Positions 1 through 64,000 of a stretch of DNA of 64,000 bases are shown one piece after another. Made by a program: the position numbers and the translations under genes. The DNA comes from Bacteroides eggerthii (GTDB taxonomy: Bacteria > Bacteroidota > Bacteroidia > Bacteroidales > Bacteroidaceae): positions 558,001-622,000 of the forward strand of contig NZ_CP102258.1 in assembly GCF_025146565.1 (NCBI RefSeq), written 5' to 3'. Under the pieces are notes generated by a model. That model was given only the letters and a program-made list of their open reading frames with translations. It made no database searches and was not told where the DNA came from. Every line of letters starts with the position of its first letter. Positions within the stretch are counted from its first letter, which is position 1.

Positions 1-1
1 T

Positions 2-703
2 ATTATCCCTAACGGATGCCACCGGCAGTCTTCCGAACAAAACGTTGCGGCAGAAAATGACTGTACAGACATAGTACCCCTCATGCGCCCCGCCAAAAGT
101 AAAACGGCTGCCTATTTGGATTCACTCGGCTTCATTAATATTGCCGAAGCAGACAGCAGTATTGGCATAGACTTGATGTACACTCGTGCAAACAACTTCA
201 CAGGACAAGTGCTGTATGAAGACTTGCACGAAGCCTATCTTCATCCGGAAGCATTGAAAAGCCTGTTGCAAGCCCAAAAACGATTGAAAGAAATATGCCC
301 CGGTTACAGTCTTATTGTCTATGACGCAGCGCGCCCGATGTCTGTCCAACAAAAAATGTGGAACATCGTAAAAGGAACTCCCCAATATATATACGTATCC
401 AATCCTGCGCGCGGCGGTGGCCTGCACAACTACGGTATGGCTGTAGACATCAGCATTGTCGATGCACAAGGGCAGCCACTTCCAATGGGTACTCCCGTAG
501 ATTATCTTGGCAAGGAGGCACACATCACCGAAGAAGAACAATTGGTACGAACCGGCAAGCTCACCATACACGAACTGGAGAACCGCCGACTCTTGCGCAA
601 GGTGATGAAAGAAGCCGGTTTCCGCACGCTTCCCAGTGAATGGTGGCACTTCAACCGCGTCAGCCGGCAGACAGCCAAAAAGAAGTACCGGATAATTCCT
701 TAA
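2..703 (+). CDS. D-alanyl-D-alanine dipeptidase, VanX/DdpX type (5' end outside window)
   Basis: Zinc dipeptidase of the M15D family, which splits D-Ala-D-Ala; in bacteria without vancomycin resistance it probably recycles cell-wall dipeptide. Counting from the ATG at 83, the family signature is clear: an Arg in DAARP (84), His115 and Asp122 in LHNYGMAVD, and Glu186/His189 in EWWH, the zinc ligands and catalytic Glu of VanX. The reading frame stays open from 83 back to the window edge (about 27 more codons, including an NGC that could belong to a lipoprotein signal), so the true start is probably upstream and the protein is likely exported. Function is known from the family; the exported location is inferred. 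Confidence 0.85.
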   Translation: MIPNGCHRQSSEQNVAAENDCTDIVPLMRPAKSKTAAYLDSLGFINIAEADSSIGIDLMYTRANNFTGQVLYEDLHEAYLHPEALKSLLQAQKRLKEICPGYSLIVYDAARPMSVQQKMWNIVKGTPQYIYVSNPARGGGLHNYGMAVDISIVDAQGQPLPMGTPVDYLGKEAHITEEEQLVRTGKLTIHELENRRLLRKVMKEAGFRTLPSEWWHFNRVSRQTAKKKYRIIP

Positions 704-831
704 AGCCTCAACAATCTCCATTTCCGGCAAGCCCGGATGCATTCCACCTGACTTTCTCAGACTAATCTCACAAATAATATAAATCAAACATTGAAGTTGA
801 CTTATATTAGTGCAGAACAATTTGTTTTGGT

Positions 832-839
832 TATCTTTG
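832..839 (+). promoter_or_regulatory. Bacteroides -7 box TATCTTTG
   Basis: A perfect TAnnTTTG box lies 24 bases before the ATG at 864. No good TTTG -33 box is seen at the usual 19-21 spacing. It would drive the unknown gene and the methyltransferase that follows. Confidence 0.5.
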
Positions 840-863
840 TAACAAAATATCAATTACTCCAGA

Positions 864-1556
864 ATGATAACAAGAACAATGAACCCTTTTACACTCAGAA
901 GGGAGATGCAAAAAGATATATTCGACAATATAGTCCCTTATCTTAGAAGGAATTATGATTCCAAAATACACAGAGCAATTATCAAAAGCCATTGCTTGCC
1001 AATGATATTCAATCCTATCCATTACTTCAGTAAGACAACAAATAATGATTGGTTTATATATTACTATGCAATAAACAAAAAATTTTCTAAAGACGCTGCA
1101 TGTATTGCCGCATCCGAGGTACAAACAGAAGAAGGCACTTATGTTTACGAATATATTATTGCAGGTGAGCATAATATCTATATATTTCCACCTCATTTTT
1201 TCTCCCGATATCATTCAAGATTCGTAAAGGACACTGAGATTAGTAAGCAAGAACTTATCAATCAATATATAAAGAACAGCTATTTAGGTATTATGAGAGT
1301 CTCCGGTTTAGGACAGAATACATGTGCCATAAGTTTTCAAGACGGATACGCAATAGGCGATATTATCAGTCGTGAAGAACACATTTACATATTCAAGACA
1401 TTCATCTCAAAAGATTTATTGAGAAAGGACCAAATGTTTGCAAAAGCATATGACATAATTCAGGAACAGAAACTGCTGAATTACATTGTTAATTTAGAAA
1501 ATCCCCATGAATTCCTGATTAATCAATACGGCCATTTTCTGGACTCTAAGTTATAA
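864..1556 (+). CDS. Unknown protein, 230 aa
   Basis: I do not recognise this protein. It has no signal peptide or membrane segment and is rich in Ile, Tyr and Phe. A central HFFSRYHSRF stretch (about residues 112-121) has the look of His/Arg motifs in uncharacterised Bacteroidota proteins, but no function follows from that. It is more AT-rich than its neighbours. The start at 864 follows a -7 box; an in-frame ATG at 879 is an alternative. It ends 6 bases before the methyltransferase gene, so the two are probably cotranscribed. The close spacing is the only functional hint. Confidence 0.6.
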   Translation: MITRTMNPFTLRREMQKDIFDNIVPYLRRNYDSKIHRAIIKSHCLPMIFNPIHYFSKTTNNDWFIYYYAINKKFSKDAACIAASEVQTEEGTYVYEYIIAGEHNIYIFPPHFFSRYHSRFVKDTEISKQELINQYIKNSYLGIMRVSGLGQNTCAISFQDGYAIGDIISREEHIYIFKTFISKDLLRKDQMFAKAYDIIQEQKLLNYIVNLENPHEFLINQYGHFLDSKL

Positions 1557-1562
1557 AACAAA

Positions 1563-2825
1563 ATGGAAAAGCCCCGAATGACTGAAATACATAGCCAAGA
1601 CACTCTACACTTCATCCGCACACACCGTCGGGAAGATGTACGACTCCTTGCTTTGCAGGCACACCGTTATCCCTCGGTGGATATGCCTGCCGCCATCACG
1701 CAGATCTTTGGCTGGCAGATTGCCAAAGAGAAGATACCTGCATGGGCCGAAAACGAAAACATACTCTACCCAGTCCACCTTTCTCTGGAGCAATGCTCCT
1801 CCGAAATGACAGCGCGATACAAGGCAGAGATTATAAGACACCTGTTGGAAGCAGGGCGACAGAGTTCCGAAGAGAATAATACTCCCGAACCAACGGAATC
1901 TCTCACCGACCTCACTGGCGGCTTCGGCATCGACTGCGCTTTTTTGTCCTCCTGCTTCCGAAAAGCCACTTACGTGGAACGCCAAGAAACACTTTGTGAG
2001 ATTGCCCGACACAACTTTCCCGCTTTGGGGCTGGACCACATCTCTGTCTGCCACGAAGACAGCATCCGCTATCTGCAAGAAATGGAATCTGTGGACTGGA
2101 TATTCATAGATCCTGCCCGGCGTGACGGACGTGGTGGTAAAACAGTAGCTATCAGCGACTGCGAACCCGACGTTTCCGCTTTAGAGGATTTATTACTTGA
2201 AAAAGCCTCGCATGTCTTGGTCAAGCTCTCTCCCATGCTGGATTTGGCCCTCGCATTGCATGATTTGAAACATGTACAAGTCGCCCACATTGTTTCCGTC
2301 AATAATGAATGCAAGGAGCTTCTGCTCGTATTGGGGCGCGAAACGCATCTATCCTCCGAGGAAGTTCCCATTCATTGCATCAATCTCATAACATCGCAAA
2401 CAACTCAATGCCTCCTATTCACCCGGCAGCAAGAAAAAGAATACTCATGTCCGTATACCTCCACATTAAAAACGTATCTGTACGAACCTAATGCCTCCAT
2501 TCTGAAAGCCGGAGCCTTCCGCAGCGTTTCATCTATATATAATGTAGAAAAGCTGCATCCCAACAGCCACCTTTATACTTCCGACGAATATATACCGGAC
2601 TTTCCCGGACGCAGGTTCCTGATCACCGGTAGCAGCAGCCTCAACAAGAAAGAACTCAAAGAACTGTTAGGAACGGGGAAAAAAGCCAACCTCACCGTAC
2701 GCAATTTTCCCGCCAGCGTAGCCGAACTGCGCAAACGGCTGAAACTGGCTGAAGGCGGCGACACTTATTTATTCGCTACCACATTGGCGAACGAAAAGAA
2801 AGTGCTTATTATTTGCCAACCATAG
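1563..2825 (+). CDS. SAM-dependent methyltransferase with THUMP-like C-terminal domain
   Basis: Class I methyltransferase of the Bacteroidota family that ends in a THUMP-like domain; THUMP domains bind RNA, so an RNA (probably tRNA) substrate is likely but unproven. The SAM-binding motif LTGGFGID sits at about residues 116-123, followed by an acidic YVER turn and a DPARR motif near 183-187 in the place of the catalytic/post-I loop. The last ~90 residues form the THUMP-like part. It is 420 aa with no export signal, so it is cytoplasmic. It starts 6 bases after the unknown gene, suggesting an operon. Confidence 0.75.
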   Translation: MEKPRMTEIHSQDTLHFIRTHRREDVRLLALQAHRYPSVDMPAAITQIFGWQIAKEKIPAWAENENILYPVHLSLEQCSSEMTARYKAEIIRHLLEAGRQSSEENNTPEPTESLTDLTGGFGIDCAFLSSCFRKATYVERQETLCEIARHNFPALGLDHISVCHEDSIRYLQEMESVDWIFIDPARRDGRGGKTVAISDCEPDVSALEDLLLEKASHVLVKLSPMLDLALALHDLKHVQVAHIVSVNNECKELLLVLGRETHLSSEEVPIHCINLITSQTTQCLLFTRQQEKEYSCPYTSTLKTYLYEPNASILKAGAFRSVSSIYNVEKLHPNSHLYTSDEYIPDFPGRRFLITGSSSLNKKELKELLGTGKKANLTVRNFPASVAELRKRLKLAEGGDTYLFATTLANEKKVLIICQP

Positions 2826-3022
2826 GGCAACTTTCGTTTTCATTTTGACACTTTGTATTTCCACCCGCATCAGGATGCATTATTTACGCCCGATTGCCCG
2901 TCTAAGCAGAAATACGCGAACGGGATTTCACAACTTACTATCTTGTAGGAAGATAGCGAAATATGGGTTCTTCTAATAAATGGAAAAGCCCTTATCTTAT
3001 TCCATTAATTTCACTTTTACCA

Positions 3023-3064
3023 ACGTAAAGTTCTACTTTATACGGCCAAACATGAACTTTACGT
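3023..3064. repeat. Inverted repeat ACGTAAAGTTC / GAACTTTACGT
   Basis: The 11-base arms 3023-3033 and 3054-3064 are exact reverse complements with a 20-base spacer. The left arm overlaps a second palindrome, TAAAGT-TCT-ACTTTA (3026-3040). Such nested symmetry is typical of protein-binding sites or alternative RNA hairpins. Confidence 0.6.
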
Positions 3065-3068
3065 AGAG

Positions 3069-3111
3069 GAAGTTGATGTTTTGTCGGCAAGAAGTGAATG
3101 TTTTGTCGGCA
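3069..3111 (+). repeat. Tandem 21-base direct repeat, period 22
   Basis: Two copies of GAAGTxxATGTTTTGTCGGCA (3069-3089 and 3091-3111) differ only at two positions (TTG/TGA). They begin five bases after the inverted repeat. A period of 22 is two helical turns, as in tandem response-regulator sites. Confidence 0.7.
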
Positions 3112-3254
3112 TCATATTAACAACCTGCTACTATGATATTAACTTTTCTTCGGAAGAAACTGCATAAAGCACGTATATTATGCAGAACAACTGCAATATT
3201 TATTCTCTTTCCATACCACATCCCTCTATTCCACTCTATCTCGAAAAACAAAGA

Positions 3255-3290
3255 TGTCAGCAGAAAGTTGTTTTTACTTTCTTACTGACA
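3255..3290. other. Imperfect hairpin in the leader region
   Basis: TGTCAG pairs with CTGACA and AGAAAGT with ACTTTCT around a 7-base T-rich loop, with a C/TA internal bulge. No T-run follows, so it is not an obvious terminator. Confidence 0.4.
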
Positions 3291-3438
3291 CCTATTTAAA
3301 GATAAATGTTTGTTGATGCTATTATTACATATTGTTGATTGCATTGTCCAGCCACTCCACTCGCTCCTGTAATGAGTTTGTAACCTAATTGTTACCCTTT
3401 CTTCAACCTCCCGTAAACCGCACGTAACGGCATACCTC

Positions 3439-3446
3439 TACTTTTG
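3439..3446 (+). promoter_or_regulatory. -7 box TACTTTTG before the TonB-dependent receptor
   Basis: Matches TAnnTTTG 29 bases before the ATG at 3476. No clear TTTG -33 is present; an inverted repeat GTAAC/GTTAC lies about 45 bases upstream, where an activator might bind. Confidence 0.55.
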
Positions 3447-3475
3447 CCGCAAATTATTAACAGATAATAACAGGT

Positions 3476-6244
3476 ATGAAACAATTTGTAAAAGCATTCT
3501 TATTCTTGCTCTTATTCGCAACGTCCGGCAACGCGGCAATGGCCGATGAAAAAGCAAATATTGTTAAACAAGGTACGGTGCGCGGCCGTATCATTGATGT
3601 AACAAAGCAAACTCTCCCGGGTGCTTCAATCTATATCGAAAAACTACACACCGGAGTAACAAGCGACGTCAACGGCTTCTACACATTCCCCAACCTCGAC
3701 CCGGGAACTTATACAGTAAAGGTGAGCTACGTGGGCTACTCACCCGTAGAACTGAAAATCACCATTCCTGCCGGACGTACTTTAGAAAAAGACGTAGTAC
3801 TGAACGAAGGGGTTGAACTTCAGGAGGTAGTTGTAGGCGGAGCCTTCCAAGGGCAACGTCGTGCCATCAACGCCCAAAAGAGCAATTTGGGAATTACCAA
3901 TGTAGTATCTGCCGACCAAGTAGGCAAGTTTCCCGACTCCAACATCGGCGATGCCCTGAAGCGTATCTCCGGAATTAACGTGCAGTATGACCAGGGAGAG
4001 GCCCGTTTCGGACAAGTCCGCGGGACAAGCGCCGATTTAAGTTCCGTAACGATCAACGGCAATCGCATACCCTCTGCCGAAGGCGACACACGTAACGTAC
4101 AGCTTGACCTGATTCCGGCAGACATGATTCAGACTATCGAAGTAAATAAGGTGGTAACTCCGGATATGGATGCCGATGCCATTGGCGGTTCCATCAATCT
4201 GATAACAAAGAACTCACCTTATAAACGCACCATTGCCGCAACCGCAGGCACAGGTTACAACTGGATTAGCGAAAAAGCACAGTTGAACTTGGGATTCACC
4301 TATGGCGACCGTTTCTTCAATGACAAATTAGGACTGATGATATCTGCCTCCTACCAAAACTCTCCTTCCGGGTCTTACGACACCGAGTTTACATGGGAAC
4401 AAGGCGAAGATGGCAAAACATATGTCAACGACTATCAAATACGCCAGTACTACGTAACCCGCGAACGGCAGAGTTACTCCGCAGCTCTGGACTGGGACAT
4501 CAACGCCAACCACAAACTGACTTTCAAGGGTATCTTCAACAACCGTAACGACTGGGAAAACCGTTACCGTACCAATCTGAAAGACCTTGAAGCGGACGGC
4601 AGCGCCACCGTACGCATACAAACCAAAGCCGGAACACCCGATAACCGCAATGCACGCCTGGAACGCCAGCGAACCATGGATTTTGCCCTCGGAGGCGAAC
4701 ATCTTTTCGGTCCGTTCGCCATGGACTGGCACGCCAGTTATGCCAAAGCCAGCGAAGAACGTCCCAACGAACGCTACATCGACTTCCAACTCAAGAAACA
4801 GAAGTTCAATGTAGACCTGAGCAATGAACGCCAGCCGTTTGCCACTCCCAAAGACGGTTCCACAATGACCCTGAACGACGAGTTCAGCCTGAAAGAACTG
4901 ACCGAACAACAGGAAGACATCAAAGAACAAGACTTGAAATTCTCCGCCAACTTCAAACTTCCGTTCAAGAACGGCAACAAACTGAAGTTCGGTGCAAAGG
5001 TAGTGCGTAAAACCAAAGATAAAGAAGTGGACTTCTACGAATACTCCCCGCTGAATGAGGATGCTTTCATGGAAAACAGCCTTAAAAATACCGTAGACCA
5101 ATCCAACAAACACTTCATGCCCAACAACAAGTATCAGGCAGGTATTTATGCCGGCAAAGAATATACAGGCTCATTAGATCTCAACAATACTTCACTGTTC
5201 GAGAAAGAACAGGTGCAGGAAGAATTGGCCGGAAACTTTGAAGCCCGCGAAACAGTCAGTTCCGGCTATGTCCGCTTTGACCAGAAAATAACAGACCGCG
5301 TGGAGCTGATGTCCGGCCTTCGTATCGAAAATACCAACTTGGCCTATACCGGGCGTACTTATGATGCCGATGAAGACATCACCAGCAAAACCGAACGCCG
5401 CCATAACAGTTACATCAACTTTCTGCCGTCCTTGCTCATGAAATGGAACGTAAACGAGGACTTCAAAGTACGCGGCTCATTCACCCAAACACTGTCACGC
5501 CCTAAGTATTCGGCCCTTGTACCAAGCGTAAACATCAAACGCTCCGACAATGAAATCACCATCGGTAACCCGGAACTGAAGCCCGCCATGTCTTATAACT
5601 TCGACTTGAGTGCCGACTATTATTTCCGCAGTATCGGTCTGGTCAGCGCCGGTGTCTTCTACAAGAAGATCGACGATTTCATTGTAAATCAAATCAGTAA
5701 CAACTACGAATACCAAGGTAACGTATATACCCGCTTCACGCAGCCCAAAAACGCAGGCAATGCCAATCTGTTCGGCATAGAGCTCTCTTACCAACGTGAT
5801 TTCAGCTTCATTGCTCCTGCCTTGAAGTGTATCGGCTTCTACGGAACCTATACTTATACCCATTCCCGCATAGAAGACTTCAACTTTGAAGGTCGCGAAA
5901 ACGAAGAAGGTCTCAGTATGCCGGGGTCACCGGCACACACAGCCAATGCCTCACTCTATTTCGAAAAAGCCGGACTGAACATACGTTTAAGCTACAACTT
6001 CGCTTCCGAGTTTATTGACGAAATGGGCGAAAGCGCTTTCTATGACCGTTACTACGACAAAGTGAATTATATGGATGCCAACGCCAGCTACACTTTCGGC
6101 AAGAAAATCAAGACAACCTTCTATGCCGAAGCCAACAACCTGCTGAACCAACCGCTCCGTTACTATCAGGGTACAAAGGACCGCACCATGCAAGCTGAAT
6201 ACTATGGCGTAAAAGTGAACGCCGGAGTGAAAATTAATTTCTAA
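3476..6244 (+). CDS. TonB-dependent outer-membrane receptor, stand-alone (no SusD)
   Basis: Outer-membrane import channel. Signal peptide about residues 1-23, carboxypeptidase-regulatory-like domain (about 34-110), TonB plug (about 125-250) and a beta-barrel ending in the terminal Phe of outer-membrane proteins. The plug has KFPDSNIGDALKRISGI and DMDADAIGGSINL, features of the TonB receptor family first described in Xanthomonas/Caulobacter (TIGR01782-like) rather than of SusC. No SusD partner lies nearby; instead a secreted phosphatase follows 117 bases downstream, so a phosphorylated or phosphate-containing substrate is an inference. The upstream region suggests tight regulation. Substrate unknown. 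Confidence 0.85.
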   Translation: MKQFVKAFLFLLLFATSGNAAMADEKANIVKQGTVRGRIIDVTKQTLPGASIYIEKLHTGVTSDVNGFYTFPNLDPGTYTVKVSYVGYSPVELKITIPAGRTLEKDVVLNEGVELQEVVVGGAFQGQRRAINAQKSNLGITNVVSADQVGKFPDSNIGDALKRISGINVQYDQGEARFGQVRGTSADLSSVTINGNRIPSAEGDTRNVQLDLIPADMIQTIEVNKVVTPDMDADAIGGSINLITKNSPYKRTIAATAGTGYNWISEKAQLNLGFTYGDRFFNDKLGLMISASYQNSPSGSYDTEFTWEQGEDGKTYVNDYQIRQYYVTRERQSYSAALDWDINANHKLTFKGIFNNRNDWENRYRTNLKDLEADGSATVRIQTKAGTPDNRNARLERQRTMDFALGGEHLFGPFAMDWHASYAKASEERPNERYIDFQLKKQKFNVDLSNERQPFATPKDGSTMTLNDEFSLKELTEQQEDIKEQDLKFSANFKLPFKNGNKLKFGAKVVRKTKDKEVDFYEYSPLNEDAFMENSLKNTVDQSNKHFMPNNKYQAGIYAGKEYTGSLDLNNTSLFEKEQVQEELAGNFEARETVSSGYVRFDQKITDRVELMSGLRIENTNLAYTGRTYDADEDITSKTERRHNSYINFLPSLLMKWNVNEDFKVRGSFTQTLSRPKYSALVPSVNIKRSDNEITIGNPELKPAMSYNFDLSADYYFRSIGLVSAGVFYKKIDDFIVNQISNNYEYQGNVYTRFTQPKNAGNANLFGIELSYQRDFSFIAPALKCIGFYGTYTYTHSRIEDFNFEGRENEEGLSMPGSPAHTANASLYFEKAGLNIRLSYNFASEFIDEMGESAFYDRYYDKVNYMDANASYTFGKKIKTTFYAEANNLLNQPLRYYQGTKDRTMQAEYYGVKVNAGVKINF

Positions 6245-6361
6245 ATATACAATGCATCACAGAGCGTACAGAACTTCACAAAGTATTTCCTTTAGTGGAA
6301 GCTAAGTGAAAGAACTCAGTGAAACACTGTATCTCTGTAATGAAAAAACAATATCAAAACA

Positions 6362-7294
6362 ATGAAGAAAATATTCCTTTTATTATTCGTCGCCCTGTTG
6401 GGCAATCTGGCAACCGCCCAAATCACTGATTATTCCGTATTCGACAAGAAGTTCAACTTTTATGTAGCCAACGACTTAGGGCGTAACGGTTATTATGACC
6501 AGAAAACCATTGCCGAACTAATGGGAGTTATGGCGGAAAACGGCGCAGACCCGGAATTCGTACTCGCCACAGGCGACGTACACCACTTTGAAGGCGTACG
6601 CTCCGTCAACGACCCGCTGTGGATGACCAATTACGAACTGATTTACAGTCATCCCGAACTGATGATAGACTGGTTTCCACTGCTGGGCAATCACGAATAC
6701 CGCGGCAATACACAGGCCGTACAGGATTATTCAAATGTCAGCCGCCGCTGGACAATGCCTGCACGCTACTATACTAAAACTTTCGCAGACAAGGACATGA
6801 CTATCCGGGTGGTTTGGATAGATACTGCTCCGCTGATAGACAAATACCGCAATGAAAAAGAAACCTATCCCGATGCTTGCAAACAGGATTACCAGCAACA
6901 ACTGGCATGGATAGACTCCGTCTTGACTTCTGCCAAAGAAGACTGGATAATTGTTGCCGGACACCATCCCATTTATGCCGAAACTCCCAAAGACGAGAGT
7001 GAACGTCTGGATATGCAGGCACGTCTCGACCCGATACTCCGCAAGCACAAAGTGGATATGTACATCTGCGGGCATATCCACAACTTCCAGCACGTCCGCG
7101 TACCGGGCAGCAATATCGATTATATCACCAATTCCTCCGGTTCACTCAGCCGCAAGGTCAAACCCATTGAAGGCACAGTGTTTTGCAGCCCTGCATCCGG
7201 CTTCTCCATTGTATCTGCCAATAAAAAAACTTTGGAACTGCGCATGATCGACAAAGACGGTAATGTGCTGCATACAGTGACACGCAACAAATAG
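6362..7294 (+). CDS. Secreted metallophosphoesterase, purple acid phosphatase-like
   Basis: Calcineurin-like phosphatase with a signal peptide (residues 1-19, ending TAQ), so periplasmic or outer. Metal-binding motifs appear in order: NDLGRNG (Asp38), GDVHH (Asp72), GNHE (Asn110-His111), AGHHP (His201) and CGHIH (His238, His240), matching the order in tartrate-resistant acid phosphatases. The position of the Tyr ligand of purple acid phosphatases (three residues after the second Asp) is His75 here. At 310 aa it is a usual length. It probably works with the upstream TonB receptor, releasing phosphate from an ester. Substrate not determinable. Confidence 0.8.
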   Translation: MKKIFLLLFVALLGNLATAQITDYSVFDKKFNFYVANDLGRNGYYDQKTIAELMGVMAENGADPEFVLATGDVHHFEGVRSVNDPLWMTNYELIYSHPELMIDWFPLLGNHEYRGNTQAVQDYSNVSRRWTMPARYYTKTFADKDMTIRVVWIDTAPLIDKYRNEKETYPDACKQDYQQQLAWIDSVLTSAKEDWIIVAGHHPIYAETPKDESERLDMQARLDPILRKHKVDMYICGHIHNFQHVRVPGSNIDYITNSSGSLSRKVKPIEGTVFCSPASGFSIVSANKKTLELRMIDKDGNVLHTVTRNK

Positions 7295-7337
7295 CCCTTC
7301 TAATTAGAAAAGACGAGAGTCCTCTTATATTTCACAA

Positions 7338-7357
7338 AAAATGAACCGGTTCATTTT
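7338..7357. promoter_or_regulatory. 20-base perfect palindrome, putative operator
   Basis: AATGAACCGGTTCATT flanked by two further A/T pairs reads identically on both strands. It ends 24 bases before the TTTG of the -7 box (7382-7385). A near copy with identical spacing lies before the fumarate reductase operon (15532-15551). Confidence 0.6.
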
Positions 7358-7377
7358 ATTCTACTATTGGTTTGCAC

Positions 7378-7385
7378 TATCTTTG
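7378..7385 (+). promoter_or_regulatory. -7 box TATCTTTG of the antiporter gene
   Basis: Perfect TAnnTTTG. The place for the -33 box falls just after the palindrome's right arm and has no TTTG, which fits a regulated (activator-dependent) promoter. It favours the ATG at 7406 as the start of the antiporter. Confidence 0.55.
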
Positions 7386-7405
7386 TCCGCAAAACAATAT
7401 ATTCC

Positions 7406-8368
7406 ATGAACATTCTATTACTTGTAGGAGGACTCCTTCTCATTTTATTGGGAGCAAACGGACTGACAGACGGAGCAGCATCTGTCGCCAAACGGTTTCA
7501 TATACCTAATATCGTTATCGGACTGACAATCGTTGCTTTCGGGACCTCCGCCCCTGAATTAACGGTCAGCGTATCTTCCGCACTGAAAGGAAGCGCAGAC
7601 ATCGCCATTGGCAATGTAGTAGGAAGCAATATCTTCAATACACTGATGATTGTGGGCTGCACCGCACTGTTTGCCCCCATTGCCGTAACCCGAAATACAC
7701 TGCAGAAAGAAATACCTTTGTGCATCCTCTCCTCCATAGCCTTGCTGATTTGTGCCAACGACATATTCCTGAATGGAGACGAAGCTAATATCCTCAGCAT
7801 CACCGATGGCCTGTTGTTGCTCTGTTTCTTTGCAATTTTCATGAGCTACACTTTTGCTATCGCCTCGCACACTCCTGAGGAAGCCGCCGGCGATGAGGAG
7901 AGCATCAAGCAACTGCCGCTTTGGAAATCCATTCTCTATATCCTGGGAGGGCTCGGCGCACTGATTGCCGGCGGAAGTCTCTTTGTAGACGGTGCAAGCG
8001 GCATTGCGCGTAATCTGGGAGTGAGCGAGTCCGTTATCGGACTGACATTAGTAGCGGGTGGCACATCGCTCCCCGAACTTGCCACGTCCATCGTCGCAGC
8101 TTTAAAGAAAAATCCGGAAATAGCCATCGGTAATGTAGTGGGAAGCAATTTGTTCAATGTATTCTTCGTATTAGGGTGCAGTGCTTCCATAACGCCATTA
8201 CACCTGACAGGCATTACTAATTTGGACCTATGGGTACTGATAGGATCGGGCATACTGCTTTGGCTGTTCGGGCTGTTTTTTGCCAAACGCACCATCACCC
8301 GTATCGAAGGAAGTATCATGGTGCTTTGTTACATTGCATATACAACATTCCTCATTTATAGCCTGTAA
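7406..8368 (+). CDS. Calcium/sodium antiporter (CaCA family)
   Basis: Inner-membrane cation exchanger of the YrbG type. The protein is two homologous halves, each of five or so membrane helices, each carrying an alpha-repeat: GTSAPELTVS with GNVVGSNIFN in the first half and GGTSLPELATS with GNVVGSNLFN in the second. These acidic repeats bind Ca2+/Na+ in the family. I chose the ATG at 7406 (MNILLLVGG, about 320 aa) because the -7 box at 7378-7385 lies inside the longer frame that begins at 7367. It stands alone and its promoter has a striking palindrome shared with the fumarate reductase operon. Confidence 0.88.
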   Translation: MNILLLVGGLLLILLGANGLTDGAASVAKRFHIPNIVIGLTIVAFGTSAPELTVSVSSALKGSADIAIGNVVGSNIFNTLMIVGCTALFAPIAVTRNTLQKEIPLCILSSIALLICANDIFLNGDEANILSITDGLLLLCFFAIFMSYTFAIASHTPEEAAGDEESIKQLPLWKSILYILGGLGALIAGGSLFVDGASGIARNLGVSESVIGLTLVAGGTSLPELATSIVAALKKNPEIAIGNVVGSNLFNVFFVLGCSASITPLHLTGITNLDLWVLIGSGILLWLFGLFFAKRTITRIEGSIMVLCYIAYTTFLIYSL

Positions 8369-8393
8369 GACAACGGACTTTAAAGATTTTCCG

Positions 8394-8401
8394 TATCTTT
8401 G
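8394..8401 (+). promoter_or_regulatory. -7 box TATCTTTG before the GNAT gene
   Basis: Perfect TAnnTTTG 23 bases before the ATG at 8425; the -33 is not evident. Confidence 0.5.
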
Positions 8402-8424
8402 CCCACTCATAACAACATACAACT

Positions 8425-9558
8425 ATGGCAATTACAATTAAAAAAGTCTCCACGAAGAAAGAGCTGAAACAGTTTATCCGCTTTAATTACGAACTATACA
8501 AAAGCAATCCGTATTCAGTACCCGATCTTTACGATGATATGCTCAAAACTTTCAACAAGAAGAAAAATGCGGCTTTCGAATTTTGTGAAGCCGATTATTT
8601 TCTTGCTTATAAGAACAACAAAATCGTAGGACGCGTAGCCGCCATCATCAATCAAAAAGCCAACCAGACTTGGAACAAGAAAGAGGTACGCTTCGGCTGG
8701 ATTGATTTTATCGACGACCCCGAAGTATCTGAAGCCCTTATACATACTGTCGAAGAATGGGGCAAAGAACGAGGGATGACCCACATACAGGGCCCGTTAG
8801 GCTTTACCGATTTTGATGCGGAAGGCATGCTCATCGAAGGTTACGATCAGCTCAGCACAATGGCAACCACCTATAACTATCCTTACTACCCGCAGCACAT
8901 GGAACGTATGGGATTTGAGAAAGATGCCGATTGGGTGGAATACAAGATTTACATTCCTGATGCCATACCCGACAAGCACAAACGTATCTCGGAACTAATC
9001 CAACGCAAATATAATCTCAAAATCAAAAAATACTCTTCTGCCAAGAAGATTGCCCATGACTACGGACAAGCCATTTTTGAACTGATGAACGAAGCATACA
9101 GCCCGTTGTACGGTTACTCAGCTTTGTCACAGCGCCAGATTGACCAATATGTAAAAATGTACCTGCCCATTCTTGACCTGCGTATGGTGACACTGGTTAC
9201 AGATGCCGAAGACAAACTGGTAGCCGTAGGTATCTCCATGCCCTCCCTATCGGAAGCTCTACAAAAGTCTCATGGGCGTTTATTGCCTTTCGGTTGGTAT
9301 CACCTGCTGAAAGCCTTGTTCATGAAACGTCGCGCCAAGATGCTGGATTTGTTGCTCGTAGCCGTAAAACCCGAATATCAGAATAAAGGTGTAAATGCTT
9401 TGCTGTTTTCCGACTTAATCCCCGTCTATCAGAAACTGGGTTTTGTGTTTGCAGAAAGTAATCCGGAACTGGAGTTGAATGGAAAAGTACAGGCACAGTG
9501 GGAATACTTCAAAACCGAACAACACAAGAGGAGAAGAGCATTTATCAAAGCAATCTAA
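8425..9558 (+). CDS. GNAT-superfamily acetyltransferase-like protein
   Basis: A 377-residue cytoplasmic protein conserved in Bacteroidota. The C-terminal half has GNAT character: the stretch DLLLVAVKPEYQNKGVNALL (about residues 308-327) looks like beta4 and the acetyl-CoA pyrophosphate loop, followed by a FVFAESNPEL segment as in motif B. The N-terminal half (FRFGW...HIQGPLGFTDFDAEGML) looks like a degenerate second GNAT-like unit. Substrate unknown. It is preceded by its own -7 box and is monocistronic. A 15-base palindrome CCATATTAAATATGG (9616-9630) lies downstream. Confidence 0.65.
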   Translation: MAITIKKVSTKKELKQFIRFNYELYKSNPYSVPDLYDDMLKTFNKKKNAAFEFCEADYFLAYKNNKIVGRVAAIINQKANQTWNKKEVRFGWIDFIDDPEVSEALIHTVEEWGKERGMTHIQGPLGFTDFDAEGMLIEGYDQLSTMATTYNYPYYPQHMERMGFEKDADWVEYKIYIPDAIPDKHKRISELIQRKYNLKIKKYSSAKKIAHDYGQAIFELMNEAYSPLYGYSALSQRQIDQYVKMYLPILDLRMVTLVTDAEDKLVAVGISMPSLSEALQKSHGRLLPFGWYHLLKALFMKRRAKMLDLLLVAVKPEYQNKGVNALLFSDLIPVYQKLGFVFAESNPELELNGKVQAQWEYFKTEQHKRRRAFIKAI

Positions 9559-9684
9559 AAAATTGTGGATCTTTTAGATAGAGTACTATTTCTTCGTTGC
9601 CAAAATCTCTTTATTCCATATTAAATATGGCAAAGTTTCAGGGCATATATTTGTTTACATAGGTGTTTTTATTGATTTTCTTAT

Positions 9685-9692
9685 TAACTTTG
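9685..9692 (+). promoter_or_regulatory. -7 box TAACTTTG before parE
   Basis: Matches TAnnTTTG and lies inside the longest parE frame (from 9663), so translation should begin downstream at the ATG at 9729. Confidence 0.5.
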
Positions 9693-9728
9693 CGGAATAT
9701 CAATGCTTACAATACAAGATGTTTTTCT

Positions 9729-11651
9729 ATGGAAGATAATAATATGACTTTGCCATTGGAAGCTTCCGCCGATTACGAGGAAAAGGCAACCAGTGCAAAC
9801 ATCGGCAGCAACGAAGTGGAATACAACGAAGATAACATTCGCCATTTGGACGACATGGAGCATATTCGTGTCCGTTCGGGCATGTACATAGGCCGCCTTG
9901 GCGACGGTTCGCAGAATGATGACGGTATCTACGTATTGCTGAAAGAAGTGATGGACAACAGCATCGATGAATTTAAAATGGGTGCCGGCAAACGTATTGA
10001 AGTCAACATCGAGGACAATCTCCGCGTAAGTGTACGTGATTACGGACGGGGCATTCCGCAAGGAAAACTGATAGAAGCAGTCAGCAAACTGAATACCGGC
10101 GGGAAATATGACAGCAAAGCCTTCAAAAAAAGCGTCGGTCTGAACGGTGTCGGCATCAAAGCCGTCAACGCACTCAGCAGCCGTTTTGAAGTACGGAGTT
10201 ATCGTGACGGCAAAGTACGTACCGTAATTTTTGAAAAAGGAGTACTGCAAAGTGATGTAATGGAAGACAGCACAGAAGAAAATGGTACTTATATCTTCTT
10301 TGAACCGGACAACACCCTCTTCCTCAACTACTCTTTCCAGAACCAGTTTGTAGAAACACTGTTGCGTAACTACACTTATCTTAATACGGGACTGACTTTC
10401 ATCTACAACGGACAGCGGATCATCTCCCGCCATGGACTGGAAGACTTGTTGAAAGACAACATGACCAGTGAGGGTCTTTATGATATTGTCCACCTGAAAG
10501 GCGAAGACATCGAGATAGCTTTTACACACACCAACCAATACGGAGAGGAATATTATTCTTTCGTAAACGGACAGCATACCACACAAGGCGGTACGCATCA
10601 AACTGCATTGAAAGAACATATCGCCCGTACTATCAAAGAATTCTACAACAAGAACCAGGACTATGCCGACATCCGCAACGGACTGGTGGCCGCCATTGCC
10701 ATTGATGTGGAAGAGCCCATGTTCGAAAGCCAAACCAAAACAAAACTCGGCTCCAACAATATGTGGCCCGACGGTCCGACCGTAAACAAATATGTGGGCG
10801 ATTTCATTAAAACGGAAGTGGACAATTTCCTTCACAAAAACCCGTTGGTAGCCGAAGTTATGTTGCAAAAGATACAGGACTCCGAAAAAGAACGTAAAGC
10901 CATTGCCGGAGTAACCAAGTTGGCCCGCGAACGAGCTAAGAAGGCCAACCTGCATAACCGTAAGCTACGTGACTGCCGTTTCCATCTGAGTGACGGGAAA
11001 GGTAAGGAACAGGAGACAGATTCGTGTATCTTCATCACAGAGGGCGACTCTGCCAGCGGCTCTATCACCAAAAGCCGCGACGTAAACACGCAAGCCGTAT
11101 TCAGCTTACGTGGCAAGCCTCTCAATTCTTACGGACTGACCAAGAAAGTGGTTTATGAAAACGAAGAGTTCAATCTGTTGCAAGCAGCATTGAACATCGA
11201 AGACGGAATTGAAGGGCTTCGCTACAACAAAGTGATTGTTGCCACTGATGCCGATGTGGACGGGATGCATATTCGCCTGTTAATCATTACATTCTTCCTT
11301 CAGTTCTTCCCTGATTTAATAAAGAAAGGACACGTATATATCTTGCAGACCCCACTATTTCGTGTACGCAACAAAAAGAAAACAAACTATTGCTATACAG
11401 AAGACGAACGGATAAAAGCGATCGAAGAACTTGGCCCGAACCCGGAAATCACCCGCTTCAAAGGTCTGGGAGAAATCTCACCGGATGAATTCAAACATTT
11501 CATCGGCAAAGATATGCGTCTGGAACAAGTTTCACTGCGCAAGACTGATTTAGTAAAAGAGTTATTGGAATTCTACATGGGCAAGAACACCATGGAACGG
11601 CAGAACTTTATCATTGACAACCTGGTTATAGAAGAAGATTTAGCATCATGA
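9729..11651 (+). CDS. parE: DNA topoisomerase IV subunit B (ParE)
   Basis: ATPase subunit of type IIA topoisomerase, which unlinks replicated chromosomes with ParC. A GHKL ATPase domain opens the protein ([10 protein letters not shown] with the catalytic Glu and Mg-binding Asn, [22 protein letters not shown]), followed by the transducer domain, then a TOPRIM domain ([20 protein letters not shown]) and the short C-terminal region with RFKGLGE. About 640 aa from the ATG at 9729, chosen because a -7 box lies within the longer frame; the usual length for the shorter Bacteroidota ParE. Its stop overlaps the coaD start (ATGA), indicating translational coupling. A gyrB assignment is less likely given the length and neighbours. 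Confidence 0.85.
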
Positions 11652-12121
11652 GAAGAGCAATCTTTCCGGGTACATTCGACCCGTTTACAATCGGCCACTC
11701 CTCGGTAGTGCGTCGCGCACTGACTTTCATAGACGAAATCGTCATAGGAATAGGTATCAACGAGAATAAGAATACGCATTTCCCCATTGAAAAGCGCGAA
11801 AAAATGATACGGGATTACTACCGGAACGAGCCGCGTATCATTGTACAGTCGTACAATTGCCTGACCATCGACTTTGCCAAGGAAGTGGGTGCCAACCTGA
11901 TTATACGCGGAATACGCACAGTAAAGGATTTTGAGTACGAGGAAACAATTGCGGATATAAACCGCAAGCTGACCGGAATAGAAACCATCCTGCTCTTTAC
12001 GGAACCGGAGTTGACTTGCGTAAGTTCGACTACCGTACGCGAACTGCTGCAATTCGGGAAAGACATAAGTATGTTCATTCCGGAAGGAATGGAGATGAGT
12101 GATGATATGATTAGTGATTAG
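11648..12121 (+). CDS. coaD: Phosphopantetheine adenylyltransferase
   Basis: Penultimate step of coenzyme A synthesis: joins AMP from ATP to 4'-phosphopantetheine. The nucleotidyltransferase signature is clear: [11 protein letters not shown] with the T/HxGH motif at residues about 14-18, and the second motif SSTTVREL (about 136-143) close to the ISSTxVR of the family. [12 protein letters not shown] is the conserved phosphopantetheine-site segment. 157 aa, normal. It overlaps the parE stop by four bases. Its last codons (DDMISD) are encoded by a TGATTAGTGATTA word that recurs just downstream, so the C-terminus may have grown over an intergenic repeat. Confidence 0.93.
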
Positions 12122-12148
12122 CAATGACGGTATAAGTGATTAGTGATA
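12108..12148. repeat. Short direct repeat TGATTAGTGAT
   Basis: TGATTAGTGATTA (12108-12120) and TGATTAGTGATA (12137-12148) frame the coaD/ctp junction. It looks like the low-complexity words that litter Bacteroides intergenic gaps. Confidence 0.45.
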
Positions 12149-12154
12149 AAAGTA

Positions 12155-13768
12155 ATGAAGAAGATTTTTACTATTATAATATGTATATGTGCTATAACAG
12201 CACAAGCCCAAAAAGCAAGTAATGAAGCTATTCGCAAATTGCAAATGGCAGAGTTTGCCATCGCCAACCTCTATGTTGATTCCGTTGATGAAAATAAGCT
12301 GGTGGAAGAAGCCATTATCAAGATGTTGGCACAACTCGACCCACACTCCACCTATAACGATGCTGAAGAGGTAAAGAAAATGAATGAGCCCCTACAAGGT
12401 AACTTTGAAGGTATCGGCGTTCAATTCCAAATGATAGAAGATACGCTGCTTGTGGTACAGCCTGTCAGCAACGGTCCCTCGGAGAAGGTGGGTATTCTTG
12501 CCGGTGACCGTATCATAGCAGTCAACGATTCCGCTATCGCCGGGGTCAAAATGAGTACGGAAGAGATAATGAGCCGGTTGCGTGGCGCAAAAGGTTCTGA
12601 AGTTAAACTGACAATTGTGCGTCGCGGAGTAAACGAGCCTTTGTATTTTACCGTAAAACGGGATAAGATACCTATCCTTAGTTTGGATGCCTCATATATG
12701 ATACAGCCCCAAACAGGCTATATCCGTATCAACCGTTTTGGAGCAACCACTCCCGAAGAGTTCCTTAAAGCCTTGAAACAGTTACAAAAAAAGGGAATGA
12801 AAGACTTGATACTTGACTTGCAAGGAAACGGTGGGGGGTATCTAAACGCCGCTATCGACTTGGCTAATGAATTCCTGCAGCAAAAGGACCTTATCGTCTA
12901 TACCGAAGGGCGGGCAGCACGCCGCAGCAATTTCTACGCTAAAGGAAACGGTAACTTTAAAGACGGACGCCTCATCGTTTTAGTGGATGAGTATTCCGCA
13001 TCTGCTAGTGAAATCGTAACCGGGGCCATTCAGGATTGGGATAGAGGAGTTATTGTAGGCCGCCGGACTTTCGGCAAAGGATTGGTGCAACGCCCTATCG
13101 ACCTGCCGGACGGCTCCATGATACGCCTGACCATCGCACGCTACTATACCCCTTCCGGCCGCTGCATACAAAAACCTTATGACAAAACTGCCAACCTTGA
13201 CAGAAAACTCAATGGAGAGGACACTTTGGAAAAATACAATCAAGAATTGATAGACCGCTTTAATCATGGCGAGTTAATGCATGCTGACAGCATACATTTC
13301 CCCGATTCCCTCAAATATCAAACAAAGAAATTAGCACGTACCGTCTACGGCGGCGGTGGCATTATGCCCGACTTTTTCGTCCCGATAGATACTACTCAAT
13401 ATTCGGATTACCACCGGAACCTCGTAGCTAAGGGTGTAGTTATCAAAACTACAATGAAATTTATAGAAGACCACCGAAAAGAGCTACAAAACAAATACAA
13501 GAAGTTTGAAACGTTCAATAATAAGTTTGAAATCAGCGATGAAGTGTTAGCAAACATGCGGACCCTTGCCGATAAGGAAAAGATTAAGTTTGACGAGAAG
13601 CAATACCAGCAATCTCTGCCGCTTATCAAAACTCAACTAAAGGCATTAATTGCCAGAGACTTATGGGACATGAACGAATACTTTCAAATAATGAACACCA
13701 CGAACAACAGTGTGATACAAGCCTTGAAAGTGCTGAATGAGGGAATGTATGAAAAGATGGTGAAATAA
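12155..13768 (+). CDS. C-terminal processing peptidase, S41 family
   Basis: Periplasmic serine protease of the CtpA/Prc type. Signal peptide MKKIFTIIICICAITAQAQ, N-terminal helical part, PDZ domain (about residues 85-170) and the S41 core with LQGNGGG, EYSASASE (catalytic Ser283) and FGKGLVQ (catalytic Lys308); the Ser-Lys spacing of 25 matches characterised Ctp enzymes. I start at ATG 12155 rather than the in-frame GTG at 12143 because it gives a clean signal peptide. 537 aa. It follows coaD by 33 bases and may be read from the same transcript. It converges on the PAP2 gene with only 11 bases between stops. Confidence 0.88.
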   Translation: MKKIFTIIICICAITAQAQKASNEAIRKLQMAEFAIANLYVDSVDENKLVEEAIIKMLAQLDPHSTYNDAEEVKKMNEPLQGNFEGIGVQFQMIEDTLLVVQPVSNGPSEKVGILAGDRIIAVNDSAIAGVKMSTEEIMSRLRGAKGSEVKLTIVRRGVNEPLYFTVKRDKIPILSLDASYMIQPQTGYIRINRFGATTPEEFLKALKQLQKKGMKDLILDLQGNGGGYLNAAIDLANEFLQQKDLIVYTEGRAARRSNFYAKGNGNFKDGRLIVLVDEYSASASEIVTGAIQDWDRGVIVGRRTFGKGLVQRPIDLPDGSMIRLTIARYYTPSGRCIQKPYDKTANLDRKLNGEDTLEKYNQELIDRFNHGELMHADSIHFPDSLKYQTKKLARTVYGGGGIMPDFFVPIDTTQYSDYHRNLVAKGVVIKTTMKFIEDHRKELQNKYKKFETFNNKFEISDEVLANMRTLADKEKIKFDEKQYQQSLPLIKTQLKALIARDLWDMNEYFQIMNTTNNSVIQALKVLNEGMYEKMVK

Positions 13769-13779
13769 TAAAGTTTCTT

Positions 13780-14385
13780 TTACTTGCTCCCGAACAGCCA
13801 TTGATTCAGCCAGCGGTTCACATAAATATTCACAATCGCACAGCCGGCACCGATAGCAGCGCCCGCCAATACATCCGAAGGATAATGCACTCCTTCATTC
13901 ATACGTGATACCCCAACCGAACAAGCCCACAAAGCAGAAGGCGCTATCACGTACCATTTAGGGTATTTTACACATAAAGAAGTGGCAAGCGCAAAAGCTG
14001 TCGCGGTATGCCCCGACGGAAATGAAGGACTGCTCTCATGACTATACGGATGTACCCTATCCGGATAGCGTTCATACGGGCGTTCACGATCAACAAGATA
14101 TTTCATACCATAGGTCACTACAAATGCACCTGCCACACTTGTTCCTACATATACGGCATCTTTCAATAAATTTTTGTCTTTTTTGGCCCACGCCGTCAAA
14201 GCCATAGCTACCGGAACCCCTATGGCTACATAAGGTTCAGAGCGTGAAATAAATTTATTATAATTGCGGACAAACTTATTATCCCAGCTATTCACCCGGT
14301 GCAATGTATTAATATCCCAATTCTGTGCAGAGAGATTAGATACAACTAAGGAAACAAAAAATACAAAAAAAACAGTTTTTCTCAT
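13780..14385 (-). CDS. PAP2-family phosphatase, exported
   Basis: Membrane/periplasmic acid phosphatase-like protein, 201 aa. Signal sequence 1-20, then the three PAP2 motifs: KYLVDRERP (motif 1), PSFPSGHT (motif 2 with the catalytic His) and SRMNEGVHYPSDVLAG (motif 3 with the nucleophile His and Asp). Family members hydrolyse lipid phosphates such as undecaprenyl pyrophosphate or phosphatidylglycerophosphate; which one cannot be told here. A minus-strand promoter (14409-14442) directly precedes it and overlaps the divergent promoter of the AraC-type gene. Confidence 0.85.
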   Translation of the reverse strand: MRKTVFFVFFVSLVVSNLSAQNWDINTLHRVNSWDNKFVRNYNKFISRSEPYVAIGVPVAMALTAWAKKDKNLLKDAVYVGTSVAGAFVVTYGMKYLVDRERPYERYPDRVHPYSHESSPSFPSGHTATAFALATSLCVKYPKWYVIAPSALWACSVGVSRMNEGVHYPSDVLAGAAIGAGCAIVNIYVNRWLNQWLFGSK

Positions 14386-14408
14386 AAAACCAATCTATTA
14401 GTTGGGCG

Positions 14409-14442
14409 CAAAGATAGCCGAAATCTTTAGAGTATTCGCAAA
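14409..14442 (-). promoter_or_regulatory. Promoter of the PAP2 gene
   Basis: On the minus strand TATCTTTG (14409-14416) is preceded, 22 bases upstream, by TTTG (14439-14442). It is interleaved with the plus-strand promoter at 14426-14457, so the two divergent genes compete for polymerase. Confidence 0.6.
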
Positions 14443-14457
14443 TTTATCTTATCTTTG
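14426..14457 (+). promoter_or_regulatory. Promoter of the AraC-type regulator
   Basis: TTTA (14426-14429), 20-base spacer, TATCTTTG (14450-14457). The transcript start should be about 30-35 bases before the ATG at 14499. Confidence 0.6.
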
Positions 14458-14498
14458 TTGCCACAATTACATATTAATACATTCACATATTCTATTTC

Positions 14499-15401
14499 AT
14501 GACATTAAATAGTTGTTACTCTCGGCAGATGGATTGTGCGCTATGTCCTAAAACGTCCCAAGGAGCATTGATATATAACCAATATTCTAAAGGACATCAT
14601 TCCCCTGCCGAAAAGTGTACACAAAACTGTATAATGTTCATATTGAAAGGCGAATTGCTTATCAATAGTGAAGAATATCCCGGAACTACCCTGCAAAGCA
14701 ACCAATGCATCCTGCAAGCTATCGGTTCCAAAGTGGAATTATTGGCTCTGACTGATGTTGAATGCCTTGTCTATTGGTTCACAGAGCTTACTTTCCTTTG
14801 CGAAGAGCGTTACAAAGAAATACTTGAGATAGCTCATGCCCCGTTGACGTATACACCTTTGACAGTTATCCCTAAACTGGGAAGATTACTCGATGATCTA
14901 ACAGAATACTTCAAAGAACAACCGAACACATGCGGCAAGTATCTTGACATCAAATGCCAGGAAATAATTTATATTTTAACCTGCTATTATCCGATCCAGC
15001 AAATCTGTACTTTTTTCTATCCAATCAGCACATATACGGAAAGTTTCCACTACTTCGTCATGCAAAACTACGACAAGGTGAAAAATGTAGAAGAGTTTGC
15101 CCACCTTGGGGGATACACCACTACTACTTTTCGCCGGCTATTCAAAAACATGTACGGCGTCCCTGTATACGAATGGATTCTGGATAAGAAACGCGAGGGG
15201 ATTCTGGATGACCTGCGATACACTAAACAGCGTATTTCCGCAATCAGTAGCCGTTACGGTTTCGATTCATTATCTCACTTTGCTCATTTCTGCAAAGACT
15301 CTTTTGGAGACACTCCCCGTTCCTTACGAAAGCGTGCCGCCAATGGCGAAAACATCACTATTATCTGTAAAGAACACAACAAAGAACAGGAAGACGAATA
15401 A
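14499..15401 (+). CDS. AraC-family transcriptional regulator, cysteine-rich N-terminus
   Basis: DNA-binding regulator, 300 aa. The C-terminal ~100 residues are a double helix-turn-helix of the AraC type (VEEFAHLGGYTTTTFRRLFK as the first, ISAISSRYGFDSLSHFAHFC as the second, then FGDTPRSLRKR). The N-terminal cupin-like half is unusually rich in cysteine: Cys6, a C-x2-C at 13/16, Cys40, Cys44 and several more, which could sense metal or redox state. It lies immediately upstream of the fumarate reductase operon on the same strand, so it may regulate it; that is inference from position only. Confidence 0.8.
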   Translation: MTLNSCYSRQMDCALCPKTSQGALIYNQYSKGHHSPAEKCTQNCIMFILKGELLINSEEYPGTTLQSNQCILQAIGSKVELLALTDVECLVYWFTELTFLCEERYKEILEIAHAPLTYTPLTVIPKLGRLLDDLTEYFKEQPNTCGKYLDIKCQEIIYILTCYYPIQQICTFFYPISTYTESFHYFVMQNYDKVKNVEEFAHLGGYTTTTFRRLFKNMYGVPVYEWILDKKREGILDDLRYTKQRISAISSRYGFDSLSHFAHFCKDSFGDTPRSLRKRAANGENITIICKEHNKEQEDE

Positions 15402-15461
15402 GCCAACTTGCTTGCCTGCAAACTTCGTTGTCCACCGATTACGGAATTATTTCTTTAATTC

Positions 15462-15493
15462 CTTGTTTTATCAAGGTATTTCCTCTATTTTTG
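15462..15493 (+). promoter_or_regulatory. Upstream promoter of the fumarate reductase operon
   Basis: CTTG (15462-15465), 20 bases, TATTTTTG (15486-15493). It would give a leader of about 150 bases that includes the palindrome at 15532-15551. Confidence 0.45.
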
Positions 15494-15531
15494 CAGAAAA
15501 ATATGCAAAGAAAAGCTCCACCCCGGCATAA

Positions 15532-15551
15532 AAAATGAACAAGCTCATTTT
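15532..15551. promoter_or_regulatory. Imperfect 20-base palindrome, second copy of putative operator
   Basis: AAAATGAAC...TCATTTT has the same outer arms as the palindrome at 7338-7357. In both copies the next TTTGC begins 14 bases after the palindrome and the TTTG of the -7 box begins 25 bases after it. Identical spacing at two unrelated genes argues for a shared regulator. Confidence 0.6.
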
Positions 15552-15571
15552 ATTTTGCTCTCAGTTTGCTT

Positions 15572-15579
15572 TTCCTTTG
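15572..15579 (+). promoter_or_regulatory. Candidate -7 box TTCCTTTG, palindrome-linked promoter
   Basis: Weaker than the consensus (TTCCTTTG) but at exactly the position that the perfect box occupies relative to the antiporter palindrome. It lies 71 bases before the ATG at 15650. Confidence 0.4.
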
Positions 15580-15649
15580 CAAAAAATTAATAATGCTGTA
15601 TTTAAAGAATATATTTTCTAACTATTAAATAATTTAAATTCAATCATTT

Positions 15650-16354
15650 ATGTGGTTAAGTAATTCATCTGTAGGAAGGAAAGTGGTGATGAGCGTTACC
15701 GGTATCGCCCTTGTCCTGTTTCTGACATTTCACATGGCGATGAACCTTGTTGCATTGGTTTCGGCCAACGGCTACAACATGGTTTGTGAGTTCTTGGGAG
15801 CAAACTGGTACGCATTAGTAGCTACCGTTGGTTTAGCTGCCTTGTTCATCATCCACATCATCTACGCTTTTTGGCTAACTATGCAAAACCGTAAAGCACG
15901 TGGTAATGAACGTTATGCCGTAGTAGACAAGCCGAAAACGGTGGAATGGGCTTCTCAAAACATGCTTGTGCTGGGTATCATCGTAATTGTTGGTCTTGGT
16001 CTGCATCTGGTAAATTTTTGGGCAAAAATGCAGCTTCCCGAATTGATGCACAATATGGGTGTACACACCGACATGCTCACGCTGTCTTATGCTGCCAACG
16101 GTGTCTATCACATTCAGAACACCTTCTCCAACCCGGTATTCGTAGTGCTTTACCTCATTTGGCTGGGTGCATTGTGGTTCCACCTGACTCACGGTTTCTG
16201 GAGCTCCATGCAGTCTTTGGGCTGGAACAACAAAGTATGGATCAACCGTTGGAAATGTATCTCCAACATCTATTCCACTATCGTTGTTGTATGCTTCGCT
16301 CTGGTAGTTGTCGTATTCTTCATCAAATCATTGATGTGTAGCGGCGCTTGCTGA
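15650..16354 (+). CDS. frdC: Succinate dehydrogenase/fumarate reductase cytochrome b subunit
   Basis: Membrane anchor, 234 aa, with five predicted transmembrane helices and His residues suitable for two hemes (for example in LTFHMAMN, FIIHIIYAF, LGLHLVNF, LWFHLTHGFW). This is the single-subunit, di-heme type seen in Wolinella, Bacillus and Bacteroides. It passes electrons between menaquinol and the catalytic subunits; in Bacteroides the complex works mainly as a fumarate reductase, making succinate. First gene of a three-gene operon (35-base gap to the flavoprotein). Confidence 0.92.
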   Translation: MWLSNSSVGRKVVMSVTGIALVLFLTFHMAMNLVALVSANGYNMVCEFLGANWYALVATVGLAALFIIHIIYAFWLTMQNRKARGNERYAVVDKPKTVEWASQNMLVLGIIVIVGLGLHLVNFWAKMQLPELMHNMGVHTDMLTLSYAANGVYHIQNTFSNPVFVVLYLIWLGALWFHLTHGFWSSMQSLGWNNKVWINRWKCISNIYSTIVVVCFALVVVVFFIKSLMCSGAC

Positions 16355-16389
16355 TAAATTATTGTAAATGATTAAATTGTAATAGCATT

Positions 16390-18336
16390 ATGACTAAGAT
16401 AGATTCTAAAATACCGGAAGGACCGGTAGCTGAGAAATGGACTAACTATAAAGCTCATCAAAAATTAGTGAACCCTGCCAACAAACGCCGTTTGGACATC
16501 ATCGTAGTAGGAACCGGACTTGCCGGTGCTTCCGCTGCCGCTTCTCTCGGTGAAATGGGTTTCAGAGTATTTAATTTCTGCATCCAAGACTCTCCGCGTC
16601 GTGCGCACTCTATTGCTGCACAAGGTGGTATCAATGCAGCAAAGAATTATCAAAATGACGGTGACTCCGTTTACCGTTTGTTCTACGATACAGTAAAGGG
16701 TGGCGACTATCGTGCCCGCGAAGCTAACGTTTATCGTCTGGCTGAGGTATCAAACGCTATCATCGACCAATGCGTTGCACAAGGTGTTCCTTTCGCTCGC
16801 GAATACGGTGGCTTGCTCGACAACCGTTCTTTCGGTGGCGCACAGGTTTCACGTACATTCTACGCTAAAGGTCAGACAGGCCAACAACTGTTGTTGGGTG
16901 CATACTCCGCACTGAGCCGTCAGGTAAACGTAGGTACTGTAAAACTGTTTACACGCTATGAAATGCAGGACGTTGTTCTCGTGGAGGGACGTGCCCGCGG
17001 TATCATTGCAAAGAACCTTGTAACCGGTAAGCTGGAACGCTTTGCAGCCCATGCAGTAGTTATCGCTACCGGTGGTTATGGAAACGCATATTTCCTTTCT
17101 ACCAACGCCATGACTTGTAACTGTACGGCAGCTATTTCCTGCTACCGCAAGGGTGCATGGATGGCTAACCCCGCTTACGTACAAATTCACCCGACATGTA
17201 TCCCCGTTCATGGCGACAAGCAGTCTAAACTGACTTTGATGTCCGAATCACTGCGTAACGACGGTCGTATCTGGGTTCCGAAGAAACTGGAAGATGCCAA
17301 GAAACTGCAAGAAGGCACTCTACAAGGAAAAGATATTCCTGAGGAAGACCGCGACTACTACTTGGAACGCCGTTATCCGGCATTCGGTAACCTCGTTCCG
17401 CGCGACGTTGCCAGCCGCGCCGCCAAAGAACGTTGCGACAAAGGCTTCGGCGTAAACAATACCGGCCTGGCCGTATTCCTCGACTTTAGCGATGCAATCA
17501 ACCGTCTGGGCAAGGATGTTGTGGCTCAACGCTACGGTAACCTTTTCGATATGTATGAAGAAATCACCGACGTAAGCCCCTATGAGAACCCGATGATGAT
17601 TTACCCTGCCATCCACTACACAATGGGCGGTATCTGGGTTGACTACGAACTGCAGACTTCTATCAAGGGCTTGTTCGCTATCGGTGAATGTAACTTCTCC
17701 GACCATGGCGCCAACCGCCTCGGTGCTTCCGCATTGATGCAAGGTTTGGCCGACGGTTATTTCGTATTGCCTTACACTATTCAGAACTATCTGGCTGACC
17801 AGATTACCGTTCCCCGCTTCTCTACCGACCTGCCTGAATTTGCAGCTGCAGAGAAAGCCATCCAGGAGAAGATTGACTGGATGATGAACATCAAGGGTAA
17901 GAAGTCCGTAGACTCTATCCACAAGGAACTGGGCCACGTTATGTGGGAATACGTCGGTATGGGACGTACAGCCGAAGGATTGAAAGAAGGATTGAAGAAA
18001 ATGAAAGAAATCCGTAAGGAATTCGAAACCAACCTCTTCATCCCCGGCGACAAAGAAGGCATGAACGTAGAGCTCGACAAGGCTATCCGTCTGTACGACT
18101 TCATAACAATGGGCGAACTGGTGGCATACGATGCCCTAAACCGCGACGAAAGCTGTGGTGGGCACTTCCGCGAAGAATACCAGACAGAAGAAGGCGAAGC
18201 TAAACGTGATGACGAAAACTTCTTCTACGTTGCTTGCTGGGAATACCAAGGCTCTGATGAAAAGGCTCCGGTATTGCTGAAAGAACCGCTGGTTTACGAA
18301 GCAATCAAGGTACAGACTCGTAACTATAAGAGCTAA
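16390..18336 (+). CDS. frdA: Fumarate reductase/succinate dehydrogenase flavoprotein subunit
   Basis: Catalytic subunit, 648 aa, with covalently bound [16 protein letters not shown] (about residues 38-50) is the FAD-binding Rossmann motif; [14 protein letters not shown] holds the His that carries FAD; HPTCIP and the Arg-rich RDVASRA segment belong to the active site; [13 protein letters not shown] is the second FAD-binding motif. Cytoplasmic face of the inner membrane. Operon order C-A-B. Codon use and base composition are like other highly expressed genes in the window. Confidence 0.95.
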
Positions 18337-18369
18337 TCGGGAAGTTGAACATTTAAAGAATTAAAGAAA

Positions 18370-19125
18370 ATGGATAAAAATATATCATTTACGCTCAAGG
18401 TATGGCGCCAAAAGGGTCCAAAAGCAAAAGGCGCTTTTGAAACATACCAAATGAAAGATATCCCGGGCGATACTTCATTCCTCGAAATGCTGGATATTCT
18501 GAACGAACAGCTCATTAGTGAAGGTAAAGAGCCGGTTGTATTCGACCATGATTGCCGCGAAGGTATCTGCGGTATGTGTTCTCTCTACATTAACGGACAT
18601 CCACATGGGCCTGCAACAGGTGCCACTACTTGCCAAATCTATATGCGTCGTTTCAACGACGGTGACACGATCACCGTAGAACCTTGGCGCTCTGCCGGCT
18701 TCCCGGTAATCAAGGACTTGATGGTGGACCGTACGGCATACGACAAAATTATGCAAGCCGGTGGTTACGTAAGTGTACGCACTGGTGCTCCTCAGGACGC
18801 CAATGCCATCCTGATCCCGAAGCCCATCGCTGACGAAGCTATGGATGCCGCTTCTTGCATCGGCTGTGGCGCCTGTGTAGCTGCTTGTAAGAATGGTTCT
18901 GCCATGCTATTCGTTTCTGCTAAGGTAAGCCAGCTGAATCTGTTGCCCCAAGGCAAACCGGAAGCATTACGTCGTGCCAAAGCCATGTTGAGCAAAATGG
19001 ATGAACTCGGTTTCGGTAACTGTACAAATACTCGTGCTTGTGAAGCTGAATGTCCGAAGAACATTTCCATCAGCAATATTGCACGTCTGAACCGCGACTT
19101 CATCATCGCAAAACTGAAAGACTAA
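18370..19125 (+). CDS. frdB: Fumarate reductase/succinate dehydrogenase iron-sulfur subunit
   Basis: Electron-transfer subunit, 251 aa. N-terminal [2Fe-2S] ferredoxin domain with [10 protein letters not shown] and a later ATTC; C-terminal domain with [14 protein letters not shown] and [17 protein letters not shown] clusters for [4Fe-4S] and [3Fe-4S] centres. It follows frdA by 33 bases and is the last gene of the operon; a strong terminator lies about 110 bases downstream. Confidence 0.94.
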
Positions 19126-19233
19126 CCGTACTTTCTACATCTTAGACAATATAGGATACGGCTTCGGATAAACCTCTGGGCAAGCTCAAGTTTATCACTT
19201 TGCTTTCACTATATTTGATTAATATCACAAAGA

Positions 19234-19268
19234 ACTCTTCTGTCGGGAAACCGGTAGAAGAGTTTTTT
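19234..19268 (+). terminator. Rho-independent terminator of the frd operon
   Basis: A 13-bp stem (ACTCTTCTGTCGG with CCGGTAGAAGAGT, two G-T pairs), GAAA loop and a run of T. Confidence 0.85.
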
Positions 19269-19424
19269 ATTACATAGAAACTACTGAAGCTGGGAAAAGG
19301 CTGTCCCAAAGGATTATCATATCGTCAGCATATACTCCCCATTGAAATCAGGATGTCAATCGTGTGCGAAAACAGTGAATAACATTAAAAGATAATTAAA
19401 AGAAATTCCGAGAAAGAGTAAACA

Positions 19425-19456
19425 TTTGGAAGATATACAAAGAAACCATACATTTG
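19425..19456 (+). promoter_or_regulatory. Promoter TTTG-N20-TACATTTG of a putative small RNA
   Basis: TTTG (19425-19428) and TACATTTG (19449-19456) are separated by exactly 20 bases, a full match to the Bacteroides vegetative promoter. No protein-coding frame of useful length follows before the terminator. Confidence 0.6.
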
Positions 19457-19461
19457 TCATG

Positions 19462-19526
19462 TGATTTTTTTCATAGTATTAGATTTAAGGTTAACAAAGG
19501 TTGGAGTACAGCGGTACTCCTTTTTT
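19462..19526 (+). ncRNA. Putative small RNA, about 65 nt
   Basis: Predicted from a consensus promoter (19425-19456) and a strong terminator (hairpin GGAGTAC-AGCG-GTACTCC, 19503-19520, then six T). The 5' half is U-rich and unstructured (about 19462-19500). The transcript is convergent with dprA and ends just inside its stop codon region. I know of no named family that fits. The start is estimated as six bases after the -7 box. Confidence 0.45.
19503..19526 (+). terminator. Rho-independent terminator
   Basis: Perfect 7-bp stem GGAGTAC/GTACTCC, AGCG loop and six T on the plus strand. Only a weak U tract follows on the minus strand, so it serves mainly plus-strand transcription, although dprA ends here from the other side. 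Confidence 0.75.
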
Positions 19527-20643
19527 ATGCCAATAAATGATATACTCCTCCAACCAACGTTTTCACCACTCCTTTCATTTCCAGTTCAAAGAGCAAGGCA
19601 CTCATGCGGTTTACGGGAATATCCGCTTCCACCACAAGTGTATTGATATGCAAATCACCCTGGCGGACCAATATACGCACCACAGCCTCTTCCTCTTCCG
19701 TCAACTCCGGAAACAAACTTCGCTGGATACCCTCTGCCTTAACCGGCGGTTCCGTATCAGTCCAACCCATCATTTTCACAAACTCCCCTGCACTTTGCAC
19801 AAGCGCCGCCTTATTATCCCGTATCAACTGATTGCAACCGATAGAAGCCGTATCCGTCACTCGTCCGGGTATGGCAAAGCAATCGCGATGATAGCCATCA
19901 GCTAAATCGGCTGTAATCAAAGAACCTCCTTTAGCAGCAGACTCCACTACAATTGTTGCATCACACATTCCGGCCACAATACGGTTACGGCTGACAAAAT
20001 TATGTTTATCCGGATTAGTTTCGGTGAGAAACTCCGTAAGCAGCCCGCCATTTGCCAGCATATCAACAGCCGTTTTGCGATGAAGCGAGGGGTAAATGCG
20101 GTCCAAGCCATGAGCCAAGACGGCGACAGTGGAAATATCATTGGCCAAAGCCGCACGATGCGCATGAATATCAATGCCATAAGCAAGTCCGCTCACCACC
20201 AGCACATCAGGAAGAAGCGCGGACAAATCGTGTAGGAAATCCGCACAAAACAGCTTACCGTATTCCGTAGCACGACGCGTACCTACCATATTGATGACAT
20301 GCAAACGATTAAGATCGACATTCCCTTTAAAGAACAGGACAACCGGAGCATCTTCACATTCACGCAGCCGGGAAGGATAGGCCTCATCCTGCAAGGTAAG
20401 GCAAGTCAGGCGATTCTTTTCCACAAACCCCATTTCGCGTTCGGCACGAATAAAAGCGGCAGGACAGTCAAGAGCAGTAACTATGGAGGGATTTACACCG
20501 GGCAGGAGTTTCGGCAACTCTTTACGCTGTCTGAAAACGTTGACGGCACTTCCCGCACCGTCTATTAAACGCTTTGCCCCGATATGTCCTATACCGGGGC
20601 AAAGCGGAAGAGCTATACTACAAAGGCGTTCGTCGTTATTCAT
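19525..20643 (-). CDS. dprA: DNA-processing protein DprA
   Basis: Binds incoming single-stranded DNA and loads RecA in natural transformation; widely kept in species not known to be competent. 372 aa from the ATG at 20643. The Rossmann-like core shows VGTRRATEYG, SGLAYGIDIHAHRAAL, AVLAHGLDRIYP and RNRIVAGMCDATIVVESAAKGGSL; a C-terminal winged-helix follows (about residues 300-372). I prefer the ATG at 20643 to that at 20661: it overlaps the thioesterase stop by 8 bases (ATGAATAA), a coupling arrangement. Last gene of a minus-strand U32-thioesterase-dprA cluster. Confidence 0.9.
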   Translation of the reverse strand: MNNDERLCSIALPLCPGIGHIGAKRLIDGAGSAVNVFRQRKELPKLLPGVNPSIVTALDCPAAFIRAEREMGFVEKNRLTCLTLQDEAYPSRLRECEDAPVVLFFKGNVDLNRLHVINMVGTRRATEYGKLFCADFLHDLSALLPDVLVVSGLAYGIDIHAHRAALANDISTVAVLAHGLDRIYPSLHRKTAVDMLANGGLLTEFLTETNPDKHNFVSRNRIVAGMCDATIVVESAAKGGSLITADLADGYHRDCFAIPGRVTDTASIGCNQLIRDNKAALVQSAGEFVKMMGWTDTEPPVKAEGIQRSLFPELTEEEEAVVRILVRQGDLHINTLVVEADIPVNRMSALLFELEMKGVVKTLVGGVYHLLA

Positions 20644-21043
20644 GGTCGAGGTAAGGGGCAAAGACGTTATCGAATAATTCGCTGTCGCTTAAACGTCCGT
20701 TAACCACACATACCGTTTCAACCACCGCCTTAATGGCTACTTTATTATCACTCTCTCTGAAAATATCCTGATAAAACACATATTTGATGCCTTCTTTCTT
20801 CATAGCCAGCTTCGACACAAATTCGTCACCGCTTTTCAACGGTGTCTTGAAAGCCATATTGATACGTGCCACTACCGGATTCACACCCTGTTCATGCAGC
20901 GCGGCAAAGCTGACACCCGTACTCAACAGGAACTCATGCCGCGTATGCTCCAGATAATGCTGATAGTTGGCATTGTTGACAATGCCTTGCAGGTCACACT
21001 CATAGTCGCGGACCTTCATTTTCAGTTCATAAATATAATTCAT
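20636..21043 (-). CDS. Acyl-CoA thioesterase, 4HBT hot-dog family
   Basis: Small (135 aa) hot-dog-fold thioesterase of the YbgC/4-hydroxybenzoyl-CoA thioesterase group. The signature is YECDLQGIVNNANYQHYLEH, with the Asp/Tyr-His pattern of the active-site helix, followed by the AFKTPLKSGDE strand. Hydrolyses an acyl-CoA or acyl-ACP; chain length not readable from the sequence. Overlaps the dprA start and follows the U32 gene by 84 bases, so all three are likely cotranscribed. Confidence 0.82.
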   Translation of the reverse strand: MNYIYELKMKVRDYECDLQGIVNNANYQHYLEHTRHEFLLSTGVSFAALHEQGVNPVVARINMAFKTPLKSGDEFVSKLAMKKEGIKYVFYQDIFRESDNKVAIKAVVETVCVVNGRLSDSELFDNVFAPYLDHE

Positions 21044-21127
21044 TTTGATATTTACGGTTTATTCCTACGTGATAACACGTCTTTTATCTCTGACACATAG
21101 ATATATTGACAATCGACGATCGGGCAA

Positions 21128-22414
21128 TCAGCCGCGTTTGTTTTCTATATCCAAACCTTTGAACTTCTTCAGTTCCTCCACAGAAACCAGCTTGTAGAGT
21201 TTGTCACTGGGACGTATTTTATCCGCTTTCATCGAGAAATGCTGCCCTTTCCTAACAGTCTGCACAGGCTTCAAATCCACGCGTGCTTCTTCCAGGGTAG
21301 TAAAGACAGCCCCTGTCGTGGGCCCAGTTATCAACAGTTTGTCACCCACGTTGACTTCGGCGGCTTCCACCAGAAACTCCGCCACACCGATATTCGAGAA
21401 ATAGCGAATCCCTTTACCCACATAGATTTTGCGTTCCGTAGCGGCCGAGCCATAATTCCGGGTCCATTCGCCCAAACGTTGTCCCAGATAATAGCCATCC
21501 CAAAATCCGCGGTTAAAGACGGTTTTCAGACGTTCATCCCAGACAGCTATCTTTTCATCGGTGAATGTACCTTCCACGTACGAACGGATGGCTTCTTTAT
21601 AGCATTCCACTACGGTACGTACATACTCAGGACCGCGGGCACGCCCTTCAATCTTGAACACGCGCACACCGGCATCCAGCATCTTGTTCATAAAATGGAT
21701 AGTCTTCAAGTCCTTAGGCGACATGATATATTGGTTGTCAATATCGAGTTCTACATCCGTCTCCTTGTCGCGTACCGTATAGGAACGGCGACACACCTGC
21801 ATACAGGCTCCCCGGTTGGCAGAATGGTTCATCTCGTGCAACGAAAGATAACACTTGCCCGATACCGCCATGCACAAAGCGCCATGGCAGAACATTTCGA
21901 TGCGTATCTGCTCACCACCCGGTCCGCAGATATTCTCTTCGCGAATATGGCGGTAAATCTCTGCCACCTGTTCCAAGTTCAACTCACGCGCCAGCACCAC
22001 TACATCAGCAAACTGTGCATAAAAGCGCAAAGCCTCCACATTCGAAATATTCAGTTGTGTGGACAAATGCACCTCCTGCCCTATCTGCCGGGCATAACTC
22101 ATCACAGCCACATCCGCTGCAATCACAGCCGAAATACCGGCGGCTTTTGCCGCATCCACAATGGTGCGCATCAGAGGAATATCATTATCATATATAATGG
22201 TATTTACCGTAAGATAACTTTTCATACCATGCTCATCACAGGTCTGAGCAATCTCCCGCAAATCGTCAATAGTAAAGGTATTGGCGGAACGGGCACGCAT
22301 ATTCAGGTTCTCTATACCGAAGTAAATAGAGTCCGCACCCGCCTGAATGGCTGCGGCAAGAGACTCGCGTGAACCTACCGGCGCCATTATTTCAAAATCA
22401 GTGATAGAGGACAT
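21128..22414 (-). CDS. U32-family peptidase / RNA hydroxylation-type protein
   Basis: Member of the U32 family (annotated as collagenase-like protease); characterised bacterial relatives (RlhA, TrhP) are needed for hydroxylation of rRNA or tRNA bases, so an RNA-modification role is plausible. 428 aa from the ATG at 22414. The family core is seen in GPGGEQIRIEMFCHGALCMAVSGKC-type sequence and RGACMQVCRRSY, with the cluster of Cys expected for an iron-sulfur site, and KIEGRARGPEYV. The longer frame back to 22516 is unlikely because a minus-strand -7 box (22457-22464) sits inside it. Divergent from dusB, another RNA-modification gene. Confidence 0.82.
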   Translation of the reverse strand: MSSITDFEIMAPVGSRESLAAAIQAGADSIYFGIENLNMRARSANTFTIDDLREIAQTCDEHGMKSYLTVNTIIYDNDIPLMRTIVDAAKAAGISAVIAADVAVMSYARQIGQEVHLSTQLNISNVEALRFYAQFADVVVLARELNLEQVAEIYRHIREENICGPGGEQIRIEMFCHGALCMAVSGKCYLSLHEMNHSANRGACMQVCRRSYTVRDKETDVELDIDNQYIMSPKDLKTIHFMNKMLDAGVRVFKIEGRARGPEYVRTVVECYKEAIRSYVEGTFTDEKIAVWDERLKTVFNRGFWDGYYLGQRLGEWTRNYGSAATERKIYVGKGIRYFSNIGVAEFLVEAAEVNVGDKLLITGPTTGAVFTTLEEARVDLKPVQTVRKGQHFSMKADKIRPSDKLYKLVSVEELKKFKGLDIENKRG

Positions 22415-22456
22415 AACAAATCTATTTGTATTATTACATTCGTACCTTATTTTTCG

Positions 22457-22464
22457 CAAAGGTA
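22457..22464 (-). promoter_or_regulatory. -7 box TACCTTTG of the U32 gene
   Basis: Matches TAnnTTTG on the minus strand, 42 bases before the ATG at 22414; it decides the start of that gene. Confidence 0.55.
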
Positions 22465-22476
22465 GCCTTTTTTCCG

Positions 22477-22484
22477 TATTTTTG
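22477..22484 (+). promoter_or_regulatory. -7 box TATTTTTG of dusB
   Basis: Matches TAnnTTTG 20 bases before the ATG at 22505. Back-to-back with the U32 promoter, 12 bases away. Confidence 0.55.
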
Positions 22485-22504
22485 CAGCCAAATCCCGTTA
22501 GATT

Positions 22505-23488
22505 ATGAAGATTCAAAATATAGACCTCGGCAAGTACCCTGTATTGCTTGCCCCTATGGAAGACGTGACCGACCCGGCTTTCCGCCTGATGTGCAAAAAC
22601 TTCGGAGCAGACATGGTATATACTGAGTTTGTATCAAGCGACGCACTGATACGTTCCGTCAGTAAGACCGAACAGAAGCTGAAAATCAGTGACGAGGAGC
22701 GTCCCGTAGCCATACAGATATACGGTAAAGATACGGACACGATGGTGGAAGCTGCACGAATTGTAGAACAAGCACATCCGGATATTCTGGACATCAACTT
22801 CGGATGTCCGGTGAAGCGTGTAGCCGGCAAAGGGGCAGGAGCCGGAATGTTGCAGAACATTCCCAAAATGCTCGAAATAACCCGCTCCGTAGTGGATGCC
22901 GTAAAAATACCGGTCACCGTAAAGACCCGTCTCGGTTGGGATGCCAGCAACAAGATTATCGTGGACCTGGCAGAGCAACTGCAAGACTGTGGCATTGCCG
23001 CCCTTACCATTCATGGCCGTACCCGCGCCCAAATGTACACCGGCGAAGCGGACTGGACGCTGATTGGCGAAGTCAGGAACAATCCCCGCATGCATATCCC
23101 CATCATCGGCAACGGCGACATCACCACTCCCCAAAGAGCCAAAGAGTGTTTTGACCGTTACGGAGTGGACGCTATCATGATAGGCCGCGCCAGCTTCGGC
23201 CGTCCATGGATATTCAAGGAAGTGAAACATTATCTGGAGACAGGCGAGGAAATGCCGCCCCTCAGTTCCGAATGGAAGCTGAACGTGCTCCGGCAAGAAG
23301 TGGAAGACAGCGTAAAACTGCTGGACGAACGAAGAGGCATTCTGCATGTACGCCGCCATTTGGCGGCAAGCCCGCTATTCAAGGGTATTCCCAACTTCCG
23401 GGATACACGCATCGCCATGCTGCGTGCAGAAACGAAAGAAGAACTATATCGCATCTTTAACGAAATAGCAAAATTGAACATCACCTGA
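22505..23488 (+). CDS. dusB: tRNA-dihydrouridine synthase, DusB-like
   Basis: Flavin enzyme that reduces uridine to dihydrouridine in the D-loop of tRNA. TIM-barrel with the Dus hallmarks: APMEDVTDPAFR at the N-terminus, DINFGCPVKR with the catalytic Cys (about residue 100), TVKTRLGW, TIHGRTRAQMY and GNGDI...DAIMIGRASFGRPWIF for FMN phosphate binding. 327 aa, normal. Assignment to the DusB subgroup rather than another Dus is by general resemblance. Ends with an 8-base overlap of the convergent PAP2 gene. Confidence 0.9.
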   Translation: MKIQNIDLGKYPVLLAPMEDVTDPAFRLMCKNFGADMVYTEFVSSDALIRSVSKTEQKLKISDEERPVAIQIYGKDTDTMVEAARIVEQAHPDILDINFGCPVKRVAGKGAGAGMLQNIPKMLEITRSVVDAVKIPVTVKTRLGWDASNKIIVDLAEQLQDCGIAALTIHGRTRAQMYTGEADWTLIGEVRNNPRMHIPIIGNGDITTPQRAKECFDRYGVDAIMIGRASFGRPWIFKEVKHYLETGEEMPPLSSEWKLNVLRQEVEDSVKLLDERRGILHVRRHLAASPLFKGIPNFRDTRIAMLRAETKEELYRIFNEIAKLNIT

Positions 23489-24446
23489 ACATCGGCTGCG
23501 CAAACCATCGCTTGAACATCCATGTAACCACCACATAGAGAACGATGGCAGAGAAAAAGCCCACAATGGCATCAATCAGGTAATGAGCCTGAATATACAC
23601 CGTAGCCCCACACAGCAACAAATAGAAAGGAAGCAGTCCGGCAAACAAACGCTTGCTACCCCGCCATGCCATAATCATCAGGATGGTGGACATGCCGACA
23701 TGCGAGCTGGGAAAAGCCGCCGTCGGGCGCTCACCCACTTGTTGCGAACTCTCCACCAAATTATAAAAGAAACCATGTTCGTATCCCGGTCCGGGAAGCA
23801 ACTCCTGATTATGGTTGAAATAATCGCCGATAGAAGGAAATACTCCTCTTGCTACATTCTCCTCGCCAATGGCCGGAAAATAAAACTGTGGTCCTGCCAC
23901 CGGCACGAAGATATAAAACAGATAATAAATAAAGAAGGCAGTGACTATGACAAACGAGACTTTCTCAAAAAGCTCAAAACGATAGAGGAAATACCACACC
24001 ACCACCAAAAGGATCATCGGATAGTAGAAGAAGTAACCCATATTGAACGGTTCACTGACCCACATCTGCGGGAAGCGCAAACAGAACCATACGGCAGGCT
24101 GTCCGCCGAATACCCATTGCTCGGCTGAGGCGAAGACATGGTCGAGATTGGGAAAGATGCGGTTGAACTCAAATGTGTCGGGATACCAGTAAGAAAGCAG
24201 CGACATCTGGATAGCTATACGGATAAAAGCAGAAAACTTACAAGGCGCAAGCCGGTAAAGATACATCAGTAGAAACGTCATACCCGCAATCACGACGCGA
24301 TCGACAAGCATCTGCACCGGATGATCCATTTCTTGGAAAAGAAACAGTATGAGAATGGAAGTCAACAGATTATATATCAGCGTGATCTTCTCTACCGCAA
24401 AAAGCCCTTTACGGGTTTCTACTCTCTTGAATAAGTCTAAAGCCAT
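23481..24446 (-). CDS. PAP2-superfamily integral membrane protein
   Basis: 321-residue inner-membrane protein with about six or seven transmembrane helices. The C-terminal third holds PAP2 motif 2 (AAFPSSHVG) and motif 3 (YIQAHYLIDAIVG, with His and Asp). Motif 1 is not in the standard form, as in inositol-phosphorylceramide synthase-like and other lipid-phosphotransferase members. A role in sphingolipid or phospholipid head-group chemistry is possible, since Bacteroides makes both, but is not shown. Its start overlaps the SDR gene end by 10 bases, so the pair is cotranscribed. Confidence 0.7.
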   Translation of the reverse strand: MALDLFKRVETRKGLFAVEKITLIYNLLTSILILFLFQEMDHPVQMLVDRVVIAGMTFLLMYLYRLAPCKFSAFIRIAIQMSLLSYWYPDTFEFNRIFPNLDHVFASAEQWVFGGQPAVWFCLRFPQMWVSEPFNMGYFFYYPMILLVVVWYFLYRFELFEKVSFVIVTAFFIYYLFYIFVPVAGPQFYFPAIGEENVARGVFPSIGDYFNHNQELLPGPGYEHGFFYNLVESSQQVGERPTAAFPSSHVGMSTILMIMAWRGSKRLFAGLLPFYLLLCGATVYIQAHYLIDAIVGFFSAIVLYVVVTWMFKRWFAQPMFR

Positions 24447-25444
24447 CCTTTATCTTTATACCAGGCAATGGTTTCTTTCACTCCCCGTTCCAAATCATAT
24501 TCAGGGCGGTAGCCAAGTTCCTTGACAGCCGGAGTTATGTCGCATTGCCAGTTGCGTTGTTTCATTATTCTATACTTGTCCGAATTGAGCGTACTGGTAG
24601 TATTCCGACATTTCGCCCAATATTCAGCGAGCAAAGATACAACTTTCAATATAATTAACGGACATCTCAGGCGAATTACAAACGGATTTCCCAATTCTTT
24701 CCGTATCAAGTCGGAAAAAGCGCGGCTCTGATACACCCTGCCGTCTGCCAGAAAATAAGCGCGACGGGATATTTGCTTCTCGATTCCAAGGAACACAGCC
24801 TGCACAATATCTTTGACATAGACAAACGTCAAATCCTGTCGGCGGAAACCCACTGAGAAGTCGGTGTGTTGCCGGATGGACTTTGCCACCAGAAAATAAT
24901 CCTTCTCACGCGGCCCATAGACACCCGTAGGACGGTAAATGACGTACGGGAAATCAGGCATGCTTTGCAGATAAGCCTCTGCCTTCAACTTACTAAGGCC
25001 ATAAGCCGTATTGGGTAGCGGAGTATCCTCTTCCCTTATCGGAGTATATGACTTTTCGTGTACCGGACCGAACACACTTAGCGTACTGATAAAAATAAAC
25101 TGTCCGGGAATCATATCCAAGTTACGCAACGTATCCGCAAAATTCCTGGTTTGCAAATAATTCACCCGGTCGAAGTCGTTCTTGTCCACGCACTTTGTCG
25201 CCCCGGCGCAATGGATGATGTAATCGAACTTGCCATTGGCTTCCTTATGGGCGGACAACTGCGCACAAAGCACATCGGGATGGGCAAAGTCGAGTTCAAG
25301 AAAATGTATCCTGCTATCTTGCAAATACTCCCGGCTGCTGGACGAACGAATACCCGCCCATACGCCAAACCCGCGTTTCAACGCTTCCTCCACGATGAAA
25401 CTTCCGATAAAACCACTTGCTCCTGTAACTAAAACTGACTTCAC
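24437..25444 (-). CDS. NAD(P)-dependent epimerase/dehydratase (extended SDR)
   Basis: 335-residue extended short-chain dehydrogenase. Residues 7-13 (TGASGFIG) are the Rossmann dinucleotide motif; STLSVFGP and YGLSKLKAE give the catalytic Ser and the Tyr-x3-Lys pair; YRPTGVYGPREKD is typical of sugar- or sterol/lipid-modifying members. It sits immediately upstream of and overlaps the PAP2 lipid-type gene, suggesting a joint role in lipid or glycolipid synthesis (inference). Substrate unknown. Confidence 0.75.
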   Translation of the reverse strand: MKSVLVTGASGFIGSFIVEEALKRGFGVWAGIRSSSSREYLQDSRIHFLELDFAHPDVLCAQLSAHKEANGKFDYIIHCAGATKCVDKNDFDRVNYLQTRNFADTLRNLDMIPGQFIFISTLSVFGPVHEKSYTPIREEDTPLPNTAYGLSKLKAEAYLQSMPDFPYVIYRPTGVYGPREKDYFLVAKSIRQHTDFSVGFRRQDLTFVYVKDIVQAVFLGIEKQISRRAYFLADGRVYQSRAFSDLIRKELGNPFVIRLRCPLIILKVVSLLAEYWAKCRNTTSTLNSDKYRIMKQRNWQCDITPAVKELGYRPEYDLERGVKETIAWYKDKGWL

Positions 25445-25452
25445 GTTATTAA

Positions 25453-26385
25453 TTATGAATTATGAATTATTTCCTTTACCGGCTCCACATGAATACCGAC
25501 ATGGGTTCCCCTGCCGAAGCGCTCTTTCAAGGTGCTTTCAATGGCTGTTGCCGTACGGTGCGCCTCCTCCAATGTAATGTTGCCGTCCATGCGCACATGC
25601 ACTTCTATCGCATAATAGCTGCCTATACGGCGGGTACGCAGATGGTGCGGCGAACTCACTCCGGGAAAAGAAAGGATAATTTTCTGTATCTCACTTTCCA
25701 CATCGGCAGGCAATGACTTTTCCAACAGCTCGTCTACGCAAGGAACCAATAACTTTATGGCCACCTTCATGATGAAGAAACTGACAACAACAGCCGCTAT
25801 CGGATCGAGTACCCGCCAATGATTTCCCAAAAGAATAGCTCCGCCGATGCCGACAGCGGTTCCTATGGAAGAAAGGGCGTCACTGCGATGATGCCACGCG
25901 TTAGCCACCACCGCCTGGGAATTCAGCTTCTTCCCCTTGAACACCGTATAGCGATAAAGCGCTTCCTTAGAAACGATGGAAACCAGCGCCGCTATCAATG
26001 CCAGCATCCCCGGTTCCTGCAAAGAACCTCCATGCAGAAAATGATAAATGGATGAAGCGCCGTTCCACAAAATCCCAAAACCGACAAAAAGTAATACAAT
26101 ACCGATAATGGCTGTTGCCAATGTCTCATATTTACCATGTCCGTAATCGTGCCCCTCATCTTCCGGTTTGGAAGAGATGCGCACGAAGACAATGACAATG
26201 ATGTCTGTCACAAAGTCCGACAACGAGTGGACGGCATCGGCCAGCATTGCGGCACTATGCCCCACAATTCCCGCAAAGAACTTAAATAGAAGCAACAGGA
26301 AGTTCACCCCGCTTCCCACAACCGTTACGTGGTAAATTCCTTTTTCTCTTGCGGCATCTTCTTTATCCATAGGCTGTACTTCCAT
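25453..26385 (-). CDS. Cation diffusion facilitator (CDF) metal efflux protein
   Basis: Inner-membrane zinc/iron/manganese efflux by proton antiport. Six membrane helices; the metal site is ADAVHSLSDFVTD in helix 2 (HxxxD) and AWHHRSDALSS in helix 5 (HxxxD); GHDYGHGKYE is the conserved loop. The C-terminal cytoplasmic domain is ferredoxin-like. I start at ATG 26385 (310 aa) because the -7 box at 26407-26414 overlaps the ATG at 26409. The 3' end runs into an AT-rich AATTATGAATTATGAATTAT word common in Bacteroides gaps. Confidence 0.88.
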   Translation of the reverse strand: MEVQPMDKEDAAREKGIYHVTVVGSGVNFLLLLFKFFAGIVGHSAAMLADAVHSLSDFVTDIIVIVFVRISSKPEDEGHDYGHGKYETLATAIIGIVLLFVGFGILWNGASSIYHFLHGGSLQEPGMLALIAALVSIVSKEALYRYTVFKGKKLNSQAVVANAWHHRSDALSSIGTAVGIGGAILLGNHWRVLDPIAAVVVSFFIMKVAIKLLVPCVDELLEKSLPADVESEIQKIILSFPGVSSPHHLRTRRIGSYYAIEVHVRMDGNITLEEAHRTATAIESTLKERFGRGTHVGIHVEPVKEIIHNS

Positions 26386-26406
26386 TTTACTTTTTCTAAG
26401 TTGTTG

Positions 26407-26414
26407 CAAATATA
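26407..26414 (-). promoter_or_regulatory. -7 box TATATTTG of the CDF gene
   Basis: Minus-strand TAnnTTTG match; it overlaps the most upstream ATG and so rules it out as the start. Confidence 0.5.
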
Positions 26415-26544
26415 GTACATAAATCCATTATGGGCGGCCGTTCCGTTATAATTTTCAGTAAGACAGGAAGATTTTGAAGCCGGAGTGAACGAGTGAATAC
26501 ATTTATTTGTTTACTTTGCAAGAAAGATAAAAAGATATCAGATT

Positions 26545-28704
26545 ATGGCTAAGACAAAAAAAGAAAAGAAAGAGAAAAAGGCTGGCAAGCGAATGAAGAA
26601 AAAAGAGCTTGTCAAAGCGCTATTGGATTTCTTCCACATAAAACAAGACGAAGTACTGTCACTGAAATACATTTTCGAACAACTCCACCTCACCACACAT
26701 CCGCTGAAGATGCTGTGTATGGACATCCTATCCGAACTGTCGGATGATGACTACATCACCGAAGTGGACAAGCATAAATACAAGTTAAATAACCATGGCG
26801 TGGAGATGACAGGCATCTTCCAGCGCAAGAGCAACGGCAAGAACTCCTTCATTCCTGAAGGCGGCGGCGATCCCATCTTCGTAGCCGAACGCAACTCGGC
26901 ACACGCCATGGCGGGCGACAAAGTGCGCATTGCCTTCTATGCCAAGCGCCGCGGGCGCGAAGCCGAAGGTGAAGTCATCGAGATACTAGAACGTGCCAAC
27001 GACACTTTCGTAGGTACACTGGAAGTTGCCAAATCATACGCCTTCCTTGTTACGGAAAACCGCACGCTGGCCAATGACATCTTCATTCCCAAAGAGAAGC
27101 TGAAAGGCGGGAAGACGGGAGATAAAGCCATCGTCAAGGTAGTAGAATGGCCCGACAAAGCCAAGAATCCCATCGGTCAGGTTATCGACATCCTGGGAAA
27201 AGCCGGAGACAATACCACCGAGATGCATGCCATCCTGGCCGAATTCGGTCTGCCGTATGTCTACCCTGCTTCCGTAGAAAAAGCCGCAGACAAGATACCC
27301 GCCGAAATTCCTGCGGAAGAATATGCCAAACGTGAAGATTTCCGCAATATAACCACCCTTACCATAGACCCCAAAGACGCCAAAGACTTTGACGACGCCT
27401 TGTCTGTCCGCAAGCTGAAGGATAACCTCTGGGAAGTAGGCGTACACATCGCCGACGTAACACACTACGTAACGGAAGACAGCATCATCGACAAAGAAGC
27501 CGAAAAACGCGCCACCTCCGTCTATCTCGTAGACCGTACCATTCCGATGCTTCCTGAACGGCTTTGCAACTTCATCTGCTCGCTGCGCCCCAACGAAGAG
27601 AAGCTGGCTTACTCCGCTATCTTTGAAATGACAGACAAGGGTGAGATAAAGAACTCACGTATTGTACATACAGTTATCAAGTCCGACCGTCGCTTCACCT
27701 ACGAAGAGGCACAGCAGATTATCGAAACCAAAGAGGGAGACTTTAAAGAAGAAATACTCAAGTTGGACGCACTTGCCAAGATATTACGCGAAAAACGGTT
27801 CGCCGCCGGCGCCATTAACTTCGACCGCTATGAAGTGAAGTTCGAAATTGATGAAAAAGGCAAACCCATCAGCGTATATTTCAAAGAATCCAAAGACGCC
27901 AACAAGCTGGTAGAGGAGTTCATGCTGCTCGCCAACCGCACTGTGGCCGAAAAGATAGGACGCGTGCCCAAAAGCAAAAAGCCAAAAGTATTCCCTTACC
28001 GTATCCACGACCTTCCGGATCCCGAAAAGCTGGATAACCTGTCGCAATTCATCGCTCGTTTTGGCTATAAGCTGCGCACCAGCGGAACCAAGACGGATGT
28101 ATCCAAGTCCATCAATCACCTGTTGGATGATATTCAAGGCAAGAAAGAGGAGAACCTCATCGAAACCGTATCCATCCGCGCCATGCAAAAAGCGCGTTAT
28201 TCCGTACACAACATCGGACATTACGGGCTGTCATTCGATTATTACACCCACTTCACTTCGCCTATCCGGCGCTATCCGGACATGCTGGTGCACCGGTTAC
28301 TGACCAAATATTTAGACTTAGGCGGACGAAGCGTTTCCGAACAAAAATACGAAGCCCTCTGCGAACATTCCAGCAGTATGGAACAGATTGCTGCCAATGC
28401 GGAACGCGCCTCTATCAAGTACAAGCAAGTGGAATATATGACAGAACGCCTTGGACAGACGTACGACGGTGTCATCTCAGGCGTTACCGAATGGGGGCTG
28501 TACGTAGAGCTGAATGAGAATAAGTGTGAGGGAATGATACCTATCCGCGACCTCGACGATGATTACTACGAGTTCGACGAAAAGAACTATTGCTTGCGCG
28601 GACGCCGGAAGAAACGCACATACAGCCTCGGCGACGCTATCACCATCAAAGTGGCACGTGCTAACCTGGAGAAAAAGCAATTGGACTTTGCACTGATTGA
28701 ATAA
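26545..28704 (+). CDS. rnr: Ribonuclease R
   Basis: 3'-to-5' exoribonuclease that degrades structured RNA. 719 aa: a lysine-rich N-terminus and helix-turn-helix (1-75), cold-shock OB domains (about 80-240), the RNB catalytic domain with TIDPKDAKDFDDALS (about 274-288; the clustered Asp residues bind Mg), and a C-terminal S1 domain (about 635-717) with GVISGVTEWGLYVEL. Cytoplasmic. Divergent from the CDF gene. Nothing odd in length. Confidence 0.94.
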   Translation: MAKTKKEKKEKKAGKRMKKKELVKALLDFFHIKQDEVLSLKYIFEQLHLTTHPLKMLCMDILSELSDDDYITEVDKHKYKLNNHGVEMTGIFQRKSNGKNSFIPEGGGDPIFVAERNSAHAMAGDKVRIAFYAKRRGREAEGEVIEILERANDTFVGTLEVAKSYAFLVTENRTLANDIFIPKEKLKGGKTGDKAIVKVVEWPDKAKNPIGQVIDILGKAGDNTTEMHAILAEFGLPYVYPASVEKAADKIPAEIPAEEYAKREDFRNITTLTIDPKDAKDFDDALSVRKLKDNLWEVGVHIADVTHYVTEDSIIDKEAEKRATSVYLVDRTIPMLPERLCNFICSLRPNEEKLAYSAIFEMTDKGEIKNSRIVHTVIKSDRRFTYEEAQQIIETKEGDFKEEILKLDALAKILREKRFAAGAINFDRYEVKFEIDEKGKPISVYFKESKDANKLVEEFMLLANRTVAEKIGRVPKSKKPKVFPYRIHDLPDPEKLDNLSQFIARFGYKLRTSGTKTDVSKSINHLLDDIQGKKEENLIETVSIRAMQKARYSVHNIGHYGLSFDYYTHFTSPIRRYPDMLVHRLLTKYLDLGGRSVSEQKYEALCEHSSSMEQIAANAERASIKYKQVEYMTERLGQTYDGVISGVTEWGLYVELNENKCEGMIPIRDLDDDYYEFDEKNYCLRGRRKKRTYSLGDAITIKVARANLEKKQLDFALIE

Positions 28705-28745
28705 AAGAGACCATCATCCTTATAAAAGCATATATACACACATAC

Positions 28746-29225
28746 ATGAAGACAATTACTATTACAGATCGCAGACAGATAGAAGACATCATCCGTAAAT
28801 GCCCTTATTGTACGGTGGGGATGACCGACAAAGAAGGCAATCCGTACATAGTGCCCATGAACTTTGCCTGGAAGAACGATACCGTTTACTTACACTCGGG
28901 GTCCGAAGGAAGCAAAGTGGAAATGGTGGTACGGCATCCGCAAGTCTGCATCAATTTCTGCGAAGGACACGAACTGGTGTATATGCACAAACAAGTGGCA
29001 TGCAGTTACAGCATGAAATCCCGCAGCGTTATCTGCAAGGGCAAAGTGCGTTTCATCGAAGATATGGATGAAAAGCGCCGGATACTCGACATGCTTATGA
29101 AGCAATATACAGACAATGAATGCAGCTATGCCGAACCTGCTGTGCGCAATGTGAAAATATGGGAGGTGAAAGTGGATGAAATAAGTTGCAGGTCGTTCGG
29201 ATTAAGGCCGAGTGAAGTAAAATAA
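28746..29225 (+). CDS. Pyridoxamine 5'-phosphate oxidase-family flavin-binding protein
   Basis: 159-residue split-barrel flavoprotein. CTVGMTDKEGNPYIVPMNFAW matches the N-terminal strand pair of the family that also includes the nitroimidazole-resistance Nim proteins; HSGSEGSKVEMV is the FMN-phosphate region. It is a housekeeping relative, not a recognisable nim gene. It is the last GC-richer gene before the AT-rich alginate locus, and its stop codon abuts the minus-strand terminator of that locus. Confidence 0.75.
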   Translation: MKTITITDRRQIEDIIRKCPYCTVGMTDKEGNPYIVPMNFAWKNDTVYLHSGSEGSKVEMVVRHPQVCINFCEGHELVYMHKQVACSYSMKSRSVICKGKVRFIEDMDEKRRILDMLMKQYTDNECSYAEPAVRNVKIWEVKVDEISCRSFGLRPSEVK

Positions 29226-29252
29226 AAAAAGAGCGTGCTTTCCTGCACGCTC
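29224..29252 (-). terminator. Rho-independent terminator of the susC-PL6 operon
   Basis: On the minus strand: perfect 8-bp stem GAGCGTGC/GCACGCTC (29231-29252) with a 6-base loop, then seven T (29224-29230). It lies 30 bases past the PL6 stop. Confidence 0.85.
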
Positions 29253-29282
29253 CTAACCTAACTAATAAATCTATTAACATCA

Positions 29283-31556
29283 TTATGTGATTCCTAAATC
29301 TTTCTTGTCAGAAGCTCTATTTCTTAATGGTGATGTTGAAGTCTGATAAAAATTACCAGTATTCACATCTACATATTCAGGTTTATAGTTTGTAATACTC
29401 TTACTCCCCAATTTACCCCAAAAAGAAGCAATACACCCAGAATTATACAGATTAATATAAGATACTGACAATTTATCCCAACTCATCTCATTGAAACGAA
29501 TACTGGCTCCTCCCTTTCCACTGTTGGCAAAAGAACAATTAGTCACAGTAGCACTTTGTACTCCTATCAAACGCATAGCAGAACCTTGTTCTTTATTGTC
29601 CACATTTTCAATTGTACAATGGTTAACTGTCAGCAATGGTCCACTGGTGCTTTCATCATTTCCACCTCGATAAATATTCAAAGCACTACCTAATAATCGA
29701 TAAAATATACAATTACCAACATGTAACTCTTCTACATTGTATTTACCTTTATCATCTTTCTCTCCAGCAAAATTAATTGCTTCCCCTGACATGTCATGAA
29801 AAAAAGAATTCCGGATAATCACCATTGGTGAGAAAGTAGATTTTTCGCCACGAATGGCAGCCAAGCCAGATTCATTGAAATTATAGAATTCGCAATTATC
29901 AACAGTAAGTAAATAAGGAGTAATAGTACCTGATTTCACAGTTATACCACCTTCAGACAAAGCTTTCCCTGCCTCACCTTCACCATTGAAAGCAAGACCT
30001 TGTATTTCCAAGTTTCCACCATTGACAATGGTCACAAATGCTTTACCAGACATACCATTAAAACATAAAACGGGACGTTTAGATAAATGGGAGTCTGCTT
30101 GAATACGAATATATTTATCTATCAACAAAGTATTATCCAGCCAATAAACACCCTCTTCCGAGAGATTCAAAATATCACCGGACTGCGCTTTGTTAAAAGC
30201 CTCTAATAGCGTATTTTGTCCTGCCTTCACACTGATTTCATTACCAGTAAGCATCAATTTATGATTTTCAGAAAAAGTATACCAACTTGCACCGAGTTTT
30301 TTCTCCATATATGGCTTTAAATCAATACTATCTAATAAAGTCGTATTATTCTGAAAACCCCTTTGTGTTACGGTATAGGGATAATTCACCACATTATCAA
30401 TAAAAGTAAAGCCAGAAATATCATCAAAAGACTGATAAAGCGCTTTATCTGACTTACTAATGAACTGATTACGGATAAAAGAGATATTTGAGGGTGGTAA
30501 TGTACGTTCATTATCTTTTCCTACACAAAATAGGATATTATCACAATTAATAAAACGATTATCTTCTAACGTTACATCCTTTACATGATGATAACGGTTA
30601 GGTAAAGAATTAGGAACCGCATTCATCAACCCAAGAGCCGCAAAAAAACGATCACCTTTCAGCCCATAGAACAAATTCCCCTTAATAATATGGCCTTCAT
30701 TGACTACACGTACTCCGCCTGTACAAGGTAATCCATTTCCTATAAATGCGTTTCCTTCAACTAAATTACGGTTACCATGACGTAAAGCCAAAATACCACG
30801 ACATTCTAAAAATACATTATTACGAATAATGTTATCACTTGATTTGATAGAAACAACTTCAACTTCCCCATTACAATGGTGAAACATATTATCTTCTATC
30901 ACTGTATTCGAAGAAAAAAATGCATGATGTGAGGTTCCCACACGAATCGTTTCGCCCCCATTTGAGCCCAATATCGGGCGTTCACCGAAATAATTGTGAT
31001 CAATTCTATGATTATTATTACGGTCTCTCTCACCATTTAAAATAACAGCCAAAGTTACTCCTGCATAAAGCTTACCCAAAATAGAATTATGGTCCAGTCG
31101 ATTATTTCGTCCGTAAAGAAGAATCCAGCTCCCAGATACCCCACGATCTATCGGATTGAAGTAATCAATGACACAATCTGTTATACGGCAGTTGTTAGCA
31201 ACTTTTTCACCTTTACGAAACTCAATCACAGCTCCTTTAGGAGTGTAACCATTACGAAAATGCAATCCGTTTATTTCAACGTATTCTCCACATAAACGAA
31301 GATTAGATACACCTTCTATAAAAACACTGCCTGGTTGTTGAGTCATAACAACAATCGGCTCTTCTACCGTACCATACCCCTCGAGTTGTAACTGGATATT
31401 TGTATATGTACCTGATTTAATATAAATCGTATCACCTGGACGAGCCTTCTCCAAAGTATTTTGAAGAGAATTTAAGTCAATAGTCCAATTTCCTTGCGAA
31501 CATGCGGCCAACAAAGGAAAAATCCAACAAAGTTTAATAAATGATTTAAGCATCAC
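29283..31556 (-). CDS. Polysaccharide lyase family 6, alginate lyase (lipoprotein)
   Basis: Endo- or exolytic alginate lyase of the PL6/chondroitinase B family. Lipoprotein signal with lipobox LLAAC (Cys19), so membrane-anchored and probably on the cell surface. Parallel beta-helix 1 spans about residues 25-420; NGGETIRVGTSH (199-210), Asn199, Glu231, Glu233 (Ca2+ ligands), Lys238 and Arg259 (catalytic pair) have the same spacings as in chondroitinase B and the alginate lyase AlyGC. A second beta-helix fills about 430-757, as in two-domain PL6. Alginate is chosen over dermatan sulfate because PL17, KdgF and a DEH reductase are in the locus. Last gene of the susC operon. Confidence 0.85.
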   Translation of the reverse strand: MMLKSFIKLCWIFPLLAACSQGNWTIDLNSLQNTLEKARPGDTIYIKSGTYTNIQLQLEGYGTVEEPIVVMTQQPGSVFIEGVSNLRLCGEYVEINGLHFRNGYTPKGAVIEFRKGEKVANNCRITDCVIDYFNPIDRGVSGSWILLYGRNNRLDHNSILGKLYAGVTLAVILNGERDRNNNHRIDHNYFGERPILGSNGGETIRVGTSHHAFFSSNTVIEDNMFHHCNGEVEVVSIKSSDNIIRNNVFLECRGILALRHGNRNLVEGNAFIGNGLPCTGGVRVVNEGHIIKGNLFYGLKGDRFFAALGLMNAVPNSLPNRYHHVKDVTLEDNRFINCDNILFCVGKDNERTLPPSNISFIRNQFISKSDKALYQSFDDISGFTFIDNVVNYPYTVTQRGFQNNTTLLDSIDLKPYMEKKLGASWYTFSENHKLMLTGNEISVKAGQNTLLEAFNKAQSGDILNLSEEGVYWLDNTLLIDKYIRIQADSHLSKRPVLCFNGMSGKAFVTIVNGGNLEIQGLAFNGEGEAGKALSEGGITVKSGTITPYLLTVDNCEFYNFNESGLAAIRGEKSTFSPMVIIRNSFFHDMSGEAINFAGEKDDKGKYNVEELHVGNCIFYRLLGSALNIYRGGNDESTSGPLLTVNHCTIENVDNKEQGSAMRLIGVQSATVTNCSFANSGKGGASIRFNEMSWDKLSVSYINLYNSGCIASFWGKLGSKSITNYKPEYVDVNTGNFYQTSTSPLRNRASDKKDLGIT

Positions 31557-31583
31557 AAGCTATATATATTAAAGTTTCACTAG

Positions 31584-33164
31584 TTAACGAATTTTCATCG
31601 GATAATAAATACCCTCTGTCATTAATGAGAAATTATCTGTACGGAAAGGAGTTGCTGGGAAACCCTCTTTATTAAAAAGATTAGCTTCCGTCCAATTAGA
31701 CCAACCATAACGTACCGCAATAGGACGCTCTACAACATCAGACCAGACAAATACTTTTCCATCCCTAATTTCCGCTCTTGCCGATACAAAATTATAATCC
31801 GCCCCACAAATAGAAAAACCTTTCAATTCCTCGCCCAAAGCAGTCAAACCAGAATAAACAAAGTCAAAACTAATTTCTGCTTTATTGTCTTTTATTTGCA
31901 TTGATTTATATACCGGGCCTGAATATGGTACTTTTTTATCATATTGCAAATGCAAAGCACAGGATGCTAAACGTTCACCAATAGGTTTCTTATAAATAGG
32001 GTGTACATCGTTTTTCTCCCCTTTATCAATACTGACTACCATAGCAGTATTCTTTACTGTTTTCCATGTAAATAGCTGGGCATCACGTAACTCAGCCCAA
32101 TTTGGACGATCTTGCCAAAAAGGATGATCAAAATTCGACAACTGAACAAAATAAAATGGTAAATCAGGTTGATGAAAATCAGTACGCCATTGTCTAATTA
32201 ATGCTGGAAAAAGTACTCTATACTGCTCCGCCCGCTCTGCATTACCCTCGCCTTGATACCAAATTACACCTTTAGCCGTATAAGGAATAATACGCTGCAA
32301 CATAGTATGATACAATCCACAAGGGCGTTTATGATGTTTAGGGCCCACTGGTTCGAAAGGACGAACAACGTTTTTATATCCCATAGTCACTGAGTCATTA
32401 TAAACCCTATAAAGTACCTTATACTCCTCCATTTTTTTCTCATATAAGGTATCATCCATAATAGCAACTTTACGATAATTATCCAAAATAGGACGTAATT
32501 TATCATCTCTTTCCAGCGTCTCTTCTTTCACCCAAGCTTCAGCAGGCGTTCCACCACGATAACAACAAATGATACCAATAGGAACATTTAATTCTTTCTG
32601 AAGTTTACAAGCAAAATAATAACCGATGGCAGACATATTCGCAACTTGTGGCGCTGTTGCGGTCTGCCATTTCATTTCTTTATTAACATTATGCCCTTTA
32701 TAATATACTTGAGGTACTATTAGAAAATGAATATTCTGATTATTAGCTGAACGAACAACAGCTTCTCCATTTTCACTCATAAACAGCTTACGCTCCATAT
32801 TTGATTGTCCTGTTGCTAACCACACTTCTCCAACATACACTTCAGACAGTAGAACAGATTCATTTCCTGAAGTTACTTTTAACCGATATGGCCCCCCAGC
32901 AGCCAGATTCTTCAAAGACAACATCCAGCGCCCGTCAGGCTTAACTTCTGTCTTTACTTTTTGATTTTGAAATTCGACCTGTACTATAGCAAAAGGACGT
33001 CCTATTCCCCAAATATTATTTATATCTTCTTGCTGCAATACCATTCCTTCACCAAAAACTTCAGCTAAAGACAACTGGAAATTATTACCCGTGGAGACTC
33101 CCCAAAGGAGCCCCCAACAGATACAAATTTGCAAACATACAAATATACAACCTCTTTTCATCAT
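31584..33164 (-). CDS. Carbohydrate O-acetylesterase, SASA/sialate 9-O-acetylesterase-like
   Basis: SGNH-type esterase, 526 aa, with an N-terminal signal peptide. GQSNME holds the nucleophile Ser121; WYQGEGNA is the oxyanion block; DKGEKNDVHP holds the Asp and His of the triad. An N-terminal beta-sandwich (about 30-110) and C-terminal beta domain frame the catalytic core, as in sialate O-acetylesterases. Five bases separate it from susD and 27 from PL6, so it is in the operon. Nothing here handles sialic acid, so the likely substrate is O-acetyl groups on mannuronate, which bacterial but not algal alginates carry. That role is inference. Confidence 0.75.
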   Translation of the reverse strand: MMKRGCIFVCLQICICWGLLWGVSTGNNFQLSLAEVFGEGMVLQQEDINNIWGIGRPFAIVQVEFQNQKVKTEVKPDGRWMLSLKNLAAGGPYRLKVTSGNESVLLSEVYVGEVWLATGQSNMERKLFMSENGEAVVRSANNQNIHFLIVPQVYYKGHNVNKEMKWQTATAPQVANMSAIGYYFACKLQKELNVPIGIICCYRGGTPAEAWVKEETLERDDKLRPILDNYRKVAIMDDTLYEKKMEEYKVLYRVYNDSVTMGYKNVVRPFEPVGPKHHKRPCGLYHTMLQRIIPYTAKGVIWYQGEGNAERAEQYRVLFPALIRQWRTDFHQPDLPFYFVQLSNFDHPFWQDRPNWAELRDAQLFTWKTVKNTAMVVSIDKGEKNDVHPIYKKPIGERLASCALHLQYDKKVPYSGPVYKSMQIKDNKAEISFDFVYSGLTALGEELKGFSICGADYNFVSARAEIRDGKVFVWSDVVERPIAVRYGWSNWTEANLFNKEGFPATPFRTDNFSLMTEGIYYPMKIR

Positions 33165-33169
33165 TTTTA

Positions 33170-34627
33170 TCAGTTATAACCCTCGTTCTGAGATAAAATT
33201 TCTTTTCCTAACAAACGAATTTCACGTCCCGGAATAGGATAAAGCATTTGAAATCTTTCTACCTTAGTAAATTTCTGCTTTGGTAAAAGTCTAGAGTCCT
33301 GTCCGTGTGCTTCCATAATTCGAATCGTTTCAGATACTCCAACTACACGCTGTAAATCAAACCAACGTTGGTTTTCGAACGCAAACTCAAATTTACGTTC
33401 CTGAAGTAATTCATTTCTAGAAACCGAAGTTACGGGAAGATGCCCTGCACGTGCCCTCACTGCATTATAAACGGCTAAAGCATTCACATCATTAGTTATA
33501 TCATTCGCATAAGGTTCAGAGGGAGCACCTAATACCGCTTCAACATACATTAAAAGTACATCAGCATAACGTAAAATAGGAGCATCGGCAGCATTATCCT
33601 TTTGTGAAGGCTTAGTTCCCCTTTTCAAGTATTTACCACACACAATCCAAATACCCGCCTTATCTTCTTCCATTAAATTGGTCTGGCTACGTACAACATC
33701 ACTTTCACATTCCTCAGCGAATGGAGTAGTAGGTGTATTTAAACCTGAATTACCACCAAATACAGAAAAATCATAACTAAATGTTTGTCCTTCACCCGAA
33801 GTAGAATTAAATTGAACAGCAAATAATATCTCACTATTCCATTTAGTGCTTTCTGAGAATATAGAGCTATAGTCTGAAGCTAATCCTACTCCTGAAACAG
33901 TACTCTTGCTAGGATCTGACATATTAATCAACGTAGCAAGCAAAGTCTTTGCATCGGAATGACGACCTAAAGTAAGATATACTTTAGCAAGCAACGCTTT
34001 AGCTGCCATAGCATTTGCTTTGCCCTTAGTCATGTCAGGCAAATTATTTATAGCAAACTCTAAATCGGGAATAATGACAGTAGAATAAACCTCAGAAAGA
34101 GGCTTCCGGCGAAACATATCTGTTTCATTGGCATCTATCGTACGAGTAATAATAGGTAAATCCCCCCATAAACGAACCATATTAAAGTAAACTAATGCAC
34201 GTATAAAGCGTGCTTCACCTTCTATTCGGTTGCGAGTCACCTCATCATTTACTATACCCAAATTATCTATTACTAAGTTTGTACGGGAAAGAGCATTGAA
34301 ACAGGCTTTCCAATAATTATATACATCACCACTCTCAACAATATCTTTCACAAAAGTGTCAATATATCCAAACTCACCTTCTGCCAAATAAGAAGAAGAA
34401 AGATCTGAACGCATTTCCATCAATACATAATCATGATTCAAAGACATTTGTTGGAGACCGTCATAACAACCAACCAAAGCCAATTCAACATCACTTGTCT
34501 TATTAAAGAAGTTTGTTTGTGTCAAATCTGATTTAGGTTGTAAATCCAATGCATCCGTACAGGAAGCCAAAAATAAGCTTAAACCCAAACCTATTATATA
34601 TTTCATTTTTTTCATATCAGTCAACAT
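33170..34627 (-). CDS. SusD/RagB-family glycan-binding lipoprotein
   Basis: Outer-membrane lipoprotein that captures oligosaccharide for the partner SusC channel. Lipobox FLASC (Cys23 from the ATG at 34627; the ATG at 34615, giving MKKMKYIIGL, is an equally good start). TPR-like helices with the family patterns KACFNALSRTNLVIDN and RFIRALVYFNMVRLWG; C-terminal RKFEFAFENQRWFDLQR. 485 aa. Seven bases after susC. Predicted to bind alginate oligosaccharides from the context. Confidence 0.92.
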   Translation of the reverse strand: MLTDMKKMKYIIGLGLSLFLASCTDALDLQPKSDLTQTNFFNKTSDVELALVGCYDGLQQMSLNHDYVLMEMRSDLSSSYLAEGEFGYIDTFVKDIVESGDVYNYWKACFNALSRTNLVIDNLGIVNDEVTRNRIEGEARFIRALVYFNMVRLWGDLPIITRTIDANETDMFRRKPLSEVYSTVIIPDLEFAINNLPDMTKGKANAMAAKALLAKVYLTLGRHSDAKTLLATLINMSDPSKSTVSGVGLASDYSSIFSESTKWNSEILFAVQFNSTSGEGQTFSYDFSVFGGNSGLNTPTTPFAEECESDVVRSQTNLMEEDKAGIWIVCGKYLKRGTKPSQKDNAADAPILRYADVLLMYVEAVLGAPSEPYANDITNDVNALAVYNAVRARAGHLPVTSVSRNELLQERKFEFAFENQRWFDLQRVVGVSETIRIMEAHGQDSRLLPKQKFTKVERFQMLYPIPGREIRLLGKEILSQNEGYN

Positions 34628-34633
34628 TAGTAA

Positions 34634-37600
34634 TTAAAATTGAAAATTAAAGCCAAGCGTATAAGTACGAGCCAACGGCATTGCACCACTCTGATAACCA
34701 TCAATCAATGGAGTATCAAAGCTCTTAATACCTTCAGGATTATACCCTTTATAATCACCCAACAAGAAATAGCATGGATTATAAATAGACGCATAAACAC
34801 GTAATGAACAGTTCTTCATAATATTTTTAGGCAATGTATATCCTAAATTGATACTGCGTATTGCAATAAAAGAAGCATCCTCTACAAACCAGCAGGCTGA
34901 AGCTTTATGTTTGATATTATTATAGGAATTCTGGTACTCTGGCAACAATTTCCCATTCCATTGACTCTGAGCATAATGCTCATCAATATTAAATACTTTA
35001 TTACCATGTGACCCTTGAACCACTACATTTAAATCGAAATCTTTCCATTTTAAATCATTAGTCATACCCCAAGTTACTTTCGGATATGGAGAGCCCTGTG
35101 CTACCATATCATCATCGTCTATTTTTCCATTGCCGTCCAAGTCTTTAACATGTACCAATTCTGGTTTCACATCAACCGGCCATACAGGACTGATAAGCCC
35201 TTCGTTAGGAATCTCTTTTTCAACAACAAAGCCATAGAATTGAACTAAAGGTTTACCGACCTCAGTTACAAAATATGTAGGACGTTTTTCTTCTCCTTTA
35301 GGACTGCTTATAATCTTATCTACACCACCTAAGTTTAAAACCTTATTAAAGTTCTGTGCAATATTTAAACTTGTAGACCAAGAGAAATCCTTTGTTTGAA
35401 TATTCTGGGTTGTAATTTCAATTTCATAACCGGTATTACTCATTTTACCCATATTAACCAACTGGTTTGTTTGTCCCGTCATACTAGAGATCTCTCTTTC
35501 CAAAAGTAGTTTATCCGTTATCGTATAGTAAGCATCAAGATTAATTCTCAAACGATTATTAAACATACCCAAATCAAAACCACCATTATACTGATAAGTT
35601 CTCTCCCAACCCAAGTCTTTATTTTCACTGGAAATTTGTGTATATCCAGGAGTTACTTTATTATTGATTACAGCATTGGACTGTGAAAGAAGACCAAATG
35701 CTTGGTAATTACCAATATTTTTATTACCACTGGCACCAAAACTTGCTCTAATCTTTAATTCATCAATTATCTTCTTAACCGGAGTAAAGAATGATTCCTC
35801 AGAAATACGCCAACCTAAAGATACTGAAGGGAAATACCCCCATTTATTATTAATACCGAAACGAGAACTTCCATCCCAACGTGAACTTACAGAAGCAAGA
35901 TATTTACCTTTATAAGAATATGTGACACGTCCTAGTGCCGATAATAGCAGTTCCTCATACTCAGTAGTATTACCCGAGTTAATGATACCAGCATTCAAGG
36001 TTTGAATATTATCAGTCGGAAAGTCTGAAGCTGTCATATTGCTATTATAGCCTGTAGTCTTTTGAACTGTATAACCAGCCAATATACTTAAAGAATGATT
36101 TTCTCCTAAATTAGGAGTATAGGTCGCAATATTTTCATTCAACCAATCTATTACTTTTGCAGTTTTATATTGTCCGCTCGTTTTACCATTATTATGAGCT
36201 AAACTACTCTGATAAAATTTATAGTCCATCATAGAAGCATATCCACCAAAAGAACTTTTTAAAATCAAACCTTTAACAGGTTGATACTGTAAGTAGATAT
36301 TTCCTAAGGCTTTAATATAACCAGTTCTATCATTACGCTCTAAAGTAGTAGAAATACCATTATTACCACCAGCATTTTTTACACTAATATATTCTCCATT
36401 ATAAGGGACTTTCGAAAAATGATATTCATGAGCATAGTCACCTATATTTAATGTAGGATCAGACAAACGAGCCCATTCAATTGTCTCAGCAGTATGCCTT
36501 ACTGGGATGTACATAGCATCTCTAAATACCTGATTAATATTTGATTGAGATCCTGAACGATAAGCGCGTTGGGAATCAACAACTGCATTCACATTGACGC
36601 CGAATTCTAATTTATCATTAATCTTAGCATCAACCTTAGCATTTAAATTAAACTTTTTATAACGATCTGTTATAACAATTCCTTTCTCATCCAAAAAAGA
36701 ACCAGATGCGTAGTAGTTCACGTTTTTTGAACCGCCAGAAACACTAATCTGATGGTTCTGTATATATCCCAGTTTTATTGTTTCTTCTACCCAGTCAGTT
36801 TGAGTTCCCAAAACATCAGAAGCAACATAAACTTTTTTCATATCATCTACCATAGACGCATGAGCTCCACTGGTCGGTCTACCCATTTCTGCATATATTT
36901 GTTCTGCTTTTATCTTCCAATCTTCAGGACGTGTACGTTGTATTCCTTTCAACAGTCGCTCTTTAACACCACCATAACTATTTATGCGAATAGTAGGTTT
37001 AGAGCCTTCAGAGCTACCACTACGTGTAGTCACAATAATAATACCATTTGCACCTCTTGAACCATAAATAGCAGCTGATGCAGCATCTTTCAATACCTCA
37101 ATAGATTCTACATCATTCATATCAACATCTGACAAATCTCCTGGGATAGGATAACCGTCTACTACGATCAGAGGATTCGTATCTGCAGAAATAGACCCAA
37201 TACCACGTATCTGAATTTTAGGACTAGCTCCCGATTGCGCTGAAACATTTTGAATTTGCACACCCGCCAATTTACCAACTAACGCCTGGTCTGCACGAGA
37301 AACGGGCAATTGCCCCAGATTCTCATTTTTAATTTTTGAAATAGAACCTGTTAAATGAGATTTCTTCTGAACACCATAACCAACCACTACTACTTCATCT
37401 AGCTGTTGTTGATCCTCAGTCAAAGTTACATTTATTTTTGGCTGTCCTTTGCAAGCTACTTCTTTCTGAGTAAACCCGATATATGAAAATACAAGAATGT
37501 CTGCTTCTAAATCTGGTACACTAATTGAGTAATTTCCATCAATATCAGTAATACATCCAATAGTAGTCCCCTTTACAAGAATATTCACACCAGGCAAAGG

Positions 37601-37741
37601 CGAATGTGTCACATCTATAACTTGGCCTGTCACAATTTTCGTTTGGGCAAAAATCGCCATACCATACAGTTGCATCCAGCAAAACATGATTAACAAAAAA
37701 GTTCGCCGAGAAGCAGTTTGAAATAATTGTCTGTTCTTCAT
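34634..37741 (-). CDS. SusC/RagA-family TonB-dependent receptor
   Basis: Outer-membrane importer of alginate oligosaccharides, predicted from its neighbours. 1035 aa: signal peptide (1-33), carboxypeptidase-regulatory-like domain (about 36-115), plug domain beginning with the TonB-box-like VVVVGYGVQKK (about 118-128), PGDLSDVDMNDVESIEVLKDAASAAIYG-type plug core, GSRGANGIIIVTT, and a 22-strand barrel ending in Phe. First gene of a four-gene minus-strand operon. Its promoter (37868-37898) carries the TTGG-N4-CCAA palindrome. Base composition is clearly more AT-rich than genes outside the locus. Confidence 0.93.
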   Translation of the reverse strand: MKNRQLFQTASRRTFLLIMFCWMQLYGMAIFAQTKIVTGQVIDVTHSPLPGVNILVKGTTIGCITDIDGNYSISVPDLEADILVFSYIGFTQKEVACKGQPKINVTLTEDQQQLDEVVVVGYGVQKKSHLTGSISKIKNENLGQLPVSRADQALVGKLAGVQIQNVSAQSGASPKIQIRGIGSISADTNPLIVVDGYPIPGDLSDVDMNDVESIEVLKDAASAAIYGSRGANGIIIVTTRSGSSEGSKPTIRINSYGGVKERLLKGIQRTRPEDWKIKAEQIYAEMGRPTSGAHASMVDDMKKVYVASDVLGTQTDWVEETIKLGYIQNHQISVSGGSKNVNYYASGSFLDEKGIVITDRYKKFNLNAKVDAKINDKLEFGVNVNAVVDSQRAYRSGSQSNINQVFRDAMYIPVRHTAETIEWARLSDPTLNIGDYAHEYHFSKVPYNGEYISVKNAGGNNGISTTLERNDRTGYIKALGNIYLQYQPVKGLILKSSFGGYASMMDYKFYQSSLAHNNGKTSGQYKTAKVIDWLNENIATYTPNLGENHSLSILAGYTVQKTTGYNSNMTASDFPTDNIQTLNAGIINSGNTTEYEELLLSALGRVTYSYKGKYLASVSSRWDGSSRFGINNKWGYFPSVSLGWRISEESFFTPVKKIIDELKIRASFGASGNKNIGNYQAFGLLSQSNAVINNKVTPGYTQISSENKDLGWERTYQYNGGFDLGMFNNRLRINLDAYYTITDKLLLEREISSMTGQTNQLVNMGKMSNTGYEIEITTQNIQTKDFSWSTSLNIAQNFNKVLNLGGVDKIISSPKGEEKRPTYFVTEVGKPLVQFYGFVVEKEIPNEGLISPVWPVDVKPELVHVKDLDGNGKIDDDDMVAQGSPYPKVTWGMTNDLKWKDFDLNVVVQGSHGNKVFNIDEHYAQSQWNGKLLPEYQNSYNNIKHKASACWFVEDASFIAIRSINLGYTLPKNIMKNCSLRVYASIYNPCYFLLGDYKGYNPEGIKSFDTPLIDGYQSGAMPLARTYTLGFNFQF

Positions 37742-37858
37742 AAAACTATAAAATTAATGATTAACAATAAATATATATCACAATAAGATAATAATCCTAA
37801 TAGTAGTTTTACCATCTTCCATAGCCATTCGCTACAGAAAAGTTGATCACTGCACAAA

Positions 37859-37870
37859 TTGGTTTGCCAA
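37859..37870 (-). promoter_or_regulatory. Putative GntR operator at the susC promoter
   Basis: TTGGCAAACCAA on the minus strand. Its first three bases are the last three of the -7 box TATTTTTG (37868-37875), so a bound repressor would block polymerase. Same motif and placement at 38178-38189 and 44106-44117. Confidence 0.65.
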
Positions 37871-37898
37871 AAATAATAGTATTTTTAATAATATCAAA
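37868..37898 (-). promoter_or_regulatory. susC operon promoter TTTG-N19-TATTTTTG
   Basis: Minus strand: TTTG (37895-37898), 19 bases, TATTTTTG (37868-37875). The transcript would start near 37861, giving a leader of about 120 bases. Confidence 0.75.
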
Positions 37899-38148
37899 GT
37901 AAAAAGAAGAAAAATATAAAATAAATCATATTACCACATAAGGGTTCTATAAATAACGATATACACATAAAATAGTACGCGTACATTATTATATCATTAA
38001 GCAAAAATCAATATAATATACTAATAATCAACATATTTATATTTAAACAAAGAAAGCAAAAGAAGAAAGGGAACAATCATAAAAAGTGCGCACAAAAAAA
38101 TATTAGGTGAACCTATGATAAAAAACATAAAAAATATCTGGTATTTTA

Positions 38149-38180
38149 TTTGCTCAAAATAAAATTAACCACTATTTTTG
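38149..38180 (+). promoter_or_regulatory. PL17 operon promoter TTTG-N20-TATTTTTG
   Basis: TTTG (38149-38152), 20 bases, TATTTTTG (38173-38180). The ATG at 38210 lies 29 bases past the -7 box. Confidence 0.75.
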
Positions 38181-38189
38181 GAAAACCAA
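38178..38189 (+). promoter_or_regulatory. Putative GntR operator at the PL17 promoter
   Basis: TTGGAAAACCAA, overlapping the last three bases of the -7 box exactly as at the susC promoter; the flanks (TATTTT before, TTT after) also match. Confidence 0.65.
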
Positions 38190-38209
38190 TTTAAAACAAA
38201 GAAATACTC

Positions 38210-40372
38210 ATGAAAACAAAAAGTATTCTAACAACTATTTTCTTATTTCTGGCATTTACAATCCAGGCCAAGTTACCAGAGCATCCCTGCTTATTGCTTA
38301 CTCAAAAAGGAATTGAAAAAATAAAAGCTCAAAATAAGCCGGCTATGCTATTCAATACGACATTAACTCAAATAAAAAATCAAATATATCCTATCTTAAA
38401 ACAACCGATAGAAGTTCCACTTCCTAAAGACGCAGGAGGTGGCTATACACACGAACAACATAAGCGCAACTATAATAACATGTATAATGCAGGTGTACTT
38501 TTCCAATTAACTGAAAAAAAAGAATATGCGGAATATGTAAAAAAAATGCTTATACAATATGCAGAAATGTATCCTAATCTACCCTTACATCCAATTCAAA
38601 AATCTAATTATAGAGGAAAGCTCTTTTGGCAAGGGTTAAATGAATGTGTTTGGTTAGTATACACATCTCAAGCCTATGATTGTATATATAATTACTTAAA
38701 TCCCAAAGAAAGAGAGTTTATTGAAAATAATTTATTTAAGCCAATGGTTGAATTTATCGCTATACACAATAAATCCACATTCGAAAAAATTCACAACCAC
38801 GCTACCTGGGCAGTAACAGGAGTGGGGATGATTTCCTATGTTATGGGAGATAAAGATATGCTAGAGAAAGCATTATATGGACTAGATAAAAGCGGAAAAA
38901 GTGGTTTTATTAGGCAAATAGATCAACTTTTTTCACCCGACGGATATTTCGAGGAAGGGCCTTATTATCAGAGATATTCATTACAGCCATTCATTATGTT
39001 TGCTCAAGCTATTGAGAACAATGAGCCTGAAAGAAAAATATTTGAATATAAAAATGGAGTAATATTAAAAGCCGTCACTACCCTATTACAAATGTCTGAA
39101 AACAACGGCCAATTCTTTCATTTCAATGACGCTTTAGACAAGACCTGGCACAGTACAGAGTTAGTTTGGGGTATTGATATCTCCTATAATAGAACAGGCA
39201 ACAAACAACTATTATCTATAGCAAAAGAACAAAATACTGTTATCCTAAATGAAGCTGGATATAAAGTTGCTACTGACATAGAACTTGCACAACCTTTTAT
39301 ACATCAAACAATGGTCATAAGCGATGGAGCCAAAGGCGACGAGGGTGGCATTGGAATTCTACGCTGCCCAAATAAAAATAATGAAAGCTGTGTAGCTCTA
39401 AAATACACATCACAGGGTATGGGACATGGACACTTTGATAGGTTATCATTTACCTATTACGACAATAATAAAGAAATAATACAAGACTACGGGGCTGCAC
39501 GTTTTTTAAATATAGAGCCTAAAAATGGCGGCCATTATTTACCTGAAAATAATAGCTTTAGTAAGCAAACAATAGGGCATAACACCCTAATAGTCGACGA
39601 AACCAGCCACTTCAATGGTAAATTGGACGAAGCATCAAAATACTCTCCCACATTCTATGCTTTCATCAATGGCGAACAGGTAAAAATGATCAGTGCAAAA
39701 GACAAACACGCTGTTCCCGGAGTAACTATGCAGCGAAATCTACTGCTAATCTCCCATCCTGCTTTTGAACATCCTCTCATTATTGATATATTCAAAATAA
39801 TTTCACAAAAAAAACATCAATACGATTTGCCTTATTATTATAAAGGGCATCTCATTAATACTGATTATAAATACAACGCATTCGATACAACTCGCACTTT
39901 GTTAGGCAGCAAAAACGGATACCAACATTTATGGATAGAAGCACAAGGAAACCCCAGGCAAGAGACAACTTCTACCACTTGGTTAAACGATAATAGATTC
40001 TATACATTAACCGCTGTAACCGATGAAAATACAGAGATATTTCTAACCAGAATTGGTGGTAACGACCCTAACTTCAATTTGAGAAACGATCCTTGCTTAA
40101 TGTTTCGCCAGAAAGAGAGTGATAATCATACATTCGTATCTCTCATAGAAGCACACGGAGAATACAACCCACGTCTGGAATATACATTAGCTCCTTACAC
40201 AAACGTACAAAACATCCAAATTATAATGGACACAGAGGAATATACTATCCTCAAAGTTACAACTAAAAATAAACAGGCCATAACTATCTGTTTTGCGAAT
40301 ACAGATAATAATCCACATTCTGTACATAAAATAAGAGATTATAGCTGGCAAGGAGTCTGCGAAATAAAATAA
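38210..40372 (+). CDS. Polysaccharide lyase family 17, oligoalginate lyase
   Basis: Exolytic lyase that cuts alginate oligosaccharides to unsaturated monouronate. Signal peptide MKTKSILTTIFLFLAFTIQA with a cleavable AQA site, so periplasmic. The N-terminal (alpha/alpha) barrel has Asn196-His197 (NHATW) and Tyr253 (GPYYQRY), and the C-terminal beta-sandwich has His408, Asp426 and His457; these spacings equal those of the catalytic Asn201/His202/Tyr258 and Zn-binding His415/Asp433/His464 of Alg17C. 720 aa, full length. First gene of the plus-strand operon PL17-cupin-MFS-SDR. Confidence 0.9.
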   Translation: MKTKSILTTIFLFLAFTIQAKLPEHPCLLLTQKGIEKIKAQNKPAMLFNTTLTQIKNQIYPILKQPIEVPLPKDAGGGYTHEQHKRNYNNMYNAGVLFQLTEKKEYAEYVKKMLIQYAEMYPNLPLHPIQKSNYRGKLFWQGLNECVWLVYTSQAYDCIYNYLNPKEREFIENNLFKPMVEFIAIHNKSTFEKIHNHATWAVTGVGMISYVMGDKDMLEKALYGLDKSGKSGFIRQIDQLFSPDGYFEEGPYYQRYSLQPFIMFAQAIENNEPERKIFEYKNGVILKAVTTLLQMSENNGQFFHFNDALDKTWHSTELVWGIDISYNRTGNKQLLSIAKEQNTVILNEAGYKVATDIELAQPFIHQTMVISDGAKGDEGGIGILRCPNKNNESCVALKYTSQGMGHGHFDRLSFTYYDNNKEIIQDYGAARFLNIEPKNGGHYLPENNSFSKQTIGHNTLIVDETSHFNGKLDEASKYSPTFYAFINGEQVKMISAKDKHAVPGVTMQRNLLLISHPAFEHPLIIDIFKIISQKKHQYDLPYYYKGHLINTDYKYNAFDTTRTLLGSKNGYQHLWIEAQGNPRQETTSTTWLNDNRFYTLTAVTDENTEIFLTRIGGNDPNFNLRNDPCLMFRQKESDNHTFVSLIEAHGEYNPRLEYTLAPYTNVQNIQIIMDTEEYTILKVTTKNKQAITICFANTDNNPHSVHKIRDYSWQGVCEIK

Positions 40373-40403
40373 CGCAAATAATAACTATTAAAAAAACAAC
40401 ATT

Positions 40404-40748
40404 ATGAAAACATGTAGTAAAGTTTTTCTATTAGAAAATGAAATAAGTTGGGAACAAGTTGGTGAAGGTATTCAAAGGCAAATACTCGGATATGACGGAC
40501 AACTCATGCTAGTAAAAGTGAAATTTCAGAAAGGGGCTATTGGAAACGCCCATGAGCATTTTCATTCCCAATCCACCTATGTTGTTAGTGGAGTGTTCGA
40601 ATTTCATGTAAACGGAGAGAAGAAAATAGTCAAAGCCGGAGATGGAATCTATATGGAACCGGATGTCTTACATGGTTGTACCTGTCTCGAAGCTGGTATT
40701 TTAATTGATACCTTTAGCCCAATGCGTGAAGATTTTATAAACGAATAA
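40404..40748 (+). CDS. kdgF: KdgF-type cupin, unsaturated uronate ring-opening protein
   Basis: Single-domain cupin of 114 aa. KdgF speeds the conversion of 4,5-unsaturated monouronate (from pectin or alginate lyases) to the linear keto form, DEH. The metal-binding residues are in place: His50, His52, Gln56 (GNAHEHFHSQ) and His90 (DVLHGC). No signal peptide, so cytoplasmic. 31 bases after PL17 and 5 bases before the MFS gene, in an operon with them. Other small cupins share this fold, but the setting makes KdgF the best reading. Confidence 0.85.
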   Translation: MKTCSKVFLLENEISWEQVGEGIQRQILGYDGQLMLVKVKFQKGAIGNAHEHFHSQSTYVVSGVFEFHVNGEKKIVKAGDGIYMEPDVLHGCTCLEAGILIDTFSPMREDFINE

Positions 40749-40753
40749 CTATC

Positions 40754-42220
40754 ATGAAAATCAAAGGTGTAAGATGGTGGATTATTGGGCTAATCATGCT
40801 CATTACCATCATAAACTATTTGGATAGAGGTACTCTAAATTATATGTGGGTAGCCAATATTGAATACACTCTAACAGACTCTTTTAATCCTAGTCTTAGA
40901 GTGAACCAAGCCACTCAGATAAATGAGCAAACCTATCTTTTAACCAACGGTCAAGGCCATGAGATTCAAGTTGAAGCAAGTAGAATCTCACTAAAGGAGA
41001 AAAATGGCCAGACAATGGTAATAAACAAAGAGGGAATTGCCTATGATTTAGGACTAATCAGTACTGATTTGTCTACTGAAGAAGCTGCCAAGCAAGCTAA
41101 AGATATACTAGGAACGATTACCATATTTTTTATGATAGCTTATGGTATAAGCCAGTTAGTATCTGGAAAAATGTATGACAAAATTGGTACAAGAAAAGGA
41201 TTCTTCGTTTCTGTATTATTATGGGGAGCCGCAGATGCCATGACATCACTATCACGAGGCATCCTTTCATTAACAACATTTCGTATGATGCTGGGATTAG
41301 GAGAAGCCGGTCCATGGCCAGGAACCACTAAAAGTAACGCTGAATGGTTTCCACAGAAGGAACGTGCATTAGCACAAGGTTTATTTGGTGCAGCAGCTTC
41401 GTTGGGTTCTATTTTTGCACCCATCATTATACTCATGCTGTATATTACACTTGGATGGAAGCTTACATTTGTAGTTGTCGGTGGTTTCGGTTTATTATGG
41501 CTAATTCCATGGATTATCATCAACAAAAAAGGACCTAAAGAACACCCATGGATTACTGATAAAGAAAAAGAATACATATTAACTGGACAACCGGAAATCA
41601 AGATTACCAATGACAAAGGCAAAGGCTGGAGAGAATTATTATCAAACAAAAAAAACTGGTCTGTTATTTTAGGACGTTTTTTTCTTGATCCCATTTGGTG
41701 GATGTTTGTCACTTATCTACCACTCTATCTAGCTGATGTCTTCAAACTTAATATTAAGGAAGTAGCATTCTCCGCATGGGTTCCTTATGTAGGCGCAATG
41801 GTTGGTAGTATTGCCGGTGGATGGATGTCAGGCTTTTTAATCCGAAAAGGAAAAAGTGTTGATTATTCACGTAAAGCTGCCATGTTATTGGGTGGATTTA
41901 TTATCATCCCTTCTATAATTGCAGCCGTTTATTCTACAACTTCTATTATGGCAGTTATCTTTATGGCTTTCGTCTTGGGAGGTTTTCAATTTGTCATGAC
42001 GAATATTCAAACAATACCCAGCGATCTACACTCCGGAAAATCCGTTGGCTCATTAGCAGGTCTAGGTGGTGCATCAGCCGTATTAGGAACTATTCTAGCA
42101 ATATTATTTGCCCAATACATCACAAACTGGCTATTATTATTCTCACTACTTGCAGCATTAGTTCCATTATCATTATTATCCATATTTTTGACTGTCGGTA
42201 AAATAGAACAAATAAAATAA
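40754..42220 (+). CDS. MFS transporter for unsaturated uronate, with large loop 1-2 insert
   Basis: Major-facilitator permease of the anion:cation symporter (ExuT/hexuronate) type; predicted to take unsaturated monouronate from periplasm to cytoplasm. NYLDRGTLNY after helix 1 and GKMYDKIGTRKGFF in loop 2-3 are family signatures, as is LGLGEAGPWPGTTKSNAEWFP. Odd: about 65-75 extra residues (about 40-110), polar and beta-rich, separate helix 1 from helix 2, where ExuT-type proteins have a short loop; the N-terminal topology puts this insert in the periplasm. 488 aa. Follows KdgF by 5 bases. Confidence 0.85.
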   Translation: MKIKGVRWWIIGLIMLITIINYLDRGTLNYMWVANIEYTLTDSFNPSLRVNQATQINEQTYLLTNGQGHEIQVEASRISLKEKNGQTMVINKEGIAYDLGLISTDLSTEEAAKQAKDILGTITIFFMIAYGISQLVSGKMYDKIGTRKGFFVSVLLWGAADAMTSLSRGILSLTTFRMMLGLGEAGPWPGTTKSNAEWFPQKERALAQGLFGAAASLGSIFAPIIILMLYITLGWKLTFVVVGGFGLLWLIPWIIINKKGPKEHPWITDKEKEYILTGQPEIKITNDKGKGWRELLSNKKNWSVILGRFFLDPIWWMFVTYLPLYLADVFKLNIKEVAFSAWVPYVGAMVGSIAGGWMSGFLIRKGKSVDYSRKAAMLLGGFIIIPSIIAAVYSTTSIMAVIFMAFVLGGFQFVMTNIQTIPSDLHSGKSVGSLAGLGGASAVLGTILAILFAQYITNWLLLFSLLAALVPLSLLSIFLTVGKIEQIK

Positions 42221-42252
42221 AGTTACACATATTCATTAAACTAAAAAATAAT

Positions 42253-43005
42253 ATGAAATTACAAGGTAAAGTAGCCATCGTAACAGGTGGAGCACGTGAT
42301 TTGGGACGTGCAATCTCAATCAAATTCGCTCAAGAAGGAGCTAAAGTAGCTGTAAACTATTTCGACAACCCGGAAGATGCAGCAGAAACTTTAAAATTAA
42401 TTCAGGCTGCAGGGTCTGAAGGAATTATTGTACAAGGTGATATGACAAAAGCAACTGATGTCAAAAATCTATTTGACAAAGCTATTGAAGCATTTGGAAA
42501 TCACATTGATGCATTAGTTAATGTTGTTGGTGGAATTGTTGGTCGCAAATTAGTAACAGAACAAGACGAAACTTGGTATGACTTTTTAATGGATGTAAAT
42601 ATGCGTAGCGTATTTCTATGCACCCGCGAAGCTGTACCGTACATGAGTGCCGGATCTACCATTGTCAATTTTTCGTCTCTTGCAGCCCGTGATGGTGGCG
42701 GTCCTGGAGCATCTATGTATGCAACTGCCAAAGGTGCTGTTATGACTTACACACGTGCTATGGCCAAGGAACTTGGTCCCAAAGGAATACGTGTCAACGC
42801 ATTAGCTCCCGGCACAATAGCTACATCATTCCACGATCGCTTCAATACACCAGAAAACAGAGAACGACTGAAAGCCACATATGCCCTCCGTCGTGAAGGT
42901 GAAGCAAAAGAAGTGGCAGATCTAGTAATCTACCTTTCATCCGAGGATTCCTCTTATATTACTGGTGCAAACATAGATATTAATGGTGGTAGTTTCTTCT
43001 CATAA
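42253..43005 (+). CDS. SDR oxidoreductase, predicted DEH reductase
   Basis: Classical short-chain dehydrogenase, 250 aa: TGGARDLG (11-18) binds the nucleotide, Ser141/142, Tyr156 and Lys160 (YATAK) form the active site. In alginate loci of Bacteroidota and proteobacteria an SDR of this kind reduces 4-deoxy-L-erythro-5-hexoseulose uronate (DEH) to 2-keto-3-deoxygluconate (KDG); that role is assigned here from context. Last gene of the PL17 operon, followed by a bidirectional terminator (43034-43067). NADH or NADPH preference not decided. Confidence 0.82.
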   Translation: MKLQGKVAIVTGGARDLGRAISIKFAQEGAKVAVNYFDNPEDAAETLKLIQAAGSEGIIVQGDMTKATDVKNLFDKAIEAFGNHIDALVNVVGGIVGRKLVTEQDETWYDFLMDVNMRSVFLCTREAVPYMSAGSTIVNFSSLAARDGGGPGASMYATAKGAVMTYTRAMAKELGPKGIRVNALAPGTIATSFHDRFNTPENRERLKATYALRREGEAKEVADLVIYLSSEDSSYITGANIDINGGSFFS

Positions 43006-43033
43006 AACAATTCAAAATAAATAATATATAAAG

Positions 43034-43067
43034 ATGGCAGGAGCCCAATATTGGCTCCTGCCATTTT
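43034..43067. terminator. Bidirectional terminator between SDR and dehydrogenase genes
   Basis: Perfect 12-bp stem ATGGCAGGAGCC/GGCTCCTGCCAT with a 7-base loop; TTTT follows on the plus strand and an AT-rich tract on the minus strand. The flanking genes converge. Confidence 0.8.
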
Positions 43068-43079
43068 AATATAAAATAT

Positions 43080-44036
43080 CTATTTTGTAACAGGTGAGAG
43101 GAGAGTTTTTCCTTCAAAGTAATTTATAATATTCTGAAGGGCATAACGAGTGCTTTCTACACGTGTATCAATAGTCCCTGTGCCATTATGAGGTGATAAT
43201 AGCACATTATCAAGCTGTAATAATTCCGAAGGTATTTCAGGCTCATTTTCAAATACATCCAACCCCGCACCAAATATTCTTTTTTTTTGAAGAAAATGTA
43301 TCAATACTCTTTCATTAATCAGATTTCCCCTAGCTGTGTTTATCAATACCACAGAAGGTTTCATTAGTTTAAACTGTTGTATATCAATCATGTGATAGGT
43401 TTCTGAAGTCGCTGGGGCATGTAATGATATAAAATCAGATGTAGCTAACAATTCATTCAAACTGACCCAATCAGCCTCATACGCATTTTCAATTTCTTGA
43501 GATAATCTTTTTCTATTATAATATATAATTCTCATACCACAAGCAGAAGCTCTTCTTGCCAAAGCTTGCCCTATCGCTCCCATACCAACTATCCCTAAAG
43601 TCTTTCCATATAAACTGATTCCAAGATTTTCCATCACATCAATTTCTATTCCTCTTGATGAACGTAATTTCCTATCACATTCAGAAATTCTTCTAGCCAC
43701 ATTCAATAACAAGGAAAAAGCCAGCTCAGCCGTTGGTTCAATAACCGGTTTCGGAGAATTGGTTACCAAAATTCCTTTTGTAATAGCATAATTAACATCT
43801 ATATTATCATAACCTGCTCCAAAGTTTGCAATAATCTCCAAGTTAGTAGCACGATCTATAATTTCTTTAGTTACCTTAAATGCATAAGTAGGAAGCAAAG
43901 CATCACAACGCCCAATCCATCTATCAAGCATACAGCTACTAATCAATCCTTTATCAGGCATAATAATTTTATAATCATTTACAATTGTTTCAAAAGCCAC
44001 TTTAGGAAGCTGATGAGTCACAAGAATCGTTTTCAT
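43080..44036 (-). CDS. D-isomer-specific 2-hydroxyacid dehydrogenase
   Basis: NAD(P)-dependent reductase of 2-keto acids, 318 aa. GIVGMGAIG (148-156) binds the nucleotide; Arg236, Glu265 and His283 are the catalytic residues, with the same spacing as in glycerate dehydrogenase. It is cytoplasmic. It lies in the alginate locus between the SDR and the regulator, and its promoter carries the same palindrome as susC and PL17, so it should be induced with them. Its substrate may be a 2-keto acid of the pathway (KDG itself, pyruvate or glyoxylate-like); this is open. Confidence 0.82.
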   Translation of the reverse strand: MKTILVTHQLPKVAFETIVNDYKIIMPDKGLISSCMLDRWIGRCDALLPTYAFKVTKEIIDRATNLEIIANFGAGYDNIDVNYAITKGILVTNSPKPVIEPTAELAFSLLLNVARRISECDRKLRSSRGIEIDVMENLGISLYGKTLGIVGMGAIGQALARRASACGMRIIYYNRKRLSQEIENAYEADWVSLNELLATSDFISLHAPATSETYHMIDIQQFKLMKPSVVLINTARGNLINERVLIHFLQKKRIFGAGLDVFENEPEIPSELLQLDNVLLSPHNGTGTIDTRVESTRYALQNIINYFEGKTLLSPVTK

Positions 44037-44105
44037 ATATACTACTAAAAAAATGTTTTACTATGACAACCTAATATACTTTTATGCAAAAATAAGTTTC
44101 CAGAA

Positions 44106-44117
44106 TTGGAAAACCAA
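44106..44117 (-). promoter_or_regulatory. Putative GntR operator, third copy
   Basis: TTGGTTTTCCAA on the minus strand (TTGGAAAACCAA on the plus). It overlaps the last three bases of the minus-strand -7 box TATATTTG (44115-44122), as at the other two promoters. It is also about 140 bases upstream of the gntR gene. Confidence 0.65.
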
Positions 44118-44122
44118 ATATA
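44115..44122 (-). promoter_or_regulatory. -7 box TATATTTG of the 2-hydroxyacid dehydrogenase gene
   Basis: Minus-strand TAnnTTTG; a weak TTTT stands 18 bases upstream in place of the -33. Leader about 70 bases. Confidence 0.5.
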
Positions 44123-44227
44123 AGCTAAAAAAAGAATACTAAAACACTTAGCCGATCTCCAATCTAAACCGAATATATTTTCTAACATTTTGTTGAATCT
44201 ATAAAAGAAGTATTTTGAATTAATTTG

Positions 44228-44235
44228 TATCTTTG
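44228..44235 (+). promoter_or_regulatory. -7 box TATCTTTG of the GntR gene
   Basis: Perfect TAnnTTTG 22 bases before the ATG at 44258; no good -33 at the usual spacing. Confidence 0.5.
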
Positions 44236-44257
44236 CAAACATTTAATAAATTAACAT

Positions 44258-44971
44258 ATGACTGATATATTGAAGCTTTTAGAACCTGCTGGCGAAAATG
44301 CAACTGATGATATCATCAGACAAATTCGCTTTTTACTTGACTCTGGCGATTTACAACCTGGGGACAAACTTCCGGCTGAGCGTAAATTAGCTGAAAAGTT
44401 CCAAGTTGCACGTTCTCAGGTAAGGGAAGCATTTAAAAAACTAGAGTTTTATAATATCATTAAAACAATGCCACAAAGTGGCTCGGTAATCTCGGCCATT
44501 GAGTCTACTGCTTTAAATAGCTTAATCAGTGACATTTTAAAAATGGACAATTGCGACTTCCACTCTTTAGTAGAAGCCCGTTCTATTATTGAAATTAATG
44601 CTGCAAAACTTTGCGCAATTCGTCGTACAGAAGAAGATCTGAAAATGATAGAGAGCGCAATGAACAACTATAACAAAAAAATAAAAGAATGCGGTTCTGC
44701 ATTAGAAGAAGATTTATACTTTCATCGTACTATTGCTGAAGGTTCTAAAAATACAGTATTAAAATCTATGATGATGACAATTACACCTGACATCATGGTA
44801 AATTATGCTAAATTTAATGTTTGTAAGACAAATTTTGAGATCCCAATAAGTGAGCATCGTCTTCTTTTCGAATATATTAAAAATAACAATGCAGAAGCAG
44901 CTAGTAATATTATGAGTCAGCACCTTACAGGAGTACTAAATTTTGCTAAAACACAACAAATTGCCCTCTAG
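44258..44971 (+). CDS. GntR-family regulator, FadR subfamily
   Basis: Transcription factor of 237 aa. Winged helix-turn-helix at about residues 17-78 (LQPGDKLPAERKLAEKF, then ARSQVREAFKKLE), followed by an all-helical FCD ligand domain (about 90-230) with the Asp/His metal-site pattern (LYFHRTIAEGS, ISEHRLLFEYI). The subfamily includes ExuR/UxuR, which sense uronates and bind AATTGGTATACCAATT-like sites. It is predicted to sense an alginate breakdown product and to bind the TTGG-N4-CCAA sites of this locus. No hybrid two-component sensor, the usual PUL regulator, is present. Confidence 0.85.
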   Translation: MTDILKLLEPAGENATDDIIRQIRFLLDSGDLQPGDKLPAERKLAEKFQVARSQVREAFKKLEFYNIIKTMPQSGSVISAIESTALNSLISDILKMDNCDFHSLVEARSIIEINAAKLCAIRRTEEDLKMIESAMNNYNKKIKECGSALEEDLYFHRTIAEGSKNTVLKSMMMTITPDIMVNYAKFNVCKTNFEIPISEHRLLFEYIKNNNAEAASNIMSQHLTGVLNFAKTQQIAL

Positions 44972-44990
44972 ACATAAAAAAACCAATTAT

Positions 44991-45027
44991 AAAAAGCCCG
45001 AGAATCAATTTAACAATCAGGCTTTTT
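44991..45027. terminator. Bidirectional terminator between gntR and cysK
   Basis: AAAAAGCC (44991-44998) pairs with GGCTTTTT (45020-45027) around a 21-base loop. T-runs end the stem on both strands, serving gntR (plus) and cysK (minus). It marks the right border of the AT-rich locus. Confidence 0.7.
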
Positions 45028-45035
45028 ATATTAAA

Positions 45036-45983
45036 TCATAAAGGATATTCCTCAAAAGCATACAGCAGCGTTGACAAATAACGTTCTCCCGTATCAGGCA
45101 GCAATACCACGATGTTCTTGCCCTCATTCTCCGGTAGTTGCGCCAGTTCTGTGGCAGCACTCACAGCGGCTCCCGAAGAAATCCCCACTAACAGCCCTTC
45201 GTATCTTGCCAGTTCGCGGCTCGTACGGATAGCATCATCATTGGATACTTGCAGAATTCCGTCCACAATTGCACTATTATAGTTTTTGGGAACAAAGCCC
45301 GCACCGATACCCTGAATTTTATGCGGCCCCGGTTTCCCCCCCGATAGCACCGGCGAGTCTTCCGGTTCTACGGCTATCACCTTCACTTCGGGATTATGTT
45401 TCTTCAAAGCCGCTCCAACACCACTCACTGTTCCTCCGGTGCCTACCCCAGCGACAAACATATCGACTTTCCCGTCCGTATCCTGCCAAATTTCCTGTCC
45501 GGTAGTACGCTCATGAACAGCAGGGTTAGCATGATTGTCGAATTGTTGCAAAATCAGCGAACCGGGAGTGACCGACTTCAATTCTTCGGCACGCGCCATA
45601 GCGCCTTTCATGCCGTCCGCACCGGGAGTCAAGACAAGCTCCGCCCCAAGGGCTTTCAGCAAGTTGCAACGCTCCATGCTCATAGTGTCCGGCATAGTCA
45701 AAATCAGTTTATAGCCTTTGGCAGCCGCAACAAACGCAAGTCCCACCCCGGTATTTCCGCTGGTCGGTTCGATAATCGTCGCACCGGGTTTCAGCAGTCC
45801 TTTCGCTTCCGCATCTTCTATCATAGCCAGTGCGACACGATCCTTTACACTGCCCGCAGGATTAAAATATTCCAGTTTGACAATCACATGAGCTTTCAAG
45901 TCTTTACTCCTGCTATAATTATTCAACTCCAACAAAGGAGTGTTGCCTACCAAGTTGGTAAGCCGTTGTGCTATTTTTTTCAT
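45036..45983 (-). CDS. cysK: Cysteine synthase A (O-acetylserine sulfhydrylase)
   Basis: PLP enzyme that makes cysteine from O-acetylserine and sulfide. NPAGSVKDR contains the PLP Lys47; EPTSGNTGVGLA binds the substrate carboxylate; GVGTGGTVSGVG binds the PLP phosphate; GISSGAAVSAA is near the C-terminal end of the active site. 315 aa, normal. Divergent from cysE, the gene for the preceding step, across a 160-base region with a promoter for each. GC-richer than the alginate genes. Confidence 0.95.
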   Translation of the reverse strand: MKKIAQRLTNLVGNTPLLELNNYSRSKDLKAHVIVKLEYFNPAGSVKDRVALAMIEDAEAKGLLKPGATIIEPTSGNTGVGLAFVAAAKGYKLILTMPDTMSMERCNLLKALGAELVLTPGADGMKGAMARAEELKSVTPGSLILQQFDNHANPAVHERTTGQEIWQDTDGKVDMFVAGVGTGGTVSGVGAALKKHNPEVKVIAVEPEDSPVLSGGKPGPHKIQGIGAGFVPKNYNSAIVDGILQVSNDDAIRTSRELARYEGLLVGISSGAAVSAATELAQLPENEGKNIVVLLPDTGERYLSTLLYAFEEYPL

Positions 45984-46010
45984 AACCTGTATAGTGAATT
46001 ATTGATAATA

Positions 46011-46041
46011 CAAAAATACGGCGAAGTCTGTTCATCCCAAA
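46011..46041 (-). promoter_or_regulatory. cysK promoter TTTG-N19-TATTTTTG
   Basis: Minus strand: TTTG (46038-46041), 19 bases, TATTTTTG (46011-46018). Leader about 25 bases. Confidence 0.7.
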
Positions 46042-46106
46042 TACCATAAATGTGGTAAATCCATACTATAAATGAGGGATATGTAGGAAAATTGGTGAGT
46101 ATTTTA

Positions 46107-46114
46107 TACCTTTG
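46107..46114 (+). promoter_or_regulatory. -7 box TACCTTTG of cysE
   Basis: TAnnTTTG match 29 bases before the ATG at 46144; no clear -33. Confidence 0.5.
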
Positions 46115-46143
46115 TAGCCACTTTATTAATAAAGGATATCATA

Positions 46144-47043
46144 ATGAGTCCACTTAATTTTACTCACATCCTGACACAAGCAGTCGACGAGCTATCGGAA
46201 AGCGAATCTTACAAAGGACTGTTTCACCAGCACACAGACGGCAACCCATTGCCATCAGCTAAGGCATTGTGCGATATTATCGAATTGGCACGCGCCATTA
46301 TCTTTCCCGGATATTTTGGAAATTCAACAGTCAACAGCCGTACGGTGACTTACCATATCGGAGTCAATGTGGAAAGACTGTTCGACCTGCTGACAGAACA
46401 GATACTTGCAGGACTCTGTTTCGGCAGCGATGATGAAGGCAGCTGCTGCACAGAGCTCCAGCGCGAGGAAGCCGCCTCAATCGCCGCCCGGTTCATCAGT
46501 CATTTGCCCGAACTGCGCCGCATACTGGCAACAGATGTGGAAGCCGCTTACAACGGCGATCCAGCCGCCCATTCGTTCGGTGAAGTCATCAGCTGCTATC
46601 CCGCCATTCGCGCCATCAGCAACTACCGTATAGCGCACGAACTGCTGGTGCTCGGTGTACCCCTTATCCCACGCATCATAACCGAAATGGCACATAGCGA
46701 AACCGGAATCGACATTCATCCGGGAGCCGCCATAGGCAGTTATTTCACGATAGACCATGGCACAGGTGTGGTAATCGGTGAGACTTGTATCATCGGCAAT
46801 AACGTAAAACTATATCAGGGGGTGACCCTCGGAGCCAAAAGCTTCCCATTGGACGAAGACGGCAAGCCAATCAAAGGTATTCCCCGACACCCGATATTGG
46901 AAGATAATGTCATTGTCTACTCCAACGCCACCATACTGGGACGCATCACCATTGGAAAAAATGCTACCGTAGGCGGCAACATCTGGGTAACGGAAGATGT
47001 ACCGGCAGGCGCAAGGATAGTACAGACCAAGGCAAAGAAATAG
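46144..47043 (+). CDS. cysE: Serine O-acetyltransferase
   Basis: Makes O-acetylserine from serine and acetyl-CoA, the step before CysK. 299 aa: helical N-terminal half, then a left-handed beta-helix of hexapeptide repeats (about 190-290) with DIHPGAAIGSYFTIDHGTGVVIGE, in which the His residues are catalytic, and KLYQGVTLGAKSF. It resembles the longer EpsC-like plant/bacterial type. Divergent from cysK. Cytoplasmic. Confidence 0.92.
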   Translation: MSPLNFTHILTQAVDELSESESYKGLFHQHTDGNPLPSAKALCDIIELARAIIFPGYFGNSTVNSRTVTYHIGVNVERLFDLLTEQILAGLCFGSDDEGSCCTELQREEAASIAARFISHLPELRRILATDVEAAYNGDPAAHSFGEVISCYPAIRAISNYRIAHELLVLGVPLIPRIITEMAHSETGIDIHPGAAIGSYFTIDHGTGVVIGETCIIGNNVKLYQGVTLGAKSFPLDEDGKPIKGIPRHPILEDNVIVYSNATILGRITIGKNATVGGNIWVTEDVPAGARIVQTKAKK

Positions 47044-47122
47044 GCCTGCGAAATGGTGAATAAGAAAAAGAGAAACGACAGCAAAATAGAGAATTGTAAT
47101 TGTAAAATAGAAAATAAATTAG

Positions 47123-48550
47123 ATGAGCGAACAATCATTTGAAATGATTGCCAAAACTTTCCAAGGACTGGAAGAAACATTGGCACAAGAACTAACCTCC
47201 TTAGGAGCAGACGAGATACAGATAGGACGTCGTATGGTATCATTCTGCGGAGACAAGGAAATGATGTACAAGGCAAATTTCTGCCTGCGAACTGCTATCC
47301 GCATCCTGAAACCTATCAAGCATTTCGTTGCAAAGAATGCCGATGAAGTGTACGAACAAATCAAAGCAATCCACTGGGAAGATTATTTGGACGTCGACAA
47401 GACTTTCGCCGTAGACGCAGTCGTGTTCAGCGAAGAATTCCGCCATTCCAAGTTTGTCTCCTACAAAGTGAAAGACGCTATCGTAGACTACTTCCGGGAC
47501 GCCTACAACAAACGCCCGTCCGTACGTATCAGCAAACCGGACGTATTGCTGAACATCCACATTGCGGAAACCAAATGCACGCTTTCCCTTGATTCATCGG
47601 GTGAGTCCCTGCATCGCCGCGGTTATCGCCAGGAAGCTGTGGAAGCTCCCCTGAATGAGGTTCTGGCTGCCGGTATGATACTTATGACAGGTTGGCATGG
47701 AGAATGTGACCTGATAGATCCAATGTGCGGTTCGGGTACAATCCCCATCGAAGCGGCTTTAATAGCCAGAAACATCGCACCGGGCGTATTCCGTAAGGAA
47801 TTTGCTTTTGAGAAATGGATTGATTTCGACCAGGAACTGTTCGACAAGATTTACAATGATGACAGTCAGGAACGGGAATTCGATCATAAAATATACGGGT
47901 ACGACAACAATCCGAAAGCCAATGAAATCGCAACCCATAACATAAAAGCCGCAGGCGTGTCCAAAGACGTAGCGCTGAAGCTACAACCGTTCCAGCAGTT
48001 TGAACAGCCCAAGGAAAAGGCCATTATCATCACCAACCCGCCTTATGGCGAACGTATATCTACCAACGACCTGCTGGGCTTATACTCCATGATTGGCGAA
48101 CGGCTGAAACATGCCTTTATCGGCAACACCGCATGGATACTCTCTTATCGTGAAGAATGTTTCGACCAGATCGGACTGAAAGCTACTGCCAAGATACCTT
48201 TATTCAACGGTGCTTTGGAGTGTGAATTCCGCAAATATGAAATCTTCGACGGAAAATATAAAGAATTCAAAAAGCAAGAAAATGAAGAAGGCGACGATAA
48301 AGAAGAGTACAGACCATACGTATCAAGAGAGAGAAAGGAGTTCAAATCCGGCGAGAGAAGAGAATTCAAGCCAAGAGAAAGAAGAGAATTCAAACCGGAT
48401 GAGAAACGGGAGTTCAAACCTCGCGGATACAGAAAACCGACAGACGGAGAATGGAAACCAAAGCGGGAGTTTAATAAAGAACGGGAGTTTAACAGAGACC
48501 GCAAACCCAGAGAGTTCCGGAAATGGGACAACGAACGGACTAACGACTGA
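47123..48550 (+). CDS. 23S rRNA guanine-N2 methyltransferase, RlmL-type, with repetitive charged tail
   Basis: THUMP-domain RNA methyltransferase. THUMP about residues 45-155; methyltransferase about 160-385 with DPMCGSGTIPIEAA (SAM loop) and NPPYGER near 305-310, the catalytic motif of N2-guanine or N6-adenine enzymes; matches the N-terminal module of RlmL. Odd: the last ~80 residues (about 395-475) are a low-complexity tail of Arg, Glu, Lys and Phe with repeats of the type RREFKP/KREFKP, probably disordered and RNA-binding. 475 aa in all. It precedes the DPP IV-like gene by 22 bases. Confidence 0.82.
   Translation: MSEQSFEMIAKTFQGLEETLAQELTSLGADEIQIGRRMVSFCGDKEMMYKANFCLRTAIRILKPIKHFVAKNADEVYEQIKAIHWEDYLDVDKTFAVDAVVFSEEFRHSKFVSYKVKDAIVDYFRDAYNKRPSVRISKPDVLLNIHIAETKCTLSLDSSGESLHRRGYRQEAVEAPLNEVLAAGMILMTGWHGECDLIDPMCGSGTIPIEAALIARNIAPGVFRKEFAFEKWIDFDQELFDKIYNDDSQEREFDHKIYGYDNNPKANEIATHNIKAAGVSKDVALKLQPFQQFEQPKEKAIIITNPPYGERISTNDLLGLYSMIGERLKHAFIGNTAWILSYREECFDQIGLKATAKIPLFNGALECEFRKYEIFDGKYKEFKKQENEEGDDKEEYRPYVSRERKEFKSGERREFKPRERREFKPDEKREFKPRGYRKPTDGEWKPKREFNKEREFNRDRKPREFRKWDNERTND
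48318..48525 (+). repeat. Imperfect tandem repeat coding for the (R/K)REFKP tail
   Basis: Units of about 21-24 bases built on GAGAGAAGAGAATTCAA recur through the 3' end of the methyltransferase gene. Variation between units is partly synonymous, so the peptide pattern seems to be maintained. Confidence 0.6.
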
Positions 48551-48572
48551 TATCGCTATAAAAAGAAGAGCT

Positions 48573-50768
48573 ATGAACATAAAGAGAAGCAGTAAAGTGA
48601 TCATGGCGCTGTTGCTGGCAGCATCTGCTTTATTTACAACTGAGCTTATGGCACAAGATTTGAAGAAACCAACCTTGGAGGACCTGCTTTCCGGTGGTGA
48701 AACCTATCGCATCATTGAAAACCTGCCGAATTTACGGTGGTGGGGCGACGTATGCATAAAGCCCGGCATCGACTCATTGTTTGCCGTCAACCCCAAAACC
48801 GGAAAAGAGACACTGCTCACAACGCGGGAAAAGGTTAATCAGGTGCTCAATTCATTGATAACCCCTACGGCGACAACAGCAGCCGTATCCGGACAGAAGA
48901 GAAGTAAAGTGCAGCATTTCTATAACACTGAATTCCCATGGCCGGACAAGCCGTATATGCTTATCAAACTGCCTGCAGAATACATCGTTTATGACTTTGA
49001 AAAAGACGAATTCGTTCAAGGCATGCCGCAAGCAGGAGAAAGGAAAGGCAGCGACATCGACTATACTCCGGAAGGAGGACACATAGCCTATACCGTAAAG
49101 AACAACCTTTTTGTGGACAACAAGGCCGTAACCAAAGAACCCGAAGGAATTGTGTGCGGGCAGAGTGTGCACCGCAATGAGTTCGGCATCAGCAAAGGCA
49201 CTTTTTGGAGTCCTCAAGGAGATCTTCTAGCCTTTTACCGTATGAACGAAAGCATGGTAACCCCCTATCCTTTGGTGGACATTACCCCCAGAATAGCTCT
49301 GGTGGATAAAATACGCTACCCGATGGCAGGCATGCTCAGCCATCAGGTTTCCGTAGGTATTTATAATCCGGGCACCCAAAAGACCGTTTACCTGAATACC
49401 GGCGACCCCACCAATCGCTACTTTACCAATATCAGCTGGGCACCCGACGGAAAGAGCCTCTATCTCATAGAACTGAACCGCGAGCAGAACCATGCAAAAC
49501 TTTGCCGGTATGACAGCAAAACCGGTGAACTGATGTCCACCCTCATGGAGGAAACACATACCAAGTACGTCGAACCCCAACATCCCATCCTGTTCCTGCC
49601 TTGGGATCACACGATGTTCATCTACCAGAGCCAGCGGGACGGCTATAATCACCTATATCTTTACAATACGGACGGCAAACTCATCAGGCAACTGACAAGG
49701 GGAGAGTGGCTGGTGCAAAAGATTTTGGGGTTCAACGCCAAGAAGAGGGAAGTAATCATCACCTCTACGGAAGTGTCCCCTCTGCAAAGCAACTTATATA
49801 AGGTAAATGTGAATACAGGCAAATGCACCCCGTTGGATAATGGCAAGGGGATCCATGAAGGAATACTCTCCGCTTCGGGCAGTTACATCATCGACCGTTA
49901 TTCCACTCCCGACATTCCCCGCCAAATAGATATAATTACTACACAAAACGGGAAAAACGTGAGCCTGCTGACTGCAAAGAACCCGTATGAAGACTTCATT
50001 ATGCCCATGATAGAAACAGGCACAATCAAAGCTGCCGACGGCAAGACCGACCTCCACTACCGCCTTGTCAAGCCTGCCGATTTCAATCCCGGCAAGAAGT
50101 ATCCTACGATTATCTATGTATATGGCGGTCCTCATGCCCAATTGGTCACCAACGGCTGGATGACCGGTATACGCGGCTGGGACATCTACATGGCGAATAA
50201 AGGCTACATCATGTTCACGCTTGACAACCGCGGCAGTGAAAACCGCGGGCTGGAATTTGAGAACGTCACCTTCCGTCGTCTCGGCATAGAAGAGGGAAAA
50301 GACCAGATAAAAGGCGTTGAATTCCTGAAGAGCCTGCCTTATGTGGACGGTGAACGTATTGGTGTTCATGGCTGGAGTTTTGGCGGACACATGACCACCT
50401 CCCTGATGCTCCGTTATCCGGAGATATTCAAAGTAGGTGTTGCCGGCGGACCTGTCATCGACTGGAGCTATTATGAAATCATGTACGGCGAACGCTACAT
50501 GGACACCCCTCAAAGTAATCCCCAAGGCTACAAGGAAACGAACCTGAAGAACCTTGCAGGCAATCTGAAGGGACATTTGCTCATCATCCACGATGACCAC
50601 GACAGTACCTGCGTGCCCCAGCACACGCTTTCTTTCATGAAGGCATGTATCGACGCGCGCACTTATCCCGATCTATTCATCTACCCCGGACATCCGCATA
50701 ATGTCAAGGGACGTGACCGTATACATCTGCATGAAAAAATAACCCGGTATTTCGAGGATTATTTATAG
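48573..50768 (+). CDS. Prolyl dipeptidyl peptidase, DPP IV-like (S9 family)
   Basis: Exported serine peptidase that removes X-Pro dipeptides, part of peptide scavenging. Start chosen at ATG 48573, which gives a signal peptide (MNIKRSSKVIMALLLAAS); the frame extends further upstream only by overlapping the methyltransferase tail. 731 aa: eight-bladed beta-propeller (about 60-470) and an alpha/beta-hydrolase domain with GWSFGG (Ser602), Asp674 and His707 as the triad. Usual DPP IV size. Confidence 0.88.
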   Translation: MNIKRSSKVIMALLLAASALFTTELMAQDLKKPTLEDLLSGGETYRIIENLPNLRWWGDVCIKPGIDSLFAVNPKTGKETLLTTREKVNQVLNSLITPTATTAAVSGQKRSKVQHFYNTEFPWPDKPYMLIKLPAEYIVYDFEKDEFVQGMPQAGERKGSDIDYTPEGGHIAYTVKNNLFVDNKAVTKEPEGIVCGQSVHRNEFGISKGTFWSPQGDLLAFYRMNESMVTPYPLVDITPRIALVDKIRYPMAGMLSHQVSVGIYNPGTQKTVYLNTGDPTNRYFTNISWAPDGKSLYLIELNREQNHAKLCRYDSKTGELMSTLMEETHTKYVEPQHPILFLPWDHTMFIYQSQRDGYNHLYLYNTDGKLIRQLTRGEWLVQKILGFNAKKREVIITSTEVSPLQSNLYKVNVNTGKCTPLDNGKGIHEGILSASGSYIIDRYSTPDIPRQIDIITTQNGKNVSLLTAKNPYEDFIMPMIETGTIKAADGKTDLHYRLVKPADFNPGKKYPTIIYVYGGPHAQLVTNGWMTGIRGWDIYMANKGYIMFTLDNRGSENRGLEFENVTFRRLGIEEGKDQIKGVEFLKSLPYVDGERIGVHGWSFGGHMTTSLMLRYPEIFKVGVAGGPVIDWSYYEIMYGERYMDTPQSNPQGYKETNLKNLAGNLKGHLLIIHDDHDSTCVPQHTLSFMKACIDARTYPDLFIYPGHPHNVKGRDRIHLHEKITRYFEDYL

Positions 50769-50812
50769 AGCAGCAGTATTTTTTCAACCGTAAATAACTA
50801 AAACATACCTAT

Positions 50813-52087
50813 ATGAAAGTATTATTACTCGGCTCAGGTGGCCGCGAACACGCTTTGGCTTGGAAGATTGCACAAAGCCCCAAAATAGAAAAACTGTACA
50901 TCGCTCCCGGCAATGCAGGCACAAACGCAGTAGGCGAGAACGTAGAGATAAAGGCTACGGACTTCCCCGCCCTCAAGGCTTTTGCCCTTGAGCAGAAAAT
51001 TGACATGATTGTGGTGGGTCCTGAAGACCCGCTGGTACAAGGCATTTTCGATTACTTCAAAGGAGATGCCTCCACGCAGCACATCGCCATTATCGGCCCC
51101 TCCGCAAAAGGTGCACAGTTGGAAGGCAGCAAGGAGTTTGCCAAAGAGTTCATGCTGCGCCACAACATTCCTACCGCCCGCTACAAAAGCGTAACCGCCG
51201 ATACACTGGAAGAAGGCCTTGCCTTTCTTGATACTCTTACCGCCCCTTACGTATTGAAAGCCGACGGTTTGTGCGCCGGTAAAGGCGTACTGATTCTTCC
51301 CACTTTGGAAGAGGCCCGGAAAGAGCTGAAAGAGATGCTCAGCGGTATGTTCGGCGATGCCAGCGCAACGGTGGTTATCGAGGAGTTTCTCAGCGGCATA
51401 GAGTGCTCGGTATTCGTCCTGAGCGACGGTGAGCATTACAAGGTATTGCCCGTAGCCAAAGACTATAAACGTATCGGGGAAGGTGACAAAGGACTGAATA
51501 CCGGTGGTATGGGTAGTGTAACTCCCGTTCCTTTCGCCAACGATGAATTTATGGAGAAGGTGCGCAAACGCATTATAGAACCTACCATCAACGGCTTGCG
51601 CGAAGAAGGTATCCTGTACAAAGGTTTCATCTTCCTGGGCCTTATCAACGTACAGAACGAACCGATGGTAATCGAATATAACGTTCGCATGGGCGATCCG
51701 GAAACAGAAAGCGTCATGCTACGTATTAAAAGCGATATTGTGGAGCTTTTTGAAGGCGTACATAAGGTAGACCTCGGCACCAAGACAATGGAGCTTGACC
51801 CGCGCACAGCAGCCTGCGTAATGCTGGTCAGCGGCGGTTATCCTGAAGCATATCAAAAAGGGTATCCGATGAGCGGTTTTGACTCTGCCGAAGCCACAGA
51901 CAGCATCCTGTTCCATGCCGGCACTGCCGTAAAAGACGGACGCATCGTCACCAACGGCGGACGCGTCATAGCCGTCTGTTCGTATGGAGCGACCAAAGAA
52001 GAGGCTTTGGAAAAGAGTTATAAAGTGGCCGACATGCTAAGCTTCGAAGGCAAATACTTCCGTCGCGACATCGGATTCGACCTCTAA
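50813..52087 (+). CDS. purD: Phosphoribosylamine-glycine ligase
   Basis: Second step of purine synthesis (GAR synthetase). ATP-grasp enzyme of 424 aa starting [18 protein letters not shown], with [30 protein letters not shown], the [11 protein letters not shown] loop and the [10 protein letters not shown] metal-binding segment. Full length. It is followed after 6 bases by a membrane protein gene. Confidence 0.96.
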
Positions 52088-52093
52088 CAAGCA

Positions 52094-53089
52094 ATGAGAA
52101 CCCAAAGATTCCAAAACCGGGTTACGGCGGGACGCTTCACGCTTCCCGTCGCCATTCTCCTGTCGGTAGCCTGCTGGATACTGAGCGCTATTTTATTGCC
52201 CGATTTGGATGTGCAGAAAGACAATTATCCTTTGTGGAACACGTTCTGCAACTCATGTATTCCAGCCTGGGGTAACCGTCTTTCCAGTTTTATCCTATAC
52301 TCCGTCATAGGCTATTTTCTGATCGGCCTGAACAATGCATTCGCCATCATCCGCATGCGTGCATCGGTGCAGACCGGCATTTATTTTCTATTGATTTCCG
52401 TTTGTCCGAGCCTGCACGTACTATATGCAGGAGATTTAGCGGCGATCGCTTTCCTGATAGCCCTGTTTTTCCTGTTCAAGAGCTATCAGCATCCCAAGCC
52501 TGCCGGTTATCTTTTCCACACATTCACATTCATCGGAACCGGCAGTCTGCTTTTTCCGCAACTCACGTACTTCGCACCCATATTCTGGATAGGCGCATAT
52601 AACTTCCAGTCCCTCCACACCAAGAGTTTCTTCGCCTCACTCGTCGGTTGGAGCCTGCCCTATTGGTTCCTGCTGGGCTATGCCTACACCTCCGGACAAA
52701 TGGACCTATTCTACCGACCGTTTCTGGAACTGGTGAATTTCCACCCTGTCCGGTTTAATTTTCAGCCATGGGAACTGGCCACAAGCGGATATTTACTCCT
52801 TTTATATATAGTGAGTTCAAGCCACTGCCTGATTGCCGGATATGAGGACAAGATACGCACGCGCAGTTACTTGCATTTCCTGATATTCCTGAACTTCTGC
52901 ATTTTTGCCTACATAGGTTTGCAACCTGCCTTATATCCCCATTTGTTATCTTTGCTGCTCATCGGTGTCAGCATCCTGATAGGGCATTTGTTCGTACTGA
53001 CCAATAGCCGGAGTTCCAACATATTCTTCATCATTATGCTGGTCGGATTATTCACTTTATTCGGATTCAACCTATGGACGCTTTTGTAG
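52094..53089 (+). CDS. Unknown polytopic membrane protein, 331 aa
   Basis: I do not recognise a named family. It is an inner-membrane protein with about nine or ten hydrophobic helices, the first at about residues 17-37 (LPVAILLSVACWILSAILL). No catalytic motif is evident. It lies 6 bases after purD and overlaps the DedA-like gene by 16 bases, so it is cotranscribed with both. A function in the envelope is the most that can be said. Confidence 0.6.
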   Translation: MRTQRFQNRVTAGRFTLPVAILLSVACWILSAILLPDLDVQKDNYPLWNTFCNSCIPAWGNRLSSFILYSVIGYFLIGLNNAFAIIRMRASVQTGIYFLLISVCPSLHVLYAGDLAAIAFLIALFFLFKSYQHPKPAGYLFHTFTFIGTGSLLFPQLTYFAPIFWIGAYNFQSLHTKSFFASLVGWSLPYWFLLGYAYTSGQMDLFYRPFLELVNFHPVRFNFQPWELATSGYLLLLYIVSSSHCLIAGYEDKIRTRSYLHFLIFLNFCIFAYIGLQPALYPHLLSLLLIGVSILIGHLFVLTNSRSSNIFFIIMLVGLFTLFGFNLWTLL

Positions 53090-53553
53090 GCACACTGATA
53101 CAGTTGCTGATTGACTGGGGTTATGCAGGGCTTTTCATTTCCGCCTTACTGGCCGGAAGCATTGTCCCGTTCAGTTCGGAGTTGGTGATGATAGCACTCG
53201 TCAAAGTAGGGCTAAGCCCCGCCATTTGCGTTCTTGCCGCAACATTGGGGAATACGGCTGGCGGCATGACCTGCTACTACATGGGATGTCTCGGCAAAAC
53301 AGACTGGATTGAAAAATACTTCAAGGTAAAGAAGGAGAAAATCGACAAGATGCAGCGTTTTCTGCAAGGGAAAGGAGCGCTTATGGCTTTCTTTGCTTTC
53401 CTGCCTTTCGTAGGAGAGGCCATTGCCATAGCATTGGGATTTATGCGCAGCAACGTCACTCTGACTGTCTTCTCCATGTTTGTGGGGAAACTGATACGGT
53501 ACATCGTCATGCTACTGGCATTGCAAGGGGCGTTGTCGATGATTAACGGTTAG
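53074..53553 (+). CDS. DedA/YqaA-family small membrane protein
   Basis: 159 aa with four or five helices. FSSELVMIALVKVG and FLPFVGEAIAIALGFMR show the paired patterns of the SNARE-associated/DedA (YqaA) family, some members of which flip undecaprenyl phosphate or support envelope integrity. Starts inside the last codons of the upstream membrane gene. Confidence 0.75.
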   Translation: MDAFVGTLIQLLIDWGYAGLFISALLAGSIVPFSSELVMIALVKVGLSPAICVLAATLGNTAGGMTCYYMGCLGKTDWIEKYFKVKKEKIDKMQRFLQGKGALMAFFAFLPFVGEAIAIALGFMRSNVTLTVFSMFVGKLIRYIVMLLALQGALSMING

Positions 53554-53586
53554 TAATTTGTAGCACCCAATGATTTGTATGTGTGT

Positions 53587-54309
53587 ATGAAACGGATTAT
53601 AGAACGAACAGAAGACGGGAGCGCGACATTATTCGTGCCGGAACTGAATGAGCATTACCATTCGGTAAAAGGAGCCCGCACCGAATCTCAACATATCTTC
53701 ATTGATATGGGGTTTAAAGCATCCACCGCTTTCCAACCGCGTATTCTCGAAATAGGATTCGGTACGGGCCTGAACGCTTTGCTCACTCTGGAAACTGCCG
53801 GAGAGGAGAAAAGGGCGGTTCACTACACCGGCATCGAGCTCTATCCCTTGTCGTGGGAAGAAGTCGATGTTTTAAATTATAGCGACAACCCCCTATTTAA
53901 GAAACTGCACACTTCACCCTGGAACAAGGACGTGAACATTACGTCTTATTTTACGTTACACAAGGTACAAGGAGACGTTAGCCAAGTATTTTGTGACAGA
54001 CCTTCAACTACTGACGGCGAATCATCCGCCAAATCTCCGGCACTCTTCACAGACCACTTGTTCGACCTCGTTTATTTCGATGCCTTTGCTCCCGAAAAGC
54101 AACCGGAAATGTGGAGCGAAGAGCTTTTCCGGAATATATATGCCGGTATGAATACAGATGGAATACTGACTACATACTGTGCAAAAGGCGTTATCCGCCG
54201 CCTTCTGCAAGCAGTCGGATTTACTGTAGAACGGCTCCCCGGTCCGCCCGGCGGCAAGCGCGAGATACTCCGGGCATCAAAAAAAGTAGAAGAGCAGACC
54301 TCAGGCTAA
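53587..54309 (+). CDS. mnmD: MnmD-type tRNA methyltransferase (DUF752 domain)
   Basis: Resembles the methyltransferase half of MnmC, which makes 5-methylaminomethyl-2-thiouridine at the wobble base of tRNA; the FAD oxidase half is absent, as in stand-alone MnmD. EIGFGTGLNALLT is the SAM-binding motif (about residues 58-70 from this start), HYTGIELYP the acidic second motif and DLVYFDAFAPEKQPEMWS the catalytic-site segment. I start at ATG 53587 (MKRIIERTEDG, 240 aa); an ATG four codons upstream is possible. 33 bases after the DedA gene. Confidence 0.82.
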   Translation: MKRIIERTEDGSATLFVPELNEHYHSVKGARTESQHIFIDMGFKASTAFQPRILEIGFGTGLNALLTLETAGEEKRAVHYTGIELYPLSWEEVDVLNYSDNPLFKKLHTSPWNKDVNITSYFTLHKVQGDVSQVFCDRPSTTDGESSAKSPALFTDHLFDLVYFDAFAPEKQPEMWSEELFRNIYAGMNTDGILTTYCAKGVIRRLLQAVGFTVERLPGPPGGKREILRASKKVEEQTSG

Positions 54310-54376
54310 GGAAGAAGAACTGTACAACGGTTGCCCTGACCCTGAATTACTTATATTAAAACCATAAATAAAATAG

Positions 54377-55273
54377 ATGAAAAAGATATATTTTTTACTG
54401 CTTGCAACTATACTGGCAGCTTCCTGCAAACCAAGAAGCAACCAAAGCCAAAACAGCAACGACAAACCCGTCATTACTGTTACCCTTGAACCATTGCGGT
54501 ACTTTACCGAAGCCATTGCCGGCGATCATTTCACAGTAGTCAGCATGGTTCCCAAAGGTACAAGCCCGGAGACCTACGACCCTACGCCCCAGCAACTTGT
54601 AGACCTTGCCCACAGTAAGGCATATTTCCGTATCGGCTACATCGGATTCGAACAAAGCTGGACAGACAAGCTGACAGACAATGCCCCCCACTTACAATTC
54701 TTTGACATGTCGCAAGGAGTTGATTTGATTTATGACGATACGCACATCCATCATCACACAACGGATGAAGAGGAACATCCGCATGCCGCCGGGGTAGAAC
54801 CCCATATATGGAATTCCACCGTCAACGCGCAAATCATTGCAGGCAATATCCTAAGTGCGCTGTGCAGCATTGACAAAAACAATGAGGATTCCTATATGGA
54901 ACGCTATAACGCCCTTTGCCGGCAAATAGAGCATACCGACAGTCTCATCCGGCAAACGCTTGCAACACCTGGCGCAGACCATGCCTTTATGATTTACCAC
55001 CCGGCGCTTTCTTATTTCGCCCGCGACTACGGATTGCATCAAATACCTATCGAAGCCGGCGGCAAAGAACCCTCACCCGCACATCTGAAAGCACTGATTG
55101 ACACCTGCAAAGACGAAAAAGTACACGTCATCTTCGTGCAACCGGAATTTGACCGGCGCAATGCCGAACTCATCGCCAAACAAACCGGAACCCGCGTGGT
55201 TGATATCAATCCCCTATCCTACGACTGGGAGGCAGAGATGATGCATACAGCAAAGTCCCTGGCAGAGAAATAA
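54377..55273 (+). CDS. znuA: Zinc ABC transporter substrate-binding lipoprotein
   Basis: Periplasmic metal-binding protein of the cluster A-I family, 298 aa. Lipobox LAASC (Cys17) anchors it to a membrane. A His-rich, acidic loop (HIHHHTTDEEEHPHAAG, about residues 120-136) before the conserved EPHIW is the mark of zinc-specific ZnuA. Other metal-ligand regions: MIYHPALSYFARDYGL and PQFEFDRRNAELIA-like C-terminal half. It is paired with the ATPase gene 10 bases downstream. Confidence 0.88.
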   Translation: MKKIYFLLLATILAASCKPRSNQSQNSNDKPVITVTLEPLRYFTEAIAGDHFTVVSMVPKGTSPETYDPTPQQLVDLAHSKAYFRIGYIGFEQSWTDKLTDNAPHLQFFDMSQGVDLIYDDTHIHHHTTDEEEHPHAAGVEPHIWNSTVNAQIIAGNILSALCSIDKNNEDSYMERYNALCRQIEHTDSLIRQTLATPGADHAFMIYHPALSYFARDYGLHQIPIEAGGKEPSPAHLKALIDTCKDEKVHVIFVQPEFDRRNAELIAKQTGTRVVDINPLSYDWEAEMMHTAKSLAEK

Positions 55274-55283
55274 CCCCATTGAT

Positions 55284-56054
55284 ATGCCCATGAAACCAAT
55301 TATTGAAATAAAGAACCTCAATGCCGGATACGACAGTCGTACAGTGCTTCGCGACATAAGCCTCACCGTTTACGATCGGGATTTTCTAGGTATTATCGGT
55401 CCGAACGGAGGAGGCAAGACTACCCTTATAAAGTGTATTCTGGGCCTGCTCAAACCCTCTTCCGGCGAAATTATCTTCACATCTTCCCGCATGACGGGCA
55501 ATTCACAGCTCACCATGGGCTATCTGCCCCAGTACAACAGCATAGACCGCAAATTTCCCATCACCGTCGAAGAAGTGATCCTGTCGGGACTCAGCAGCAA
55601 GAAGCCACTCACTTCACGTTTCACGAAAGAACATAGGGAGAAAGCCAGTCAAGTCATTGTTCGCATGGGGCTGGAAGGACTGGAAGAACGCGCCATCGGC
55701 GCATTGAGCGGTGGTCAGCTCCAACGTGCCCTACTGGGCCGCGCCATCATCTCCGATCCCGAGGTAGTTATCCTCGACGAACCCAGCACCTACATTGACA
55801 AGCGTTTCGAAGCCCGCCTGTATCAGTTGCTGGCAGAAATCAACAAGGATTGCGCCATCATACTCGTGAGTCACGACATAGGCACAGTGCTGCAACAGGT
55901 GAAATCTATCGCCTGCGTCAATGAAACACTGGACTACCACCCCGATACGGGCATCACCGAAGAATGGTTGGAACGCAACTTCAACTGCCCCATAGAACTG
56001 CTGGGACATGGCACATTGCCACACCGGATATTGGGAGAGCATCATCACCATTAG
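55284..56054 (+). CDS. znuC: Zinc ABC transporter ATP-binding protein
   Basis: Cytoplasmic ATPase, 256 aa. Walker A GPNGGGKTT, Q-loop LPQYNS, signature LSGGQLQRALLGRA, Walker B VVILDEPS and switch His in ILVSHD. The protein ends in His-rich sequence (HGTLPHRILGEHHHH), which may bind zinc. ATG 55290 is an alternative start. It follows znuA by 10 bases, but no permease (ZnuB) gene is present here or elsewhere in the window. Confidence 0.88.
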   Translation: MPMKPIIEIKNLNAGYDSRTVLRDISLTVYDRDFLGIIGPNGGGKTTLIKCILGLLKPSSGEIIFTSSRMTGNSQLTMGYLPQYNSIDRKFPITVEEVILSGLSSKKPLTSRFTKEHREKASQVIVRMGLEGLEERAIGALSGGQLQRALLGRAIISDPEVVILDEPSTYIDKRFEARLYQLLAEINKDCAIILVSHDIGTVLQQVKSIACVNETLDYHPDTGITEEWLERNFNCPIELLGHGTLPHRILGEHHHH

Positions 56055-56154
56055 GAGAAATGACGAAACTTTTGTTTTTGCATAAATTCCCCCTATATCT
56101 TTTAACCAATCCTAATAATACGCCTTATTGTCACTTATTTAGAACTGAAATCAT

Positions 56155-56162
56155 TATCTTTG
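56155..56162 (+). promoter_or_regulatory. -7 box TATCTTTG of the DUF2723 gene
   Basis: Perfect TAnnTTTG 49 bases before the ATG at 56212; -33 not clear. Confidence 0.5.
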
Positions 56163-56211
56163 CGCCCATATATGCCGAAATTAAAATAAAATTATAACGA
56201 ATTTCATCCGA

Positions 56212-59200
56212 ATGAAACAGTACAAAACCGTAAACAACCTGATCGGTTGGATTACATTCATCATTGCAGCAACGGTTTATTGCATGACCATTGAGCCGAC
56301 TGCAAGTTTTTGGGACTGCCCGGAGTTCATCACCACCGGTTATAAGTTGGAAGTAGGACACCCGCCCGGCGCACCGTTCTTCATGTTAGTGGCCAATCTG
56401 TTCTCACAATTTGCTTCCGATGCCACTACCGTAGCCAAAATGGTGAACTATATGAGTGCGCTGATGAGCGCCGCCTGCATCCTGTTCCTGTTTTGGAGCA
56501 TCACGCACTTGGTACGCAAACTGGTGGTAAACGATGAGAACAATATCACCAAAGGACAACTGATTACTATCATGGGCAGCGGCCTCGTGGGTGCGCTGGC
56601 ATATACATTCAGCGATACATTCTGGTTCAGTGCGGTGGAAGGAGAGGTATATGCTTTCTCTTCACTGTTTACAGCCGTTGTATTCTGGCTGATACTGAAA
56701 TGGGAAGACGTAGCGGACGAACCACACTCCGACCGTTGGCTGATCCTGATCGCCTATCTCACCGGATTGAGTATCGGCGTTCACTTGCTGAACTTGCTCT
56801 GTCTCCCGGCTATCGTATTGGTCTACTACTACAAAAAAGTGCCCAATGCCAACGCAAAAGGCTCTCTATTAGCCCTTCTCGCATCAATGGTGCTGGTGGC
56901 AGCCGTATTGTACGGCATCGTTCCGGGCATTGTAAAAGTAGGCGGCTGGTTCGAGCTGCTCTTCGTCAACACACTCGGACTGTCCTTCAACAGTGGTGTC
57001 ATCGTATATATCATCCTACTGGCAGCCTGCCTCATTTGGGGCGTATACGAAAGCTATACCGAAAAGAGCAAGTCGCGCATGGCACTCTCGTTCATCCTGA
57101 CCATAGCCATGCTGGGTATTCCTTTCTACGGACATGGCGGCAGCTCTATCGTTATCGGCATCATCGTCACCGCATTGCTGTGGCTCTATCTCAAGCCAGG
57201 TACGCAGGAGAAGATCAAAGAGAAATATCGCGTATCGGCACGCACACTGAACACATCACTATTGTGCACCATGATGATTGTCATCGGATATTCATCATAC
57301 GCACTTATCGTGATCCGCTCCACCGCCAACACACCGATGGACCAGAACTCTCCGGAGGACATCTTCACGCTGGGCGAATACCTGGGACGCGAGCAATATG
57401 GTACACGCCCGCTGTTCTACGGTCCGGCATACTCCTCACAAGTAGCCCTGGATGTGAAAGACGGTTATTGCGAACCGCGCATCTCCTACAACGGAACCAA
57501 ATACATCCGTAAGGAAAAGGCTTCCGCCGATGAGAAAGACAGTTATATTGAAATTCCCGGACGTATCGAATACGAATACGCACAAAATATGCTCTTCCCG
57601 CGTATGTACAGCAGTACGCATGCCAACCAATACCAAACCTGGCAGGACATCAAGGGATATGACGTCCCCTACGACAAATGTGGTGAAATGATTATGGTAA
57701 CCATGCCTACGCAGTGGGAAAACATCAAATTCTTCTTCTCCTACCAGCTCAACTGGATGTACTGGCGCTACTTCATGTGGAATTTCGCCGGACGCCAGAA
57801 CGACTTGCAAGGCAGCGGAGAAATAGAGCATGGCAACTGGATTACCGGCATCAAGTTCATCGATAATATACTCGTGGGCAACCAAGACTTGCTGCCGAAA
57901 GAACTGAAAGAGAACAAAGGACACAACGTATTCTACTGCCTACCGTTGCTGCTCGGCATCATCGGCCTGTTGTGGCAGGCCTACCGCGGTCAGAAAGGTA
58001 TCCAGCAGTTCTGGGTGGTGTTCTTCCTCTTCTTCATGACCGGTATAGCTATCGTGCTCTACTTGAACCAGACGCCGAGTCAGCCGCGTGAGCGTGACTA
58101 TGCGTATGCCGGTTCGTTCTACGCTTTTGCCATCTGGATTGGTATGGGTGTGGCAGGCATTATCCGCCTGTTGCAGCACTACGTCAAGATGAAAGAGCTC
58201 CCCGCTGCAGCCATCGTTTCAGCAGCCTGCCTGCTTGTCCCCATACAAATGGCAAGCCAAACATGGGACGATCACGACCGCAGTGGTCGCTATGTGGCAC
58301 GCGACTTCGGCCAGAACTACCTGATGTCATTACAGGAAACAGGCAATCCGATTATCTATACCAACGGTGACAACGACACGTTCCCCTTGTGGTATAATCA
58401 GGAGACGGAAGGTTTCCGTACCGATGCCCGTACCTGTAACCTTAGTTACTTGCAGACTGACTGGTACATCGACCAAATGAAGCGTCCAGCCTACGACTCT
58501 CCTTCCCTTCCCATCACATGGGACCGCATGGAATATGTAGAAGGTACCAACGAATATGTTCCGGTACGCCCTGAATACAAAAAGAGCATCGACGCCCTCT
58601 ATGCCGAAGCCGAAAAACAAGCTTTGAACGGCAACGCCGAAGCGTTAATAAACGTAAAAAAAGAATTCGGTGAAAATCCTTACGAACTCAAAAACATACT
58701 GAAATACTGGGTACGCAGCAAAAACCAAGACTTGAAGGTAATTCCTACCGACAGCATTGTCATGAAGGTGGATAAAGAAGCCGTACGCCGCAGCGGCATG
58801 ATGATACCGGGCGACTCTATCCCCGACTACATGCACATCTCGTTGAAAGGCAAACGCGCCCTTTACAAGAGCGAGCTGATGATGCTTGAAATGTTGTCGG
58901 AAGCCAATTGGGAACGTCCTATCTACATTGCAGTCAGCGTGGGACCGGAAAACCAATTGAATATGGGGAACCACTTCATCCAGGAAGGCCTTACCTATCG
59001 TTTCACTCCATTCGACACAGACAAACTGGGTGTAAAGATTGATAGTGAAAAGATGTACGACAACCTGATGAACAAGTTCAAGTTCGGTGGTATCGACAAG
59101 CCGGGTATCTACATTGATGAAAATGCGATGCGTATGTGTCACTCGCACCGCCGTATCTTCTCACAGCTTGTACAGCAGTTGGTACGTGAGGGCAAGAAAG

Positions 59201-59556
59201 ACAAGGCAAAAGCTGCACTGGACTATGCCGAAAAGATGATCCCTGCCTACAACGTACCGTACGACTGGCAAAACGGCGCTGTACAAATGGCCGAATCGTA
59301 CTACCAGTTAGGAGATTCTGCAAAAGCGGACGAGATGATGAAAACGCTTGCCGACAAAGCAGTGGAATACCTCACCTGGTATCTAAGCATGGACGACAGC
59401 CGCTTCGCGATCTCTACCCGCGAATTTGAATACCATTGGGCAGTGCTTGATGCCGAAGTAAAGATTATGAAGAAATATAATTCCAAACTGGCAGAGATAT
59501 ACGACCCGAAGGTAAAAGAGTTATACAACTTATATATAGAAAGACTTAAACAGTGA
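56212..59556 (+). CDS. DUF2723/TMEM260-family membrane glycosyltransferase-like protein
   Basis: Large inner-membrane protein, 1114 aa. The first ~230 residues are the DUF2723 domain (MTIEPTASFWDCPEFITTGYKLEVGHPPGAPFF region, with the acidic residue early in loop 1 typical of GT-C glycosyltransferases); about 12 membrane helices run to residue ~670, and a soluble C-terminal part has TPR-like helices (about 980-1100). The human relative TMEM260 is an O-mannosyltransferase, so a role in protein O-glycosylation or lipid-linked sugar transfer is plausible for this protein but unproven. Own promoter; pgdA-like gene follows 22 bases later. Confidence 0.78.
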   Translation: MKQYKTVNNLIGWITFIIAATVYCMTIEPTASFWDCPEFITTGYKLEVGHPPGAPFFMLVANLFSQFASDATTVAKMVNYMSALMSAACILFLFWSITHLVRKLVVNDENNITKGQLITIMGSGLVGALAYTFSDTFWFSAVEGEVYAFSSLFTAVVFWLILKWEDVADEPHSDRWLILIAYLTGLSIGVHLLNLLCLPAIVLVYYYKKVPNANAKGSLLALLASMVLVAAVLYGIVPGIVKVGGWFELLFVNTLGLSFNSGVIVYIILLAACLIWGVYESYTEKSKSRMALSFILTIAMLGIPFYGHGGSSIVIGIIVTALLWLYLKPGTQEKIKEKYRVSARTLNTSLLCTMMIVIGYSSYALIVIRSTANTPMDQNSPEDIFTLGEYLGREQYGTRPLFYGPAYSSQVALDVKDGYCEPRISYNGTKYIRKEKASADEKDSYIEIPGRIEYEYAQNMLFPRMYSSTHANQYQTWQDIKGYDVPYDKCGEMIMVTMPTQWENIKFFFSYQLNWMYWRYFMWNFAGRQNDLQGSGEIEHGNWITGIKFIDNILVGNQDLLPKELKENKGHNVFYCLPLLLGIIGLLWQAYRGQKGIQQFWVVFFLFFMTGIAIVLYLNQTPSQPRERDYAYAGSFYAFAIWIGMGVAGIIRLLQHYVKMKELPAAAIVSAACLLVPIQMASQTWDDHDRSGRYVARDFGQNYLMSLQETGNPIIYTNGDNDTFPLWYNQETEGFRTDARTCNLSYLQTDWYIDQMKRPAYDSPSLPITWDRMEYVEGTNEYVPVRPEYKKSIDALYAEAEKQALNGNAEALINVKKEFGENPYELKNILKYWVRSKNQDLKVIPTDSIVMKVDKEAVRRSGMMIPGDSIPDYMHISLKGKRALYKSELMMLEMLSEANWERPIYIAVSVGPENQLNMGNHFIQEGLTYRFTPFDTDKLGVKIDSEKMYDNLMNKFKFGGIDKPGIYIDENAMRMCHSHRRIFSQLVQQLVREGKKDKAKAALDYAEKMIPAYNVPYDWQNGAVQMAESYYQLGDSAKADEMMKTLADKAVEYLTWYLSMDDSRFAISTREFEYHWAVLDAEVKIMKKYNSKLAEIYDPKVKELYNLYIERLKQ

Positions 59557-59578
59557 TAACCGTTAATCATCAATAATC

Positions 59579-60193
59579 GTGTTTATAGAACAGCCTCCTG
59601 AGTTTGTTCGTAAGTTATACCCCAGCGCAGTCTGGCGAATGGATCCGAATGAGAGAGCCGTTTATCTGACTTTTGATGACGGACCTATCCCCGGAGTAAC
59701 TCCTTGGGTTCTCGACTTGCTTGACAAATATAACATAAAAGCCACCTTTTTTATGGTGGGCGACAACATTCGTAAGCATCCCGATGAATTTCAAATGGTT
59801 GTAGAAAGGGGACACCGCATCGGTAACCATACTTTCAACCATCTTAGGGGATTTGAATACAACTTCAAAGACTATATGGCAAACGCGGAGAAAGCAAACG
59901 AAGTAATGCAAACAGACCTGTTCCGCCCTCCGCATGGGCACATGGGATGGACGCAGTATATGATGCTGAAACGCCGCTATAAAATAATAATGTGGGATTT
60001 AGTGACTCGCGATTATAGTAAGAAGCTGCGTGGGCCGCAAGTGCTTGCCAATGTTATGAGATATGCACGTAATGGCTCTATCATCACATTTCACGATTCC
60101 CTAAAGTCTTGGAACAACGGCAACCTGCAATATGCATTGCCACGAGCCATAGAGTTCCTAAAGGAAGAGGGGTACGAATTCAAATTACTTTGA
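59579..60193 (+). CDS. Polysaccharide deacetylase (NodB domain)
   Basis: Carbohydrate esterase family 4-like protein, 204 aa, starting with GTG. All motifs are present: TFDDGP (catalytic Asp and metal Asp), HTFNH (metal His pair), RPPHGH, DLVTRDY and the final FHDS His. No signal peptide is seen, unlike secreted peptidoglycan deacetylases, so its location is unclear. Downstream is a large hairpin (60205-60262). Confidence 0.85.
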   Translation: MFIEQPPEFVRKLYPSAVWRMDPNERAVYLTFDDGPIPGVTPWVLDLLDKYNIKATFFMVGDNIRKHPDEFQMVVERGHRIGNHTFNHLRGFEYNFKDYMANAEKANEVMQTDLFRPPHGHMGWTQYMMLKRRYKIIMWDLVTRDYSKKLRGPQVLANVMRYARNGSIITFHDSLKSWNNGNLQYALPRAIEFLKEEGYEFKLL

Positions 60194-60204
60194 GAAATAA
60201 AACA

Positions 60205-60262
60205 TGAGAGTTGAAAGTCAGGCCGCGCAATTATGCTGCATAGCGTGAACTTTCAACTCTCA
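60205..60262. terminator. Large hairpin between converging genes
   Basis: TGAGAGTTGAAAGT (60205-60218) is exactly complementary to ACTTTCAACTCTCA (60249-60262), with a 30-base loop. No T-run directly follows; it may end or stabilise transcripts from either side. Confidence 0.45.
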
Positions 60263-60304
60263 ACATTTCAAGGCTATGAGATTTTCAACTCATCCACGCC
60301 TTTT

Positions 60305-61537
60305 TTAGTTTACTTTTACCGTCAACGGATTGCGTACTTTCTGAGCAAAGTCTGCCATATACTGATTCCAGGCAGCGGCAGTCTTGATATCTGCCCTGTC
60401 CCATGCAAATCCCCAATAATACACATATTCTGAACCCGGTTCATAATCGCTGACAGCAAGTACATGACCGTCGGCGTTATTACGCTCTTTCTTCTCCTTT
60501 TCAGAGAAAAGTACGGTTTTGGCATCTTTGACAACCGTAGGAACAGCAGCTCCTATAAAGATTTTACCATTGTCGGGGCCTGTCGTAGGGTCTACATAAG
60601 TAATGTAACCGTTAGCGGCATCGGCAACAACAGCTCCGTCCGGTTCATGCAGCACAATGCCCGTAACGATAGGCAATGTTTCTTTCAGGTTAGAGTATGA
60701 TACGGCTGTTTTGTTCAGGTGCGAACCTGCATCCAGTGTAATCAGACGCGTCTCTACAACAGTCGAGTCACCCTTTACGGTCAAAGGATTGAACTCCAGC
60801 CTTACCGTAAAGCGCAATGGGCCATTATCCAGAATTTCCTGGCTCTTATAACACCAGGGATAGATGATGCTGTCATCCACCATTAACGCAGCTACACCGG
60901 CTCCCAATGTAGGACCCACCGCATAGCAATCCATTCCATGTCCATGGTCGATATGATAAGACAATTCCTTCAACAACCCGGCAGCCTTCTCCGGCTCCGT
61001 TTTCTTCAATTCTTTCAGTTTCGCGCGAGTTTCCTTATCGGTCTCCTTTGCATACATGCCCTCCAGTATCGGTTCGGAAGTATCGCGCTTGGTAAACAGG
61101 TCATAACCAAATCCACGCTCCCCTTTTGCCTGCAAAGCAGGGCCATACGCGCGGAAAGCCACCAAGTCGTTTTCCCAGGCCATATCATCCATACGTTCGG
61201 GATAGCATTTGCCGCAAGCCTTTACATCGAAAGATTCCGGAATACCGGCTTGTATGGTGTAAGTGGCAGAACTATTGGCAGCTACCGTAGCGGGAAATAT
61301 AACTTTGCCGTCATAGGTAATCTGATAAGGGAGCTGTTGCCCGTCGACATTCAGAACCACAATCTGTGCCGTATCTGCCAATCCCAACCGGTTTGTAACA
61401 GTTTCCATAGATACCTCTATCACCTCATTAGAGCGCTCCAAAGCCAACGGGTTGGTTACCGTAACGGTTACCGTCTTACTTTCGTTACAAGCGAAGCAAA
61501 ACAAAGCCGTCATACATAATAAAAGAAGTTTCTTCAT
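60305..61537 (-). CDS. DUF4861-family lipoprotein
   Basis: 410-residue exported lipoprotein (lipobox CFAC, Cys17) of the DUF4861 family, often found next to uronate or pectin genes in Bacteroides. Its fold and activity are not established to my knowledge. HIDHGHGMDCYAVGPTLGAG (about 192-211) is a conserved-looking His-rich segment. It is the third gene after kduI and kduD on the minus strand, 127 bases after kduD, which suggests a role in uronate-containing glycan breakdown. Confidence 0.7.
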   Translation of the reverse strand: MKKLLLLCMTALFCFACNESKTVTVTVTNPLALERSNEVIEVSMETVTNRLGLADTAQIVVLNVDGQQLPYQITYDGKVIFPATVAANSSATYTIQAGIPESFDVKACGKCYPERMDDMAWENDLVAFRAYGPALQAKGERGFGYDLFTKRDTSEPILEGMYAKETDKETRAKLKELKKTEPEKAAGLLKELSYHIDHGHGMDCYAVGPTLGAGVAALMVDDSIIYPWCYKSQEILDNGPLRFTVRLEFNPLTVKGDSTVVETRLITLDAGSHLNKTAVSYSNLKETLPIVTGIVLHEPDGAVVADAANGYITYVDPTTGPDNGKIFIGAAVPTVVKDAKTVLFSEKEKKERNNADGHVLAVSDYEPGSEYVYYWGFAWDRADIKTAAAWNQYMADFAQKVRNPLTVKVN

Positions 61538-61546
61538 TGATTAATG

Positions 61547-61647
61547 TGCTAATGTGACAATATATAAATGACTAATACGTAATGTGCCAATACCCAAATC
61601 ACTACGCCATACATAGCGCAGCCAATTGGCATATTGGCACATTAGCA
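61547..61647. repeat. Inverted repeat between kduD and the DUF4861 gene
   Basis: The 17-base arms TGCTAATGTGACAATAT (61547-61563) and ATATTGGCACATTAGCA (61631-61647) are complementary with one mismatch. Between them is a GCCAATTGGC palindrome (61621-61630), and ATTAGCAA repeats follow (61641-61656). Resembles recurring Bacteroides intergenic words. Confidence 0.55.
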
Positions 61648-61664
61648 AATTAGCAAATTAAGAT

Positions 61665-62468
61665 TTACTTAGGTTGTTTTCCGATGTAAGCCAAAATACC
61701 ACCATCAACGTACAGCACATGTCCGTTAACCGCGTTAGAAGCCTCAGATGCCAAGAATACAGCAGGACCTGTAAGTTCTTCCGGATCCAACCAACGACCG
61801 GCCGGAGTCTTAGCGCAAATGAATGAGTCGAACGGATGACGGCTGCCGTCAGCTTGTTTTTCACGCAACGGAGCAGTTTGCGGAGTAGCGATGTAACCCG
61901 GACCGATACCATTACATTGAATGTTGTATTCACCGTATTCAGAGCAGATGTTACGAGTCAACATCTTCAAGCCGCCCTTAGCTGCAGCGTATGCAGATAC
62001 AGTCTCACGACCCAGCTCGGACATCATAGAACAGATGTTGATAATCTTACCATGACCCTTCTTCATCATTGCAGGCAGAACAGCCTTAGATACAATGAAC
62101 GGAGCGTTCAGGTCGATGTCTATAACGCGACGGAAATCGGCAGCTTCCATTTCGTGCATAGGAACACGACGGATAATACCTGCATTGTTCACCAAAATAT
62201 CGATAGTGCCTACTTCTTTCTCAATAGTTGCTACCATAGCCTGAACAGCCGGTTCATCAGTCACGTCGCATACATAGCCATGTGCCTTGATACCCTTTTC
62301 AGCATAAGCAGCCATACCTTTATCCACCAATTCCTGATTGATATCGTTAAAACAGATTTTAGCACCTTGCTCTGCAAAAGCTGAAGCAATAGCAAAACCG
62401 ATACCATAAGAAGCACCTGTAACGAGGGCTACTTTACCTTCCAAAGAAAAATTCAAATACTGATTCAT
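61665..62468 (-). CDS. kduD: 2-dehydro-3-deoxy-D-gluconate 5-dehydrogenase
   Basis: Short-chain dehydrogenase, 267 aa, that reduces 2,5-diketo-3-deoxygluconate (the product of KduI) to KDG in pectin and glycosaminoglycan breakdown. TGASYGIG binds NAD(H), NNAGI and SAYAAAKGG (catalytic Tyr and Lys) are the SDR motifs, and RWLDPEELTGPAVFLAS is characteristic of KduD. 33 bases after kduI. Well conserved and GC-richer than the alginate SDR, from which it is clearly distinct. Confidence 0.92.
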   Translation of the reverse strand: MNQYLNFSLEGKVALVTGASYGIGFAIASAFAEQGAKICFNDINQELVDKGMAAYAEKGIKAHGYVCDVTDEPAVQAMVATIEKEVGTIDILVNNAGIIRRVPMHEMEAADFRRVIDIDLNAPFIVSKAVLPAMMKKGHGKIINICSMMSELGRETVSAYAAAKGGLKMLTRNICSEYGEYNIQCNGIGPGYIATPQTAPLREKQADGSRHPFDSFICAKTPAGRWLDPEELTGPAVFLASEASNAVNGHVLYVDGGILAYIGKQPK

Positions 62469-62500
62469 GATGTTTATTTATTTTAGGTTGAAAAATAGTG

Positions 62501-63343
62501 TTATTTTAAGTCTGTAATCAAAGAAAAGTCCTGATCCCCGTAGTCCAGATTCTCACCACCCATACCCCATATAAAGGTATAATTGTGCGTAGCGGCAGCA
62601 GAATGGATAGACCATTCGGGAGAGAGAACGGCCTGGTCGCCTTTCATCCACACATGGCGGGTTTCGTCTACTTCGCCCATAAAGTGGCAGATAGCATGGT
62701 CTTCCGGTATTTCAAAATAGAAGTAGGCTTCCATACGGCGGCTGTGGACATGTGCCGGCATTGTATTCCACACACTGCCCGGAGCAAGCTCCGTCATACC
62801 CATTTGTAACTGGCAAGTCGGCAATACCTGATTAACCAGCATCTTATTAATATTACGATGATTGGAACCTTCCAAAGAACCCATTTCGGCCACAACCGCG
62901 TCTTTCTTCGTTACTTTCCTATCAGGATAATTGCGATGAGCCGTTACCGAATTAAAATAGAATTTAGCCGGATGGGCTGCATCCTTGCTCTCAAAAGTAA
63001 CTTCACGATCGCCCGAACCCAGATAAAGGGCCTCCTTATAACCCATTTCAAAGACGGCATCACCGGCTTTCACAACCCCCGGTCCGCCTACATTGAAAAT
63101 GCCAATTTCACGACGAGTCAGGAAATAAGGCGCCTTCAAAGGATCAATAGCTTCCAGTTGCAGTACTTCACCTACCGGCATAACGCCACCCACTACCATA
63201 CGGTCGTACATGGAATACACCATGTTTACTTCATTGGGAGAAAATACTTTCTCTATAAGAAAATCACGGCGGATTCTTTTTGTATCATAACTTTTCGCAT
63301 CCTCCGGATGAGCAGCGTAGCGAATTTCATAGTTTGTTTTCAT
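62501..63343 (-). CDS. kduI: 5-dehydro-4-deoxy-D-glucuronate isomerase
   Basis: Cupin-fold isomerase of 280 aa that converts 5-keto-4-deoxyuronate to 2,5-diketo-3-deoxygluconate. MPAHVHSRRMEAYFYFE holds the metal-binding His pair and Glu; the last metal His is in EWSIHSAAAT. The N-terminal YAAHPEDAKSYDT and RRDFLIEKVF are family signatures. First gene of the kduI-kduD-DUF4861 cluster. Confidence 0.94.
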   Translation of the reverse strand: MKTNYEIRYAAHPEDAKSYDTKRIRRDFLIEKVFSPNEVNMVYSMYDRMVVGGVMPVGEVLQLEAIDPLKAPYFLTRREIGIFNVGGPGVVKAGDAVFEMGYKEALYLGSGDREVTFESKDAAHPAKFYFNSVTAHRNYPDRKVTKKDAVVAEMGSLEGSNHRNINKMLVNQVLPTCQLQMGMTELAPGSVWNTMPAHVHSRRMEAYFYFEIPEDHAICHFMGEVDETRHVWMKGDQAVLSPEWSIHSAAATHNYTFIWGMGGENLDYGDQDFSLITDLK

Positions 63344-63409
63344 GATTTTATTACGTTTTTAAGTTATCAAGTAAATAGCCGAACGGCACGTCGTTTACGT
63401 ACACGATTG

Positions 63410-63417
63410 CAAATGTA
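63410..63417 (-). promoter_or_regulatory. -7 box TACATTTG of kduI
   Basis: Minus-strand TAnnTTTG; the nearest upstream TTTG is only 14 bases away, so the -33 is uncertain. Leader about 60 bases. Confidence 0.4.
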
Positions 63418-63589
63418 GGAAAAGAAAACGGCAAAACATCGCGTTTTTGTCCTAATTATCTATCAAAATTGTACAAAGTAAAGGGAAAAATGGCATAAAA
63501 CCGGCCATTTCAGAAAAGAGCAACCATTAAACGCGGCATAATACAAAATAAGCTCCAACAATCAGTAATTGTCAGAGCTTATTATTTCG

Positions 63590-63660
63590 TTGGACTACCA
63601 AGATTCGAACTTGGACAAACAGAACCAAAACCTGTTGTGCTACCATTACACCATAGTCCA
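63590..63660 (-). tRNA. tRNA-Gln (anticodon TTG)
   Basis: On the minus strand the acceptor stem TGGACTA pairs with TAGTCCA; a D-arm (GGTGTAATGGTAGCAC), an anticodon arm with loop TTTTGGT (anticodon TTG, reading CAA) and a T-arm with GTTCGAATC are present. CCA is not encoded. It has its own promoter (63691-63722). Confidence 0.92.
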
Positions 63661-63690
63661 AACTTATGTGCTTTCTGTTAAAAAGCGGTG

Positions 63691-63722
63691 CAAAGATAGA
63701 AGTATGTCCCGAAATATGCAAA
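63691..63722 (-). promoter_or_regulatory. tRNA-Gln promoter TTTG-N20-TATCTTTG
   Basis: Minus strand: TTTG (63719-63722), 20 bases, TATCTTTG (63691-63698), 30 bases before the tRNA 5' end. The -33 box lies in the loop and adjacent stem base of the hairpin at 63705-63740. Confidence 0.7.
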
Positions 63723-63740
63723 TATTTCGGGACATTTTTT
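63705..63740 (+). terminator. Strong hairpin with T-run on the plus strand
   Basis: Perfect 13-bp stem (63705-63717 with 63722-63734, TGTCCCGAAATAT arm), GCAA loop, then six T on the plus strand. It lies just past the tyrS stop; on the minus strand it lacks a U-run but may still end the tyrS transcript. Confidence 0.6.
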
Positions 63741-63752
63741 CATCAGCTTCTA

Positions 63753-64000
63753 TTATTTCGCGATAATCAGGTAATAATTCTTCTTACCACGCTGTACCAG
63801 CAGATACTTATCATCCAACAAATCAGCAGTTGTAACAACCTGATCGAAAGCAACCAGCTTCTCCTTATTTAAAGAAACGCCGCCACCTTGTACCAGCTTA
63901 CGCATTTCACCTTTAGATGCAAACACAGCTGCATTGTCCACAAACAAGTCAACGGCCTTTACACCGGCTGTCAATGCATCACGAGACACCTCAAACTGGG
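63753..64000 (-). CDS. tyrS: Tyrosyl-tRNA synthetase, C-terminal part (cut by window edge)
   Basis: Charges tRNA-Tyr. Only the last ~82 residues lie in the window; the frame is open to the edge (QFEVSRDAL...). The segment [20 protein letters not shown] and the following strand form the S4 RNA-binding domain that ends bacterial TyrS. The catalytic domain lies outside the window, so the name rests on the S4 part alone. Confidence 0.8.

Follow-up and report, generated by a model that had tools for sequence, protein, structure and literature searches.

Uronate pathways are served in E. coli by the regulators UxuR and ExuR. Both belong, as does E. coli PdhR, to the FadR subfamily of GntR proteins, whose operators are of the TKGT/ACMA type (PMC4494728). 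A GntR repressor is also known for alginate: AusR of Zobellia galactanivorans represses the alginate utilization system, its operators are single, double or triple, and breakdown intermediates prevent its binding (Dudek et al. 2020; PMC8286568, PMC7874173). In Bacteroides eggerthii DSM 20697, an alginate PUL has been described that consists of genes for GntR, glyoxylate reductase, an SDR/oxidoreductase, MFS, KdgF, PL17, SusC, SusD, CE20 and PL6 (PMC11381880); the text section considered here describes the enzymes, names the GntR gene and gives no operator, and the string ‘palindrom’ is absent from the text. No operator of an alginate GntR protein from Bacteroides is reported in the titles or abstract beginnings of the literature searched, and the exact letters TTGGTATACCAA turned up in two papers, both unrelated by title.

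The window analysed here, i.e. the whole stretch of 64,000 nucleotides, contains ten gene types identical to those of this published PUL (table 1). Its SDR reductase is a candidate for the DEH reductase of the pathway. Like AusR, the window GntR is a GntR-family protein encoded in an alginate PUL, here one with PL17, KdgF and SusCD, and going by the published description of AusR the two are probably orthologous or closely related; the window locus differs from that of AusR, however, in being a PUL of the Bacteroides type and in having an extra 2-hydroxyacid dehydrogenase operon. GntR control instead of the usual HTCS or SusR control, which the original prediction had presented as a departure, is not new, since with AusR the repression of an alginate PUL by a GntR protein has already been published (PMC8286568, PMC7874173). 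What is new is the regulon in a Bacteroides-type alginate locus, its conserved operator and the fusion of this operator with sigma boxes, whereas the type of switch itself is known.

Table 1. Genes, promoter boxes and putative operators of the alginate locus (window positions).
Feature	Position	Strand	Basis or remark
PL6-type lyase, last gene of susC operon	29283..31556	-	PF14592 Chondroitinas_B, 354 bits; PL6 by synteny with published B. eggerthii PUL (PMC11381880)
CE20/SASA-type esterase	31584..33164	-	PF03629
SusD homologue	33170..34627	-	PF07980, PF14322
SusC homologue, first gene of operon 1	34634..37741	-	PF07715, PF13715
Operator 1, TTGGCAAACCAA on transcribed strand	37859..37870	-	on susC -7 box; putative, sequence match
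susC -7 box TATTTTTG	37868..37875	-	-33 TTTG at 37895-37898, spacer 19
PL17 -33 box TTTG	38149..38152	+	spacer 20
PL17 -7 box TATTTTTG	38173..38180	+	sequence
Operator 2, TTGGAAAACCAA	38178..38189	+	on PL17 -7 box; putative, sequence match
PL17 oligoalginate lyase, first gene of operon 2	38210..40372	+	PF05426, PF07940; NF042990 E 1.9e-225, under its cut-off
KdgF-like cupin	40404..40748	+	PF07883; KdgF by synteny (PMC11381880)
MFS transporter	40754..42220	+	PF07690
SDR reductase	42253..43005	+	PF13561
D-2-hydroxyacid dehydrogenase (glyoxylate-reductase-like), operon 3	43080..44036	-	PF02826, PF00389
Likely dehydrogenase -7 box TATTTTTG	44087..44094	-	20 bp downstream of TTG of operator 3
Operator 3, TTGGTTTTCCAA on transcribed strand	44106..44117	-	at dehydrogenase promoter; putative, sequence match
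TATATTTG, originally predicted dehydrogenase -7 box	44115..44122	-	TTG in common with operator 3; TTTG 44115-44118 likelier -33 box
Candidate gntR -7 box TATCTTTG	44228..44235	+	sequence; no palindrome
FadR-subfamily GntR protein (wHTH + FCD), predicted repressor	44258..44971	+	PF00392, PF07729

As originally predicted, three palindromes are present exactly at the three structural promoters of the alginate locus, and in our preferred explanation they would very probably be the operators of a FadR-subfamily GntR repressor. On the transcribed strand, the first three bases of each palindrome are at the same time the final three of a TAnnTTTG. At susC and PL17, this TAnnTTTG is a -7 box, as had been claimed for all three sites, and the -33 TTTG 19 and 20 bp further up, respectively, makes these good promoters. 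At the dehydrogenase gene, however, no TTG was found upstream of TATATTTG at spacers of 17–23, and a second TAnnTTTG follows 20 bp downstream of the palindrome's TTG, so that for this palindrome a position on a -33 TTTG is likelier than one on the -7 box; TATATTTGG could be used as either. In each window site, one half is a perfect TTGGT while the other departs from it as TTGGA or TTGGC, and these sites are less regular than most of those in relatives, whose TNNA centre they do not match.

The GntR protein itself bears all the marks of the FadR subfamily, to which it had been assigned. An N-terminal winged HTH (PF00392, 55 bits, cut-off 27) is followed by a C-terminal FCD domain, the all-helical feature of this class (PF07729, 73.3 bits, cut-off 24.3), whose Asp/His positions are kept in relatives. 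R42 and R52, matched by eye to Arg35 and Arg45, which make the base contacts in FadR (PMC4494728, Table 1), are present in all GntR rows but one (45 of 46), which has a gap there. The operator type, i.e. TKGT/ACMA with a 2–3 nt centre, is found in the relatives' sites and in one half of each window site. The relatives' consensus ATTGGTYRACCAAT is the PdhR half-site (ATTGGT/ACCAAT) around a 2-bp centre, whereas the PdhR box AATTGGTnnnACCAATT has a centre of 3 bp (PMC7660256), and PdhR is a pyruvate-sensing protein rather than a PUL regulator. For UxuR and ExuR, which share the subfamily and the TKGT/ACMA boxes, equal spacing had been proposed; this is true of UxuR with its 2-nt GT-AC centre but not of ExuR with 3 nt (PMC4494728). 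Against the NCBIfam models, the window protein reaches 86.6 bits for PdhR (cut-off 330) and stays far under the cut-offs of UxuR and ExuR (60 and 53.9 bits against 442 and 396).

An important question is whether AT-rich promoter DNA together with the TTTG of promoter boxes could have produced TTGG-N4-CCAA by chance. The raw count in the window would allow this, with four matches versus 1.54 expected and at least four in 9 of 100 shuffles, and one-mismatch matches are at chance level (27 versus 31); since the shuffles average 1.54, the window-wide count was rejected as evidence. This part of the original chance argument did not survive, whereas the part concerning position did: in the two gaps (468 and 221 bp, 22.6% GC), three sites stand against 0.0036 expected under a first-order Markov model (Poisson P ~7e-9, with the choice of pattern not yet allowed for). 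As the motif is moreover conserved at loci whose GntR proteins are only about 40–50% identical and, in relatives, differs strongly in density between intergenic and coding DNA, the probability of a chance origin seems negligible to us. The fourth match in the window (63590-63601) lies inside a tRNA-Gln gene.

Genome-wide, there are 54 TTGG-N4-CCAA sites versus 43 for the reversed control pattern. Fifty-three of these were classified, with 45 falling within ORFs of at least 150 aa and eight outside, among them the three palindromes; the other five are found in the tRNA-Gln gene, in two shorter ORFs (103 and 142 aa), in a repeat-like stretch (L115) and at a possible promoter site (L131). None of these five is in the -7 register, i.e. 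among the classified sites TAnnTTTGG-N4-CCAA occurs in the three locus sites only. A regulon reaching beyond the locus was therefore dropped, and further targets are not claimed. Around the KDPG aldolase gene (L151), no site matches TTGGTNNACCAA even when one mismatch is allowed.

A first scan for related loci with a single protein gave two close ones, and a wider genome search then provided a sample of 42 relative loci, with the Bacteroides clarus copy L106 left out (operator 1 is present there as well as in the other B. clarus copy, L020). In these relatives, sites amount to 74 per 79,377 bp of intergenic but 22 per 659,157 bp of coding DNA, and comparison of the promoters finds at least one perfect intergenic site at 36 of the 42 loci with the GntR gene. 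Five of the six misses carry explainable sites, namely one-mismatch sites in L077, L079 and L103, two perfect sites overlapped by ORF calls in L091, and, in the genome of L095, three perfect sites before susC in an alginate locus on another contig (L174); only L085 has no such site. TTGGT-NN-ACCAA accounts for 63 intergenic sites across 32 of the 42 loci, and the inner T is present in 135 of 148 half-sites. Like the AusR operators (PMC7874173), the relatives' sites occur in one to three copies, mostly spaced 13–17 or 22 bp apart; the window has one per promoter. At some loci, e.g. L080 and L104, alginate genes were sought and none but the GntR gene was found in the stretch examined, and the sole intergenic site of L080, 6.7 kb from gntR, may be there by chance.

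LacI proteins have been predicted to control uronate genes in Bacteroides thetaiotaomicron (PMC3878776) and LacI genes adjoin some alginate loci, which raises the question of whether a different regulator (LacI-type, HTCS or another FadR-type protein encoded elsewhere in the genome) uses the palindromes as its operators, with the GntR gene being an incidental neighbour. Across the class, however, the motif tracks this GntR: PL17 and the GntR gene occur together in 16 genomes, PL17 alone in two and the GntR gene alone in one, and at the two PL17-only loci, which carry a LacI gene instead, the intergenic site is absent. With TTGGT-NN-ACCAA being of the FadR-subfamily TKGT/ACMA type and equal to the PdhR half-site (PMC4494728, PMC7660256), we consider a different regulator very unlikely. 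In genomes with this GntR, four PL17 loci lie apart from its gene; L174 has sites and L172 one perfect site inside a 112-aa ORF call, whereas L173 and L175 have no intergenic site, and LacI genes adjoin L172 and L175. Control by this operator thus does not extend to all alginate gene sets. The class-wide motif can be used for finding targets in trans, as in genome G749. Overall, a three-operon regulon under the FadR-subfamily GntR protein, the core of the original prediction, is strongly supported by comparative genomics.

In mechanistic terms, we infer binding, repression and effector as follows. As a dimer, the GntR protein would bind TTGG-N4-CCAA, the TTG of which is common to the operator and a sigma-ABfr box, namely the -7 box in the case of susC and PL17 and, in that of the dehydrogenase gene, probably the -33 box. 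Since operator and box overlap, the bound repressor would exclude RNA polymerase, so that the protein probably blocks all three structural promoters (susC-susD-CE20-PL6, PL17-kdgF-MFS-SDR and dehydrogenase) until an intracellular alginate breakdown product releases it, for which a uronate-type effector (the unsaturated monomer, DEH or KDG) is a plausible candidate. This mode of action would resemble that of AusR. It predicts a switch, operator letters and a local regulon for the alginate locus of gut-type Bacteroides and ties a hitherto unexplained 2-hydroxyacid dehydrogenase to the alginate regulon. Some GntR proteins act as both activator and repressor. In relatives, moreover, operators are often located at the -33 region, as would suit a protein that activates, or both activates and represses, from these sites; the overlap of the susC and PL17 sites with -7 boxes, however, favours polymerase exclusion, and AusR is a repressor (PMC8286568, PMC7874173), which makes an activating role of the window GntR highly improbable.

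How generally repressor operators are built into promoter boxes can be judged from 93 site-gene pairs, many of which stem from related loci. The TTG is common to operator and TAnnTTTG in 15 of these versus 19 of 563 control TTGGs (Fisher P 1e-5), which upon column shuffling is a modest excess over 8.7 expected (P 0.005; 12 versus 7.6 with the window left out, P 0.03). A TTG at -33 spacing (17–23) accompanies 13 of these 15 pairs but only 17 of the 78 outside the -7 register. Twelve pairs have a -7 box 19–20 bp downstream of the operator TTG, which places the operator on the -33 position. A spacing of exactly 19 was an impression from a scan that ended 18 bp past the palindrome; scanning 70 bp each way also gives 20. 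Between 10 and 40 bp, spacers of 19 were found eight times, 20 four times, 23 once, 35 seven times and 38 once, with the seven at 35 being upstream partners of spacer-19 sites (six) and of a spacer-20 site (one).

For the class Bacteroidia, these patterns may mean that alginate GntR operators are fused to sigma-ABfr letters, with the TTG of TTGGT doubling as the TTTG end of the -7 box or, at 19–20 bp spacing, of the -33 box, a generalization for and against which we see the balance as even. Both boxes end in TTTG, and a few mutations would therefore be enough to turn any promoter into a repressible one. If true, such a regulon could easily be assembled as alginate loci move between bacteria, and the arrangement suggests how repressors fit the unusual Bacteroidetes promoter. 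In L088, neighbouring operators lie on both boxes of one promoter.

The three palindromes TTGG-N4-CCAA, which the original prediction had placed at the promoters of susC, PL17 and the 2-hydroxyacid dehydrogenase gene, are exact at these places in the alginate utilization locus of the window (table); an identical set of ten gene types is reported for B. eggerthii DSM 20697 (PMC11381880). A Markov model gives an expectation of 0.0036 such sites for the two promoter-bearing gaps of 468 and 221 bp. TAnnTTTGG is found at only these three sites among the 53 classified palindromes of the genome (54 in all), 8 of which lie outside ORFs of at least 150 amino acids. A fourth palindrome in the window falls inside a gene for tRNA-Gln and is regarded as a chance occurrence.

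Features of the alginate locus and of related stretches (positions within each stretch)
Feature	Stretch	Position	Strand
Alginate utilization locus	window	29283-44971	
susC-susD-CE20-PL6	window	within 29283-44971	minus
PL17-kdgF-MFS-SDR	window	within 29283-44971	plus
2-Hydroxyacid dehydrogenase gene	window	43080-44036	minus
GntR gene	window	within 29283-44971 (44258-44971)	plus
Operator 1 (susC)	window	37859-37870	
Operator 2 (PL17)	window	38178-38189	
Operator 3 (dehydrogenase)	window	44106-44117	
Second TAnnTTTG, dehydrogenase	window	44087-44094	
Candidate -7 box of gntR	window	44228-44235	
Palindrome in tRNA-Gln gene	window	63590-63601	
LacI-family gene region	L170	12105-13127	
LacI-family gene region	L171	5269-6282	
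Intergenic sites ahead of susC	L174	15881, 15895, 16118	

The first three bases of each palindrome are also the final three of a TAnnTTTG sequence. The published sigma-ABfr consensus has TAnnTTTG at -7 and TTTG near -33 (PMC7366714). The susC and PL17 promoters also have a -33 TTTG box, with a spacer of 19 at susC and of 20 at PL17. At the dehydrogenase promoter, no TTG occurs at spacers 17-23 above the TAnnTTTG that touches the palindrome. A second TAnnTTTG is present there, however, with 20 bp between it and the TTG of the palindrome upstream, so the TTTG at the palindrome more probably belongs to a -33 box than to the -7 box originally proposed. In the related locus L111, the 20-bp spacing recurs at the dehydrogenase gene; because the box there lies beyond the start codon chosen in the ORF call, this support is weak. 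A wider scan thus reassigns one site out of three from the -7 box to the -33 box and leaves the overall reading unchanged. Among the annotated loci, the dehydrogenase gene, with its own operator, has BLAST matches only in the closest ones, L020, L106 and L111.

A search with the single GntR sequence (E up to 1e-20) gave matches in 4/301 genomes of the family. Profile A1, used at E up to 1e-40, gave matches in 12/393 order, 17/395 class and 10/149 genus genomes, samples which overlap and include the window's own genome. Up to about 20 kb was fetched around each match, yielding a conservation set of 42 loci, from which L106, a B. clarus copy whose proteins from gntR to susC are 98-100% identical to those of the window, was left out. 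At least one perfect intergenic site is retained in 36 of the 42, with 74 intergenic sites in 79,377 bp versus 22 coding sites in 659,157 bp. When all inverted 4-base arms separated by 0-10 bp are ranked by the number of loci that have them, the top places go to TGGT-N2-ACCA, with 37 loci, and TTGG-N4-CCAA, with 36, which are one motif in two frames; T-runs come after them. Three of the six remaining loci carry one-mismatch sites, one is an ORF-calling error, one keeps its sites at an alginate locus on a different contig (L174), and L085, an 11.7-kb contig, is without any site. The placement of the sites and their tie to the GntR gene are plain in the data. The operator consensus from the relatives is ATTGGTYRACCAAT; its half-site ATTGGT is that of PdhR, but its centre is one base shorter. 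For three relatives of the GntR protein that have palindromes (L104, L112, L084), the stretch searched contains no PL17, KdgF, MFS or SDR, and the operator may be common to repressors of other polysaccharide loci.

Promoter geometry was compared in 93 site-gene pairs, each a perfect intergenic site no more than 400 bp from the start of a called gene; those of the window are among them. The -7 register occurs in 15 of them, in 12 loci counting the window, versus 19 of 563 intergenic TTGGs outside palindromes (Fisher P = 1e-5), and in 12/88 without the window (P = 3e-4). Column shuffling gives a smaller excess, i.e. 15 observed against 8.7 expected for all pairs (P = 0.005), 12 against 7.6 without the window (P = 0.03) and 11 against 5.3 for 69 dissimilar pairs (P = 0.003). 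A TTG at spacing 17-23 accompanies 13 of the 15 -7-register pairs versus 17 of the 78 others, which argues that these boxes are true promoters. In 12 pairs the operator holds the -33 position, with TAnnTTTG 19 bp (8) or 20 bp (4) downstream of its TTG: L022 (two), L088, L090, L111, the window's dehydrogenase and six near relatives (L024, L026, L107-L110); the window's dehydrogenase and L088 promoters also involve the -7 register. Since many pairs show neither geometry, operator and box overlap repeatedly but not in every case. Sites that neighbour each other within 60 bp mostly stand at a distance of 15-16 bp, as in 14 of the 24 such pairs.

Most likely, the GntR protein would exclude RNA polymerase at the three promoters, i.e. 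act by simple repression, which an alginate breakdown product would lift. For binding, sign and effector we infer this from the pathway and from AusR of Zobellia galactanivorans, as described in papers citing it. GntR-type alginate repression is an already known kind of control; in the literature as available, we found no report of the operator in Bacteroides, of class-wide conservation or of fusion with sigma-ABfr boxes, part of which the AusR study may hold. The candidate -7 box of gntR is without a palindrome, and any autoregulation would have to act from operator 3, about 110 bp upstream. The protein combines a GntR winged helix-turn-helix with an FCD domain. Arginines contacting DNA in FadR (PMC4494728, Table 1) correspond to R42 and R52; both are conserved in 45 of 46 aligned rows, the remaining row being a gap. 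In the wing, S74 is conserved in 42 rows and G75 in 45, and D152, H156, H200 and H222 of the FCD domain are conserved in 46/46. In FCD proteins, such Asp/His residues bind metal and a small acid. The scores stay below every NCBIfam cut-off, so by this standard the protein is not PdhR, LldR, UxuR or ExuR.

Of 390 class genomes, 18 have PL17; the GntR protein is present in 16 of these and absent from 2, and one GntR genome has no PL17 match. The class samples behind these counts differ slightly in size, with at most seven GntR candidates scored in the genomes listed. In the two stretches lacking GntR (L170, L171), PL17, KdgF, MFS and SusCD (SDR in L170 only) adjoin a LacI-family gene, and there is no intergenic palindrome; therefore the motif follows the regulator rather than the enzymes, on the basis of two genomes of one family, and a swap of GntR for a LacI-family regulator is possible. 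Four PL17 loci apart from the GntR gene in the GntR genomes examined count against so simple a picture: L173 and L175 have no intergenic site, the one perfect site of L172 falls within an ORF call of 112 aa, and L174 has three intergenic sites; LacI genes lie near L172 and L175. Genome G749 carries its GntR gene on one contig (L095) without a nearby site and the three operators before susC on another (L174), possibly reflecting control in trans. In G794, the GntR gene and two palindromes (L091) coexist with a PL17 locus elsewhere (L175) that comes with a LacI gene and lacks an intergenic palindrome, and here the alginate genes may be shared by two regulators.
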